This document shows, in pieces, positions 1 to 41,805 of a DNA stretch of 41,805 nucleotides. Made by a program: the position numbers and the translations under genes. This stretch comes from Candidatus Eiseniibacteriota bacterium. Lineage in GTDB: Bacteria > Eisenbacteria > RBG-16-71-46. The stretch is taken from assembly GCA_025357055.1 (NCBI GenBank), contig JANXPZ010000208.1, positions 1 through 41,805 of the forward strand, given 5' to 3'. Within the stretch, counting starts at the first letter, position 1. Every line of letters begins with the position of its first letter. Under the pieces are notes generated by a model. That model was not told the DNA's origin. It did not search any database and worked only from the letters and a program-made list of their open reading frames with translations.

Positions 1-45
1 GCTGCCGGGGCCGATGCGGGTCCAGGTGGTGGTGTTCGATGTCGG
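1..45 (+). repeat. 45-bp perfect inverted copy of a stretch inside the neighbouring FlgD-tail gene
   Basis: Bases 1-45 are identical to the reverse complement of 269-313, which lies inside the FN3/FlgD-tail gene at 100-759. Read on the plus strand from base 2, the frame gives the matching peptide (LPGPMRVQVVVFDVG) and then diverges to a stop at 86-88. It is therefore either the end of a convergent paralogue whose tail has been lost, or a fold-back artefact at a contig edge. The match stops abruptly at base 46, apart from a one-base slip followed by a few more matching bases. Confidence 0.8.
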
Positions 46-99
46 GGCCGGCCGCCCGGTTGATGCGCGGAAACCAGAGGGTCGGTGACGCGGGTGATG

Positions 100-759
100 T
101 CATCGGGTGACTGTCAGCCGTCGCGTGATCACCGCTTCCCCCAGTCGCGCGCGCACCAGGTAGAACCCAGGCGCCAGGCGTGCCCCGTGCTGGTCGCGCA
201 GGTCGAAGGCCAGATTGTTGATGCCGGCTCCGCGCGCTTCGTCCAGCAGCGTGCGGACCTGCCGGCCGCCGACATCGAACACCACCACCTGGACCCGCAT
301 CGGCCCCGGCAGCTCCAGGCGGAACTGGGCCCCCTCACGCGCCGGGTTGGGCCAGGGCGCCGAGAATCGAAGTGCCGGATCGATCTCGACTCCCACGACC
401 TCCTGGGGCACGCGGGGGATCACGTTGGACATCCGGGACCAGTTGCTCGCCTCGTCGGCGGTCTTGAGGGCGAAGTAGTAGGTGCTCCCGGACTGGAGCG
501 CATCGATCCTCGCGGACTGGATCGACCCCGGAAGGCCGGGGCTTGGCAGGTTCACGGCCGCGGTCGCCAGGCCGAAGTTCGCGGACGTGATCGTCTGCAT
601 CGAGTAACGCAGGTCGTAGCGCGAGGCGCGCCCCATGAGGCTGTCGTCGCCAGGCGCCGACCACCGCAGGGTCACGGAACCCGCCAGGGATACCGTGACG
701 CTGAGGACGACGAAGGACGCGAGCGCCACCAGGTGGAGGAACTGAAGTCGCAGAGACAT
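100..759 (-). CDS. Secreted protein: fibronectin-III-like domain plus FlgD-like C-terminal sorting tail
   Basis: The 219-aa product begins with a hydrophobic signal peptide (about residues 1-26). Next comes an FN3-like beta-sandwich (about 27-115), recognisable by the pattern VTLRWSAPGDD ... YDLRYS ... STYYFALKTAD ... NWSRMSN. The last ~80 residues are a FlgD-like/type-IX-secretion style tail (PWPNPAREGAQFRLELPGP ... FDVGGRQVRTLLDE ... GFYLVRARLG). Such tails usually direct proteins to the outer surface in FCB bacteria. No enzymatic domain is visible, so the role is probably surface adhesion or display. The start is an ATG preceded by a GGAG site at about 7 nt. A 45-bp piece of its tail recurs inverted at the window edge. 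Confidence 0.85.
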   Translation of the reverse strand: MSLRLQFLHLVALASFVVLSVTVSLAGSVTLRWSAPGDDSLMGRASRYDLRYSMQTITSANFGLATAAVNLPSPGLPGSIQSARIDALQSGSTYYFALKTADEASNWSRMSNVIPRVPQEVVGVEIDPALRFSAPWPNPAREGAQFRLELPGPMRVQVVVFDVGGRQVRTLLDEARGAGINNLAFDLRDQHGARLAPGFYLVRARLGEAVITRRLTVTR

Positions 760-1261
760 GATTCGCTCCGTGCCGAACGATTCCGGCGAGAGGGTCGTGT
801 CCTGCTGCTGGGGGGCACCGGATGCGGCCGAACCAGGCGATGCCCTGCGAGCTGAGCACGATCTGCACCGGGCCGGCCGCGCGCGTTCTCAGCTCGAAGC
901 GCAGCGGTCCCGGTCGCGAATCTCCGGCGGGCGAGGGACCACAGGCCGCGGAGAGGCGTTGCCGCGCGGCTCACACTGCAACCGCCATGCCTCGAGCGCG
1001 AGTGGCTCGCGGAGGGACGGTGCGGCGAGCTCGCAGGGGCGCCCGTTCAGCCCGGTCCATCGTGGAGACGGCCGGTCTAACTCCATGCCAGGGACGCCAC
1101 GCACTCGAAACGAAGCGTGTGCGGGAGCCGCTCGAACGGCGGGCCTTCCGCCGGCCGCCGCACGGTGTGGGATCCCTGACATCGCTCGGGGGTGTCGCGG
1201 GATCGCATGGACTGTGGACGATCCGCGTGGGCACCTACACGACGATGTGAAGTCCGGCGCC
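760..1261. other. Intergenic region, no supported gene
   Basis: About 500 bp separate the start of the FN3/FlgD-tail gene from the hairpin behind rlmD. Open frames exist on both strands, but they are Arg/Ala/Pro-rich translations typical of GC-rich noncoding DNA, and no domain is recognisable. It presumably holds the promoter of the 100-759 gene. I see no clear -35/-10 pair, repeat or RNA gene. Confidence 0.5.
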
Positions 1262-1306
1262 GGGCGATCTCCGCCGGGGCCGACGCGGCCCGCGAGCAGA
1301 TCGCCC
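1262..1306 (-). terminator. Stem-loop just downstream of the rlmD stop codon
   Basis: GGGCGATCT (1262-1270) pairs perfectly with AGATCGCCC (1298-1306), and an inner GGGCC/GGCCC stem sits in between. It lies 3 nt after the rlmD stop on the minus strand. No U-tract follows, so it may be a processing or 3'-stabilising hairpin rather than an intrinsic terminator. Confidence 0.5.
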
Positions 1307-1308
1307 GC

Positions 1309-2724
1309 CTACCCCCGCACCAGCCGCGCCACGCACTCGATGTGTGGCGTGTGCGGGAACATGTCGAACGGGGTGGCCTCGGCCAGGCGCCAGCCGTACT
1401 GGGCGAAGTCCTTGAGGTCGCGCGCGAGCGTGGCGGGGTTGCAGGAGACGTAGACGATGCGTTCGGGCGCCAGCTCGGCGATGCGGAAGACGACGCGCGG
1501 GTGGAGCCCGGCGCGCGGCGGGTCCACGACCACGACGTGCGGCCCGGGGGTGCCGGCCGTCCGCGTCGCCGCGCTCGCCGCGGGCCACGGCGCGGGCCGG
1601 TCGCCGCGGGCCCACTCGCGCATCACGGGGCGCGCCTCGCCGGTGAAGAAGTGCGCGTTGCCGATGCCGTTCCGTGTGGCGTTGCGGCGCGCCCGCTCGA
1701 TCGCGTCGCCCACCGACTCGACGCCCACGGCGAATCCGGCCTTCCGCGCCATCAGCAGCGTGAGCGTGCCGGTGCCGCAATAGAGGTCGAGCACGGCCTC
1801 GTGCGGCTCGAGCGTGGCGGTCTCGATGGCGGCGGCGTAGAGCGCCTCGGCCTGGCGGCTGTTGGTCTGCAGGAAGGTGCTGGCGGTGGCCTCGAACTCG
1901 AGCCCGAGCAGCCGCTCGACGATCACGCCCTCGCCACTCAGTGCGCGCTCCTCCTCGCCGAACGCGACGTTCGAGCGTGAGCGGTTGAGCAGCAGCGTCA
2001 CGGTGCGCACGTCGTTCGAGAGCGCGGCCACGCCCGCCGCCCATTCGGCGAGCCCGGGCACGTCCTCCGAGGCGGCGACCAGGTGCACGCCGCACTGCCC
2101 GGTGTGCGGGAGGTGCCGCACGGTGAGGTAGCGCACGACGCCGTCGTGACGCCGCGGGTGATAGGCGCGCCAGTGCCGCTCGCGCGAGAAGCGCTGCGTC
2201 AGGCGCACGACCTCGAGCGTCAGCGCGCTGGGCAGGATGCAGGTCTCGAGCGCGAAGACCCCTTCGAAGGTGCCGCGCTCGTGCAGCCCGAGCACGACGT
2301 CGCCGTCGGCGGCGGGGGAGAAGCTGAATTCCATCTTGTTGCGATAGCCGCTGGTCTGCGGCGCGGGGTGGATGGCCCGCACGAGCGGCTCCTGGATGCC
2401 GCCCAGGTGCACGAGGGTCTCGCGCACCTGGCGCTCCTTGAGCGCGAGTTGCTCCTCGTAACGCAGGTCCTGGAAGCGGCAGCCGCCGCAGACGCCCGAG
2501 ACGAAATGCGGGCATCCGGCGTCCACGCGCAGCGCCGTCGACGACTCGACACGATCGAGCCGCGCCTCGGCCCACGCGCGCTTGACCCGCGTCACGCGCG
2601 CCCGCACGTGGTCACCGGGCAGGCCGCGGTCCACGAACACGGCGCGGCCCTCGTGCCGCGCCAGGGCCTTGCCGCCCAGCGCGACATCGGTGACGTCGAG
2701 TTCTAACAGATCGTTGACTTTCAT
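1309..2724 (-). CDS. rlmD: 23S rRNA (uracil-1939-C5)-methyltransferase, RlmD/RumA family
   Basis: This 471-aa protein has the full RlmD layout. A TRAM-type RNA-binding domain (about 1-60) is followed by the Fe-S cysteines C71, C79 and C82 (CPHFVSGVCGGC) with the fourth at C162. The SAM-binding motif is LDLYCGTGTL (about 311-320), then DPPRAGLHP (about 400-408) and the catalytic-cysteine motif VSCNPATLARDL (Cys near 427). The family transfers methyl from SAM to C5 of a uridine through a covalent cysteine adduct. All key residues are present. Related TrmA/RlmC/RlmD enzymes differ in target, so U1939 is inferred from the Fe-S motif and TRAM domain. A linker rich in Ala, Arg and Pro (about 372-392) is inserted before the DPPR motif. 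No strong Shine-Dalgarno precedes the ATG. It is divergent from the PDZ gene across 184 bp. Confidence 0.92.
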   Translation of the reverse strand: MKVNDLLELDVTDVALGGKALARHEGRAVFVDRGLPGDHVRARVTRVKRAWAEARLDRVESSTALRVDAGCPHFVSGVCGGCRFQDLRYEEQLALKERQVRETLVHLGGIQEPLVRAIHPAPQTSGYRNKMEFSFSPAADGDVVLGLHERGTFEGVFALETCILPSALTLEVVRLTQRFSRERHWRAYHPRRHDGVVRYLTVRHLPHTGQCGVHLVAASEDVPGLAEWAAGVAALSNDVRTVTLLLNRSRSNVAFGEEERALSGEGVIVERLLGLEFEATASTFLQTNSRQAEALYAAAIETATLEPHEAVLDLYCGTGTLTLLMARKAGFAVGVESVGDAIERARRNATRNGIGNAHFFTGEARPVMREWARGDRPAPWPAASAATRTAGTPGPHVVVVDPPRAGLHPRVVFRIAELAPERIVYVSCNPATLARDLKDFAQYGWRLAEATPFDMFPHTPHIECVARLVRG

Positions 2725-2908
2725 GGCGTCGGGAAGCGGGAATATCCGCGGTGGGAAGGTTTCGGGAACGGTGCGACCGTTCGCCGTGTCAGACCCGATG
2801 GCAGCCGTCGCCCGGCTGATCCCACCAGCCTGGACGATTCATGAGCCGCGTCGCGGGGCTGTGGCTCGTGACTCGTCCAACCCAGGACGCTAGCACAGGA
2901 GGAAAGCC

Positions 2909-4012
2909 ATGAGAAAGACAGCCGTGCTCATCGCGGGGCTTCTGCTCGTCACCGGACTCGCGGGCGTGGATCGGGCCCGCGCCGCCGAGCCGACGCCCTG
3001 GCTGGGAGTGTACATGCAGGAGCTCACGCCCGAGCTGCGCGAGGGGATGGGCTATCGGGGTGACGGCGGCGTGATCCTGAACCGCGTCGTCCCGGACGGT
3101 CCGGCGGCGCGCGCGGGCCTGCGCAAGGGCGACGTGATCGTGCGCGTCAACTCGCGCACGGTGGACTCGCCCGCCGCGCTGCAGGAGGCCGTCCGCGCGG
3201 CGCGCGTGGGCCAGAGCATCTCGGTCGAGGTGTTCCGCGACGGCGGGCGCCGCATCGAGTCGGTGTGGCTGGAAGCGCGCCCGGACGACGCGAAGTTCCG
3301 GATGGAGACACCCGAGACGCCCGAAACGCCCGAAGCGCCCGAGGCCCCCGAAGCGCCGGTACCACCGTCCGGACACGCTCTCCCGTCGCCGGATGGTCCG
3401 CCGCACGTGAAGCGGATCGTCATCCGGGACGGCAAGGTGCTGGAAGGCCTCGGGGACCTCAAGGAGCTCGAAGGCCTCGAAGGTCTCGATGGCCTCAAGG
3501 AACTCGGCCTCTCCGGGGACGTCACGGGCATGATGGGCACGGCCCCCCACGGGCGGCTGGGCGTGCGCATCGAATCGCTGAACCCCGGGCTGGGCGACTA
3601 CTTCGGCCTCAAGGACGGCAAGGGCGTGCTGGTGCTGGAGGTCCTGAAGGACACGCCGGCCCAGCGGGCCGGCCTCGAGGCGGGAGATGTCATCACCGGG
3701 GTGGACGGGGAGGCCGTGGCGAACGGGATGGACCTTGTGGGCGCCCTGCGGGGTAAGGATGGCAGGGTTGCGCTGCGGGTCGTGCGCCACGGCACGCCGC
3801 GCACCATCGGGGCGGAACTCGAGAGGACCGAGCCAAAGCGCATCCGGGTCTTCGGAGATGAGCTCGGAGACCGCCCCGGGGTCCAGAAGCGGATCATCCT
3901 GCGGAGAACGGACCGCGACGATCTGCGACACGAGCTGGACCAGTTGAAGCAGCAGCTGGAAGAGCTGCGGCAGCGGCTCGACGGACCGCAGGGCGACGGC
4001 GGCGGGGAATAG
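2909..4012 (+). CDS. Exported two-PDZ-domain protein with coiled-coil tail
   Basis: The 367-aa product has an Ala-cleavable signal peptide (1-26, ending RARAA). PDZ domain 1 is at about 30-120 (GGVILNRVVPDGPAARAGLRKGDVI core) and PDZ domain 2 at about 205-295 (KGVLVLEVLKDTPAQRAGLEAGDVI core). Between them lie a Glu/Thr/Ala/Pro triplet repeat (six ETP/EAP units, about 132-149) and a Leu/Gly/Glu-rich stretch with repeated LEGL/LKEL units (about 174-200). The C-terminus is a charged coiled coil (HELDQLKQQLEELRQRLDG). There is no protease domain, so it is not a complete DegP/HtrA or CtpA. It probably acts as a periplasmic scaffold or substrate-recognition protein. An AGGAGG site at 2897-2902 fixes the start. 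It is followed by a hairpin at 4143-4168. Confidence 0.85.
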   Translation: MRKTAVLIAGLLLVTGLAGVDRARAAEPTPWLGVYMQELTPELREGMGYRGDGGVILNRVVPDGPAARAGLRKGDVIVRVNSRTVDSPAALQEAVRAARVGQSISVEVFRDGGRRIESVWLEARPDDAKFRMETPETPETPEAPEAPEAPVPPSGHALPSPDGPPHVKRIVIRDGKVLEGLGDLKELEGLEGLDGLKELGLSGDVTGMMGTAPHGRLGVRIESLNPGLGDYFGLKDGKGVLVLEVLKDTPAQRAGLEAGDVITGVDGEAVANGMDLVGALRGKDGRVALRVVRHGTPRTIGAELERTEPKRIRVFGDELGDRPGVQKRIILRRTDRDDLRHELDQLKQQLEELRQRLDGPQGDGGGE

Positions 4013-4142
4013 CCGGCGTCGAAGAGCAAGCGCGACACGGAAGGGCGATCGATCCGACCCGCATCATCGAGAAGGTGTCCGACGGGGTGTCTGATCGAGC
4101 GGGAAGGTGCAGCGCGACGTCCTGCCCCGGTTGCGCAAGGGA

Positions 4143-4168
4143 GACCCGGCCAGAAGATCGGCCGGGTC
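4143..4168 (+). terminator. Intrinsic terminator-like hairpin after the PDZ gene
   Basis: A perfect 9-bp GC-rich stem, GACCCGGCC (4143-4151) with GGCCGGGTC (4160-4168), closes an 8-nt loop. It is followed by the pyrimidine-rich TTCTGCTTCGTT. It sits 130 nt past the PDZ gene stop and 50 nt before the NUDIX start, so it probably separates the two transcription units. Confidence 0.7.
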
Positions 4169-4203
4169 TTCTGCTTCGTTTGCACGCCGCGCGGAGCCCC
4201 GCG

Positions 4204-4209
4204 TACTGT
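4204..4209 (+). promoter_or_regulatory. Candidate -10 element of a leaderless NUDIX transcript
   Basis: TACTGT fits the TAnnnT -10 pattern and ends 9 nt before the ATG at 4219. There is no Shine-Dalgarno sequence in that gap. Transcription would start about 7 nt after the hexamer, at or just before the start codon. This is inferred from spacing only. Confidence 0.4.
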
Positions 4210-4218
4210 CGCCGTCCC

Positions 4219-4725
4219 ATGCCGAAACGGCTGCCGTTCCGCTACTGCCCGTGCTGTTCCACGCCGCTCGAGAAACTCGACGACCACGGCCACGCCCGTC
4301 CGACCTGCCCGCTCTGCGGCTGGGTCCATTATCGCAACCCGGTGCCCGCGGCGGGCGTGATCCTCGAGCGCAAGGGCGAGGTGCTCATGGTGAAGCGCAG
4401 GTACGCGCCGCGCGTGGGCGCGTGGTGCCTGCCGGCGGGCTTCATGGAGTACGGCGAGACCCCGGAGCACTGCGCGGTGCGCGAGGTCGAGGAGGAGACC
4501 GGGCTCGTGGTCCGGCTCACCGGTCTCTTCGGCGTCTACGCCGGCATGGACGACCCGCGCGCCCGCGCCGTGCTCATCCTCTACACCGCGGAGCGCGAGG
4601 GTGGACGGCTGCATCCGGGCGACGACGCGCTGGAGGCGGAATGGTTCCCGCGCGCCGCGCTGCCGCGCGCGATCGCGTTCGCGGCGCACCGCCAGGCGCT
4701 GAAGGACTACTTCGGCCGGCACTGA
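4219..4725 (+). CDS. NUDIX hydrolase with N-terminal zinc ribbon
   Basis: This 168-aa protein carries two CxxC knuckles (C10-C13 and C30-C33), forming a zinc ribbon of the kind found in NudC/YjaD-like and Nudt-type hydrolases. A perfect NUDIX box follows at 74-96 (GFMEYGE, seven residues, then REVEEETGL), which binds Mg2+ and cleaves nucleoside-diphosphate-X substrates. The substrate cannot be read from the sequence. NADH/NAD or ADP-ribose-like compounds are possible, as in Zn-ribbon relatives, but the protein is shorter than NudC (~257 aa). I chose the ATG at 4219 because the ribbon begins immediately after it and upstream in-frame codons have no family resemblance. A -10-like hexamer sits 9 nt upstream. 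It appears to be monocistronic. Confidence 0.88.
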   Translation: MPKRLPFRYCPCCSTPLEKLDDHGHARPTCPLCGWVHYRNPVPAAGVILERKGEVLMVKRRYAPRVGAWCLPAGFMEYGETPEHCAVREVEEETGLVVRLTGLFGVYAGMDDPRARAVLILYTAEREGGRLHPGDDALEAEWFPRAALPRAIAFAAHRQALKDYFGRH

Positions 4726-4868
4726 GCTTCGAACCGGAGTCGGTCCGACGCGGCGGGCGCCCCGCCGGCGGTCCCGCTCCTCCCGGGTGGCCCGGTCTTT
4801 GCTGTTGAAGGCCGCGGTATGGTTCCGAAGCGAGCCCCAAGATCACCCTCTCCAAGGAGTCCAAACCC

Positions 4869-6173
4869 ATGCTTCGCCGCATATTGACGCTGTCTCTGCT
4901 TGCCCTCGTGGTGGGTGGAGGGGTGGCCGGCGCCCAGACCTTCAGCGCAAGGCGCATGGCCATGGGCGGTGTGATTCTGGCCGGCGGCGGAGCCGGCAGT
5001 TCGGGCGCCAACGTGGCCTACCGGGCCGTTCCGAAGGCCCCCAAGTCCGCCTGGACCATTCCGCTGCCGATCGGTCTCATCCCGCTCCTGGCCGACCCGC
5101 CTGAGATCGATCCCGACAGTCCCGACTTCAACGTCTACGAACTGGCGAACCTGCTCTACAACCCGCCCTGGAACCTGCAGCTCTCACCGCCGGAAACGCC
5201 CGGCAACGACATCACGATCGAGATCGGCCGGGACCACCTGTCGATGGACCTGGGTGAGGTGAAGAACGTCTTCCCCAGGGAGCCGAGCCGGGTCGGCGCG
5301 GTCGTCAACGGCCCGACGCTGGGCTTCGGCGTCAAGCGCTTCTTCCTCGCTGCCGCGCCGCTCGTCCACTACGACAACGACCTCTCCTTCAACGACGCGC
5401 TGCGGGGCGCCATCGATGGCGAGGAGTTCCGCCCGGACACGCGCTACGAGTTGTTCGACCAGGGCCTCGGCCAGGCGGCGGCGGGCGTGCACCTGGGCTG
5501 GGCCGCGCCGCTGGTGCAGACGGGTGACCCGCGCGGCAAGGGCATGGGGCTCTACGCCGGCGCGCGCGTGAAGCTGATGCGCGGCCTCGCCTACGGGAGC
5601 GTGGACAACTCGGTGGCCTTCGTCACGGGCGACACGCTCTTCAGCGCCGGGTCGCTGGACGCCAACTACCAGGCTCATACCTACGAGGCCGGTCCCGACG
5701 GCGGCGGTTTCGGCCGCGGGCTCGACCTGGGCGCGGTCTGGATGGCCGGGGGCGTCGAGTTCGGCCTGGGCGTCAACGACATCGGCACGTCCTTCGACTG
5801 GCGCGTGAAGGAGACCCGGGTCCATGACGACAGCACCGAGGTGATCGCGACCGATGAGCCGCTGACGAGCACCGTGCCCACGACCGCCGTGGCGAACGCC
5901 GCGATCCGTCTCGGGCGCTTCCTGGTCGCGGGCGACGTGGTGCGCGGTGTCAACGTGACGACCGGGCACCTGGGCGCCGAGACCTGGCTGGGCAAGGCCC
6001 TGGTCGTGCGGGCCGGCGCGAGCCTGGACGTGAATGAATTGATCCAGTATTCCGGGGGCGCCGGGTTGCGCGTCGGCAACATCGGTGTGGACCTCGCCGT
6101 CGCCAGCAACAGCCGCAACCTTTCGCGCGAGCGCGGCCTCGAACTCGGGGCCGGGCTGGCGTTCTACCACTAG
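4869..6173 (+). CDS. Outer-membrane beta-barrel-like protein (TraF/PorV-type)
   Basis: The 434-aa product has a signal peptide ending at about GVAGAQ (residue 23). A long Gly/aromatic-alternating beta-rich body follows, typical of FCB outer-membrane barrels: repeated strands such as GLYAGARVKLMRG, GVEFGLGVNDIG, NIGVDLAVASNS, ending LELGAGLAFYH with C-terminal aromatic residues. The opening FSARRMAMGGVILAG resembles the 'ARALGMGGA' start of PorV/TraF-like barrels. A specific transport role cannot be assigned. AAGGAG at 4854-4859 supports the ATG. The stop codon is merged into the ribosome site of the lipoprotein gene 8 bp downstream, so the two form an operon. Confidence 0.75.
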   Translation: MLRRILTLSLLALVVGGGVAGAQTFSARRMAMGGVILAGGGAGSSGANVAYRAVPKAPKSAWTIPLPIGLIPLLADPPEIDPDSPDFNVYELANLLYNPPWNLQLSPPETPGNDITIEIGRDHLSMDLGEVKNVFPREPSRVGAVVNGPTLGFGVKRFFLAAAPLVHYDNDLSFNDALRGAIDGEEFRPDTRYELFDQGLGQAAAGVHLGWAAPLVQTGDPRGKGMGLYAGARVKLMRGLAYGSVDNSVAFVTGDTLFSAGSLDANYQAHTYEAGPDGGGFGRGLDLGAVWMAGGVEFGLGVNDIGTSFDWRVKETRVHDDSTEVIATDEPLTSTVPTTAVANAAIRLGRFLVAGDVVRGVNVTTGHLGAETWLGKALVVRAGASLDVNELIQYSGGAGLRVGNIGVDLAVASNSRNLSRERGLELGAGLAFYH

Positions 6174-6181
6174 GAGGCGCC

Positions 6182-6736
6182 ATGCGCACGCGTGCATTCA
6201 TCGTCATCGCGGTGGCCGCGCTGGCCCTGGCCGGCTGCGGCAACCGCAACCTCGTGCTCAAAGTGGATGTGCTCAGCTACCTCGACGCCTCGCAGAAGAT
6301 CATCAACGTGCCGGTCGTGCCGGCCGTCGGCGAGACCGGCAATATCCCCATCGTGAGCGACATGTCGATCAACCTGATCGACGGGCTGGACGATGCCGCC
6401 CAGGTCAAGTCGGCATCGATCGCGCTGGGCGGTCTGGTGACCGTCGAGAGCGGCTCGGGCTCCGGCCGGTTCAAGCTGTACCTGAGCGGCGAAGGCACGG
6501 ATCCGCTCACGACCACGCCGGTCATGAACGTGCCTGTGACGTTCTCCGCGGGCGCGCCCGCGATCGTGGACGCCGAGACCGCCGGCAGCCTGGCGGTGGC
6601 CGAGCTCTTCACGCAGAAGAACCTTCACCTGGCGATGGCCATCGACAGCGTCACGATCGTGTCCACCGTCACCAACATGACGGTGACGCTCAGCAAGCTC
6701 GAAGTCGTCGTACTCGCGGGGCGGAAGGCCTTCTAG
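6182..6736 (+). CDS. Predicted lipoprotein, beta-rich, function unknown
   Basis: This 184-aa protein begins with a lipoprotein signal peptide. The lipobox is LAGC, with the acylated Cys at residue 19, followed by GNRNLVLKVDVLSYLDAS. The remainder is beta-rich and Thr/Val-rich without recognised motifs. TAGGAGG at 6171-6177 overlaps the stop codon of the barrel gene, indicating translational coupling. A barrel-plus-lipoprotein pair suggests one outer-membrane complex, with the lipoprotein as periplasmic partner; this is inference. A strong terminator follows. Confidence 0.78.
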   Translation: MRTRAFIVIAVAALALAGCGNRNLVLKVDVLSYLDASQKIINVPVVPAVGETGNIPIVSDMSINLIDGLDDAAQVKSASIALGGLVTVESGSGSGRFKLYLSGEGTDPLTTTPVMNVPVTFSAGAPAIVDAETAGSLAVAELFTQKNLHLAMAIDSVTIVSTVTNMTVTLSKLEVVVLAGRKAF

Positions 6737-6774
6737 AGAAGGGATTCGCACCCACTCAGGCCGTCCCGAACGAC

Positions 6775-6805
6775 GCGGCCCGGCGCCAGGAAGGTGCCGG
6801 GCCGC
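6775..6805 (+). terminator. Strong hairpin terminator after the barrel/lipoprotein operon
   Basis: A 13-bp stem (6775-6787 with 6793-6805, one G-U pair, otherwise perfect) closes a 5-nt loop AGGAA. It is followed by GGTCTTGGG. It lies 38 nt after the lipoprotein stop and also faces the convergent GAF gene at 6834. Confidence 0.75.
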
Positions 6806-6833
6806 GGTCTTGGGTGCGAGGGGGCCGGATCGC

Positions 6834-7400
6834 TTACGCCCAGGCCGTGGTCGCCGCGCGGCGCACCTGCTCCTGGCCGCCCAGCGTCATCGCGATGATC
6901 GAGCCCGCCAGCATCGCGCGGTCCAGGTCGAAGTCGTCGAAGGCCTCGCCGTCGCGCTTGTTGCTCAGGTTGAGCACGCCGCACAGCTGGTTGTTGTGGG
7001 TGAGCGGCACGCAGATGAACGAATCCGAGTTGTAGGCGTCCTGGTCGGTGTGCGGCGGCGGGTCGGCCTCGTCGCGCACCCGCACGAACAGCGGCTTGCG
7101 GTTGTGCGCCACCCAGCCGGCGATGCCCTGCCCCAGGCGCACCTTCGCCCTGCCCGCCACGCCCGGGTCGATCCCGCGCTGGGCGGCGATCGAGAGCGTC
7201 TCCTTCTGCGCGTCGAGCAGCATCATGCTGCAGCGCTCGATCTGGAACTGCTCGCAGAACCACTGGACCAGCGTGTCGGGCAGCCGGGCCGGCTCGTGCT
7301 CCTGCGAGAGCAGCTCGAAGACGCTCTTCATGAAGCCCACGGTGCGCTGCAGCTCGGCAGCCTTGACGTGCGTCGAGTTCAGTTCGGAGTAGGCGTTGGT
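6834..7400 (-). pseudogene. 3' part of a frameshifted double-GAF sensor gene (second GAF domain)
   Basis: This frame continues the coiled coil and second GAF domain that the upstream frame (7379-8194) should reach. It runs TNAYSELNSTHVKAAELQRTV and on through a GAF core (CSMMLLDAQKETLSIAAQRG ... GQGIAGWVAHNRKPLFV ... FICVPLTHNNQLCGVLNLSN), ending at 6834. A one-base deletion near 7401-7403 explains the break: restoring one base after the upstream CAC-CT gives a continuous HLTNAYSEL. It could be a sequencing or assembly error, a true mutation, or a -1 frameshift. If translated separately, an in-frame ATG at 7331 would give a 165-aa GAF protein. GAF domains bind small ligands such as cyclic nucleotides, but the ligand is not deducible. 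Confidence 0.7.
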
Positions 7401-8194
7401 AGGTGCCCGGTCGCGGCCCAGTCCTGTTCCTCGAGCGCGAACAGCGCCGTCTTCACGCGGTCCAGCTCGTGCTGATACTCCGTCGAGCTCTTGTCGAGCT
7501 GCTCGATCTCCTGCGTCAGCGCCTCGAGTTGCTGGGCCTTGGTCTGGTTCTCCGCCTCGAGCTTCTCGCTGCGTTCGTGCAGCTGCTGGATGCGGTCCTG
7601 GAATTCGGCGGCGGCCGCGGGCATGGCCGGGTCGGAGGAGCGCGCGCGCCCCGCGCGGTGGAGGTGCTGGGCCAGCGCGAGCGCGGCCATGCTCTTGACC
7701 GGGATCAGGTCCGAGACGGTCTTGCCGCCGAAGGCGCCGCGCTTCTCGCTCACGATCACCAGCAGGGCGAGCACGTCCTCGGCGTCCGCCATGGGCAGGC
7801 AGACGCACGCCTGCCAGAAATCGGTGGCGGTCAGGGCGGTCAGTCCGGGGGCCTCGAGGGGGTCGGGCTCGTAGGCGGGCGAGGTGCCGAAGACGTGGGT
7901 CAGGAGGTTCCGGCGCTCCGCATGATTGAAAAATGCACTGGGGTGGAAGAACTTCCGCACGAGTCGGGCCGGCAGTTCGTCCACCGGCAGGTCGATGTCC
8001 CGGCGGACGAGTCGCTGGCCGGCGCGGTGGTAGACGCTGACCAGGGCGTCCCGGCTGACCTCGTAGAAGGCCAGTGAGGCGCGCCAATCCGAGTGTACCG
8101 CTTGCAGATAGCCCAGAAACTCGTAAACCAGGGCCTCGGTGTCCCGAGACCCCGTCAGGCGCTCCGAGATGTCGCGCAGGTCGAACTTGGACAA
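7379..8194 (-). CDS. 5' part of a frameshifted double-GAF sensor (GAF-like domain plus coiled coil)
   Basis: This 271-aa frame starts at a TTG with GGAGGG about 7 nt upstream. It contains an N-terminal GAF-like region (about 15-175), with a strand typical of GAF domains (VCLPMADAEDVLALLVIVSE), then a long heptad coiled coil (about 195-255, IQQLHERSEKLEAENQTKAQ and on). It ends in an unrelated tail HLPTPTPN because the reading frame slips one base before the second GAF domain. In the neighbouring frame the coiled coil and a second GAF domain continue to 6834. The intact ancestor would be about 450 aa, a cytosolic two-GAF sensor or scaffold with no kinase or cyclase output. It is divergent from the aminotransferase. 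Confidence 0.72.
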   Translation of the reverse strand: MSKFDLRDISERLTGSRDTEALVYEFLGYLQAVHSDWRASLAFYEVSRDALVSVYHRAGQRLVRRDIDLPVDELPARLVRKFFHPSAFFNHAERRNLLTHVFGTSPAYEPDPLEAPGLTALTATDFWQACVCLPMADAEDVLALLVIVSEKRGAFGGKTVSDLIPVKSMAALALAQHLHRAGRARSSDPAMPAAAAEFQDRIQQLHERSEKLEAENQTKAQQLEALTQEIEQLDKSSTEYQHELDRVKTALFALEEQDWAATGHLPTPTPN

Positions 8195-8306
8195 GGGAGG
8201 TGCCCTCCGAGAAGTGCCGGTCGGTAGCGGACGCTGGGGAAAGGCAAAGCGTGTGCCGCCCCGGGGGGGGCGGCGGGATCCAGGCCGCGCCGCGCCGCCG
8301 GCGTGC

Positions 8307-8312
8307 TAAGAT
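8307..8312 (+). promoter_or_regulatory. Candidate -10 of the aminotransferase gene
   Basis: TAAGAT matches the -10 consensus at four of six positions (five if the fourth position is counted leniently) and lies 42 nt before the ATG. This leaves a normal leader with the GGAGG site at 8342-8346. An 8-G homopolymer at 8263-8270 precedes it. No convincing -35 is visible. Confidence 0.4.
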
Positions 8313-8354
8313 TCCCCCTGGTCCCCACTTGCGCTCTCCCCGGAGGAACGGCCC

Positions 8355-9560
8355 ATGCCCCGGCTCGTCGCCGACCGCGAGGTCTTCCGCAGGGCTTCCG
8401 ACCTGGCCCAGGTGATGGCTGCCGCGGCCGTGCGCGAGGCCGATGGGCAGCACATCCTCCACCTGGAGCGCGGCGAGCCCGATTTCGACACGCCGCCCCA
8501 CATCGTCGAGGCGCTCGCGGTCGCGGTGCGCGCGGGCGAGACCCACTACGCGAATCCCGGCGGCGTGCTGCCGCTGCGCGTGGCGCTGGCCGAGAAGCTC
8601 TCGCTCGAGAACGGCATCTCCTGCCATCCGGAGGACGTGGTCATCACCGCGGGCGCGACGCACGCGCTCTCGCTGCTCTTCCAGGCACTGCTCTCGCCCG
8701 GTGACGAGATCCTGCTGCTCTCGCCCTACTGGATGATGCTGCCGCGCATGCTCGGCCTGGTCGAGGGTGCGCGCTGGCGCGCCGTGCCGGCGTACCTCGA
8801 CCTGATGGACGAGAGCCTCGCGCCCGCGGGCCTCGCCGCCCGGCTGCGCGCGAGCCTGCGGTCCGAGACCCGAGGCATCTACCTCAACACGCCCAACAAC
8901 CCGACCGGCGCGGTGCTCACGCTCGAGCAGCTCGAGGCCGTCGCCGAGGTGGCGCGCGAGCACGACCTGTGGGTGGTGAGCGACGAGTCCTACGAGAACC
9001 TGCTGTTCGACAAGGCCTCGCACGTGAGCATCGCCACGCTGCCGGGCATGTCCGCGCGCACCATGACCGTCTTCTCGTTCTCCAAGACCTACGCCATGAC
9101 CGGCTGGCGTCTCGGCTACGTGGTCTCGCCGCCGGCGCTGCGCCCGGTGCTGGGTCCGACGCTCTGCGCGCTCACCACCTACGGCGTGTTCCCCGCGGTG
9201 CAGATCGCCGGGCTCGCGGCGCTGCGCGGCCCGCACACCGCGGTGGACACGATGCGGCGCGCCTACCAGGCGCGACGCGACGCGCTGTTCGCCGGGCTCG
9301 AGGGCCAGCACGCCATCCGCGCGCCGAAGCCAGCGGGGGCGTTCTACGTCTTCGCCGACGTCTCGGCCGCGCTCGAGCGGCGCACGACCTGGGACCTGGT
9401 GCGCGAGTGGCTCCAGCTGGGGGTCGCGGTGCTGCCCGGCACCGCCTTCGGCCCGTTCCCCGAGTACGTGCGGATCTCGCTCGCGACGCGCAAGGAGGAC
9501 GTGGTCGAGGCCGCGCGCCGCCTGCGCGAGCACTACGCGGGGCCCGGGGCGAAGAAGTGA
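8355..9560 (+). CDS. PLP-dependent aminotransferase, class I/II (aspartate aminotransferase-like)
   Basis: The 401-aa product matches the length of fold-type I subgroup I-gamma aminotransferases. Visible landmarks are the glycine-rich start (LERGEPDFDTPPHI), ANPGGVLPLRVALAE, the PLP Asn/Pro motif NTPNNPTG, DESYE (Asp binds the pyridine N), the Schiff-base lysine K244 in FSFSKTYAMTGWRLGY, and the C-terminal substrate-carboxylate Arg in YVRISLAT. The enzyme moves an amino group between an amino acid and a 2-oxo acid. Aspartate, aromatic or alanine substrates cannot be distinguished by eye. GGAGG at 8342-8346 fixes the start. The stop overlaps a -35-like GTGACA of the next gene. Confidence 0.9.
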   Translation: MPRLVADREVFRRASDLAQVMAAAAVREADGQHILHLERGEPDFDTPPHIVEALAVAVRAGETHYANPGGVLPLRVALAEKLSLENGISCHPEDVVITAGATHALSLLFQALLSPGDEILLLSPYWMMLPRMLGLVEGARWRAVPAYLDLMDESLAPAGLAARLRASLRSETRGIYLNTPNNPTGAVLTLEQLEAVAEVAREHDLWVVSDESYENLLFDKASHVSIATLPGMSARTMTVFSFSKTYAMTGWRLGYVVSPPALRPVLGPTLCALTTYGVFPAVQIAGLAALRGPHTAVDTMRRAYQARRDALFAGLEGQHAIRAPKPAGAFYVFADVSAALERRTTWDLVREWLQLGVAVLPGTAFGPFPEYVRISLATRKEDVVEAARRLREHYAGPGAKK

Positions 9561-9586
9561 CAGGCACGAAGTCGATGAAATAGACT
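9557..9586 (+). promoter_or_regulatory. Promoter for the GT-C gene, placed for a leaderless transcript
   Basis: GTGACA (9557-9562; five of six to TTGACA) and TAGACT (9581-9586) are separated by 18 bp. The -10 ends 9 nt before the ATG at 9596, and no Shine-Dalgarno lies between. The -35 overlaps the aminotransferase stop codon. The layout predicts transcription starting within about 3 nt of the start codon. Confidence 0.5.
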
Positions 9587-9595
9587 TCCCTGCTC

Positions 9596-11482
9596 ATGAG
9601 ACGCAAGCGCCCCACGCCCACGAAGAGCCGGCAGGCTGCCGAGCCCCCGCCGCACACCGCGCCCGCGTGGCAGGCGCTGCGCTGGCTGCCGCTCGTGGTC
9701 GCGGCGGTGGGTCTACTGGTGCCGCTGGTGATGCTGGCGCTGGCGAGCGCCCCCGGCTGGCGGATCTCGTTCCCCCTGGACGACGCCTGGATCCACCTGA
9801 CCATCGCCCGCAATCTCGCGCGCTTTGGCGATTGGTCGTACTTCCCCGGCGGCCCCGTCACCGCAGGCTCGACCTCACCGCTGTTCACGCTGCTCGAGGC
9901 GGCCGCGTTCCTCCTCACCGCGAACGAGTTCCTCATCGGCATTGGGCTCGGGCTCGCGGCGCACGCAGTGTTCCTCGTTGCGCTCGCGCGCTGGGCGCTG
10001 CGGCGGCTCGCGCACCCGGGCTGGGCTGCGCTGGTCGTGGCTCTCGTCGCGGCCGACGGTCGCTTCGGCCTCCTGGCGGTCTCGGGGATGGAGACCAGCT
10101 TGTTCCTCGCGTTCCTGGCACTCGCCTTCGCCGCCTGGGCCGAGGACGACGCGCTCTTCGCGGGGCTCGCGCTCGGCCTGGCCACGTGGACACGGCCCGA
10201 GGCGCTGATCGTGGCCGGGATCTTCGCGCTCGACTCGCTGGTGGGCCAGCGCAGGCCGCGCCGCCTGCTACCGGGGCTCGCCGTGTTCGTGGCGATCATG
10301 CTCGGGTACCTGGCCTTCAACCGGCTCATCGGGCTGGCGCTTCTGCCCACCACGATGGCCTCGAAAGTGGCGTACTACGGGAGTCGGCCCCTCGCTCAGT
10401 TCCTGGCTCAGGACCTCGGCCCGACCTTCGGGGGCGGCTGGCTGCTGCTGGTGCCGCTCGCGCTGGTGGGCGCCTGGGGCGAGGTGCGCCGGTTGTTGGT
10501 GAGGGAGCGGGGCCAGGCGCGCGCGGAGCTGGGCTGGGCGATCGCGCTGCCGCTCGCCTACGCGCTCGTGCTGCCTTTCTCGCACCGGTTCAACCGCTAC
10601 CTCGTGCCCGCGCTGCCCGCCTATGCGCTCGTCGCCGTGATCGGCCTGCGGGCGGTGCTGGAGCGCTGGACGCGTGGCCGTGGCGGCGCGAGCGTGTGGA
10701 CGGTGACTGCGTGCGGCCTGTTGCTCGCCGTCCACGCCTTCGTCTTCGCGCGCACCTTCCACGAGTACCGCTACTTCGCGCGCTACCACCTCGAGCGCCA
10801 CGTGCGGGCGGGCCGCTGGCTTGCCGCGCACACGCCAAGAGACGCGGTGGTCGCTACCCACGATGTCGGGGCGATCGCGTTCTATTCGCAGCGGCGGATC
10901 GTCGACATGATGGGACTGGTCACGCCCGAGGTGGTGCCGCACATCCTGAAGCCTGACTACATCCCCTTCCTCGAGCGGCTCTTCGCCGCGCGTCGTGTCA
11001 CCCATCTCGCCGTGCTGCAGGACTGGCAGATGGTGGACAACCAGACGCCGCTCTTCGAGGCGGATCCGAACCCCGAAGTGCTGGACATCTACGACTGGCG
11101 GCCAGGCACCACGCATCTCGTGTCGGCCTCCGTGTACAGCGGCGAGTCGCGCGTGCTCGCCGCGCTCGAGCTTGGGCGCAACCAGGAGGCGATGACGCAC
11201 ATCCGCGCCCTGCTGGCGACGGACGACCGCGCGTCCACGGTGTGGTCCCTCTACGGCGCCGTCCTCGACCGCTCGGGCCGTTCCGCGGAGGCCGAGCCCG
11301 CCTTCCGCCGCGCCCTCGAGTTGTACCCGGGGTCCACCAAGGCGCGCTTTGGGCTCGGGGCGGCACTGGCGAGCCTGGGCCGCACGGCCGAAGCTCGGGC
11401 CCAACTCGACAGCCTGCGGTCGATCGCGCCCGGGTACGCCGGGATCGCCTGGCTGGAGCAGCAACTCGGCCCCCAGCGGTGA
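9596..11482 (+). CDS. GT-C-type membrane glycosyltransferase with C-terminal TPRs
   Basis: This 628-aa protein has a short basic/proline-rich cytoplasmic N-terminus (1-25) and about 10-12 hydrophobic segments to ~430. The first external loop carries the acidic pair typical of GT-C enzymes (ISFPLDDAWIHLTIARNLAR, the DD near residue 62). That loop is the catalytic site in ArnT/PMT-like polyprenyl-phosphate-sugar transferases. A soluble region follows, then at least two TPR-like repeats at the C-terminus (about 520-620: YGAVLDRSGRSAEAEPAFRR, FGLGAALASLGRTAEARAQL). Donor and acceptor are unknown. It opens the glycosyltransferase island. Its start follows the aminotransferase stop by 35 bp with its own promoter-like element. 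It is convergent with the DUF2723 genes. Confidence 0.8.
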   Translation: MRRKRPTPTKSRQAAEPPPHTAPAWQALRWLPLVVAAVGLLVPLVMLALASAPGWRISFPLDDAWIHLTIARNLARFGDWSYFPGGPVTAGSTSPLFTLLEAAAFLLTANEFLIGIGLGLAAHAVFLVALARWALRRLAHPGWAALVVALVAADGRFGLLAVSGMETSLFLAFLALAFAAWAEDDALFAGLALGLATWTRPEALIVAGIFALDSLVGQRRPRRLLPGLAVFVAIMLGYLAFNRLIGLALLPTTMASKVAYYGSRPLAQFLAQDLGPTFGGGWLLLVPLALVGAWGEVRRLLVRERGQARAELGWAIALPLAYALVLPFSHRFNRYLVPALPAYALVAVIGLRAVLERWTRGRGGASVWTVTACGLLLAVHAFVFARTFHEYRYFARYHLERHVRAGRWLAAHTPRDAVVATHDVGAIAFYSQRRIVDMMGLVTPEVVPHILKPDYIPFLERLFAARRVTHLAVLQDWQMVDNQTPLFEADPNPEVLDIYDWRPGTTHLVSASVYSGESRVLAALELGRNQEAMTHIRALLATDDRASTVWSLYGAVLDRSGRSAEAEPAFRRALELYPGSTKARFGLGAALASLGRTAEARAQLDSLRSIAPGYAGIAWLEQQLGPQR

Positions 11483-11545
11483 AGCGCGGACGAGTCCGGC
11501 GCGAAGGCCCTCCGCCAGGACCGGGACCACCGTGGCTGCTTGCGC

Positions 11546-13255
11546 TCAGCGTGGCGCGGACGGCGATGGCAGGGGCGCCGCCTTCGACGGCAAGGTGCGC
11601 AGGGGCCTGGGCGGATCGAACGCGACGACCGGGATGCCCGCCCGCTCCGCGATGCACTCGTGGATCAACGCAAGGCCGCGCACGTCGTCCGGCGAGGGCT
11701 GCCGCCCGATGACGAACTCCGGCTTGAGGGGCTCGCGGAAGTGCGCCCGGTCCACCCTGGCGAGCGGATCGAATCCGTACTTGCGCCTGAACCTCGATCG
11801 CGGGGCATCGTAGGTCAGGTTGGTGGTGTTGATCACGTCGAGCCCCGGCTTCTCCCCACGGAACACCTGGTATTCCCTGAGCCTGGCGGCCCCATCCACC
11901 GGCCAGAGCACGATCGCGCGCCCGTAGGGGATCGACTGCCACATCCCGTGGAGGTACTCGTCCAGCTCGACGAGCATCCGCCATTTCCCCGCGATCAGGT
12001 TGACGCTCAGCACGGCGAACAGGGCCAGTGTCACCCCGGCGCCGGCGGTGGCGAACGCCACTGCGGACCGCGTCCGCCGCAGTCGCATCAGCAGGCCGGC
12101 GGCGGGCAGGACGAGCGTCAGGGCGACCACGGCGAGGCAGGGCAGAAAATACGCGTTCGGATCGGGCACGCCGTAGCGGTGCACGAAGATGGTCTGCGCC
12201 ACCGCCGCAACGAGCAGCCCGGTCATGACCCGTCGCCGCGCGCCACGGGCTTCCCACGACTGGAAGGCGAGCAAGGCCAGGCCCGGCAGCAGGAACGGGT
12301 AGACGTACCACCGGAGCCACGCCGCCTGGCCGGCGTCCGGCGCCCAGTGGCCGAGGTTCATGCGGTAGGCGCTCGCCGTGACGTGCGCGAGGACGCCGCG
12401 CAGGCCCGGCTCAAGCATGGGCCACACCTCGCTGGTGCCCGGATGGAACGCCTTGAACGCGACATAGCCGTAGCTGAGGAGCGGCACGATCCCGGCCGCG
12501 AGCCAGACCAGCGGCACCCAGGCGCGGAACCGCTTCGCGTCGGCGAGCGCCCAGCACACCGCGAGCGTCGTGCCGCCGGCGAAGAAGACCGCCGTCGTGT
12601 GGAGCGCACCGCCCAGACCGCACAACAGACCCCACGCCGCCATGCGCAAGGGCAGCCGCGTCAGCCGCGCGCCGCGGGTCTCGAGCGCCTGGACCAGTCC
12701 GACGAAGAACAGCGCCGTGCCACAGGTCCACGCCATCTGCCAGCTGTGGACCTCGACCACCGTGCACTCCGCCAGCCACACCGGGTTGAAGCCGAGGACC
12801 ACGACCGGCAGCGCGGCCAGCAGGAAGCGCTCCCGCCGCGAGAGATCGCCGCGCGCGGGCAGCAGGCGCAGCGCGAGCCGGTGGAAAAGGAGCATGGCCA
12901 CACCACCGCCACAGGCAGCCCAGGCGTTGGCCGCGAAGACGAACCCGGCGCCGCAACCGTGGAGGAGCACGACGAACGCGTGTCCGAGGAGCGTGTAGAG
13001 CGGGTAGCCCGTCGGGTGGAGCACGCCTCCCGTGGCCAGGACCAATGCGAACTCGCTGGCGTCCTTGTCGCCCGAGACGTGCGGGGCCAGCAGGAGGTAG
13101 CAGCCGAGCAACGCGGCCGCGAGCAGGACCGACCACAGCCACGGCGCCCCGTCGGGTGCGCCGAGCCCGGCGCGGGCTGCCGCTTCCTCGCGGTGGGGCT
13201 TCGGCGTGACGCCGGCGGGCCTGCCCCCGGGATTCGGACGGTGTGTGGAACGCAT
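11546..13255 (-). CDS. DUF2723 (TMEM260-like) membrane glycosyltransferase, copy A
   Basis: The 569-aa polytopic protein carries the DUF2723 signature in its first external loop: GDKDASEFALVLATGG, then LHPTGYPLYTLLGH. This is the acidic catalytic loop, followed by the HPTGYPLY motif of the family. About ten further hydrophobic segments follow, then a soluble C-terminal ~110 residues (YLHGMWQSIPYGRAIVLWPV ... EYQVFRGEKPGLDVIN). The animal family member TMEM260 is a protein O-mannosyltransferase; bacterial members are mostly uncharacterised. I chose the ATG at 13255 because GAGGAG lies 8 nt upstream; a longer in-frame start at 13345 has no support. The adjacent paralogue (13419-15137) has the same order of motifs, indicating a tandem duplication. 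Confidence 0.85.
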   Translation of the reverse strand: MRSTHRPNPGGRPAGVTPKPHREEAAARAGLGAPDGAPWLWSVLLAAALLGCYLLLAPHVSGDKDASEFALVLATGGVLHPTGYPLYTLLGHAFVVLLHGCGAGFVFAANAWAACGGGVAMLLFHRLALRLLPARGDLSRRERFLLAALPVVVLGFNPVWLAECTVVEVHSWQMAWTCGTALFFVGLVQALETRGARLTRLPLRMAAWGLLCGLGGALHTTAVFFAGGTTLAVCWALADAKRFRAWVPLVWLAAGIVPLLSYGYVAFKAFHPGTSEVWPMLEPGLRGVLAHVTASAYRMNLGHWAPDAGQAAWLRWYVYPFLLPGLALLAFQSWEARGARRRVMTGLLVAAVAQTIFVHRYGVPDPNAYFLPCLAVVALTLVLPAAGLLMRLRRTRSAVAFATAGAGVTLALFAVLSVNLIAGKWRMLVELDEYLHGMWQSIPYGRAIVLWPVDGAARLREYQVFRGEKPGLDVINTTNLTYDAPRSRFRRKYGFDPLARVDRAHFREPLKPEFVIGRQPSPDDVRGLALIHECIAERAGIPVVAFDPPRPLRTLPSKAAPLPSPSAPR

Positions 13256-13418
13256 CGCGAACGCTCCTCGAGGCTGGATCGAGCTGTTGCCCTGGCGCCG
13301 GACGGAGGAAGGCCGTCGCTTGCGAGCGTGCGAGACTACCTGCACGCCGTCCGCCGTCCAAGCGACTCGCTCTCCCGGTGGACACGATGCGACGCGCCCG
13401 CCGGACGCGCCGGGGCCG

Positions 13419-15137
13419 CTACCTTCGCCGGGCGATCGACGCGGTGCCGGAGTCCGCTCCCGGCTTCACGAGCAGCCGCAGCGAGGGGCGCGCGGGATTC
13501 GGATCGAAGTGGATGACGGGCAGGCGGGTCAGCCGGTTCACGTTCGACTCGGCCGCGTCGATCGCCTCGCGATAGCCGGCCCCCTGCGCGGCGGGAGTGT
13601 TCTGCGGATCGGACGAGAGCTGGATGCCGGCCACCGGGTCGAAGCCGTGGCGCCGGATGAAGGACTTCCGCACCGGCTCGGTGTAGAGGGTCAGGCCGTG
13701 CACCACGGACAACCCCGGCTTCTCTCCCTGCAGGAACTGGTACTCCAGCAGCTTCGTGTGCATGTCGTCCGACCAGAACACGATTCCCGAGTCGACCGGG
13801 ATGGCCATCCACATCTGGTGGACGAGCCGGTCGAAGGAGACCCAGAGTGTCGCGCGTTGCCGGCCGATGCGCAGCCAGGGCGCCGCGAGGACGAGACCCG
13901 CCAGGGCGAGAAGCGTGGCGCAGGCCAGCGCCGCGCGGCGCGCGGCGGCGCCGCCGGTCACGAGCGATGCGAGCAGCGGAGTGATCGCGACCAGGCCCAG
14001 CGTCATGGGCTGGAGGAAGTAGGACGAAGGATCCGGCGCCCCGTAGTTGAACGCGTAGACGGTTCCCAGCAGGGCGGTGCCCGCGAGCCCCCACTGCAGA
14101 ACGCGCTCGCCCGGGACGCGCGTGCGCACGGCGTTGACGAGCACCAGGAGCAGGCCGGGGAAGAGGAACGGATACACGTACCAGAGCAGGAACCCGGCCT
14201 GCTCGTGCGACGGGGCGAAGCGCCCGAGCAGGCCCTGGTACATCCTGCCGGTCACGTGAGCGAGGAGCCCCCCGAGCCCCGGCGCCAGCATCGGCCACTG
14301 GTAGACGGCGGGGTGGGTCGCGCGCCACAGGATGACGCCGTAGGAGAGGAGCGGCACGCAGGTCGCGGCCAGCACGGTGGCGACGAGTCCCGCGCGCAAC
14401 CGTCCCCGCCTGGCGAGCGCCACGAGGATGGCGATCGAGAGCGGCGCCGCGACGAAGATGCTGGTCGCATGGTGGGCCCCGCCCACGCCGCAGAGCAGGC
14501 CCCAGAGCGCCGCGCGCCCGTAGAGCTGGCGCGTGGTCGGCGTCTGTCCGGCGCTCAGCGCGCGCACCAGCCGCACGAAGGTCAGCGAAGTGCCCAGCAC
14601 CCAGGCGATGTGCCAGGAATAGACCTCGGCCAGCGTGGTCTCGTAGGTCCAGACCGGATTGAAGGCGAAGAGCGCGACCGGCAGCAGCGCCAGCAGGAAA
14701 CGCGCGCGCCGGTCGAGCCGGGACGAGGCGGGCGGGAGCGCGGCGGCGAGACGATGGAGGAAATAGATCGCGACCCCGCCGCCCAGCGCGGCCCAGGCGT
14801 TGCCGGCGTACGCCCAGGTGCCGCCCAGCGCGTGGACGAGCCGGACGAAGAAGTGGCCCAGGAGAACGAAGAGCGGATAGCCGGTGGGATGCGCGACGCC
14901 GTTCAGGGCCAGCACCAGCGTGAACTCGGCCGAGTCCTTGTCGCCCACGACCGGAGCGCATTGGATGAGGTAGACGGCGAGGGCGACCAGCGCGATCGCG
15001 AGCGACCAGAGGCGCGGCACGGAGTCGGCGGGCTCGCCGCCCTCGCTGTGGCGCGGCGCCGATCGGGCGCGGTCCGGCGCGTCTCTGCCGCGGTCCGGCA
15101 GTCGCGGCGCGGCGCCGCCTCTCGGGTTCCGGCTCAT
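13419..15137 (-). CDS. DUF2723 (TMEM260-like) membrane glycosyltransferase, copy B
   Basis: This 572-aa paralogue of the preceding gene has the same landmarks: GDKDSAEFTLVLALNG, AHPTGYPLFVLLGHFF, NAWAALGGGVAI, FNPVWTYETTLAEVYSWHIA, ALWGLLCGVGGAHHATS, WYVYPFLFPGLLL, and a C-terminal soluble part with EYQFLQGEKPGLSVVHG and an RRHGFDPVAG segment shared with copy A. The first ~40 residues are a basic, disordered cytoplasmic extension. It lies 163 bp upstream of copy A on the same strand and is divergent, across 123 bp, from the first TMTC-like gene, so the two families may share a regulatory region. No Shine-Dalgarno is obvious. Function inferred: transfer of a lipid-linked sugar to an exported acceptor. 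Confidence 0.85.
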   Translation of the reverse strand: MSRNPRGGAAPRLPDRGRDAPDRARSAPRHSEGGEPADSVPRLWSLAIALVALAVYLIQCAPVVGDKDSAEFTLVLALNGVAHPTGYPLFVLLGHFFVRLVHALGGTWAYAGNAWAALGGGVAIYFLHRLAAALPPASSRLDRRARFLLALLPVALFAFNPVWTYETTLAEVYSWHIAWVLGTSLTFVRLVRALSAGQTPTTRQLYGRAALWGLLCGVGGAHHATSIFVAAPLSIAILVALARRGRLRAGLVATVLAATCVPLLSYGVILWRATHPAVYQWPMLAPGLGGLLAHVTGRMYQGLLGRFAPSHEQAGFLLWYVYPFLFPGLLLVLVNAVRTRVPGERVLQWGLAGTALLGTVYAFNYGAPDPSSYFLQPMTLGLVAITPLLASLVTGGAAARRAALACATLLALAGLVLAAPWLRIGRQRATLWVSFDRLVHQMWMAIPVDSGIVFWSDDMHTKLLEYQFLQGEKPGLSVVHGLTLYTEPVRKSFIRRHGFDPVAGIQLSSDPQNTPAAQGAGYREAIDAAESNVNRLTRLPVIHFDPNPARPSLRLLVKPGADSGTASIARRR

Positions 15138-15230
15138 CGCCGGCGCACCGGGCCGAGGGGTGCCGGCGCGGAAACGTCGCCGGGCATGACGTCGGCCATC
15201 TTCCTGTCGTGATCCACGGTCCCTCCCGGT

Positions 15231-15254
15231 GCCTGTCTGCCCCTATGGTAAAGT
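15231..15254 (+). promoter_or_regulatory. Conserved start-proximal element of the tandem TMTC-like genes (copy 1)
   Basis: A leader of the form CGGTGCCTGTCTGCCCC, then TATGGTAAAGTC, directly precedes the GTG at 15261. The same element recurs before copy 2 (17477-17500) and, diverged, before copy 3 (20030-20056, TATGATAGAGTC). It contains overlapping -10-like hexamers (TATGRT and TARAGT) 11 and 6 nt before the start codon and no Shine-Dalgarno. Conservation points to a promoter for very short-leader mRNAs. Confidence 0.5.
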
Positions 15255-15260
15255 CAAGAC

Positions 15261-17384
15261 GTGGCGAAGAAAAGCGCCGGGCCCGCCGGCCCACCGAATC
15301 CCGCGCCGGATGCGGCACTCCGCCTCTCCCACGGCCGCTGGCTCCTCCTCGCGCTCCTCGCCGCGGCGACCCTCGCCGTCTTTGCCGGGGTGCTGCGCAA
15401 TGGCTGGACCCTGTTCGACGATCCGCTCTATGTCCTCGACAACCCGCACATCAACCGCGGCTGGCGGTTCGACGATGCGCTCTGGTTCCTGTCCCACTCC
15501 CACGGCGGGAACTGGCACCCGCTGACGTCCTGGTCGCACCTGCTGGACGTGCAGCTCTTCGGGCTCGCGCCGGCCGGTCCCCACGCGATCAACCTGCTGC
15601 TCCACGTGCTCAACGCGGTGCTGCTCGCCTGGGTGCTGTTCCGGCTGACGGGTGGCTGGTGGCGCAGCGTGCTGGTGGCGGCCCTGTTCGCGCTCCACCC
15701 GTTGCGGGTCGAGTCGGTGGCCTGGATCTCCGAACGCAAGGACGTGCTGAGCGGGCTCTTCTTCCTGCTGGCGGTGGAGGCCTACCGCCGCTGGGCCGTG
15801 CGCCCGGGCCGCGCGCGCCAGGCGCTGCTGATGGTGACGTTCGCGTTGGGACTGATGTCGAAGCCGATGCTCGTCACCCTGCCGTTCGTGCTGGTGCTGC
15901 TCGACGTCTGGCCACTGGGGCGGCTGCGGGGGATGCCGCGCAACCCGGCGTTCCGCGCCCCGGTGCGGCCGCTCATGGGACTGATCGCGGAGAAGTGGCC
16001 GCTGTTCGCGCTCTCGGGCGCATCGGCCGTCGTCACGTTCCTCGTGCAGCGCCAGGTCGGCGCCGTGATCTCGGGCGGGCTGGCCTCGCCCGCGCAGCGC
16101 ATCTCCAACGCGTTGATCTCGTACTGGCGGTACGTCGAGAAGACCTTCTGGCCGCACGACCTCGCGATCTTCTATCCGTACAGCCGTGTCATCGAGTACG
16201 CCGTGGCCGCTGCGGTCGCCGCCGGGCTCGTGGGGGTAACTGCGCTGTTCCTGTGGCAGGCGCGCCGGCGGCCCTGGCTTGCGGTCGGCTGGCTTTGGTA
16301 CGTGGGCATGTTGGTCCCCGTGATCGGTCTGCTCCAGGTGGGCGGGCAGGCGTACGCGGACCGCTACACCTACCTGCCCACCATCGGATTGATGGTCGCG
16401 CTGGTGTGGTGCGTGGGTGACCTCGTCGCCGGCTCGCGTCCCGCCCGGGCCGTGGTCGCCGTCGTGTCCTTGCTCGCCCTGGCCGGCCTTTCGCTGACCA
16501 CGGTGCGGCAGGTCGCCCTCTGGAAGGACACGAGAACGCTCTTCGAGCACACGCTGGCCGTCACGCGCGACAACCTCGTCGCGCACGAGAAACTGGGCGA
16601 GTTGCTGATGCTGGAAGGCAAGACGCAGCTCGCCATCGGGCACTTCGAGGAGGCGCTGCGCATCCAGCCGGATCTCGCCGAGGCGAACGTCAACCTGGCG
16701 ATCGTCCTGAACGCGATGGGCCGTTACGACGACGCCGTCGGGCGCTTCCGCACCGGCCTGCGCTCGGGGGGGACGGCGAACGGTCACACCCAGTTCGGGT
16801 TCGCGCTCGCGAGGCTGGGGCGCATGGACGAGGCGATCGCGGAATACCAGGCCGCGCTGCGGATCGAGCCCGATCGCACCGTGACGCTGGTGCAGCTGGG
16901 GGCGACCCTGGGCGCCAGGGGGCGCTTCGCCGAGGCGGCGTCCTGCCTGCAGCGCGCAGTGGATCTGGACCCGGTCCGCGACGACACGCGCCGCATGCTG
17001 GCCGTCTCCCTCGTGCGTGCCGGGCAGGTGGAGGACGCGCTCCGTGCGTATGAGGAGATCCTGCGCAGGAACCCCGACGACCTGGACGCGCTCAACAACG
17101 TCGCCCGGATCCGCGCCACCTGTGCCGATGCCCGGCTGCGCGATGGCGCCGAGGCCGTGCGCCTGGCCGAGCGCGCCCGTGACCGGAGCGCGCAGCCCGT
17201 GGCGGTGTTCTACAGCACGCTGGCCGCGGCGTACGCCGAGGCCGGGCGCTTTCCCGAGGCGGTGCGCGCCTGCGAACGCGCCATCGAACTGGCGCGCAGC
17301 GGCGGCGACCTGCAGGCGGTGCAGTCCTTCCAGCGACAACTTGAACGCTATCGGGCCGGCCGGCCGTTCCACTTCGGGGAGTGA
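15261..17384 (+). CDS. TMTC-like O-mannosyltransferase-type membrane protein with TPRs, copy 1
   Basis: The 707-aa protein has about 10 membrane segments (to ~415), then TPR repeats (about 430-690). The first external loop has the catalytic-type acidic pair (LFDDPLYVLDNPHI). Further TMTC-family landmarks are NWHPLTSWSHLLDVQLFGL, ALHPLRVESVAWISERKD, LGLMSKPMLVTLPFVLVLLD and YADRYTYLPTIG. The eukaryotic TMTC1-4 proteins share this GT-C plus TPR plan and mannosylate cadherins; bacterial donors and acceptors are unknown. TPR units end in a conserved block (LDALNNVARIRAT ... RLAERARDRS ... FYSTLAAAYAEAGRFPEA) and a C-terminal tail YRAGRPFHFGE. The start is a GTG just after the conserved TATGGTAAAGTC element. 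First of three tandem paralogues. Confidence 0.85.
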   Translation: MAKKSAGPAGPPNPAPDAALRLSHGRWLLLALLAAATLAVFAGVLRNGWTLFDDPLYVLDNPHINRGWRFDDALWFLSHSHGGNWHPLTSWSHLLDVQLFGLAPAGPHAINLLLHVLNAVLLAWVLFRLTGGWWRSVLVAALFALHPLRVESVAWISERKDVLSGLFFLLAVEAYRRWAVRPGRARQALLMVTFALGLMSKPMLVTLPFVLVLLDVWPLGRLRGMPRNPAFRAPVRPLMGLIAEKWPLFALSGASAVVTFLVQRQVGAVISGGLASPAQRISNALISYWRYVEKTFWPHDLAIFYPYSRVIEYAVAAAVAAGLVGVTALFLWQARRRPWLAVGWLWYVGMLVPVIGLLQVGGQAYADRYTYLPTIGLMVALVWCVGDLVAGSRPARAVVAVVSLLALAGLSLTTVRQVALWKDTRTLFEHTLAVTRDNLVAHEKLGELLMLEGKTQLAIGHFEEALRIQPDLAEANVNLAIVLNAMGRYDDAVGRFRTGLRSGGTANGHTQFGFALARLGRMDEAIAEYQAALRIEPDRTVTLVQLGATLGARGRFAEAASCLQRAVDLDPVRDDTRRMLAVSLVRAGQVEDALRAYEEILRRNPDDLDALNNVARIRATCADARLRDGAEAVRLAERARDRSAQPVAVFYSTLAAAYAEAGRFPEAVRACERAIELARSGGDLQAVQSFQRQLERYRAGRPFHFGE

Positions 17385-17437
17385 GCACGGGGACGGGTCG
17401 GTCCGCCGCGAATCGCGGCGGTCGCCGCTGACCCGAC

Positions 17438-17455
17438 GACGAGCGTCCGCTCGTC
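17438..17455 (+). terminator. Hairpin between TMTC-like copies 1 and 2
   Basis: GACGAGC (17438-17444) and GCTCGTC (17449-17455) form a 7-bp stem with the tetraloop GTCC. The same stem with a different loop (ACCT) occurs after copy 2 at 19930-19947. This suggests selection on the structure or inheritance with the duplication. It has no U-tract. Confidence 0.5.
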
Positions 17456-17476
17456 CGATGCCCGCCGCCTTCCGGT

Positions 17477-17500
17477 GCCTGCCTGCCCCTATGGTAAAGT
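17477..17500 (+). promoter_or_regulatory. Conserved start-proximal element, TMTC-like copy 2
   Basis: TGCCTGCCTGCCCC, then TATGGTAAAGTC, lies just upstream of the GTG at 17507. It is nearly identical to the element before copy 1. The gap between the TAAAGT hexamer and the start codon is 6 nt, with no ribosome site. Confidence 0.5.
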
Positions 17501-17506
17501 CGGAGC

Positions 17507-19861
17507 GTGGCAACGAAACGTTCCGGGCCCGCCGGCCCACCGAATCCCGCGCTGGACGCGGCGCTCCGCCTCTCGCCCGGCCGCTGGCTGGTCCTCGCGC
17601 TGCTCGCCGCGGCGACCTTCGCCGTCTTCGCCGGGGCGCTGCGTTGCGGTTGGGTCCTGCTGGACGATCCGCAATACGTCCTCGACAACCCGCACATTAA
17701 CCGCGGCTGGCGGTTCGACGACGCGCTCTGGTTCCTGTCCCACTCCCACGGTGGGAACTGGCACCCACTGACGTCGTGGTCGCACCTGCTGGACGTGCAG
17801 CTCTTCGGGCTCGCGCCGGCCGGTCCCCACGCGGTCAACCTGCTGCTCCACGTCCTCAACGCGGTGCTGCTCGCCTGGGTGCTGTTCCGGCTGACGGGTG
17901 GCTGGTGGCGCAGCGTGCTGGTCGCGGCCCTGTTCGCGCTCCACCCGCTGCGGGTCGAGTCGGTGGCCTGGATCTCCGAGCGCAAGGACGTGCTGAGCGG
18001 GCTCTTCTTCCTGCTGGCCGTGGAGGCCTACCGCCGCTGGGCCGTGCGCCCGGGCCGCGCGCGCCAGGCGCTGCTGATGGTGACGTTCGCGCTGGGACTG
18101 ATGTCGAAGCCGATGCTCGTCACGCTGCCGTTCGTGCTGGTGCTGCTCGATGTCTGGCCGCTGGGGCGGCTGCGGGGGATGCCGCGCAACCCGGCGTTCC
18201 GCGCCCCGGTGCGGCCGCTCATGGGACTGATCGCGGAGAAGTGGCCGCTGTTCGCGCTCTCGGGCGCATCGGCCGTCGTCACGTTCCTCGTGCAGCGCGG
18301 GGGTGGTGCCGTGGCCTCCGTCGGGCTGACCTCGCCCGCGCGGCGCATCTCCAACGCGTTGATCGCGTACTGGCGCTATGTCGAGAAGACCTTCTGGCCT
18401 CACGACCTCGCGATCTTCTACCCGTACAGCCGTGTCATCGAGTACGCCGTGGCCGCGGCGGTCGCCGCCGGGCTCGTGGGGGTGACCGCGCTGTTCCTGT
18501 GGCAGGCGCGCCGGCGGCCGTATCTCCTGGTGGGCTGGTTCTGGTACCTCGGGATGCTGGTCCCCGTGATCGGTCTGCTCCAGGTGGGCGGGCAGGCGTA
18601 CGCGGACCGCTACACCTACCTGCCCACCATCGGACTGGTCGTCGCGCTGGTCTGGCTCGCCGCAGATCTGGCCGCGAGGTCACGACCCGGCCGCGCCGTG
18701 GCGGTGGCCGCGTCCTCGCTCGCGCTGGCCGGCCTGTCGGCGGCGACGGTGCGGCAGGTCGGCCACTGGAAGAACAGCCGCACGCTCTTCGAGCACACGC
18801 TGGCCGTCACGCGCGACAATCCCATCGCACACGTGTGCCTGGGGGATGTGTCGCGCCAGGAGGGCGATGCCCGGGCCGCTCTCCAGCACTACCAGGCCGC
18901 GGTGCGCCTCGTGCCGGGCTGGGGGGAGGCGCGCAACAAGCTGGGTGGGGCCGTCGTGGCGGCACTCGCGACCGCGCCCGTACAGCAGGTCGCCCGCTGG
19001 AGGGACCCGCAGGCACCCTTCGAACGTGCGCTCACGATCATTCGCGACGATCCGGCCGTCAACGAAAGGGTGGGCGAATTGCTGCTCCTCGAGGGACAGC
19101 CGCAGTTCGCCGTCGAACACTTCGAGGAGGTGCTGCGCGCCCGGCCGGATCTGGCCGAAGCGCACGTCAATCTGGCGATCGCCCTGACCGCGATGGGTCG
19201 CTACGACGACGCCATCGAGCATTTCCGCACCGGGCTGCGCGCGAGGGGCACGGCGAGCGGCCATACCCAGTTCGGACTCGCGCTCGCGAGATCGGGACGC
19301 GTGGACGAGGCGATCGTGGAATATCGGACCGCGCTGCGGATCGAGCCCGACCGCGCCGTGACGCTGCTGCAACTGGGAACGGCCCTGGGCGCCAGGGGGC
19401 GTTTCGCCGAGGCGGCGGCCTGCCTGCAGCGCGCCGTGGACCTGGGTCAGGCCAGCGACGACACGCGCCGCCTGCTGGCCGGAACCCTGGTGCGCGCCGG
19501 GCAGGTGGAGAACGCGCTGCGCGCCTACGGCGGGATCCTGCGCGACAACCCCGACGACCTGGACGCGCTCAACAACGCGGCCTGGATCCGTGCCACCTGC
19601 GCCGACGCCCGGCTGCGCGACGGCGCGGAGGCCGTGCGCCTGGCCGAGCGCGCGCGCGACCGCAGTCCGCAGCCCGTGGCCGTGTTCTTCAGCACGCTGG
19701 CCGCGGCGTATGCCGAGGCCGGACGTTTCCCCGAGGCCATCGGGGCGTGCGGCCGCGCGCTGGAGCTGGCGCGCAGCGACGGCGACCCGCAGGCGGCGCA
19801 GTCCTTCCAGCGACAACTCGAACGCTATCGGTCCGGCCGGCCGTTCCACTTCGGGGACTGA
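17507..19861 (+). CDS. TMTC-like O-mannosyltransferase-type membrane protein with TPRs, copy 2 (internally duplicated)
   Basis: This 784-aa protein is nearly identical to copy 1 over roughly residues 1-270, with the same DD loop (LLDDPQYVLDNPHI), HPLRVESVAWISERKD and RYTYLPTIG motifs. It is exactly 77 residues longer. The extra length is an internal tandem duplication: the segment starting VGHWKNSRTLFEHTLAV is followed 77 residues later by its diverged copy VARWRDPQAPFERALTI. This adds a TPR-like unit between membrane and TPR domains. A 93-bp tract near the 3' end matches copy 3 rather than copy 1. The C-terminal tail is YRSGRPFHFGD. Start: GTG after the conserved leader. Expected function as for copy 1; the changed TPR array may alter partner or acceptor choice. 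Confidence 0.85.
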   Translation: MATKRSGPAGPPNPALDAALRLSPGRWLVLALLAAATFAVFAGALRCGWVLLDDPQYVLDNPHINRGWRFDDALWFLSHSHGGNWHPLTSWSHLLDVQLFGLAPAGPHAVNLLLHVLNAVLLAWVLFRLTGGWWRSVLVAALFALHPLRVESVAWISERKDVLSGLFFLLAVEAYRRWAVRPGRARQALLMVTFALGLMSKPMLVTLPFVLVLLDVWPLGRLRGMPRNPAFRAPVRPLMGLIAEKWPLFALSGASAVVTFLVQRGGGAVASVGLTSPARRISNALIAYWRYVEKTFWPHDLAIFYPYSRVIEYAVAAAVAAGLVGVTALFLWQARRRPYLLVGWFWYLGMLVPVIGLLQVGGQAYADRYTYLPTIGLVVALVWLAADLAARSRPGRAVAVAASSLALAGLSAATVRQVGHWKNSRTLFEHTLAVTRDNPIAHVCLGDVSRQEGDARAALQHYQAAVRLVPGWGEARNKLGGAVVAALATAPVQQVARWRDPQAPFERALTIIRDDPAVNERVGELLLLEGQPQFAVEHFEEVLRARPDLAEAHVNLAIALTAMGRYDDAIEHFRTGLRARGTASGHTQFGLALARSGRVDEAIVEYRTALRIEPDRAVTLLQLGTALGARGRFAEAAACLQRAVDLGQASDDTRRLLAGTLVRAGQVENALRAYGGILRDNPDDLDALNNAAWIRATCADARLRDGAEAVRLAERARDRSPQPVAVFFSTLAAAYAEAGRFPEAIGACGRALELARSDGDPQAAQSFQRQLERYRSGRPFHFGD
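18758..19219 (+). repeat. Two 231-bp tandem units inside TMTC-like copy 2
   Basis: Unit 1 is 18758-18988 and unit 2 is 18989-19219. The translations align as GQV/RQV-x-W-(K/R)-x-x-x-x-x-F-E-(H/R)-x-L-x-x-x-R-D-(N/D)-P at both starts. The period is exactly 77 codons, which equals the length excess of this protein over copies 1 and 3. The units are diverged, so the duplication is not very recent. Confidence 0.75.
19646..19738 (+). repeat. 93-bp tract shared with TMTC-like copy 3 (gene-conversion patch)
   Basis: Bases 19646-19738 match 21971-22063 at 92 of 93 positions, whereas the corresponding part of copy 1 (around 17170-17260) differs at many positions. Sequence on both sides of this tract in copy 2 is closer to copy 1. 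This is a mosaic pattern typical of gene conversion between tandem paralogues. Confidence 0.75.
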
Positions 19862-19929
19862 GCGTTCGGGGAGTGAGCGTGGCGGCAAGTCGGTCCGCTG
19901 CGAGTCGTGGCGCCCGCCGCTGACCTGAC

Positions 19930-19947
19930 GACGAGCACCTGCTCGTC
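19930..19947 (+). terminator. Hairpin after TMTC-like copy 2
   Basis: GACGAGC (19930-19936) and GCTCGTC (19941-19947) form the same 7-bp stem as at 17438-17455, here with loop ACCT. The stem is perfectly kept while the loop and flanks differ. Confidence 0.5.
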
Positions 19948-20029
19948 CGAGGCCCGCCGTCTTCGTCGCCAGCGGTCCCGGTCGCGCGTCGTCCCGGTTG
20001 AACGCGGCGTCGGTCGCCCGCCGTCTCCC

Positions 20030-20056
20030 GGTGACCGGCCGACCGTATGATAGAGT
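20030..20056 (+). promoter_or_regulatory. Start-proximal element, TMTC-like copy 3
   Basis: CGGTGACCGGCCGACCG, then TATGATAGAGTC, is the diverged form of the leader found before copies 1 and 2. TATGAT (20046-20051) is a five-of-six -10 match ending 11 nt before the GTG at 20063. No Shine-Dalgarno is present. Confidence 0.5.
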
Positions 20057-20062
20057 CGGGTC

Positions 20063-22186
20063 GTGGCGACGAAGAGTCCCAGACCGCCGGCCCTGCCGGC
20101 CCCTGCCGCGGCCGGTGTGGCGCCCCTTTCCGTATCCCACTGGCTGATCCTGACGATGCTCGCCGCGGCGACGTTCGCCGTCTTCGCGGGCGCGCTGCGC
20201 AACGGCTGGCTGACGTTCGACGACCCCCAGTACGTCTTCAACAATCCGCACGTCAGCCGCGGCCTGCGGCTCGACGGCCTGCTCTGGTTCCTCTCGCACC
20301 CCCACAGCGAGAACTGGCACCCGCTGACGTCCTGGTCGCACCTGCTCGACGTCCAGCTGTTCGGGCTCGCGCCGGCCGGACACCACGCCGTGAGCGTTCT
20401 GCTCCATGCGCTGAACGCGGTGCTGCTGGTGGTCGTCCTGCACCGGCTGACGGGGGCGTGGTGGCGCAGCGTGATGGTCGGCACCCTGTTCGCGCTCCAT
20501 CCGCTGCGGGTCGAATCGGTGGTCTGGATCTCCGAGCGCAAGGACGTGCTGAGCGGCCTCTTCTTCCTGCTGACGATCGAGGCCTATCGCAGCTGGAGCG
20601 CGCGTCCGGGTCGCGCGCGCTACGCCGCGCTGGTCGCGGCGCTCGCGCTCGGGCTGATGTCGAAACCGATGCTCGTCACCCTGCCCTTCGTCCTCGTGCT
20701 GCTGGACGTCTGGCCGTTGGGGCGGCTGCGCGGGATGCCGCACCGTCCTTCGACGCGCGCGCCCGCGCTTCCGCTGATGGGACTGATCGCCGAGAAGTGG
20801 CCGCTGTTCGCTCTCTCCGTCCTCTCGGCCGTCGTCACCTTCCTGGTGCAGCGCGGGGGCGGCGCCGTGGCCTCGGTCGAGATGATCCCGCCCGCCCGCC
20901 GTGTCCTCAACGCGCTGGTGTCGTACTGGCGGTACATCGGGAAGACCTTCTGGCCGCACGACCTCTCGGTGCTGTACCCGTACCGCAGCGACCCGGAGAC
21001 GCTCGCGGCCGCGGTGGGCGCCGTCGCGCTCCTGGTCGTGACGGTCCTGTTCCTGCGGCAGGCGCGCCGGCGGCCCCACCTGCTGGTCGGCTGGCTCTGG
21101 TACCTGGGCATGCTGGTTCCCGTGATCGGCCTGGTCCAGGTGGGCAGCCAGGCCTACGCGGACCGCTACACCTACCTGCCCGCCATCGGGCTGCTCATCG
21201 CGCTGGTCTGGTTCGCGGGCGAACTGGCCGCGCACTCGCGCGCGGCGCGCGCGGTGGCCGTGGGTGTGTTCTCGCTCGCCCTGGTCGGCTTCTCGGTGGT
21301 CACCGTGCGGCAGGTCCCGCTGTGGAAGGACACCCGCACGCTCTTCGAGCACGCCCTCGCCGTCACCCGCGACAACCCGACCGCGCACGAGAAGCTGGGC
21401 GAGGTCCTGATCCAGGAGGGCCGGTTCCAGCCGGCCGTCGCCCAATTCGAAGATGCGCTTCGCCTGCGGCCGGGCTACGCCGAGGCGCACACCAATCTCG
21501 GCAGCGCGCTCGGCATGCTGGGTCGCTCCGACGAAGCCATCGTCCATTTCCGTGCCGGGCTGGCCGTGAAACCGTCGGCCGACGCGTTCCACAATCTGGC
21601 GTTCACGCTCGCCCGGTCGGGGCGCGTGGACGACGCGATCCCCGAATACGAAGCGGCGCTCCGGCTCGACCCAGGACGCTACGGCACCCTCGTGCAGCTG
21701 GGGACGGCGCTCGCCGCGCGAGGACGGTTCGCCGAGGCCGCGACCTGTCTGCAACGGGCCCTGGACATGAATCCCGCCGACCTCGAGACCCGCCGCCTGC
21801 TCGCCGTCACCGCCCTGCGGCAGGGGCGGGTCGGAGACGCGGTCACCGCCTACCGGGAGATCCTGCGCCGCAGCCCGGATGACCTGGATGCGCTCAACAA
21901 TCTGGCCTGGATCCTCGCGACCCACGCCGATCCGGCCCGCCGCGACGGCGCCGAGGCGGTGCGCCTGGCGGAGCGCGCGCGCGACCGCAGTCCGCAGCCC
22001 GTGGCCGTGTTCTTCAGCACGCTGGCCGCGGCGTACGCCGAGGCCGGACGTTTCCCCGAGGCCGTGAATGCCTGCGAACGCGCTATTGGACTGGCGGGCC
22101 GCGAGCCGCGGACGGAGGAGGTCCGGCGCTACGAGGAGCAGCTCCGCAGCTACCGGGCCGGGAGAGCCTTCCACTTCGCGAAGTGA
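20063..22186 (+). CDS. TMTC-like O-mannosyltransferase-type membrane protein with TPRs, copy 3
   Basis: The 707-aa third tandem paralogue has the same plan: N-terminal membrane part with TFDDPQYVFNNPHV, NWHPLTSWSHLLDVQLFGL, ALHPLRVESVVWISERKD, LGLMSKPMLVTLPFVLVLLD and YADRYTYLPAIG, then TPRs from ~430. It is more diverged from copies 1 and 2 than they are from each other, except in short tracts shared with copy 2 (a RGGGAVASV segment near 20860 and 21971-22063). TPR units include YAEAHTNLGSALGMLGRSDE and the terminal STLAAAYAEAGRFPEAVNAC block. The C-terminal tail is YRAGRAFHFAK. Start GTG. It converges with the divergent TMTC-like gene at 22299. Confidence 0.85.
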   Translation: MATKSPRPPALPAPAAAGVAPLSVSHWLILTMLAAATFAVFAGALRNGWLTFDDPQYVFNNPHVSRGLRLDGLLWFLSHPHSENWHPLTSWSHLLDVQLFGLAPAGHHAVSVLLHALNAVLLVVVLHRLTGAWWRSVMVGTLFALHPLRVESVVWISERKDVLSGLFFLLTIEAYRSWSARPGRARYAALVAALALGLMSKPMLVTLPFVLVLLDVWPLGRLRGMPHRPSTRAPALPLMGLIAEKWPLFALSVLSAVVTFLVQRGGGAVASVEMIPPARRVLNALVSYWRYIGKTFWPHDLSVLYPYRSDPETLAAAVGAVALLVVTVLFLRQARRRPHLLVGWLWYLGMLVPVIGLVQVGSQAYADRYTYLPAIGLLIALVWFAGELAAHSRAARAVAVGVFSLALVGFSVVTVRQVPLWKDTRTLFEHALAVTRDNPTAHEKLGEVLIQEGRFQPAVAQFEDALRLRPGYAEAHTNLGSALGMLGRSDEAIVHFRAGLAVKPSADAFHNLAFTLARSGRVDDAIPEYEAALRLDPGRYGTLVQLGTALAARGRFAEAATCLQRALDMNPADLETRRLLAVTALRQGRVGDAVTAYREILRRSPDDLDALNNLAWILATHADPARRDGAEAVRLAERARDRSPQPVAVFFSTLAAAYAEAGRFPEAVNACERAIGLAGREPRTEEVRRYEEQLRSYRAGRAFHFAK

Positions 22187-22193
22187 CTCGTGT

Positions 22194-22229
22194 CGCGGGC
22201 GGATGGAACACGGCGCATCGCCGCCCGCG
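22194..22229. terminator. Hairpin between convergent TMTC-like genes
   Basis: CGCGGGCGG (22194-22202) pairs with CCGCCCGCG (22221-22229), a perfect 9-bp stem over an 18-nt loop. It lies 8 nt after the copy 3 stop and in front of the stop of the opposing gene, so it could serve both directions. There is no U-tract. Confidence 0.45.
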
Positions 22230-22298
22230 TGGCCGCTTCGCTCGGGTCGCGGGCCGCACGCAACGGACAGACCCGCGCGTCGGCGGACCAGGCGACGT

Positions 22299-24236
22299 CT
22301 ACTGACTTCCCGTCCCGGCCAGCGCCTGCGCGGTCGCCTGATCGCTCCGGGCCTGGACCGAATCGCCCAGCGCCGCCTGGACCATGGCCCTGATCTCGTA
22401 CACCTTCGCCATCCGCGGCGAGGTCTCCGCGGCGAGGTTCATCTGACGCAGTGCGTCCGTGAGTCTCCCGCCCCGGTACAGCGCCAGGCCCAGATTGCAC
22501 CTCGCCACCACGTTCCCCGGATCGCGGCCGAGGATCGCGGCGTAGTCGGCGGCCGCCAGGTCGTATTCCCGCAGCCGCTCGAGGTAGAGATATCCCCGCT
22601 GGATCCGGGCATTCGCGCTCGTCGAATCCAGGCTGAGCGCGCGCGTGAAGTCGCGCAATGCCGGACCGTCCAGGCCCAGTCCGATGTACGCGGCGCCTCG
22701 ATTCGTGTACAGGCTGTGGATCGTGCTGTCCAGCGCCACGCCGCGGTCCAGCACGACGACCGCCTCCCGGTAGCGTCCGCAGTAGTCCAGGGCCCCGCCG
22801 TACTGGGCGTACGCGCTCGCGTCGCGGGGACGGAGCGCGACCACCCGCTCGCAGTCCCTGGCGGCGAGACCGAACTGCCCGATGGCCACGAAGGCCATGG
22901 AGCGGTTGGTCAGCGCGATGGTGGAGGCCGGGTACTTCGCGATCACGTCGGTCCACAGCGTCACGCTGTCCTTCCACACTCGCGCCCGAAGGCCACTCAT
23001 GAGCGCGAAGCACGCGATCGCGGACACCACCAGCGTGCGGATGGCCCGGGCCCGGCCGCTGCCGCCCGCAACCGCCGCCCCGGGCCACGCCTGTCCGACG
23101 ATCCAGCACAGGCCGAGGTAGGGGACGTACGTGTAGCGCTCCGCGACGAACGCCCGGCCGACCGACAGGAGCTGCAGCACGGGCGCGATGGTCAGGGCGA
23201 AGAAGAGGAAGCCGAAGGCCAGGTCGCGCTGCCGGGAGCGGACCTGGAGGATCGCGATCGCGACGGCCAGCGCGAAGAGCGGGCCGCTCCACACCCAGAG
23301 CGGCAGCGTCCCGTCGGGGCCCAGCGGATAGGGATGGAAGGCCGAGAGCGGCGCCGGCACGACGAAGCGGACGAGATACAGCACGAGCCCCCAGGAGGCG
23401 AAGAGGAGACTCTGCCAGAGGGGCAGGTTCTGGTTGTTGACGTTCCCGCCGGTCCACTGCGCCTGCACCGCGATCACGCCGAAGACCAGCGCGAGGAGGA
23501 AGAACGGCGCCTTTCCGAGCAGGCTCGTGCGCGTGACCGGACGGCGCTGGTATGCGTCCGCCAGCAGCATCACCACGGGGAGCACGACGGCCTGCCCCTT
23601 CGAGAGCAGCGACAGGAGGAAGAGCAGGAGCGAGCCCGCGAGGTACCGGGCCCGGCCGCTGGCGCTGTGCCGCAGGTACAGGAGCAGCGAGCCCAGGAAG
23701 AACGCGGTGTAGAGGACGTCCTTCCGCTCGGAGATCCACGCGACGGACTCCACGTGCATCGGGTGCAGCGCGAACAGGGCGGAAGTCACCAGCGCGCCGG
23801 GAGCGTTGCCCGCCGTGAGCGCCAGGACCACCCGGTACACGAGGACCGTGCTCACGAGGTGAAGGAGGAGGCTGGTGACGTGATAGGCGAGCGGGTTCGC
23901 CCCGACGAAGTGCCACTCGATCGCGTAGGTCAGCAGCGTGAGCGGGTGGTAGTTGCCCAGCACGTACGTCGTCGGCGTGAAGAGCTTCACGAGCGTCTGG
24001 AACGAGAGGTGGTTCACCAGGGGATTGTTGAGCAGGTACTGATTGTCGTCCCAGTTGGTGAGCGCGTTCCGGAGCGAGGGCAGGTAGACGAGGAAGGTCG
24101 CGAGCAGGACGCCCGCCAGGGCCCAGGGCAGCCCGGGCGCGGGCGACGGGCGGGCCGCGTCACTGCCCCGGGACGGCGGAGCGCCGGACTTGCGGGAATC
24201 GGAGCGATCACGGTTCTGCAGACGTTGGGTCGTCAT
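22299..24236 (-). CDS. Divergent TMTC-like membrane glycosyltransferase with TPRs
   Basis: From the ATG at 24236 the product is 645 aa. It has an N-terminal membrane part with the acidic loop (LTNWDDNQYLLNNPLVNHL), GNYHPLTLLTYAIEWHFVG, ALHPMHVESVAWISERKDVL, SLLSKGQAVVLPVVMLL and ERYTYVPYLGL. TPR-like units follow (RSMAFVAIGQFGLAARDCER, GAAYIGLGLDGPALRDFTRA, CNLGLALYRGGRLTDALRQM). The motif set is TMTC-family, but it is clearly a different subgroup from the plus-strand copies and lacks the YRAGRPFHF tail. An alternative start at 24281 adds 15 residues. I prefer 24236 because it overlaps (ATGA) the stop of a small upstream ORF with an excellent ribosome site, whereas neither start has one of its own. 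Confidence 0.82.
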   Translation of the reverse strand: MTTQRLQNRDRSDSRKSGAPPSRGSDAARPSPAPGLPWALAGVLLATFLVYLPSLRNALTNWDDNQYLLNNPLVNHLSFQTLVKLFTPTTYVLGNYHPLTLLTYAIEWHFVGANPLAYHVTSLLLHLVSTVLVYRVVLALTAGNAPGALVTSALFALHPMHVESVAWISERKDVLYTAFFLGSLLLYLRHSASGRARYLAGSLLLFLLSLLSKGQAVVLPVVMLLADAYQRRPVTRTSLLGKAPFFLLALVFGVIAVQAQWTGGNVNNQNLPLWQSLLFASWGLVLYLVRFVVPAPLSAFHPYPLGPDGTLPLWVWSGPLFALAVAIAILQVRSRQRDLAFGFLFFALTIAPVLQLLSVGRAFVAERYTYVPYLGLCWIVGQAWPGAAVAGGSGRARAIRTLVVSAIACFALMSGLRARVWKDSVTLWTDVIAKYPASTIALTNRSMAFVAIGQFGLAARDCERVVALRPRDASAYAQYGGALDYCGRYREAVVVLDRGVALDSTIHSLYTNRGAAYIGLGLDGPALRDFTRALSLDSTSANARIQRGYLYLERLREYDLAAADYAAILGRDPGNVVARCNLGLALYRGGRLTDALRQMNLAAETSPRMAKVYEIRAMVQAALGDSVQARSDQATAQALAGTGSQ

Positions 24237-24295
24237 GACCCGATCGAGAAGATCGTCGCAGTCCCGCTGTGAGTCCGGCATGCCAGCGCGTCCAT
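24233..24295 (-). CDS. Possible 20-codon leader peptide translationally coupled to the TMTC-like gene
   Basis: On the minus strand GAAGGAGGG (24310-24302) sits 6 nt before an ATG at 24295, the best ribosome site in this area. It opens a 20-residue ORF beginning MDALACRTHSGT whose TGA stop (24235-24233) overlaps the next ATG (24236) as ATGA. This could be a real leader peptide used for coupling. Alternatively the ribosome site marks a frameshifted true start of the larger gene. No attenuator structure or codon run is visible. Confidence 0.4.
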   Translation of the reverse strand: MDALACRTHSGTATIFSIGS

Positions 24296-24514
24296 TTCGA
24301 GCCCTCCTTCGTGTGCGCTCATGGGGCGCACTGGATGTCCGGGACCCGCCCCCGGTGGTGGGCGCGGATCCGATTCAAATGATGACGCCACGTCGGCGAA
24401 GTCGTCAATCTCCTCCAGATCGCCCGCCGCCTCGAGCTCGTCCGACTCCTCGATGGCCACGCTCGGTCCGGCCGCGCTCGACGATGCTGTCTGGATCCGC
24501 CCCACGCACGACGA

Positions 24515-24544
24515 AGGCCCGCCGGTCTCGCGACCTGCGGGCCT
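24515..24544 (-). terminator. Hairpin downstream of the lon-like gene
   Basis: AGGCCCGC (24515-24522) pairs with GCGGGCCT (24537-24544). Inside, after one C/T mismatch, GGTC pairs with GACC over the loop TCGC. It lies 25 nt past the lon-like stop on the minus strand. No strong U-tract follows. Confidence 0.55.
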
Positions 24545-24569
24545 CGGTCCGTCTGCTGCGGAGGTCCTG

Positions 24570-26405
24570 CTACAGCTCGTTGCCGTCCGGTCCCAGCAGT
24601 CTGCCCTTGCGTGGCGCCTTCGCCGCCTGCTCTGGACCGGCGGTCTCCGCGCCCCCGGCGCCCTCCTCGTCCTCCGCGTCCGGCAGCGCGTCGCCCTCGC
24701 TCACCTCGATGACGTACTCGTCGCCGACCTTGCGCGGCACGATGACGCGGTGCAGGGCCACGGCGAAGACGTCGTCCATGGTCGCGACCGGCACCAGTTC
24801 GAGCCGGTCGCGCACCTCGCGCGGGATGTCCTCGAGGTCGTTCTCGTTGACCGCCGGGTAGAGCATGGTGCGGAAGCCGGCGCGGTGCGCGGCCAGCGCC
24901 TTGTCGCGCAGTCCACCCACGGCGAGCACCTTGCCGCGCAGGCTCACCTCGCCGGTCATCGCCACGTTGCGGCGGATGGGCCGGTCGCTCAGCACCGAGG
25001 CGATCACGAGCCCCACGGTGATCCCCGCCGAGGGACCTTCCTTGGGCACGCCGGCGGCGGGGAAGTGGATGTGGATGTCGTACTCGGCGAACGCCTGCGC
25101 GTCGATCTGCAGCATGTCGGCGCGCGAGCGCACGTAGGAGTGCGCGGCCTGCACGGACTCCTTCATCACCTCGCCGAGCTGTCCGGTGGTGACGAGGTGG
25201 CCCTGGCCGGGCATCTTGAGCGCCTCGACGGTGAGGATCTCGCCGCCGGTCGAGGTCCAGGCGAGCCCGGTGGCCACGCCGACCTCGTCGTTCTTGCCCG
25301 CGGTCTCGAGCGTGAAGAGCCGGTGGCCGAGGTAGCGCTCGAGCCTGCGGGGCGTGATGACGTGCCGCTTCGCGTCGCCGGTCGCGCGGACGCGCGCCAC
25401 CTTGCGGCACGCGGTCGCGATCTGGCGCGCGAGCCCGCGCACGCCGGCCTCGAGCGTGTACTGACGCACGATGGTCCGCAGGGCCCCGTCGGTCAGCCGC
25501 AGGTCGCCCGGGGCGAGCCCGTGCTCGCGCAGCAGGCGCGGCACCAGGAAGCGACGTGCGATCCTGAGCTTCTCGGCCTCGCTGTAGCCGGGCACCTCGA
25601 TCAACTCGAGGCGGTCCTGCAGGGGCTCGGGCACCAGGTCGGCGTTGTTGGCGCAGAGCAGCAGCACGGCGTGCGACAGGTCGAGCGGCAGGCCCAGGTA
25701 CTGGTCGGTGAAGTGGGCGCTGCTGGCCGGGTCGAGCAGCTCGAGCAGGGTCTCGAACGCGCCGAGCCCGGTCTCCCCGATGAGCCGGTCCACACCATCG
25801 ATCATGATCACGGGATTGCGCACGCCGGCCTCGCGCAGCGCCCGGACGATCTTGCCAGGCTGCGCGCCCGGCAGCGCGCGCGGAACGCCACGCAGTCCGC
25901 CGACCTCGCCCGCGCCGGAGACGCCCAGCCGCACGAACGGCCGGTGCAGCGCGTGCGCCACGGCGGCGGCGAGCGAGGACTTGCCGGTCCCCGGGGGGCC
26001 GACCAGGCACAGCGCGGGACCGGGCAGATCGTGCTTGAGCCGGCGCACCGCGAGGTACTCGACGATGCGTTCTTTGGCCTTGGCCAGGCCGAGGTGCTCG
26101 CGGTCGAGGGTCGCTTCGACCTGCTTCAGGTTCACGTCCTCGGGGGCCGCCCGTTCCCAGGGCAGCGCCCAGAGCCACTGCAGGTAGGCGCGCACCTGCC
26201 CCGCTTCGGGCGAACCCGGTGCGAGGCGGCGCAGCCGGTCCATCTCGCGCTGCGCCTGGCGTGAGACCTCCGCGGGCAGGCCTGCGACCTCGGTCAGCCG
26301 GGCCGACTGCGGCCCCTCCGGGCTCACGCGCTCGAGCGAGGCGGACGCGCGCATGCCACGGGCGGGGCTCTTCGGATTGGCTCGCGAGCGCAGGTTCCTC
26401 GGCAT
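24570..26405 (-). CDS. Lon-like serine protease lacking the N-domain, with altered AAA+ motifs
   Basis: This 611-aa protein is shorter than Lon (~780-820 aa) because it starts just before the PW motif region, omitting the globular substrate-binding N-domain. Walker A is intact (GPPGTGKS, 136-143). The protease domain has the Ser-Lys dyad: S459 in GPSAGITVG and K502 in GGLRDKALAAHRAG. The motor is unusual. Walker B reads MIDGVDRL where Lon has LDEIDK, so the catalytic Glu is Gly (204). The pore-loop region (RGVPRALPGAQPG) lacks the usual Tyr of RTYIGSMPG. Sensor-1 Asn, arginine finger (QDRLE) and sensor-2 Arg (GVRGLARQ) remain. A GGAGGAG ribosome site precedes the ATG at 26405. ATP may bind but hydrolysis should be weak or lost. 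The acidic/Ala-rich C-terminus is longer than usual. Confidence 0.85.
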   Translation of the reverse strand: MPRNLRSRANPKSPARGMRASASLERVSPEGPQSARLTEVAGLPAEVSRQAQREMDRLRRLAPGSPEAGQVRAYLQWLWALPWERAAPEDVNLKQVEATLDREHLGLAKAKERIVEYLAVRRLKHDLPGPALCLVGPPGTGKSSLAAAVAHALHRPFVRLGVSGAGEVGGLRGVPRALPGAQPGKIVRALREAGVRNPVIMIDGVDRLIGETGLGAFETLLELLDPASSAHFTDQYLGLPLDLSHAVLLLCANNADLVPEPLQDRLELIEVPGYSEAEKLRIARRFLVPRLLREHGLAPGDLRLTDGALRTIVRQYTLEAGVRGLARQIATACRKVARVRATGDAKRHVITPRRLERYLGHRLFTLETAGKNDEVGVATGLAWTSTGGEILTVEALKMPGQGHLVTTGQLGEVMKESVQAAHSYVRSRADMLQIDAQAFAEYDIHIHFPAAGVPKEGPSAGITVGLVIASVLSDRPIRRNVAMTGEVSLRGKVLAVGGLRDKALAAHRAGFRTMLYPAVNENDLEDIPREVRDRLELVPVATMDDVFAVALHRVIVPRKVGDEYVIEVSEGDALPDAEDEEGAGGAETAGPEQAAKAPRKGRLLGPDGNEL

Positions 26406-26733
26406 GTCTCCTCCGTCGCTGGGCGACGTGCGCATGGCTTTCGGACCGATGAGAAACCCCGGGACCGGTCGGACGGGACCGCTCCATTCTCCTGCGATAT
26501 GCAAACCGTCTGCCGGGACCAAGCCTTGGGATGCTCAGTCCGCTCATCCGGTCTAAGTCGTTGGGGGATAGGTCAATCGTGTGACTGCCCAGAGGATTAC
26601 GAGACTTCCAGCAGGCCCCGCACCGGGAAGGATGGGACCGCCCTGGTCGGTAGCCGCACAGTTAGCAGCCGGCGGGGTACAAACGGACAATCCATGTTGA
26701 CAATGACGACCGTCGCGGTTGACAATAAACGCC
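26406..26733. other. Divergent regulatory region between lon-like and wHTH-ATPase genes
   Basis: About 330 bp of clearly lower GC than its neighbours separates the two divergent genes. No gene is supported in it. The right end carries regularly spaced TTGACAA repeats that reach into the start of the plus-strand gene. Promoters for both genes presumably lie here, but I cannot place a reliable -35/-10 pair. Confidence 0.5.
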
Positions 26734-26747
26734 ATGATGGTTGACAA
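26697..26747 (+). promoter_or_regulatory. Three TTGACAA direct repeats at exact 22-bp spacing (putative operator)
   Basis: TTGACAA begins at 26697, 26719 and 26741. The units are preceded by TG or GG (extended consensus KGTTGACAA). The 22-bp period is about two helical turns, so a protein could bind all three on one face. The third copy lies inside the coding start of the wHTH-ATPase gene, suggesting autoregulation by its own winged helix. TTGACA also equals the -35 consensus, but no -10 is suitably spaced. Confidence 0.6.
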
Positions 26748-27864
26748 AGATGGAGGCAAGGAACACAGCGGGCGCGAACACAGCGGGCGCGAACACAGCG
26801 AGGATCCGCCCTGGATCGCGGACGCACCGCTCGACCCCATGGCCGAGTTCATCCTTGGGGCGGTCGAGGCGCACCCTCGTGACCTCGTGCGGGTCACGAC
26901 GGAGGAGTTCGGCATCTCGCGGCAGGCGGTGCATCGCGTGGTGCGACGCCTCATCGACCAGCAGTTGATCCAGGCGAGCGGCCAGACGCGCAGTCGGCGA
27001 TACGCGCTTGGGCCGGTCCGGGAGCGCTTCGCGGTGCTGAAAGTGTCCGCGGACCTGGACGAGGACAGGGTCTGGACCGACCTGGCGAAGCCCCACCTGG
27101 CGGGGTTGCCACAGAACATCATGAGCATCTGCCAGTATGGGTTCACCGAGATGCTCAACAACGTGGTCGACCACTCTCAATCGTCGCGGGTGGCCGTCTT
27201 CATCACGCGAAAGCCACAGAGCATCGAGTTGCAGGTGCGAGATCATGGGATCGGCATCTTCCGCAAGATCCAGAGGGCGTGTGGGCTGGCCAGCGAGCAC
27301 GAGGCGATCCTGGAGCTGACCAAGGGGAAACTGACGACCGACCCCGCGCGCCATACGGGTGAGGGCATCTTCTTCAGCTCGCGGATGTTCGACACATTCC
27401 GCATTACCTCGGGGGAGATCGTCTTGCTGTGCCGCGCCGACGGAGAGCCCTGGTCGGTCGAAAAGCGGGCGCCTGCAGAAGGGACGTTCGTGACCATGCG
27501 GATCGATCCGGGATCACCGAGAACGACACGAGAGGTGTTCGAACGGTTCGCGAGCGCGAAGGATGACTTCAGTTTCGACCGGACCCACCTGCTGGTGAGG
27601 CTCGTCGACCTCGAAGGGAATGCGCTGGTGTCGCGCTCTCAGGCCAAGCGCGTTGTGGCGAGGCTTGAGCGATTCCGGGAAGTGGTCCTGGACTTCGAGG
27701 GCGTGGAGAGCGTGACCCCGGCGTTCGCCGACGAGATCTTCCGGGTGTTCGCGTCCGGCCACCCGCGGGTGCGCCTGCTGCCGGTCAACGACAACGAGCA
27801 GCTCCGCCAGATGATCGACCGGGCAGTGAACGGACGGAAGGAACAGGCGCAACGAGGGGAGTAG
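26734..27864 (+). CDS. Winged-helix / HATPase / STAS-like (DUF4325) regulator
   Basis: The product (376 aa from the ATG at 26734) has three domains. A winged helix is at about 35-93 (FGISRQAVHRVVRRLIDQQL, then a basic wing GQTRSRRYALG). A GHKL ATPase is at about 120-265, with N-box GFTEMLNNVVDHS (E139, N143), G1 box RDHGIGIF and G2 box HTGEGIFFSS. A C-terminal STAS-like DUF4325 domain is at about 283-370 (SRSQAKRVVARLERF, LDFEGVESVTPAFADEIFRVF). Combining an anti-sigma-like kinase fold with a STAS-like domain recalls partner-switching modules, here with DNA binding in one chain. The N-terminal ~30 residues include a threefold 15-nt repeat (EHSGR units). A start at 26839, directly before the winged helix, cannot be excluded. 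Confidence 0.8.
   Translation: MMVDKDGGKEHSGREHSGREHSEDPPWIADAPLDPMAEFILGAVEAHPRDLVRVTTEEFGISRQAVHRVVRRLIDQQLIQASGQTRSRRYALGPVRERFAVLKVSADLDEDRVWTDLAKPHLAGLPQNIMSICQYGFTEMLNNVVDHSQSSRVAVFITRKPQSIELQVRDHGIGIFRKIQRACGLASEHEAILELTKGKLTTDPARHTGEGIFFSSRMFDTFRITSGEIVLLCRADGEPWSVEKRAPAEGTFVTMRIDPGSPRTTREVFERFASAKDDFSFDRTHLLVRLVDLEGNALVSRSQAKRVVARLERFREVVLDFEGVESVTPAFADEIFRVFASGHPRVRLLPVNDNEQLRQMIDRAVNGRKEQAQRGE
26759..26800 (+). repeat. Threefold 15-nt tandem repeat at the 5' end of the wHTH-ATPase gene
   Basis: GAACACAGCGGGCGC is repeated twice, with a third partial copy GAACACAGCG, encoding EHSGR-EHSGR-EHS. It is in frame. It could mark slippage in a disordered N-terminus, or indicate that translation starts downstream. 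Confidence 0.7.
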
Positions 27865-27960
27865 AGGCGCGGCCTTCCTGAAGGAACCCCAACTCCTGCG
27901 GGAGTCGGCCGGGACAGCAGGCGTGGTCGGAGCGGTCCTCCGTCCGCCTGCGGAGACGCG

Positions 27961-30501
27961 CTAGCGGGGAGGTCCGTTCAGGCGCGCGGCGAACGCCCGA
28001 TGGACCGCTGCGGAGTCGGGGGCGCCGGCCCGGGCCAGGAGCCGGTCGAGCGCCTCGTGCGCCGCGGGGGCGAACGGGTCGATGCGCAGCGCCTCGCGCC
28101 AGGCCACGATCGCGCCCTGCGCTTCACCGCGACGCTCCCGCGCCATCGCCTCGATCACGTGCGCTTCGGGCATGTCCGGATTCAGCGCGATGGCTCTTCC
28201 GGCTTCGACGATCGTCCCGTCGAGGTCGCCACTGGCTGCGGCGATCTGGCCGAGAGCCACGCGTCGCTCCACGAGATCGGGCCCGGCCCGGCCTCTCGCA
28301 TCGAAGAACGCCTTCAACTGCGGCAGGGTGGCGCCCTGCCGGTTCATGAATTGCGCCAGGTTGATGCTGGCGCTCCAGTCGGCCGGGTCCCGCGCGATCG
28401 CCTCGTTCAGGAGGGCGACGCCTTCCCGGCCTGCGCCTCGCGAGAACGCGGTCTCGCCGCGGAACGCCAGGGCCCGCGGGGAACCGGCGCCGAGCCACAT
28501 GGCTCCGTACGAGGCGAGCGCCCAGGTGCCGAGCAGGACCAGCAGGAGTGTCGCCGACCAGCGGGCGCGGGTCATCGCGAAGTCCAGGCCCACGGCGGCG
28601 AACGAGCACAGCGGCAGCAGCGCGCCGGGGCCGTAGAACGACTTCACCATCCCGTAGTAGGGCACCTGGAGCGTGATGAAGACGACGGCCATGAAGGTCG
28701 CGAACGCCAGGCCCAGGATGGCGGTGTCCCGCAGGCTCGGCTGACGGATCCACCGCAGCAGGAACACGACGCCCCCGGCCAGGATGGCCAAGCCGGGGAT
28801 CAGCGCCAGCAGGTAGCCCGCGGACATGAGGTCGGAGCACCAGGGCGGTGCCGTCCAGATCGTGGTCTGGCCCGAGCACAGGCCGTCGCCCCAGAGCGTC
28901 GAGTAGAGCCCGTCCCAGACCCCGGCGAATCCCGAGAACAGTGGCGCCGAGAACGTCCGCCCGAATCGCAGGTAGTCGTGAGCGGTTCGATAGCCCGGGT
29001 CCTGCCACCAGCGCGCCCCCGTGTCCGGGTCCAGGTTTCCGAACAGCGGTGCGACGACCCGCAGCCAGGCCTGTCCATAGTGCCAGCCGCAGATCAGGAG
29101 CGTGATGCCCGCGGCGAGACCGAGCCCCGCCAGCCCGCGAAGCAGGACCTGGCGTGGGCGACCGACCACCCGGACGGCGAGCATGACCAGCGTGACGGAG
29201 ACCACGAGGAGGGCGGAGAACTTGGCCATGAGTGCGAGACCCATGCAGAGCCCGAGCCATCCGTGGAGCCGAAGGGACGGCGGGTCCGTGCGGATGACGT
29301 GCAGGGCGACCAGGAGCACCGCGCTCGAAAGCGTGGCCGCCAGGATCTCGTTGGTCGGGAGCTGATACAGGTAGAGCTGCACGGGCAGGAACGTCGCGAC
29401 GATGAGTCCGAGGAACTGCCGCCGCGGGTGGTCCGGGAACGCGAGGCGGAGGAAAGCTCCGACCAGGACGAGATTGGCCACGCCGAACGCGAGCCCCAGC
29501 CAGCGGAGCATGCTGGCTGCGTCGGGCCCGGGAACCGTGAGGCCCGCGGCCGCCATGACCAGCGCCGCGATCACGTAGTACAGCGGCGGCTGGTGTGTCT
29601 GCCAGCCCTGGTCGGCCGATGGCAGCGAGTGGTGTTCGAGGAGGTAGCGGATGTAGCTCAGGTGATCGTTCGCATCGAATCCGGACGCGGCGCTCAGCCA
29701 CCGATCGTTGTTGATGAACAACGCGGCCCAGGCCGCGGCCGCGACCATCAGGGCGATCCGGAGAGCCCACCCGGAGGCCAGTGCCTGGCCGGCCTGCTTC
29801 CCCCGGCTCCGGATCCACCAGGAGCCGAGCGCGACCATCGCACCCGAGAGCAGGGCCAGCAGCGCCACCGTCCAACGGCGGGCCAGCAGCGCGTCCACCG
29901 GCGACCGGGCGCGCCCGTCCGGGTCGAATCGCCGCTGGCTCGCGGGAACATCCGCGCGCGCCGCGCTGGCCCAGGTCGCTCCGGCCCAGGAGACCGCCCA
30001 GCGCTCGTCGCTGCCGATCGCCTGACCGGGTAGCGCCAACCGCAACCAGAGCGCGGGTGGTCCCGTGCGATTGGAGACGAGGACCTCGATGCGGTTGTCG
30101 CCGACGCGCAGCAGGCTGGCGACGTCCACCCGACGAACGCTCTTCCACGAGGCGTCGTCGGCGCTCCGGAGCACGGGCTGGCCATTGACGGTCAACTGGA
30201 ACCGGCGGAAGGCGCGCAGTTGGAGTTCCGCCGAGCGTGGCCGGCTCGCGAGCGTGAATGAGCGCCGGAACAGCGCATCCAGCTCGACGGCCGGGTGGAT
30301 GGCCGGATTGCCCGGGGATGGATAGACGATCCAGTCGGCCCCCGGGCGCGCGCTCAGGAAGGGGACCTTCGGATCCTGGAGCGCCCTCCAACCCATCCAG
30401 GTCAGCGCCAGCGTGAGCGCCGCGATGGCCACCAATGCCGCGATGGCCGTGGCGCGGCTCCGCGCCACCGGGGCATCGGGAATCCGGATCTTTCCGTTCA
30501 C
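27961..30501 (-). CDS. GT-C membrane glycosyltransferase with N-terminal beta-sandwich and C-terminal TPRs
   Basis: The 846-aa product starts at a GTG. One membrane helix (about 18-38) is followed by an external beta-rich domain (about 50-195, PALWLRLALPG and VNGQPVLRSADD regions) resembling carbohydrate-binding jelly-roll folds. About 11 further helices (200-670) follow, with a catalytic-type acidic loop (ASGFDANDHLSYIRYLLEHH) and QPPLYYVIAALVM, typical of PMT/ArnT-like GT-C enzymes. TPR-like repeats end the protein (about 690-840, NEAIARDPADWSASINLAQF, AIALNPDMPEAHVIEAMA). An exported acceptor is likely, since the acidic loop and extra domain face outward. It is convergent with the wHTH-ATPase gene and follows the secreted two-module gene by 81 bp on the same strand. 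Confidence 0.82.
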   Translation of the reverse strand: MNGKIRIPDAPVARSRATAIAALVAIAALTLALTWMGWRALQDPKVPFLSARPGADWIVYPSPGNPAIHPAVELDALFRRSFTLASRPRSAELQLRAFRRFQLTVNGQPVLRSADDASWKSVRRVDVASLLRVGDNRIEVLVSNRTGPPALWLRLALPGQAIGSDERWAVSWAGATWASAARADVPASQRRFDPDGRARSPVDALLARRWTVALLALLSGAMVALGSWWIRSRGKQAGQALASGWALRIALMVAAAAWAALFINNDRWLSAASGFDANDHLSYIRYLLEHHSLPSADQGWQTHQPPLYYVIAALVMAAAGLTVPGPDAASMLRWLGLAFGVANLVLVGAFLRLAFPDHPRRQFLGLIVATFLPVQLYLYQLPTNEILAATLSSAVLLVALHVIRTDPPSLRLHGWLGLCMGLALMAKFSALLVVSVTLVMLAVRVVGRPRQVLLRGLAGLGLAAGITLLICGWHYGQAWLRVVAPLFGNLDPDTGARWWQDPGYRTAHDYLRFGRTFSAPLFSGFAGVWDGLYSTLWGDGLCSGQTTIWTAPPWCSDLMSAGYLLALIPGLAILAGGVVFLLRWIRQPSLRDTAILGLAFATFMAVVFITLQVPYYGMVKSFYGPGALLPLCSFAAVGLDFAMTRARWSATLLLVLLGTWALASYGAMWLGAGSPRALAFRGETAFSRGAGREGVALLNEAIARDPADWSASINLAQFMNRQGATLPQLKAFFDARGRAGPDLVERRVALGQIAAASGDLDGTIVEAGRAIALNPDMPEAHVIEAMARERRGEAQGAIVAWREALRIDPFAPAAHEALDRLLARAGAPDSAAVHRAFAARLNGPPR

Positions 30502-30582
30502 CGGCTCATTTCCATCACGCCTTCATCCACCCTTCGATCGGGACGCAGCAGAGCGACACGCGCAGTCTATCAAAGTGGCCCA

Positions 30583-31674
30583 TCAGCGGCCGGTGCCGGC
30601 GGCCTCCGGCCTGACATAGACGTGTAGCCACGCGGGGAAGAGCCAGCCCACCACGGCGCCGAACCCAGCACCGTAGGCCCCGCCGAGGCCGAAGCCGCCG
30701 ACCGTCTTGCCGACCACCAGCAACGGGGGGTCGGGGCTGTGGGATTCGAAGAGCCCGCTGGTCGCCTCCATGTAGCCGAGGCCGCCGCCCACGGCGCCCA
30801 GCACGAGCCCGCCGCCGATGGCGCCTCTGCGCCAGCCGTGTCCACGCTTGTCCACCTTGTCGATGCGGTCCCAGGAGATCAGTCCGGTCGGGACTGGCGC
30901 GGTCGAGAGATGGCGATTCGGACTCACACGCAGTCCCTCCATGCCTTCCGGTCCGACCACGGAGGCGAATCCCTGGAACCAGCCGAAGTCGCCGCGCACG
31001 CGGATCAAGTCGTCGCGGCCGATCCGCGCGCACGCCCGCAGGACGCCGGTTGACCGGGAGAGCGAGGACGAAGACGAATCGCCGGGCACCTCCAGGCCGG
31101 GCCGTTGCGCGACGACCGGGCCCGGAGTCGTGTCCGTGGAACGGGTCTCGCGGCCGTCCGGCAGGGGCCCTTCGCCGGGTGCCGCGGCGGGAGTTCCCCG
31201 ATACCACGGACGTTCATGAACCATGCGCTTCCCAAGACGGCCACCCTGCCACGCGCCCAGGCCCCCGAACAGTGCCAGGCCGAGCAGGCTGCCGGGCCCG
31301 CCACGGTCGTCGACAGATCCGATCGTGTTCCCCAATCCGGCGCCCAGGGCGCCGAGCACGATGAAGCCTATGTTCCTTCCCTGTCGTGCCCGGGTCTCGT
31401 CGATCCGCCGGATCGCGCGCCAGCCGATCGGGTCCGGCGGCGGAGGAACTGAACCGCTAGAACCGAATCCACTCAGGCCCAGCTCGTCGATGCGCCGGAC
31501 GCGGAGAGTCAGTCGGCTCGAGTCCGTCGTCACTCGGAGCCACGGGTGGGCACGATTCTGCTTCTGAAGCTGGAAGAGGAGATTGGGTGGTGGTCCGGCG
31601 GATTCGTTCGTCGCGGCAGCCGGGATGGTGGCCGCGGTCAGGAATGCGAGGATGAGGAGAAGCCCGCGGGTCAT
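30583..31674 (-). CDS. Secreted protein of unknown function built of two similar Gly-rich modules
   Basis: I did not recognise this 363-aa protein. It has a signal peptide (MTRGLLLILAFLTAATIPAA). Two modules follow, each with a strand-rich stretch (WLRVTTDSSRLTLRVRRIDE / DLIRVRGDFGWFQGFASVVG), a W..I..ID motif (IGWRAIRRIDETRA / ISWDRIDKVDKRGH), a Gly-rich hydrophobic hairpin (LGALGAGLGNTIG / LGAVGGGLGYM) and a second Gly-rich segment. The glycine-zipper-like hairpins could insert in the outer membrane or mediate oligomerisation; this is inference. The linker (about 180-240) is Pro/Ser/Thr-rich. I chose the ATG at 31674 for its signal peptide and a GGAG site about 8 nt upstream; a 53-residue longer frame has neither. 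Confidence 0.65.
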   Translation of the reverse strand: MTRGLLLILAFLTAATIPAAATNESAGPPPNLLFQLQKQNRAHPWLRVTTDSSRLTLRVRRIDELGLSGFGSSGSVPPPPDPIGWRAIRRIDETRARQGRNIGFIVLGALGAGLGNTIGSVDDRGGPGSLLGLALFGGLGAWQGGRLGKRMVHERPWYRGTPAAAPGEGPLPDGRETRSTDTTPGPVVAQRPGLEVPGDSSSSSLSRSTGVLRACARIGRDDLIRVRGDFGWFQGFASVVGPEGMEGLRVSPNRHLSTAPVPTGLISWDRIDKVDKRGHGWRRGAIGGGLVLGAVGGGLGYMEATSGLFESHSPDPPLLVVGKTVGGFGLGGAYGAGFGAVVGWLFPAWLHVYVRPEAAGTGR

Positions 31675-31892
31675 TCGGATGCTCCAGGTTCGGATCGAAA
31701 GGTCCCGTCGGGCCTCGACCCCGATCGGCGGTGCGACGGCCGAAGCGCATCCTTCAAGGCGCGCGAGTGTCCACGACGGTCCTGCTCCAACGCAAGACAT
31801 TCCCGTAGCGGCCTCTGCATCGTCCTGCTTCACTCCTCAGGGACGATGCGGTGCCAGGGCCCCGCCGCTGTCACAGGCAGGACCGGGGCGCA

Positions 31893-31937
31893 ACGGCGGG
31901 GGCGGCTGGAGACATCTCCTCCAACCGCCCCCGCCGT
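31893..31937 (-). terminator. Large hairpin downstream of the secreted nuclease gene
   Basis: ACGGCGGGGGCGG (31893-31905) pairs perfectly with CCGCCCCCGCCGT (31925-31937), and a bulged inner stem (GGAGA/TCTCC) extends it. It lies 22 nt past the nuclease stop. No U-tract follows, but the stem is very stable. Confidence 0.65.
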
Positions 31938-31959
31938 CTGGGTTGCCCGAGTGTCCCGG

Positions 31960-34710
31960 CTAGTTTGCCAGCACCATCCGCCGTGTCTGGCTGAACGCTC
32001 CGGCCTGCAGACGGTAGAAGTAGAGCCCGGCGCCGGCGCGCTGTCCGGATTCGCCCTGGCCGTTCCAGGCGGACTCGTGACGGCCCGCTTCCAGCGTGCT
32101 TCCCGCCACCAGGTCGCGCACCAGGCGGCCCGCCACGTCGTAGATGCGCAGGCTGACCGCCGCGCGCTGCGGCAGGTCGAAGCGGATGGTGGTCGTGGGG
32201 TGGAACGGGTTCGGCGCGTTCTGGTGCAGGCGGAACGCCAGCGCCGGCGCGTCGCCCACGGCGACGGTGGAGGTCGAGTCGAAGAGCAGTCTCGCGAACT
32301 CGGGGTGGTCCACGAACGGGTTGCGGTTGTTCTGGATCACGTAGATGGCGCCGTTGCGCAACTGCTCCTTGCGGCTCACGGGATCGTCGGCGTGCCAGGC
32401 GAGATAGGTCGTGTTCGCCCAGGGCAGCAGGTCCGCGCCGCTGGAGGAGTAGCCGCTCGACCAGCCGACGGCCTCGGTGTAGTAGCGCGTGGACACGTAG
32501 AAGGTGCTGCGCGCCATGTCGCCCTTGAAGGCGTCGATCGGCTCGAACGCGGTCCCGGCGTAGCCGGCGTCGGAGCACGGGCCGAGCATGCTCCCGTTGA
32601 GCGAGGTGATGGCCGGGGTGGAGACGTCGCCCAGCGGCCAGTTGCCGCGGTACTCGTTCACCTTGGCGTCGGTCGGGTAGACGATCCACAGGTCGGAGAC
32701 CATCGGCGACGCGCTGCCGAACAGGGACTGCGGCCACATGTGCTCGCGGTTCCAGCCGCCGCCCTCCGTGGCCCCGCCGCCCGACTGTCCGAAGGTGTAC
32801 TCGTAGGGCGGCGTGCCGCCCGGGACGTCCGAGTACATGTCCCAGACCTTGCGGTTGGGCTTGACGTCGGTGGTCTGGAAGGCGGTCAGCGCGTAGTCGT
32901 AACTCTGCACGGTGTGGTTCTTGATGATCTCGTGCAGGGCGGCCCGAAGCGCCGTGCCCCGCAGCCCGAGCGCGCTGTCGTAGTAGCCCGCGGGGATGCG
33001 CGTGTCCACGAAGTTGAAGGCCCAGGTCGCGCCGCTGGTGGCGTTGGCGTAGAGGTCGGCCACGCCGGTGGCGGAGAAGGTGACCGAGCCCGCGGAGATG
33101 CCGGGCACGGTGACCAGGACCTGCGCGGGGTGCGCGAGGTCGAGCACCGCGGCCGTCGCGGGCAGCGCGCCGACCGAGTAGTGGCCGGGGGTCTCGGCGC
33201 TGGCCTGCTCGAGCGGCTCGGAGAAGGTCACGAGCAGGGTCGAGTCGCTCTCCTCGAAGAGCGCGACCACGGCGGGCGCCGCGTGGTCCGCCGCCCAGAC
33301 GACGTCGCCCGCCTCGCGCGGCTCGATCATGAAGGCGCCGCCGTTGTAGAGGACGGGCCCGGTCACGTCATAGTCCGTGCCGAGGATCGGGGTGAAGGCG
33401 TAGCCCAGCGGGCCCACGCGGCACGCGCCGCTGCCGTCGTTCACGAGCCACTGTCCGGAGCCGAGGGCCACGTCCGTGCAGGCGGCACTCTCGAGCCTGA
33501 CCAGCACGCCCTCGTACGCCTCCGACGAGGCGACGGCGCTGGTGACCACGGCGGCCGCGGGGAAGCTGACCGCGGGGGAGGAGGCGAGCACCACGCCGCT
33601 CGCCAGCAGCGTGAGGCCGGCCAGGCCCTGCACGTCGTTCTCCAGCACCAGTCCGCGCACGGTGACCGAGTCGCCACGCGCAGGCGTCGCACTGCTGCGC
33701 ACCCACAGGCCGTTCCACGGTCCGGACCCGTCCTGCACCACGAAGTAGGAGGGGTAGACCGCGGTGACGATGCCGCGGGTGATGACACCGAGTCCGTTGA
33801 AGGGCGAGCTCGAGACCCCGCCCTGGATCTGGGCGATGGTCCGGTCGTAGTCGAGCGCGTAGCTCTTCAGCTCGGAGAGCTTGGTCATGGGTGCGGTGTC
33901 GATGGCCTGGACCTTGTAGAAGATGGTCACGCCCTCGGCCTGTCCGGGGATCGGGCTGCTGGTGCGCCAGGTGCTGTCGGCGAGCAACGGCATGGGGATC
34001 GAGTTGGAGAGCGAGCCCGCGCTCGTGCCCCAGAGCAGGGTGACCGAGGTGATGGTCGCGGCCGTATCGGTCACCGTGGCCTGCACGTTCACGCTCGCGC
34101 CGGCCAGCGGGATCGCCGGATCGGTGACGACCTGCTTGACGGATGGTCCCGGCGGCAGCGGGTTCAGGACGTGCGTGCCGGGGCTGGCACTGGTTGCCAG
34201 CGAAACGGGGGTCGCAGTCCACTCGGCAGCGATGTAGGTGGTGGACGGCAGGTAGATGCTGGGCTTGCGGACCAGGTCGATGTCCTTGAAGTCGTTCCCG
34301 GGGACGACGAGCTGGTCCACGACCACCGCGCTCGGGTTCACCAGCCTGGCGCCGTCGCCGACCTGGCCGTTCCACTGAGCGTTGAGGGTCGCCCAGCCGG
34401 CGCTGGGGAAATCGATCGGAAAGATGGTGACGGGGGTCGTGCCCCCGCAGACCTTGGCCTGCCCGGGTGCGATCAGTCCCGAGAGCGGCCAGGAATAGGT
34501 GTTGGTGGTATTCATGATCGCGATCAGCGTCCAACCCGTGAGGTCCACCGTGTCCGTGCCGGCATTGGCGACCTCGATGAAGCGGTCGGTGAGGTAGTTG
34601 TTCAGCGGATCGCACAGCTCGGAGATGATGACTGCCGACTGGGCCCGCGAGGGCAGGAGCGCCGGGAGGATGAGAGCAGCAGAGAGGAACAGACCGGCCC
34701 ACTTCTTCAT
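31960..34710 (-). CDS. Secreted nuclease: lamin-tail domain, OB-like region, endonuclease I domain, FlgD-like sorting tail
   Basis: This 916-aa exported protein has a signal peptide (1-25) and a lamin-tail domain (about 25-165: VIISELCDPLNNYLTDRFIE, VDLTGWTLIAI). A beta-rich middle includes an OB-fold-like segment (about 305-460: YPSYFVVQDGSGPWNGLWVR, VTVRGLVLENDVQGLAGLTL). The endonuclease I (EndA/NucM) His-Me-finger domain is at about 575-790, with GGGWNREHMWPQSLF as the metal/catalytic motif and VSDLWIVYPTDAKVN and FYVSTRYY as supporting motifs. A FlgD-like/type-IX tail closes it (about 830-916: HQNAPNPFHPTTTIRFDLP, YDVAGRLVRDL, GLYFYRLQAG). It should degrade extracellular nucleic acid. 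AGGAAG just before the ATG supports the start. It sits beside two single LTD proteins. Confidence 0.88.
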   Translation of the reverse strand: MKKWAGLFLSAALILPALLPSRAQSAVIISELCDPLNNYLTDRFIEVANAGTDTVDLTGWTLIAIMNTTNTYSWPLSGLIAPGQAKVCGGTTPVTIFPIDFPSAGWATLNAQWNGQVGDGARLVNPSAVVVDQLVVPGNDFKDIDLVRKPSIYLPSTTYIAAEWTATPVSLATSASPGTHVLNPLPPGPSVKQVVTDPAIPLAGASVNVQATVTDTAATITSVTLLWGTSAGSLSNSIPMPLLADSTWRTSSPIPGQAEGVTIFYKVQAIDTAPMTKLSELKSYALDYDRTIAQIQGGVSSSPFNGLGVITRGIVTAVYPSYFVVQDGSGPWNGLWVRSSATPARGDSVTVRGLVLENDVQGLAGLTLLASGVVLASSPAVSFPAAAVVTSAVASSEAYEGVLVRLESAACTDVALGSGQWLVNDGSGACRVGPLGYAFTPILGTDYDVTGPVLYNGGAFMIEPREAGDVVWAADHAAPAVVALFEESDSTLLVTFSEPLEQASAETPGHYSVGALPATAAVLDLAHPAQVLVTVPGISAGSVTFSATGVADLYANATSGATWAFNFVDTRIPAGYYDSALGLRGTALRAALHEIIKNHTVQSYDYALTAFQTTDVKPNRKVWDMYSDVPGGTPPYEYTFGQSGGGATEGGGWNREHMWPQSLFGSASPMVSDLWIVYPTDAKVNEYRGNWPLGDVSTPAITSLNGSMLGPCSDAGYAGTAFEPIDAFKGDMARSTFYVSTRYYTEAVGWSSGYSSSGADLLPWANTTYLAWHADDPVSRKEQLRNGAIYVIQNNRNPFVDHPEFARLLFDSTSTVAVGDAPALAFRLHQNAPNPFHPTTTIRFDLPQRAAVSLRIYDVAGRLVRDLVAGSTLEAGRHESAWNGQGESGQRAGAGLYFYRLQAGAFSQTRRMVLAN

Positions 34711-34876
34711 GCTTCCTGCCCGCCTTTCGGGGGTGAGGTTCGGAGAGACTCAGCAGGGCGGGGCCAGGACGGCAGGCCCCTGTCGGGAATCGCGCAGACG
34801 ATCTGGGTGCGTGGATCCAGCCATGATTCTACCACCCGGCCGTGCCTGCGGCCCAAGCCCGCCCGGCCCCCAGCAC

Positions 34877-34904
34877 GAAGGCCCGGCTTCGCAGCCGGGC
34901 CTTC
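34877..34904. terminator. 12-bp perfect hairpin between LTD gene 1 and the nuclease gene
   Basis: GAAGGCCCGGCT (34877-34888) and AGCCGGGCCTTC (34893-34904) pair perfectly over the loop TCGC. It lies 41 nt after the LTD gene stop on the minus strand and upstream of the nuclease gene, so it probably separates their transcripts. Confidence 0.65.
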
Positions 34905-34945
34905 GCTCGAGACATTCCCTGCGCGGTCACCCGCGCCGGAAGGGA

Positions 34946-35653
34946 CTAACGGTAGATCGTCTTGATCTGGCCCCAGGACTTCTTGGAGGTCGGGACGATG
35001 CAAGCATCGACGCAGGCGATGTTCGTGGCGCCACCAGCGGCGCTGTGCATCGTGACCAGCGGAGCCGACACGTTCGTGAAATCGGCGAAGTTGTTGTCGG
35101 TGTCGATGATGCCGCCGCCATTACGGACGGCGATGATGACGTTGCTGGGCGTCGGCGCGGCGGTTCCTTCGTAGCAGTTGGCGGTGCCCCAGCCGAACAG
35201 GTCGATCGCGATGGGCTGGATGGCGGCGCAGAGCTGGTTCGTGGCGGTGCCGGCGGGCAGGAGGGCGACCTTGCCAGCGGTGCCGCTCATGCTCGGCCCG
35301 AGCGTGTTGATGAAGTCCGGGGTCACCGGCAGGGGCGGCGGGCCAACAGCGGACGAGCCGACCTGCACGAGGTAGTAACCGCAGGGCTGGATGATGGCGC
35401 CAGCCGGGAGCGTCGCGATGGTGAAGGTGTTGCTGGCGAAGGTGCCCGCGGCCGAACCGTACTGGATCTGCCAGCCGGACATGTCGACGGGGACGCAGCC
35501 GTTGTTGAAGAGTTCGACGTAGTCAGGCGCGTAGGTGCCGGTGCCGCTGCCGCCGCCGCCATACACCTGGCTGAAACGGATCGCGTTCGCCGCGAACGCC
35601 GTGGAAGCCGCGAAGACGCCGAGCGCGAGCAGAGTGATAACCATCTTACGCAT
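34946..35653 (-). CDS. Secreted lamin-tail-domain protein, copy 1
   Basis: The 235-aa product has a signal peptide (1-21, ending AFA). A lamin-tail domain fills most of the rest (about 24-150): IRFSQVYGGGGSGTG, then DYVELFNNGCVPVDMSGWQI, ATLPAGAIIQPCGYYLVQVG and LPAGTATNQLCAA. Several cysteines suggest disulphides outside the cell. LTDs are small Ig-like folds in secreted bacterial proteins, often linked to nucleases or cell-surface anchoring; no catalytic residues are seen. The C-terminus SKKSWGQIKTIYR resembles the TTWGQLKARYR end of copy 2 (38530-39237), and signal peptides match too. A GGGAG site lies about 9 nt before the ATG. Confidence 0.85.
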   Translation of the reverse strand: MRKMVITLLALGVFAASTAFAANAIRFSQVYGGGGSGTGTYAPDYVELFNNGCVPVDMSGWQIQYGSAAGTFASNTFTIATLPAGAIIQPCGYYLVQVGSSAVGPPPLPVTPDFINTLGPSMSGTAGKVALLPAGTATNQLCAAIQPIAIDLFGWGTANCYEGTAAPTPSNVIIAVRNGGGIIDTDNNFADFTNVSAPLVTMHSAAGGATNIACVDACIVPTSKKSWGQIKTIYR

Positions 35654-35960
35654 GTTGGGGGTCTCCCTGTGGTGCGTGAACTGTGGTGTCGTGTGGACCC
35701 TGGCCTTTGTCCGTATCCGCCTGGAGGTGGACGCTGGCTGCGGTTCTCACGGTGGACTCGTGCTCGTGTTCGGAGGACGAGCGGCCCCTTTGCTCTTGTT
35801 CTCTCAGCAACCATTGCTCACTCGAACCACGATAAGTGTATGGAATCCACGCGCGGTTTTCAAGCGCCATACTGCGGAAGCATCGTCGGCAACGGCTCGG
35901 AACTCATGAAGTGCGTTGCGTTTCGCACGACGTCACGGTTCAGCCCGCTTCCCCTCGCGG
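35654..35960. other. Promoter-side region of LTD gene 1, no supported gene
   Basis: About 300 bp upstream of LTD gene 1 has relatively low GC and no credible coding frame. It should carry that gene's promoter, though I cannot place one with confidence. It ends where similarity to the 3' end of the TauE/SafE gene begins. Confidence 0.45.
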
Positions 35961-36059
35961 GCAGGTCGGGTCTTTCCACCCGAACCCGATTCCACCACAG
36001 CTGAATGACGTTCGGCGGCAGGAACACCGCAAATGCGCGGGCCAGAACCGTCTGCGGCC
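35961..36059 (-). pseudogene. Remnant of the 3' end of a tauE/safE-type gene
   Basis: On the minus strand this stretch encodes PQTVLARAFAVFLPPNVIQLW, nearly the same as the C-terminal PQTVLARAFAVFLLANVIHLW of the intact permease at 39610-40392. DNA similarity continues past the permease stop region (GGTCTTTCC, AACCCGAT, GGATGACGTTCG-like blocks), with a ~9-bp deletion. It breaks off after CTGCGGC at 36059. Its position behind an LTD gene matches the layout at 38530-40392, so it marks one end of a duplicated block. Confidence 0.8.
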
Positions 36060-36198
36060 CTTGCGTTCGCTACCGTTCGCGAGGAGCCCCGGCTAGGATG
36101 CCGCGGGTGAGGAGACCCCGCGCATATTCCGCCGGTCTGCGCCCGCCCGCCGACGCCGGCGCCCCGCTGCCCCCGTCCGCCACCACGGCCTGCCGCCC

Positions 36199-38391
36199 GT
36201 GACGTCCGCCGAGCGCTGGGCGCACGCCCGCCGTCCCGCGTCGCTCGCGTTGCTGGCCGCCGTGACCGCGGCCGCGTTCGCGGGGGTGCTGCAGAACGGC
36301 TGGATCCTGTACGACGACCCCGACTACCTGACCGCGAATCCGCACATCAGCGGCGGCCTCACGCTGGCGGGGTTGCGCTGGCTCCTGCACTCGCCCCACG
36401 GTGGGAACTTCCATCCCCTCACGTCCGTGGTCCACATGCTGGCCGCACAGGCCTTCGGCCTGCACGCCGCCGCGCACCATGCGTTGAGCCTTGCGCTGCA
36501 CGTCATGAACGCGGTGCTGCTGGCGCTGGCCCTGAACCGGCTGACGCGATCCTGGTGGAAGAGCCTGCTCGTGGCCGCGCTGTTCGCCGTGCATCCGCTG
36601 CGGGTCGAATCGGTGGCCTGGGTCTCGGAGCTCAAGGACGTCCTGAGCGGGTTCTTCTTCATGCTCGTCCTGTGGACCTACGCGCGCTGGGCGGAGCGCC
36701 CGGGGCGCGGGCGCTACGCGTGGGTGATCGCGTGCCTCGCGCTGGGCCTCATGTCCAAGCCCATGCTGGTGACGCTGCCCTTCGTCCTCGTGCTGCTGGA
36801 TGTCTGGCCACTGGGCCGGCTGCGGAGCCTGCCCCTGCGCGGGCAGCCTGCCGGCGCCGCGCGCGGCGCACCGGCCCGCGGACTGCCCGGGCTGATCGCC
36901 GAGAAGTGGCCGATGTTCGTCCTCGTGCTCGCCCAATCGGTGGTCACGTTCCTCGTCCAGCGGTTCACCGGGGCCGTGGTCGGCGGCGCGAGCCTGGCGT
37001 GGGACTACCGCGTGCTCAACGCCGCGCTCTCGTACTGGCGCTACCTGGGATCGACCTTCTGGCCACACGACCTCGCGCCGTTCTACTCGATGCGCTTCGA
37101 CATCGGCGGGAGCGGCGCGCTGGCGGTCGCGGCTCTCGTGGTCGTCACCGCGCTCGTCCTGCGGGCGGGCCGCGCGCGGCCCCACCTGGCGGTGGGCTGG
37201 CTGTGGTACGTGGGCATGCTGCTGCCGGTCATCGGACTCGTGCAGGTCGGCATGCAGGCCTGTGCCGACCGCTACACCTACCTGCCGGTCATCGGCTTCC
37301 TGATCGCCGCGGTCTGGACGGCGGACGAGTTCTGGCCGCGCGGCCGCAACGCCCGCGTCGCCGCCGCCGTCGCCGCCTGCGCGCTGGTCCTGGCCGGCGC
37401 CCTGGGCACGGCGCGGCATGTGGCCCGCTGGAAGGACAATCACACGCTCTTCACCTACACGCTCGGGATCGATCCCGCCAACCCCACGGCGCACCAGTGC
37501 GTGGGCAGCGAGTTGCTCGCCGCCGGGCGCACCGGTCCGGCCATGCGGCACTTCGAGGAGGTGCTGCGCGTGGCCCCGGGCTACACCGATGCCCGCCTGA
37601 ATCTCGCAGGCATCCTGGCGAAGCAGGGCCGGCTGGACGAGGCGATCGCGCAACTGCGCGAGGTGCTCAGGACGCGGGACGTCGCCAAGGTCCGCGTGAA
37701 CCTGGGCAGCACGCTGGCCGCGCGCGGGCGGTACGAGGAGGCGCTCATGCACTTCCAGCTGGCCCTCAAGACCGAGAACAGCGCCCTCATCCATCACGAC
37801 ATCGCCCGCACCCTGATGAAGCTGGGCCGCGTGGACGAGGCCATCGCCGAGTACGAGACCGCGCTGCGCCTCGAGCCCGATTACCGCAGGTCGCTGGTGG
37901 AGCTGGCCGCCGCGCTCGGGCAGCGGGGCCGGCTGGACGAGGCGGCGGCCGTGCTGCGGCGCCTGCTCGAGCTGCGCCCCGCGGACGACGGGAACCGCCG
38001 TCTGCTCGCGGTCACGCTCACGCGCACGGGCCGGGTCGAGGAGGCCATCGCGGAATACCGCGTCCTGGTGCGCAGGGATTCGAGCGACCTGGACGCGCTC
38101 AACAACATCGCCTGGATCCGGGCGACCCATGCCGACCCGCGGGTCCGCGATGGCGCCGAGGCCGTCCGCCTGGCCGAGCAGGCCCGGGACCGCAGCGCAG
38201 CACCGGTCGCGGTGCTCTACAGCACGCTGGCGGCCGCCTACGCGGAGGCGGCGCGTTTCCCGGACGCCGTGCGGGCCGGCGGTCGCGCAGTCGAGCTGGC
38301 GCGCGCCGGGCGCGACACCGATGCTGCCAACCGCTTCGCCGGGCAGCTCGCGTGTTACAGGGCCGGCCGGCCTTTCCATTTCGCGCGCTGA
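36199..38391 (+). CDS. TMTC-like O-mannosyltransferase-type membrane protein with TPRs, copy 4
   Basis: This 730-aa protein is the detached member of the tandem family. It has the acidic loop LYDDPDYLTANPHI, NFHPLTSVVHMLAAQAFGL, AVHPLRVESVAWVSELKD, LGLMSKPMLVTLPFVLVLLD and CADRYTYLPVIG, then six or so TPRs (ARLNLAGILAKQGRLDEAIA; IARTLMKLGRVDEAIAEYET and on). It shares the terminal block LDALNNIAWIRATHAD ... YSTLAAAYAEAARFPDAV and the tail YRAGRPFHFAR with copies 1-3. The start is a GTG with no Shine-Dalgarno, and the conserved TATGGTAAAGTC leader of the tandem copies is absent. A TAGGAT hexamer occurs about 100 nt upstream. It lies between the two copies of a duplicated LTD/tauE block. Confidence 0.83.
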   Translation: MTSAERWAHARRPASLALLAAVTAAAFAGVLQNGWILYDDPDYLTANPHISGGLTLAGLRWLLHSPHGGNFHPLTSVVHMLAAQAFGLHAAAHHALSLALHVMNAVLLALALNRLTRSWWKSLLVAALFAVHPLRVESVAWVSELKDVLSGFFFMLVLWTYARWAERPGRGRYAWVIACLALGLMSKPMLVTLPFVLVLLDVWPLGRLRSLPLRGQPAGAARGAPARGLPGLIAEKWPMFVLVLAQSVVTFLVQRFTGAVVGGASLAWDYRVLNAALSYWRYLGSTFWPHDLAPFYSMRFDIGGSGALAVAALVVVTALVLRAGRARPHLAVGWLWYVGMLLPVIGLVQVGMQACADRYTYLPVIGFLIAAVWTADEFWPRGRNARVAAAVAACALVLAGALGTARHVARWKDNHTLFTYTLGIDPANPTAHQCVGSELLAAGRTGPAMRHFEEVLRVAPGYTDARLNLAGILAKQGRLDEAIAQLREVLRTRDVAKVRVNLGSTLAARGRYEEALMHFQLALKTENSALIHHDIARTLMKLGRVDEAIAEYETALRLEPDYRRSLVELAAALGQRGRLDEAAAVLRRLLELRPADDGNRRLLAVTLTRTGRVEEAIAEYRVLVRRDSSDLDALNNIAWIRATHADPRVRDGAEAVRLAEQARDRSAAPVAVLYSTLAAAYAEAARFPDAVRAGGRAVELARAGRDTDAANRFAGQLACYRAGRPFHFAR

Positions 38392-38415
38392 GGGCCGCCA
38401 GCGCCTGCCCGCCAC

Positions 38416-38522
38416 GCGACGAGGCCCCGCCCGGTGGGCGAGGCCTCGCGAGGATCTCGTGCCCTCCCGTCAAGCGACGAGGCCCCACCCGATGGGCGAG
38501 GCCTCGCGAGGATCCCGTGCCC
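38416..38522. repeat. Two tandem 49-bp hairpin units between TMTC-like copy 4 and LTD gene 2
   Basis: Units 38416-38464 and 38474-38522 match at 46 of 49 positions with a 58-bp period. Each contains GAGGCC ... GGCCTC arms enclosing an inner CGCCC/GGGCG stem (weakened by one A in the second unit). They lie between convergent stop codons, so they may act as a double bidirectional terminator or be a small mobile repeat. Confidence 0.75.
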
Positions 38523-38529
38523 GGGCGGA

Positions 38530-39237
38530 CTAGCGGTAGCGGGCCTTCAACTGGCCCCAGGTCGTGGGCACCGCCGGCGTCAGGAGGCACTGCGGGTCCC
38601 GTTCCGACGCCGAGTTGCGCGGCGCTGGTGTGGCGGTGGTGAAGTCGACCGAGTTGTCGTCGGTGTCGTCCATGCCTCCGTTGCCGCGGAAGATCGCCGT
38701 GGTGATCGAAGGCGCTGGGGCCGCTGCAGCGCCCTCGGGGCAGGCGGCAGTGCCATACGCCACCTTGTCGATCAGCACCGCGCCCTCCGCGCCGCAGCCC
38801 GCGCCCGCGTAGAACGCGTTGAACAGGCCCACGCGGCCGTTGGTGCCCGACAAGCTCATGTCGCCGACGCTGGCGACGGCGTAGTCGGGCACTGGCGAGA
38901 GCGATGTGCCACCGACGGCCGAGGTGCAGCCCAGGAGCAGGTACGAGCAGGGCTTGATCGTCGCGCCCGACGGGAACACGAAGTAGGTCTGCCAGGTGGA
39001 TCCGCTGCCGCCCCAGACCGCGGTGGACGCGCTGGACGAGTACTCGACCGCCCAGCCGCTGAGGTCCACTTCCGAGGCGCCGGAGTTGAACAACTCGACG
39101 TAGTCCTGGTTGAACGTGTTGGTCGGGCCGTTGCCGCTGCCGCCGTAGACCTGGCTGATGCGGACCGCGTCCGCCGCGAACGCGGGGGAAGCCGCCAAGA
39201 CGCTGAGCGCGAGTAGAGTGATGACAGCCTTACGCAT
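38530..39237 (-). CDS. Secreted lamin-tail-domain protein, copy 2
   Basis: This 235-aa paralogue of 34946-35653 is of equal length. The signal peptide (MRKAVITLLALSVLAASPAFA) differs from copy 1 at few positions. The LTD core follows: VRISQVYGGSGNGPTN, DYVELFNSGASEVDLSGWAV, FPSGATIKPCSYLLLGC and GRVGLFNAFYAGAGCG, ending TTWGQLKARYR. An Asp-rich segment (GMDDTDDNSVDFTT), matched in copy 1 by IDTDNNFADFTN, could bind calcium. AGGAGG about 10 nt before the ATG supports the start. The intact TauE/SafE gene ends 372 bp upstream, the same order as the remnant behind copy 1. Function: exported, probably surface-associated or DNA-associated; no enzyme motif. Confidence 0.85.
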   Translation of the reverse strand: MRKAVITLLALSVLAASPAFAADAVRISQVYGGSGNGPTNTFNQDYVELFNSGASEVDLSGWAVEYSSSASTAVWGGSGSTWQTYFVFPSGATIKPCSYLLLGCTSAVGGTSLSPVPDYAVASVGDMSLSGTNGRVGLFNAFYAGAGCGAEGAVLIDKVAYGTAACPEGAAAAPAPSITTAIFRGNGGMDDTDDNSVDFTTATPAPRNSASERDPQCLLTPAVPTTWGQLKARYR

Positions 39238-39609
39238 GTTGGGGCTCCTCCTCTGTTATGACGGGTGAACGGTGAGGTCGTGGTGCGCGGCCATCGTCGA
39301 CTGCAAGAGTCGGACCTCCGCCGGGAAGCGTCTTTCCTCCGTTCCTCCCCGCCTGCCGGGCCGGGATGACACGCAGCGCGCGGTCCTGGTCAGATTCAAA
39401 TCGCAGAACGACTTCGGGCGGACGCGCGGCGCGCGGCTCAGGTCGCTCGAGGGGCGGGACCTCGGGCCCGGATCCGGCGTGGGCCCGTACGGCGCCCATA
39501 TTTGCGCCACCGGGGCGTGCGGACCTGGCCGAAAGCGGGACGGCGGGCGGGCGCGCCTGCGCGCCCGACTGGATGGATCATCTCCTCCACCGGCTCGCCC
39601 GCGAGCCGG
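39238..39609. other. Region between LTD gene 2 and tauE, no supported gene
   Basis: This 372-bp GC-rich stretch holds the ribosome site and presumably the promoter of LTD gene 2. No coding frame with recognisable content was found on either strand. The part next to tauE (from about 39606) is similar to 35961-36003 in the other copy of the duplicated block. Confidence 0.5.
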
Positions 39610-40392
39610 TCAGGTCTTTCCAGCCGCCCCCGCCGAACCCGATCTCACCCACAGGTGGATGACGTTCGCCAGCAGGAACACCGCGAATGCGCGGGCCAGG
39701 ACCGTCTGCGGCAGCCACTGCGCCAGCCACGAGGCGGCCGGGCCGCCCGCCGCGGCCCCCAGCGCGAGCCAGGGCACCAGCCGCAGGACCACGTTGCCGT
39801 GGCGGTGGTGCTCGAACGCGCCCGCCGGGGCGGTGAGCAGGATCACGGCGAGCGAGGTGCCCTGGGCCGCCTGCTGCGACATCCCGAGCACCAGCGCGAA
39901 GGCGGGCACCGCGAGGAGGCCGCCGCCCACGCCCATGAACCCGGCCAGCATGCCGACCGTGGCGCCCAGCAGCAGGTCGAAGCCCACCGTCAGCACCGCA
40001 CCGTGGAACGGCGAGCCCGTGGCCATGGGCGCCTTCCACAACAGGCGCAGCGCCACCAGCACGAGGAAGAGCGCGAACGCCCGCTTCAGATCGCGCGTCG
40101 AGGTGCGCGCGGCCAGGCGCGCGCCGTAGCGCGCCGTGAGCATGCTGGCCCCGCCCACCAGCGCCGCCGTGCCCCAGGCCACGTTGCCGTGCGCGCTGTA
40201 GACGAAGAGCGAGGCGAGCGCGGTGGCGCCGATGGCGGCGAGCGAGGTGCCGTGCGCCTGGTGCTGGCTCAGGCAGAGCACGCCGGTGAGCAGCGGCACG
40301 AGCACGATCCCGCCGCCCACACCGAAGAGGCCACCCGCGAGCCCCGCCGCGACCCCGATCAGCAGGGCGGTGGCATGTTCGCGGGTGGCCAT
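39610..40392 (-). CDS. TauE/SafE-family membrane permease
   Basis: The 260-aa protein has about eight hydrophobic segments in two related halves. Each half starts with the family's Gly-rich motif: GLAGGLFGVGGGIVLVPLLT near the N-terminus and GMLAGFMGVGGGLLAVPAFA in the middle, each followed by QAHGTSLAAI / QAAQGTSLAVI. Family members export sulphite, sulphoacetate, organosulphur compounds or related anions; the substrate is not deducible here. It starts 17 bp after the stop of the PBP7-like gene, so the two are probably co-transcribed. Its 3' end is duplicated as a remnant at 35961-36059. Confidence 0.88.
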   Translation of the reverse strand: MATREHATALLIGVAAGLAGGLFGVGGGIVLVPLLTGVLCLSQHQAHGTSLAAIGATALASLFVYSAHGNVAWGTAALVGGASMLTARYGARLAARTSTRDLKRAFALFLVLVALRLLWKAPMATGSPFHGAVLTVGFDLLLGATVGMLAGFMGVGGGLLAVPAFALVLGMSQQAAQGTSLAVILLTAPAGAFEHHRHGNVVLRLVPWLALGAAAGGPAASWLAQWLPQTVLARAFAVFLLANVIHLWVRSGSAGAAGKT

Positions 40393-40409
40393 CGGGGCGT
40401 GGGCTGCGA

Positions 40410-41444
40410 TCAGGGCTGGACCGGCTCGAGGCTCGGAGACTGCGTCCGCTGGACCAGGCGCACCACGTCGGCGAAGCGCGTGGCGTTGGTCGGCGCGCCC
40501 AGCACCACCGCGATCAGGTCGCGGCCCCGGTCGCGCACCCAGGTGGCGACGCAGTAGCCCGATTCGCTGATGAAGCCGGTCTTGCTGCACGAGAACTCGT
40601 AGCGGTTGCTGCGCAGCAGGCGGTTGGTGTTCACGATCTTGTGGGTGCGCGCGATGGTGTGTTTGCGCCCGGGGTACTCGCCCACGAGCACGTAATCCGG
40701 CGTGGTGGTGATCTCGCGGATCAGGTAGTGGTCCCCCGCGGCCCGCAGCAGCCGCGCCACGTCCACCGCGGTCGAGACGTTGCGCTCGTCGAGCCCGGTC
40801 GGCTCGGCGAAGCGCGTGTTCGCCAGGCCCATCGCGCGCGCCTTCTCGTTCATGCGCGCCACGAACTCCTCCGGTGGCAGGCCCGATTCGCGCGCCAGGA
40901 CGCGGGTCGCCACGTTGTCGGAGTTCATCAGGCTCATGTGGAGCAGGTCGTAGAGCGCCACGCGCTCCTTGTTCCACAGCCGCGTGTGACCGCCGCCGCG
41001 GATCTCCTCGCGCGTCACCTCGGCCATCCGGCGCAGGTCGGGCTTCTGCTCGAGGAAGACCATCGCGCTCATCAGCTTGGTCAGGCTGGCGATGGGCACG
41101 GTCTGCAGCGACTGCTTCTCGAACAGCACTTCGTCGGTCGCCGGGTCGATGACCACGGCGTTGCGGGCGTAGACGCCGCCCCGCGGCGGGGCCAGGGCAC
41201 GGTGGCGCCGGCTCCTCGGATGGCGCGTGGCGACCGCGTGCTTCGCGCCGACGCGCGTCGTCCGGTGTGCGGCGAGGGCGCTCCGGGCGGGGGCCTTCTT
41301 CGTCACACGCGTGGCAGCCGTGGTGTTGGCGCGGCTCTTCGTGGTGCGGTGGGTGTGGGTCGCCGCGGCGGCCGTCATGGCCGGCAACGCCACCAGCGCG
41401 ACGAGGAGCAACGCTCCCCACGCGCGCAAGGCGCGCAACTGCAT
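40410..41444 (-). CDS. D-Ala-D-Ala peptidase, S11 family, PBP7-like
   Basis: The 344-aa product has a signal peptide (1-28) and a long basic Ala/Thr/Arg/Lys-rich linker (30-90) that may contact peptidoglycan or teichoic-like polymers. The S11 catalytic domain has the active-site serine in SLTK (S120, K123), SDN (175-177) and KTG (288-290). Flanking sequences (KIVNTNRLLRSN; SKTGFISESGYCVA) resemble PBP7/PbpG, an endopeptidase on D-Ala-mDAP cross-links, more than the larger DacA. The C-terminal beta-domain and membrane amphipathic helix of PBP5 are absent, which fits. I chose the ATG at 41444 for its signal peptide and the AGGAGG 4 nt upstream; a longer frame is unsupported. Endopeptidase versus carboxypeptidase remains open. 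Confidence 0.88.
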   Translation of the reverse strand: MQLRALRAWGALLLVALVALPAMTAAAATHTHRTTKSRANTTAATRVTKKAPARSALAAHRTTRVGAKHAVATRHPRSRRHRALAPPRGGVYARNAVVIDPATDEVLFEKQSLQTVPIASLTKLMSAMVFLEQKPDLRRMAEVTREEIRGGGHTRLWNKERVALYDLLHMSLMNSDNVATRVLARESGLPPEEFVARMNEKARAMGLANTRFAEPTGLDERNVSTAVDVARLLRAAGDHYLIREITTTPDYVLVGEYPGRKHTIARTHKIVNTNRLLRSNRYEFSCSKTGFISESGYCVATWVRDRGRDLIAVVLGAPTNATRFADVVRLVQRTQSPSLEPVQP

Positions 41445-41680
41445 GGAACCTCCTGATGCCCCGAGGGCGCAGGGCCCTGACCATCCATGGTATCGGGTCG
41501 TGTGACCGCGGCACTTTAGCCGCGATGCAGCCGGAGCGTCAACGGGAGAGCCGGGCTCGACCGGCCGCGTCGCGCTCACGTGGCCTGCGCGGACGTTCCG
41601 CGGGTCGCATCGGGCAGGATGCCCGGCCCGGGCGGGGAGCCGGGGGCGCGCAGGCCGGGTGGGGCTCACCGCTGCCAGCG

Positions 41681-41805
41681 TCACGGGCGTGGGACCACGT
41701 CCTTCACGAGCGTGAGCGGATCGCCGACGCGCAGCGGCGCGGTCGAGAGGAACGCCTGCCCGTAGCGCACGCCGATCTGCCAGCCCCAGTAGCGGGCGAA
41801 CGCGA
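41681..41805 (-). CDS. C-terminal end of an unrecognised gene, running off the window
   Basis: The last 40 codons read FARYWGWQIGVRYGQAFLST, then a PLRVGDPLTLVKDVVPRP end. Unlike nearby noncoding translations it has a normal residue mix with aromatic and aliphatic residues, so I accept it as coding. The gene continues beyond base 41805. I do not recognise the family. It is on the same strand as, and 236 bp upstream of, the PBP7-like gene. Confidence 0.5.
   Translation of the reverse strand, partial: AFARYWGWQIGVRYGQAFLSTAPLRVGDPLTLVKDVVPRP

Follow-up and report, generated by a model that had tools for sequence, protein, structure and literature searches.

The Lon-like gene and its domain layout

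The window, by which we mean the whole stretch of 41,805 nucleotides of Candidatus Eiseniibacteriota DNA analysed here, encodes a Lon-like protein on its minus strand (Table 1). The reading frame given in the initial annotation proved exact, and its start codon is backed by an MxRxxRxR N-terminus that is kept in the orthologue consensus. The protein shares the AAA+, lid and protease order of LonA (endopeptidase La, MEROPS S16.001; TIGR00763). The N-domain is missing, as had been claimed. A Pfam search did not find LON_substr_bdg (PF02190) in the 611-residue protein, and the full-length lon model TIGR00763 (795 positions) aligned only over positions 261 to 794, with a score of 598 bits, just under the 608-bit cut-off. 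TIGR00764 and TIGR02902 match the C-terminal domain only. A hidden N-domain can be ruled out, because the open frame upstream of the ATG reaches just 43 codons and the next gene is divergent. The place of the canonical LonA N-domain is occupied by the tail of residues 1–40; the orthologues carry basic tails as well (four sequences inspected, together with the consensus).

Table 1. Features of the Lon-like gene and its product, with positions in the window
Feature	Position	Strand	Remarks
LonA-derived protein with hydrolysis-dead-looking motor	24570..26405	-	611 aa; ATG start at 26405, stop at 24570
Basic N-terminal tail, residues 1-40, probably disordered	26286..26405	-	pLDDT <50
AAA+ alpha/beta subdomain, ~residues 86-270	25596..26150	-	Pfam AAA 132-268; helices and strands in the model
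Walker A GPPGTGKS, residues 136-143	25977..26000	-	K142 invariant
Pore loop 1 RALPGAQPG, residues 176-184	25854..25880	-	Tyr lost, Ile to Pro
Walker B D203 G204 (GAT GGT)	25794..25799	-	catalytic Glu to Gly
AAA+ lid, ~residues 271-350, with sensor-2 R323	25356..25595	-	Pfam Lon_lid 294-346
Lon_C serine-lysine protease domain, ~residues 365-552	24750..25313	-	Pfam Lon_C 350-552, E 1.9e-81
Catalytic Ser459	25029..25031	-	16/16 in the orthologue set
Catalytic Lys502	24900..24902	-	15/15; one sequence ends at a contig end

The Walker B motif reads M-I-D203-G204-V-D206-R-L, with GAT (D203) at 25797-25799 and GGT (G204) at 25794-25796, and both the exchange of the catalytic Glu for Gly and the loss of the pore-loop Tyr stand as first read. 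Also present are K142, sensor-1 N253, R265 at the Arg-finger position, sensor-2 R323, and the intact dyad of S459 and K502. Pro458 precedes Ser459 and exactly 42 residues lie between S459 and K502 (PSAG site), an A-type arrangement by the rule that A-type Lon sites have Pro before Ser and 42 residues from Ser to Lys (PMC9569914). The 60 residues between K142 and D203 are the LonA value.

An AlphaFold2 monomer model from a 21-row alignment (mean pLDDT 77, pTM 0.54) shows confident folds for the AAA, lid and protease parts, with low confidence for the tails 1–40 and 562–611. Its closest PDB matches are Lon proteins. Owing to the low pTM the relative placement of the domains is unreliable, and the pocket geometry was not used.

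Conservation of the altered residues among orthologues

The orthologue set comprised 16 sequences, namely the window protein and 15 proteins from Eisenbacteria genomes of the same family, which are mostly metagenome assemblies. Identity of the orthologues to the window protein is 62–72% over the alignment. An intact orthologue was found in 16 of the 20 family genomes, that of the window included; one of them ends at a contig end. A partial second family copy at a contig end (G011:C249, L147), 66–68% identical to the window protein, could be a paralogue, a strain mix or contamination.

At the position of the Walker-B Glu, all 16 orthologues have Gly and none has Glu, with GGC, GGT, GGA or GGG as the codon. 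The DG pair is therefore constant throughout the set and a DE pair is absent, which settles the check on Gly204 that had been proposed and rules out an isolated mutation or a sequencing error. Likewise, the pore Tyr is found in 0/16 sequences, and the Ile/Val that should follow it is also absent (0/16), with Pro in its place in 15. By comparison, all 41 other LonA sequences of our tree carry both the Walker-B Glu and the pore Tyr and are canonical at the counted positions.

The initial annotation listed Walker A, both sensors and the arginine finger as persisting. This is correct for the window protein at each position, and for the whole orthologue set as regards the Walker-A Lys and the sensor-2 Arg, to which the Walker-B Asp can be added (16/16 each). 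It does not extend to every orthologue for sensor 1, which is Asn in 15/16 and Thr in one, or for the Arg finger, which is retained in 13/16 and replaced by His in three. The catalytic Ser is invariant (16/16), as is the catalytic Lys in the 15 sequences in which it can be read. This pattern indicates that selection maintains the Walker-A Lys, the Walker-B Asp, the sensor-2 Arg and the Ser-Lys dyad. It also bears out the view that the protein has lost the hydrolytic Glu and the pore aromatic but still has its residues for ATP binding.

That the gene is a pseudogene in decay or an assembly artefact is barely credible. One further copy (L020 / L144), in the 65% complete genome G015, has an in-frame TAG between residues 364 and 369, the only in-frame stop among the orthologues and either a true pseudogene or the product of faulty assembly; in three of the 20 family genomes no match was obtained. 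However, those three assemblies are incomplete (80–92%), the open reading frame is intact and its catalytic residues conserved in 16/20 genomes, and the protease is at least as conserved as in canonical Lons. Such a reading is already contradicted by this conservation pattern.

Loss of hydrolysis is predicted from the Glu to Gly exchange, which need not abolish all ATPase activity. Another acidic residue or an altered geometry might stand in for the missing Glu and sustain a slow ATPase, and a conserved Glu of a GExG motif after Walker B (residue 211) is kept in most orthologues. Yet this Glu is Leu in L015, the His-Gly-Glu spacing otherwise belongs to the pore-loop-2 region, and the pore loop that would use the energy of hydrolysis is lost as well. 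We therefore consider residual ATPase activity of this kind quite improbable, and favour a motor that has lost hydrolysis.

Relation to known Lon types

A six-frame family search of the genome revealed three Lon_C genes, namely the one described here and two canonical lon genes (L001 and L002), in line with the earlier proposal of a Lon paralogue. L001 and L002 have Walker B motifs LDEVDKL and LDEIDKL, RTYIG pore loops and N-domains, and the window protein is 46% identical to these paralogues. Against LonA-type proteins, identity ranges from 39 to 53% over a shared core of 515 residues. Unlike LonA, the window protein lacks the N-domain, the Walker-B Glu and the pore-loop Tyr, and falls below the TIGR00763 cut-off. 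Of the traits that define LonA it thus has the A-type site and the descent, and lacks the N-terminal LON domain or coiled-coil and the complete motor.

The combination of a retained protease dyad with a lost hydrolytic Glu (G204 and Ser 16/16, Lys 15/15) is reminiscent of LonC, which has an intact Ser-Lys protease and a non-hydrolysing AAA-like module that still binds nucleotide (PMC3391209). Membership of LonC (MtaLonC, TTC1975; MEROPS S16.007) can nevertheless be rejected. Among solved structures, LonA proteins are the closest in sequence, with 501 bits to B. subtilis LonA (3m6a), whereas the best LonC chain reaches 28 bits over 119 residues (residues 385–503 only). LonC moreover resembles LonB and has lost its sensors and Arg finger (PMC9569914, PMC3391209), whereas the family described here keeps the sensor-1 Asn in 15/16 and the sensor-2 Arg in 16/16 sequences.

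The window protein is also similar to LonBA (B. subtilis LonB) in having an A-type active site and no LonA-type N-domain. LonBA, however, is presumed to be membrane-bound, has an N-terminal segment of its own and shows a Walker A to B spacing of 82 residues (PMC9569914), in contrast to the 60 residues counted here. Neither a membrane anchor, nor Asp before Ser, nor LonBA-specific insertions are present; the residue before Ser is Pro and the spacing is that of LonA. A further parallel is offered by engineered LonA variants, the N-domain deletion AAAP of MtaLonA and the Walker-B mutant E591A of LONP1, whose two lesions this natural protein unites. It differs from them in being naturally selected and lineage-wide, in having Gly instead of Ala, and in its altered pore loop.

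Taken together, the protein is best explained as a LonA-derived Lon with a putatively dead motor, which would work like LonC without being one. In the open-access papers searched we found no description of LonA-derived proteins with a dead motor, of Eisenbacteria Lon or of a pseudo-ATPase Lon, which is not proof of novelty.

Graded decay of the motor within a third Lon clade

To the initial annotation our analysis adds that the change is lineage-wide and part of a third Lon clade, in which motor decay is graded across two phyla, that not every orthologue keeps the Arg finger, and that the conservation of the AAA and protease domains is inverted. The clade emerged from a tree built on the protease domain alone, with all motor residues excluded. 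We use "Lon3" as a working name, coined here, for this third paralogue clade, which forms one side of a branch with UFBoot/SH-aLRT support of 99/87. On this grouping with full-length, canonical-motor Lon3 proteins of its class, the window protein descends from LonA. Within Lon3, support is 100/98 for the family of the window protein, 100/99 for eight full-length canonical-motor proteins from another family of the same class, and 100/98 for the degenerate proteins of a second phylum. All degenerate Lon3 proteins except L026 group together with 96/84; the motor could have been lost once, in accordance with this value, or several times. The long branch L030 joined the family of the window protein in a sparse tree and separated from it after sequences of its own phylum were added.

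Two partly decayed members come from close relatives. L026, from the same class, retains the N-domain and the Walker-B DE, and has a pore loop 1 of KTLPGSQPG and no Arg finger. L031, from the same order, has lost the LON domain, apparently keeps part of the helical linker, and reads VDDIDKL at Walker B and RPHTAAQPG at the pore loop.

The second phylum was represented by 132 genomes, from which the Lon3 sample was taken as the best 30 matches to one member of its own, and not as a census. Among the 24 of its Lon3 proteins in the tree, the Walker-B Glu is replaced by Asp in 21 and by Pro, Gln or Gly in the remainder. The sensor-1 Asn is absent (0/24) and the sensor-2 Arg is found in 3/24, with the Ser-Lys dyad present in 24/24. 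The one protein checked for it, P0002, keeps the N-domain. Judged from these residues, motor decay is worse in the second phylum than in the family of the window protein, with the dyad intact in both. Strongly decayed proteins of the L170-L211 type are frequent in the second phylum; these have EDIDYF at Walker B, Arg, Asp or Leu at sensor 1 and, in one case, Ile for the Walker-A Lys, again with an intact dyad.

Since the clade holds canonical as well as partly decayed members, it may preserve a record of the stepwise loss of pore loop, Walker-B Glu and N-domain. The natural intermediates comprise proteins with full canonical motors, proteins that have lost pore loop and Arg finger but still have the Walker-B Glu, proteins with Asp at that position, and proteins with Gly there and no N-domain.

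Constraint on the motor and the protease domain

As a measure of constraint we took mean column identity, separately for the AAA alpha/beta domain and the protease domain. For the full groups, the AAA and protease values are 0.846 and 0.771 in canonical LonA1 of the same family and 0.870 and 0.720 in LonA2, as against 0.720 and 0.790 in the family of the window protein. A matched set of 11 genomes gave 0.844 and 0.765 for LonA1 and 0.722 and 0.804 for the family. Constraint is thus inverted: in canonical Lons the protease is the less conserved of the two domains, and in this family it is the AAA domain. Bootstrap 95% intervals over columns for the AAA-minus-protease difference are –0.128 to –0.014 for the family and +0.022 to +0.125 for LonA1, with no overlap between the two full groups. 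At least as much constraint acts on the protease as in true Lon, which cannot be said of the motor. The second-phylum Lon3 relatives show values of 0.537 and 0.719. In the canonical-motor Lon3 of family f5 the values are 0.839 and 0.883, which indicates that strong conservation of the protease characterises the clade as a whole, and that it is the drop in the AAA domain that sets its degenerate members apart.

These values bear on the earlier suggestion of a regulator of true Lon, in which the protein would enter mixed hexamers with canonical Lon and slow, retarget or stabilise them. The same genome does hold two canonical lon paralogues, and the retention of nucleotide-binding residues and sensor 2 is what a non-hydrolysing ring subunit would show. 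By contrast, the AAA domain as a whole is less constrained than its counterpart in canonical Lons, the Arg finger, which would act on the ATP of the neighbouring subunit, is His in 3/16, and identity to the canonical paralogues is just 46%. The dyad is fully constrained, although a subunit with a purely structural role could do without it. A regulatory subunit is therefore possible, if rather unlikely. Of the three functions put forward initially, an ATP-independent or ATP-licensed peptidase is the best supported.

Proposed mode of action

We consider it probable that the protein is a peptidase of LonA descent with an AAA+ ring that has ceased to act as an ATP-burning unfoldase; its cutting activity possibly needs ATP binding. 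Several studies on Lon relatives provide a frame for this proposal. The peptidase activity of E. coli Lon is stimulated most strongly by ATP/Mg and AMPPNP/Mg, the latter permitting slow, non-processive proteolysis (PMC7800598). Each MtaLonC hexamer binds six nucleotides; the enzyme shows no ATPase activity, and its substrates are limited to unfolded ones (PMC3391209). When LonA is deprived of its N-domain, disordered casein is still digested, but a thermally unfolded domain is not degraded efficiently (PMC8087443). In human LONP1, E591A is described as a hydrolysis-blocking Walker-B mutation and used as a control, and the pore mutant Y565A lowers casein degradation (PMC8163871). Combined, these data point to a proteolytic chamber that would accept peptides and disordered chains, with nucleotide binding most likely acting as a structural or allosteric permit.

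The protein would assemble into a Lon-like hexamer and bind ATP or another nucleotide without productive turnover, which would hold the ring and the protease domains in an active state. Short peptides, as well as polypeptides that are disordered or unfolded beforehand, could then diffuse through the non-gripping pore and be cut, probably less processively. Folded proteins would not be unfolded, a job presumably left to the cell's two canonical enzymes, L001 and L002. Such a mechanism would resemble that of LonC and would have evolved independently, from a third paralogue of LonA type. The wider claim is that at least two bacterial phyla harbour a LonA-derived class of Lon without a working motor, where nucleotide binding permits proteolysis instead of hydrolysis powering it, and that the LonC mode of action would thereby have originated a second time, independently. 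We hold this claim to be evenly balanced between true and false.

The permit could equally have the opposite sign. The LONP1 Walker-B mutant with ATP has its protease held in an inactive conformation (PMC8163871), and a locked ATP state might thus inhibit proteolysis, as a brake, instead of licensing it. The strict retention of ATP-binding residues could, moreover, serve something besides self-activation. In a ligand-gated peptidase, the former ATPase site would act as a sensor that binds ATP, ADP or some other nucleotide, and proteolysis would be switched on or off by the energy state or by a signalling nucleotide. The invariant Walker-A Lys, Walker-B Asp and sensor-2 Arg, kept despite the loss of hydrolytic and gripping residues and in contrast to the sensors of the second-phylum relatives (Asn 0/24, Arg 3/24), would suit such a sensor. 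The sequence, however, does not discriminate this from simple ATP licensing, and the gene neighbours give no consistent hint. We regard ligand gating as unlikely and retain the nucleotide-licensed peptidase as our working model.

Lon is the textbook ATP-powered protease, and a selected, lineage-wide variant makes it possible to test directly what ATP binding does for Lon by itself. This variant keeps the cutting site and, in the family of the window protein, the ATP-binding residues, and appears to have discarded hydrolysis, gripping and substrate recognition. Annotation pipelines will probably label such genes as ordinary ATP-dependent Lon.

Gene neighbourhood and stand-alone LON domains

In most family genomes (L129-L143) lon3 lies near a common gene set, annotated in L132 as an S11 D-Ala-D-Ala carboxypeptidase, a TauE permease and an aminotransferase. 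The neighbourhood in the window differs. A functional link through neighbouring genes was rejected, as no consistent partner was found.

The divergent neighbour in the window (26719-27864, plus strand) combines a MarR-like HTH, a histidine-kinase-like ATPase and a STAS-like DUF4325 in one protein, an unusual architecture for a regulator. Flanking lon are large proteins with C-terminal TPR repeats, at 20063-22186 (plus strand), 22299-24281 (minus strand) and 27961-30501 (minus strand). Their N-terminal parts look like multi-spanning membrane regions, with one weak match to PMT_2 mannosyltransferase.

Elsewhere in the genome, L229 (G000:C75:4347-4919) encodes a stand-alone LON substrate-binding domain protein of 215 aa, directly downstream of superoxide dismutase-like and Bcp-type peroxiredoxin-like genes. 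Stand-alone copies of the LON domain occur across the class, also in genomes with a full-length Lon3, and this coexistence led us to reject a transfer of the lost N-domain to a separate gene. L229 is nonetheless a possible partner of the window protein.
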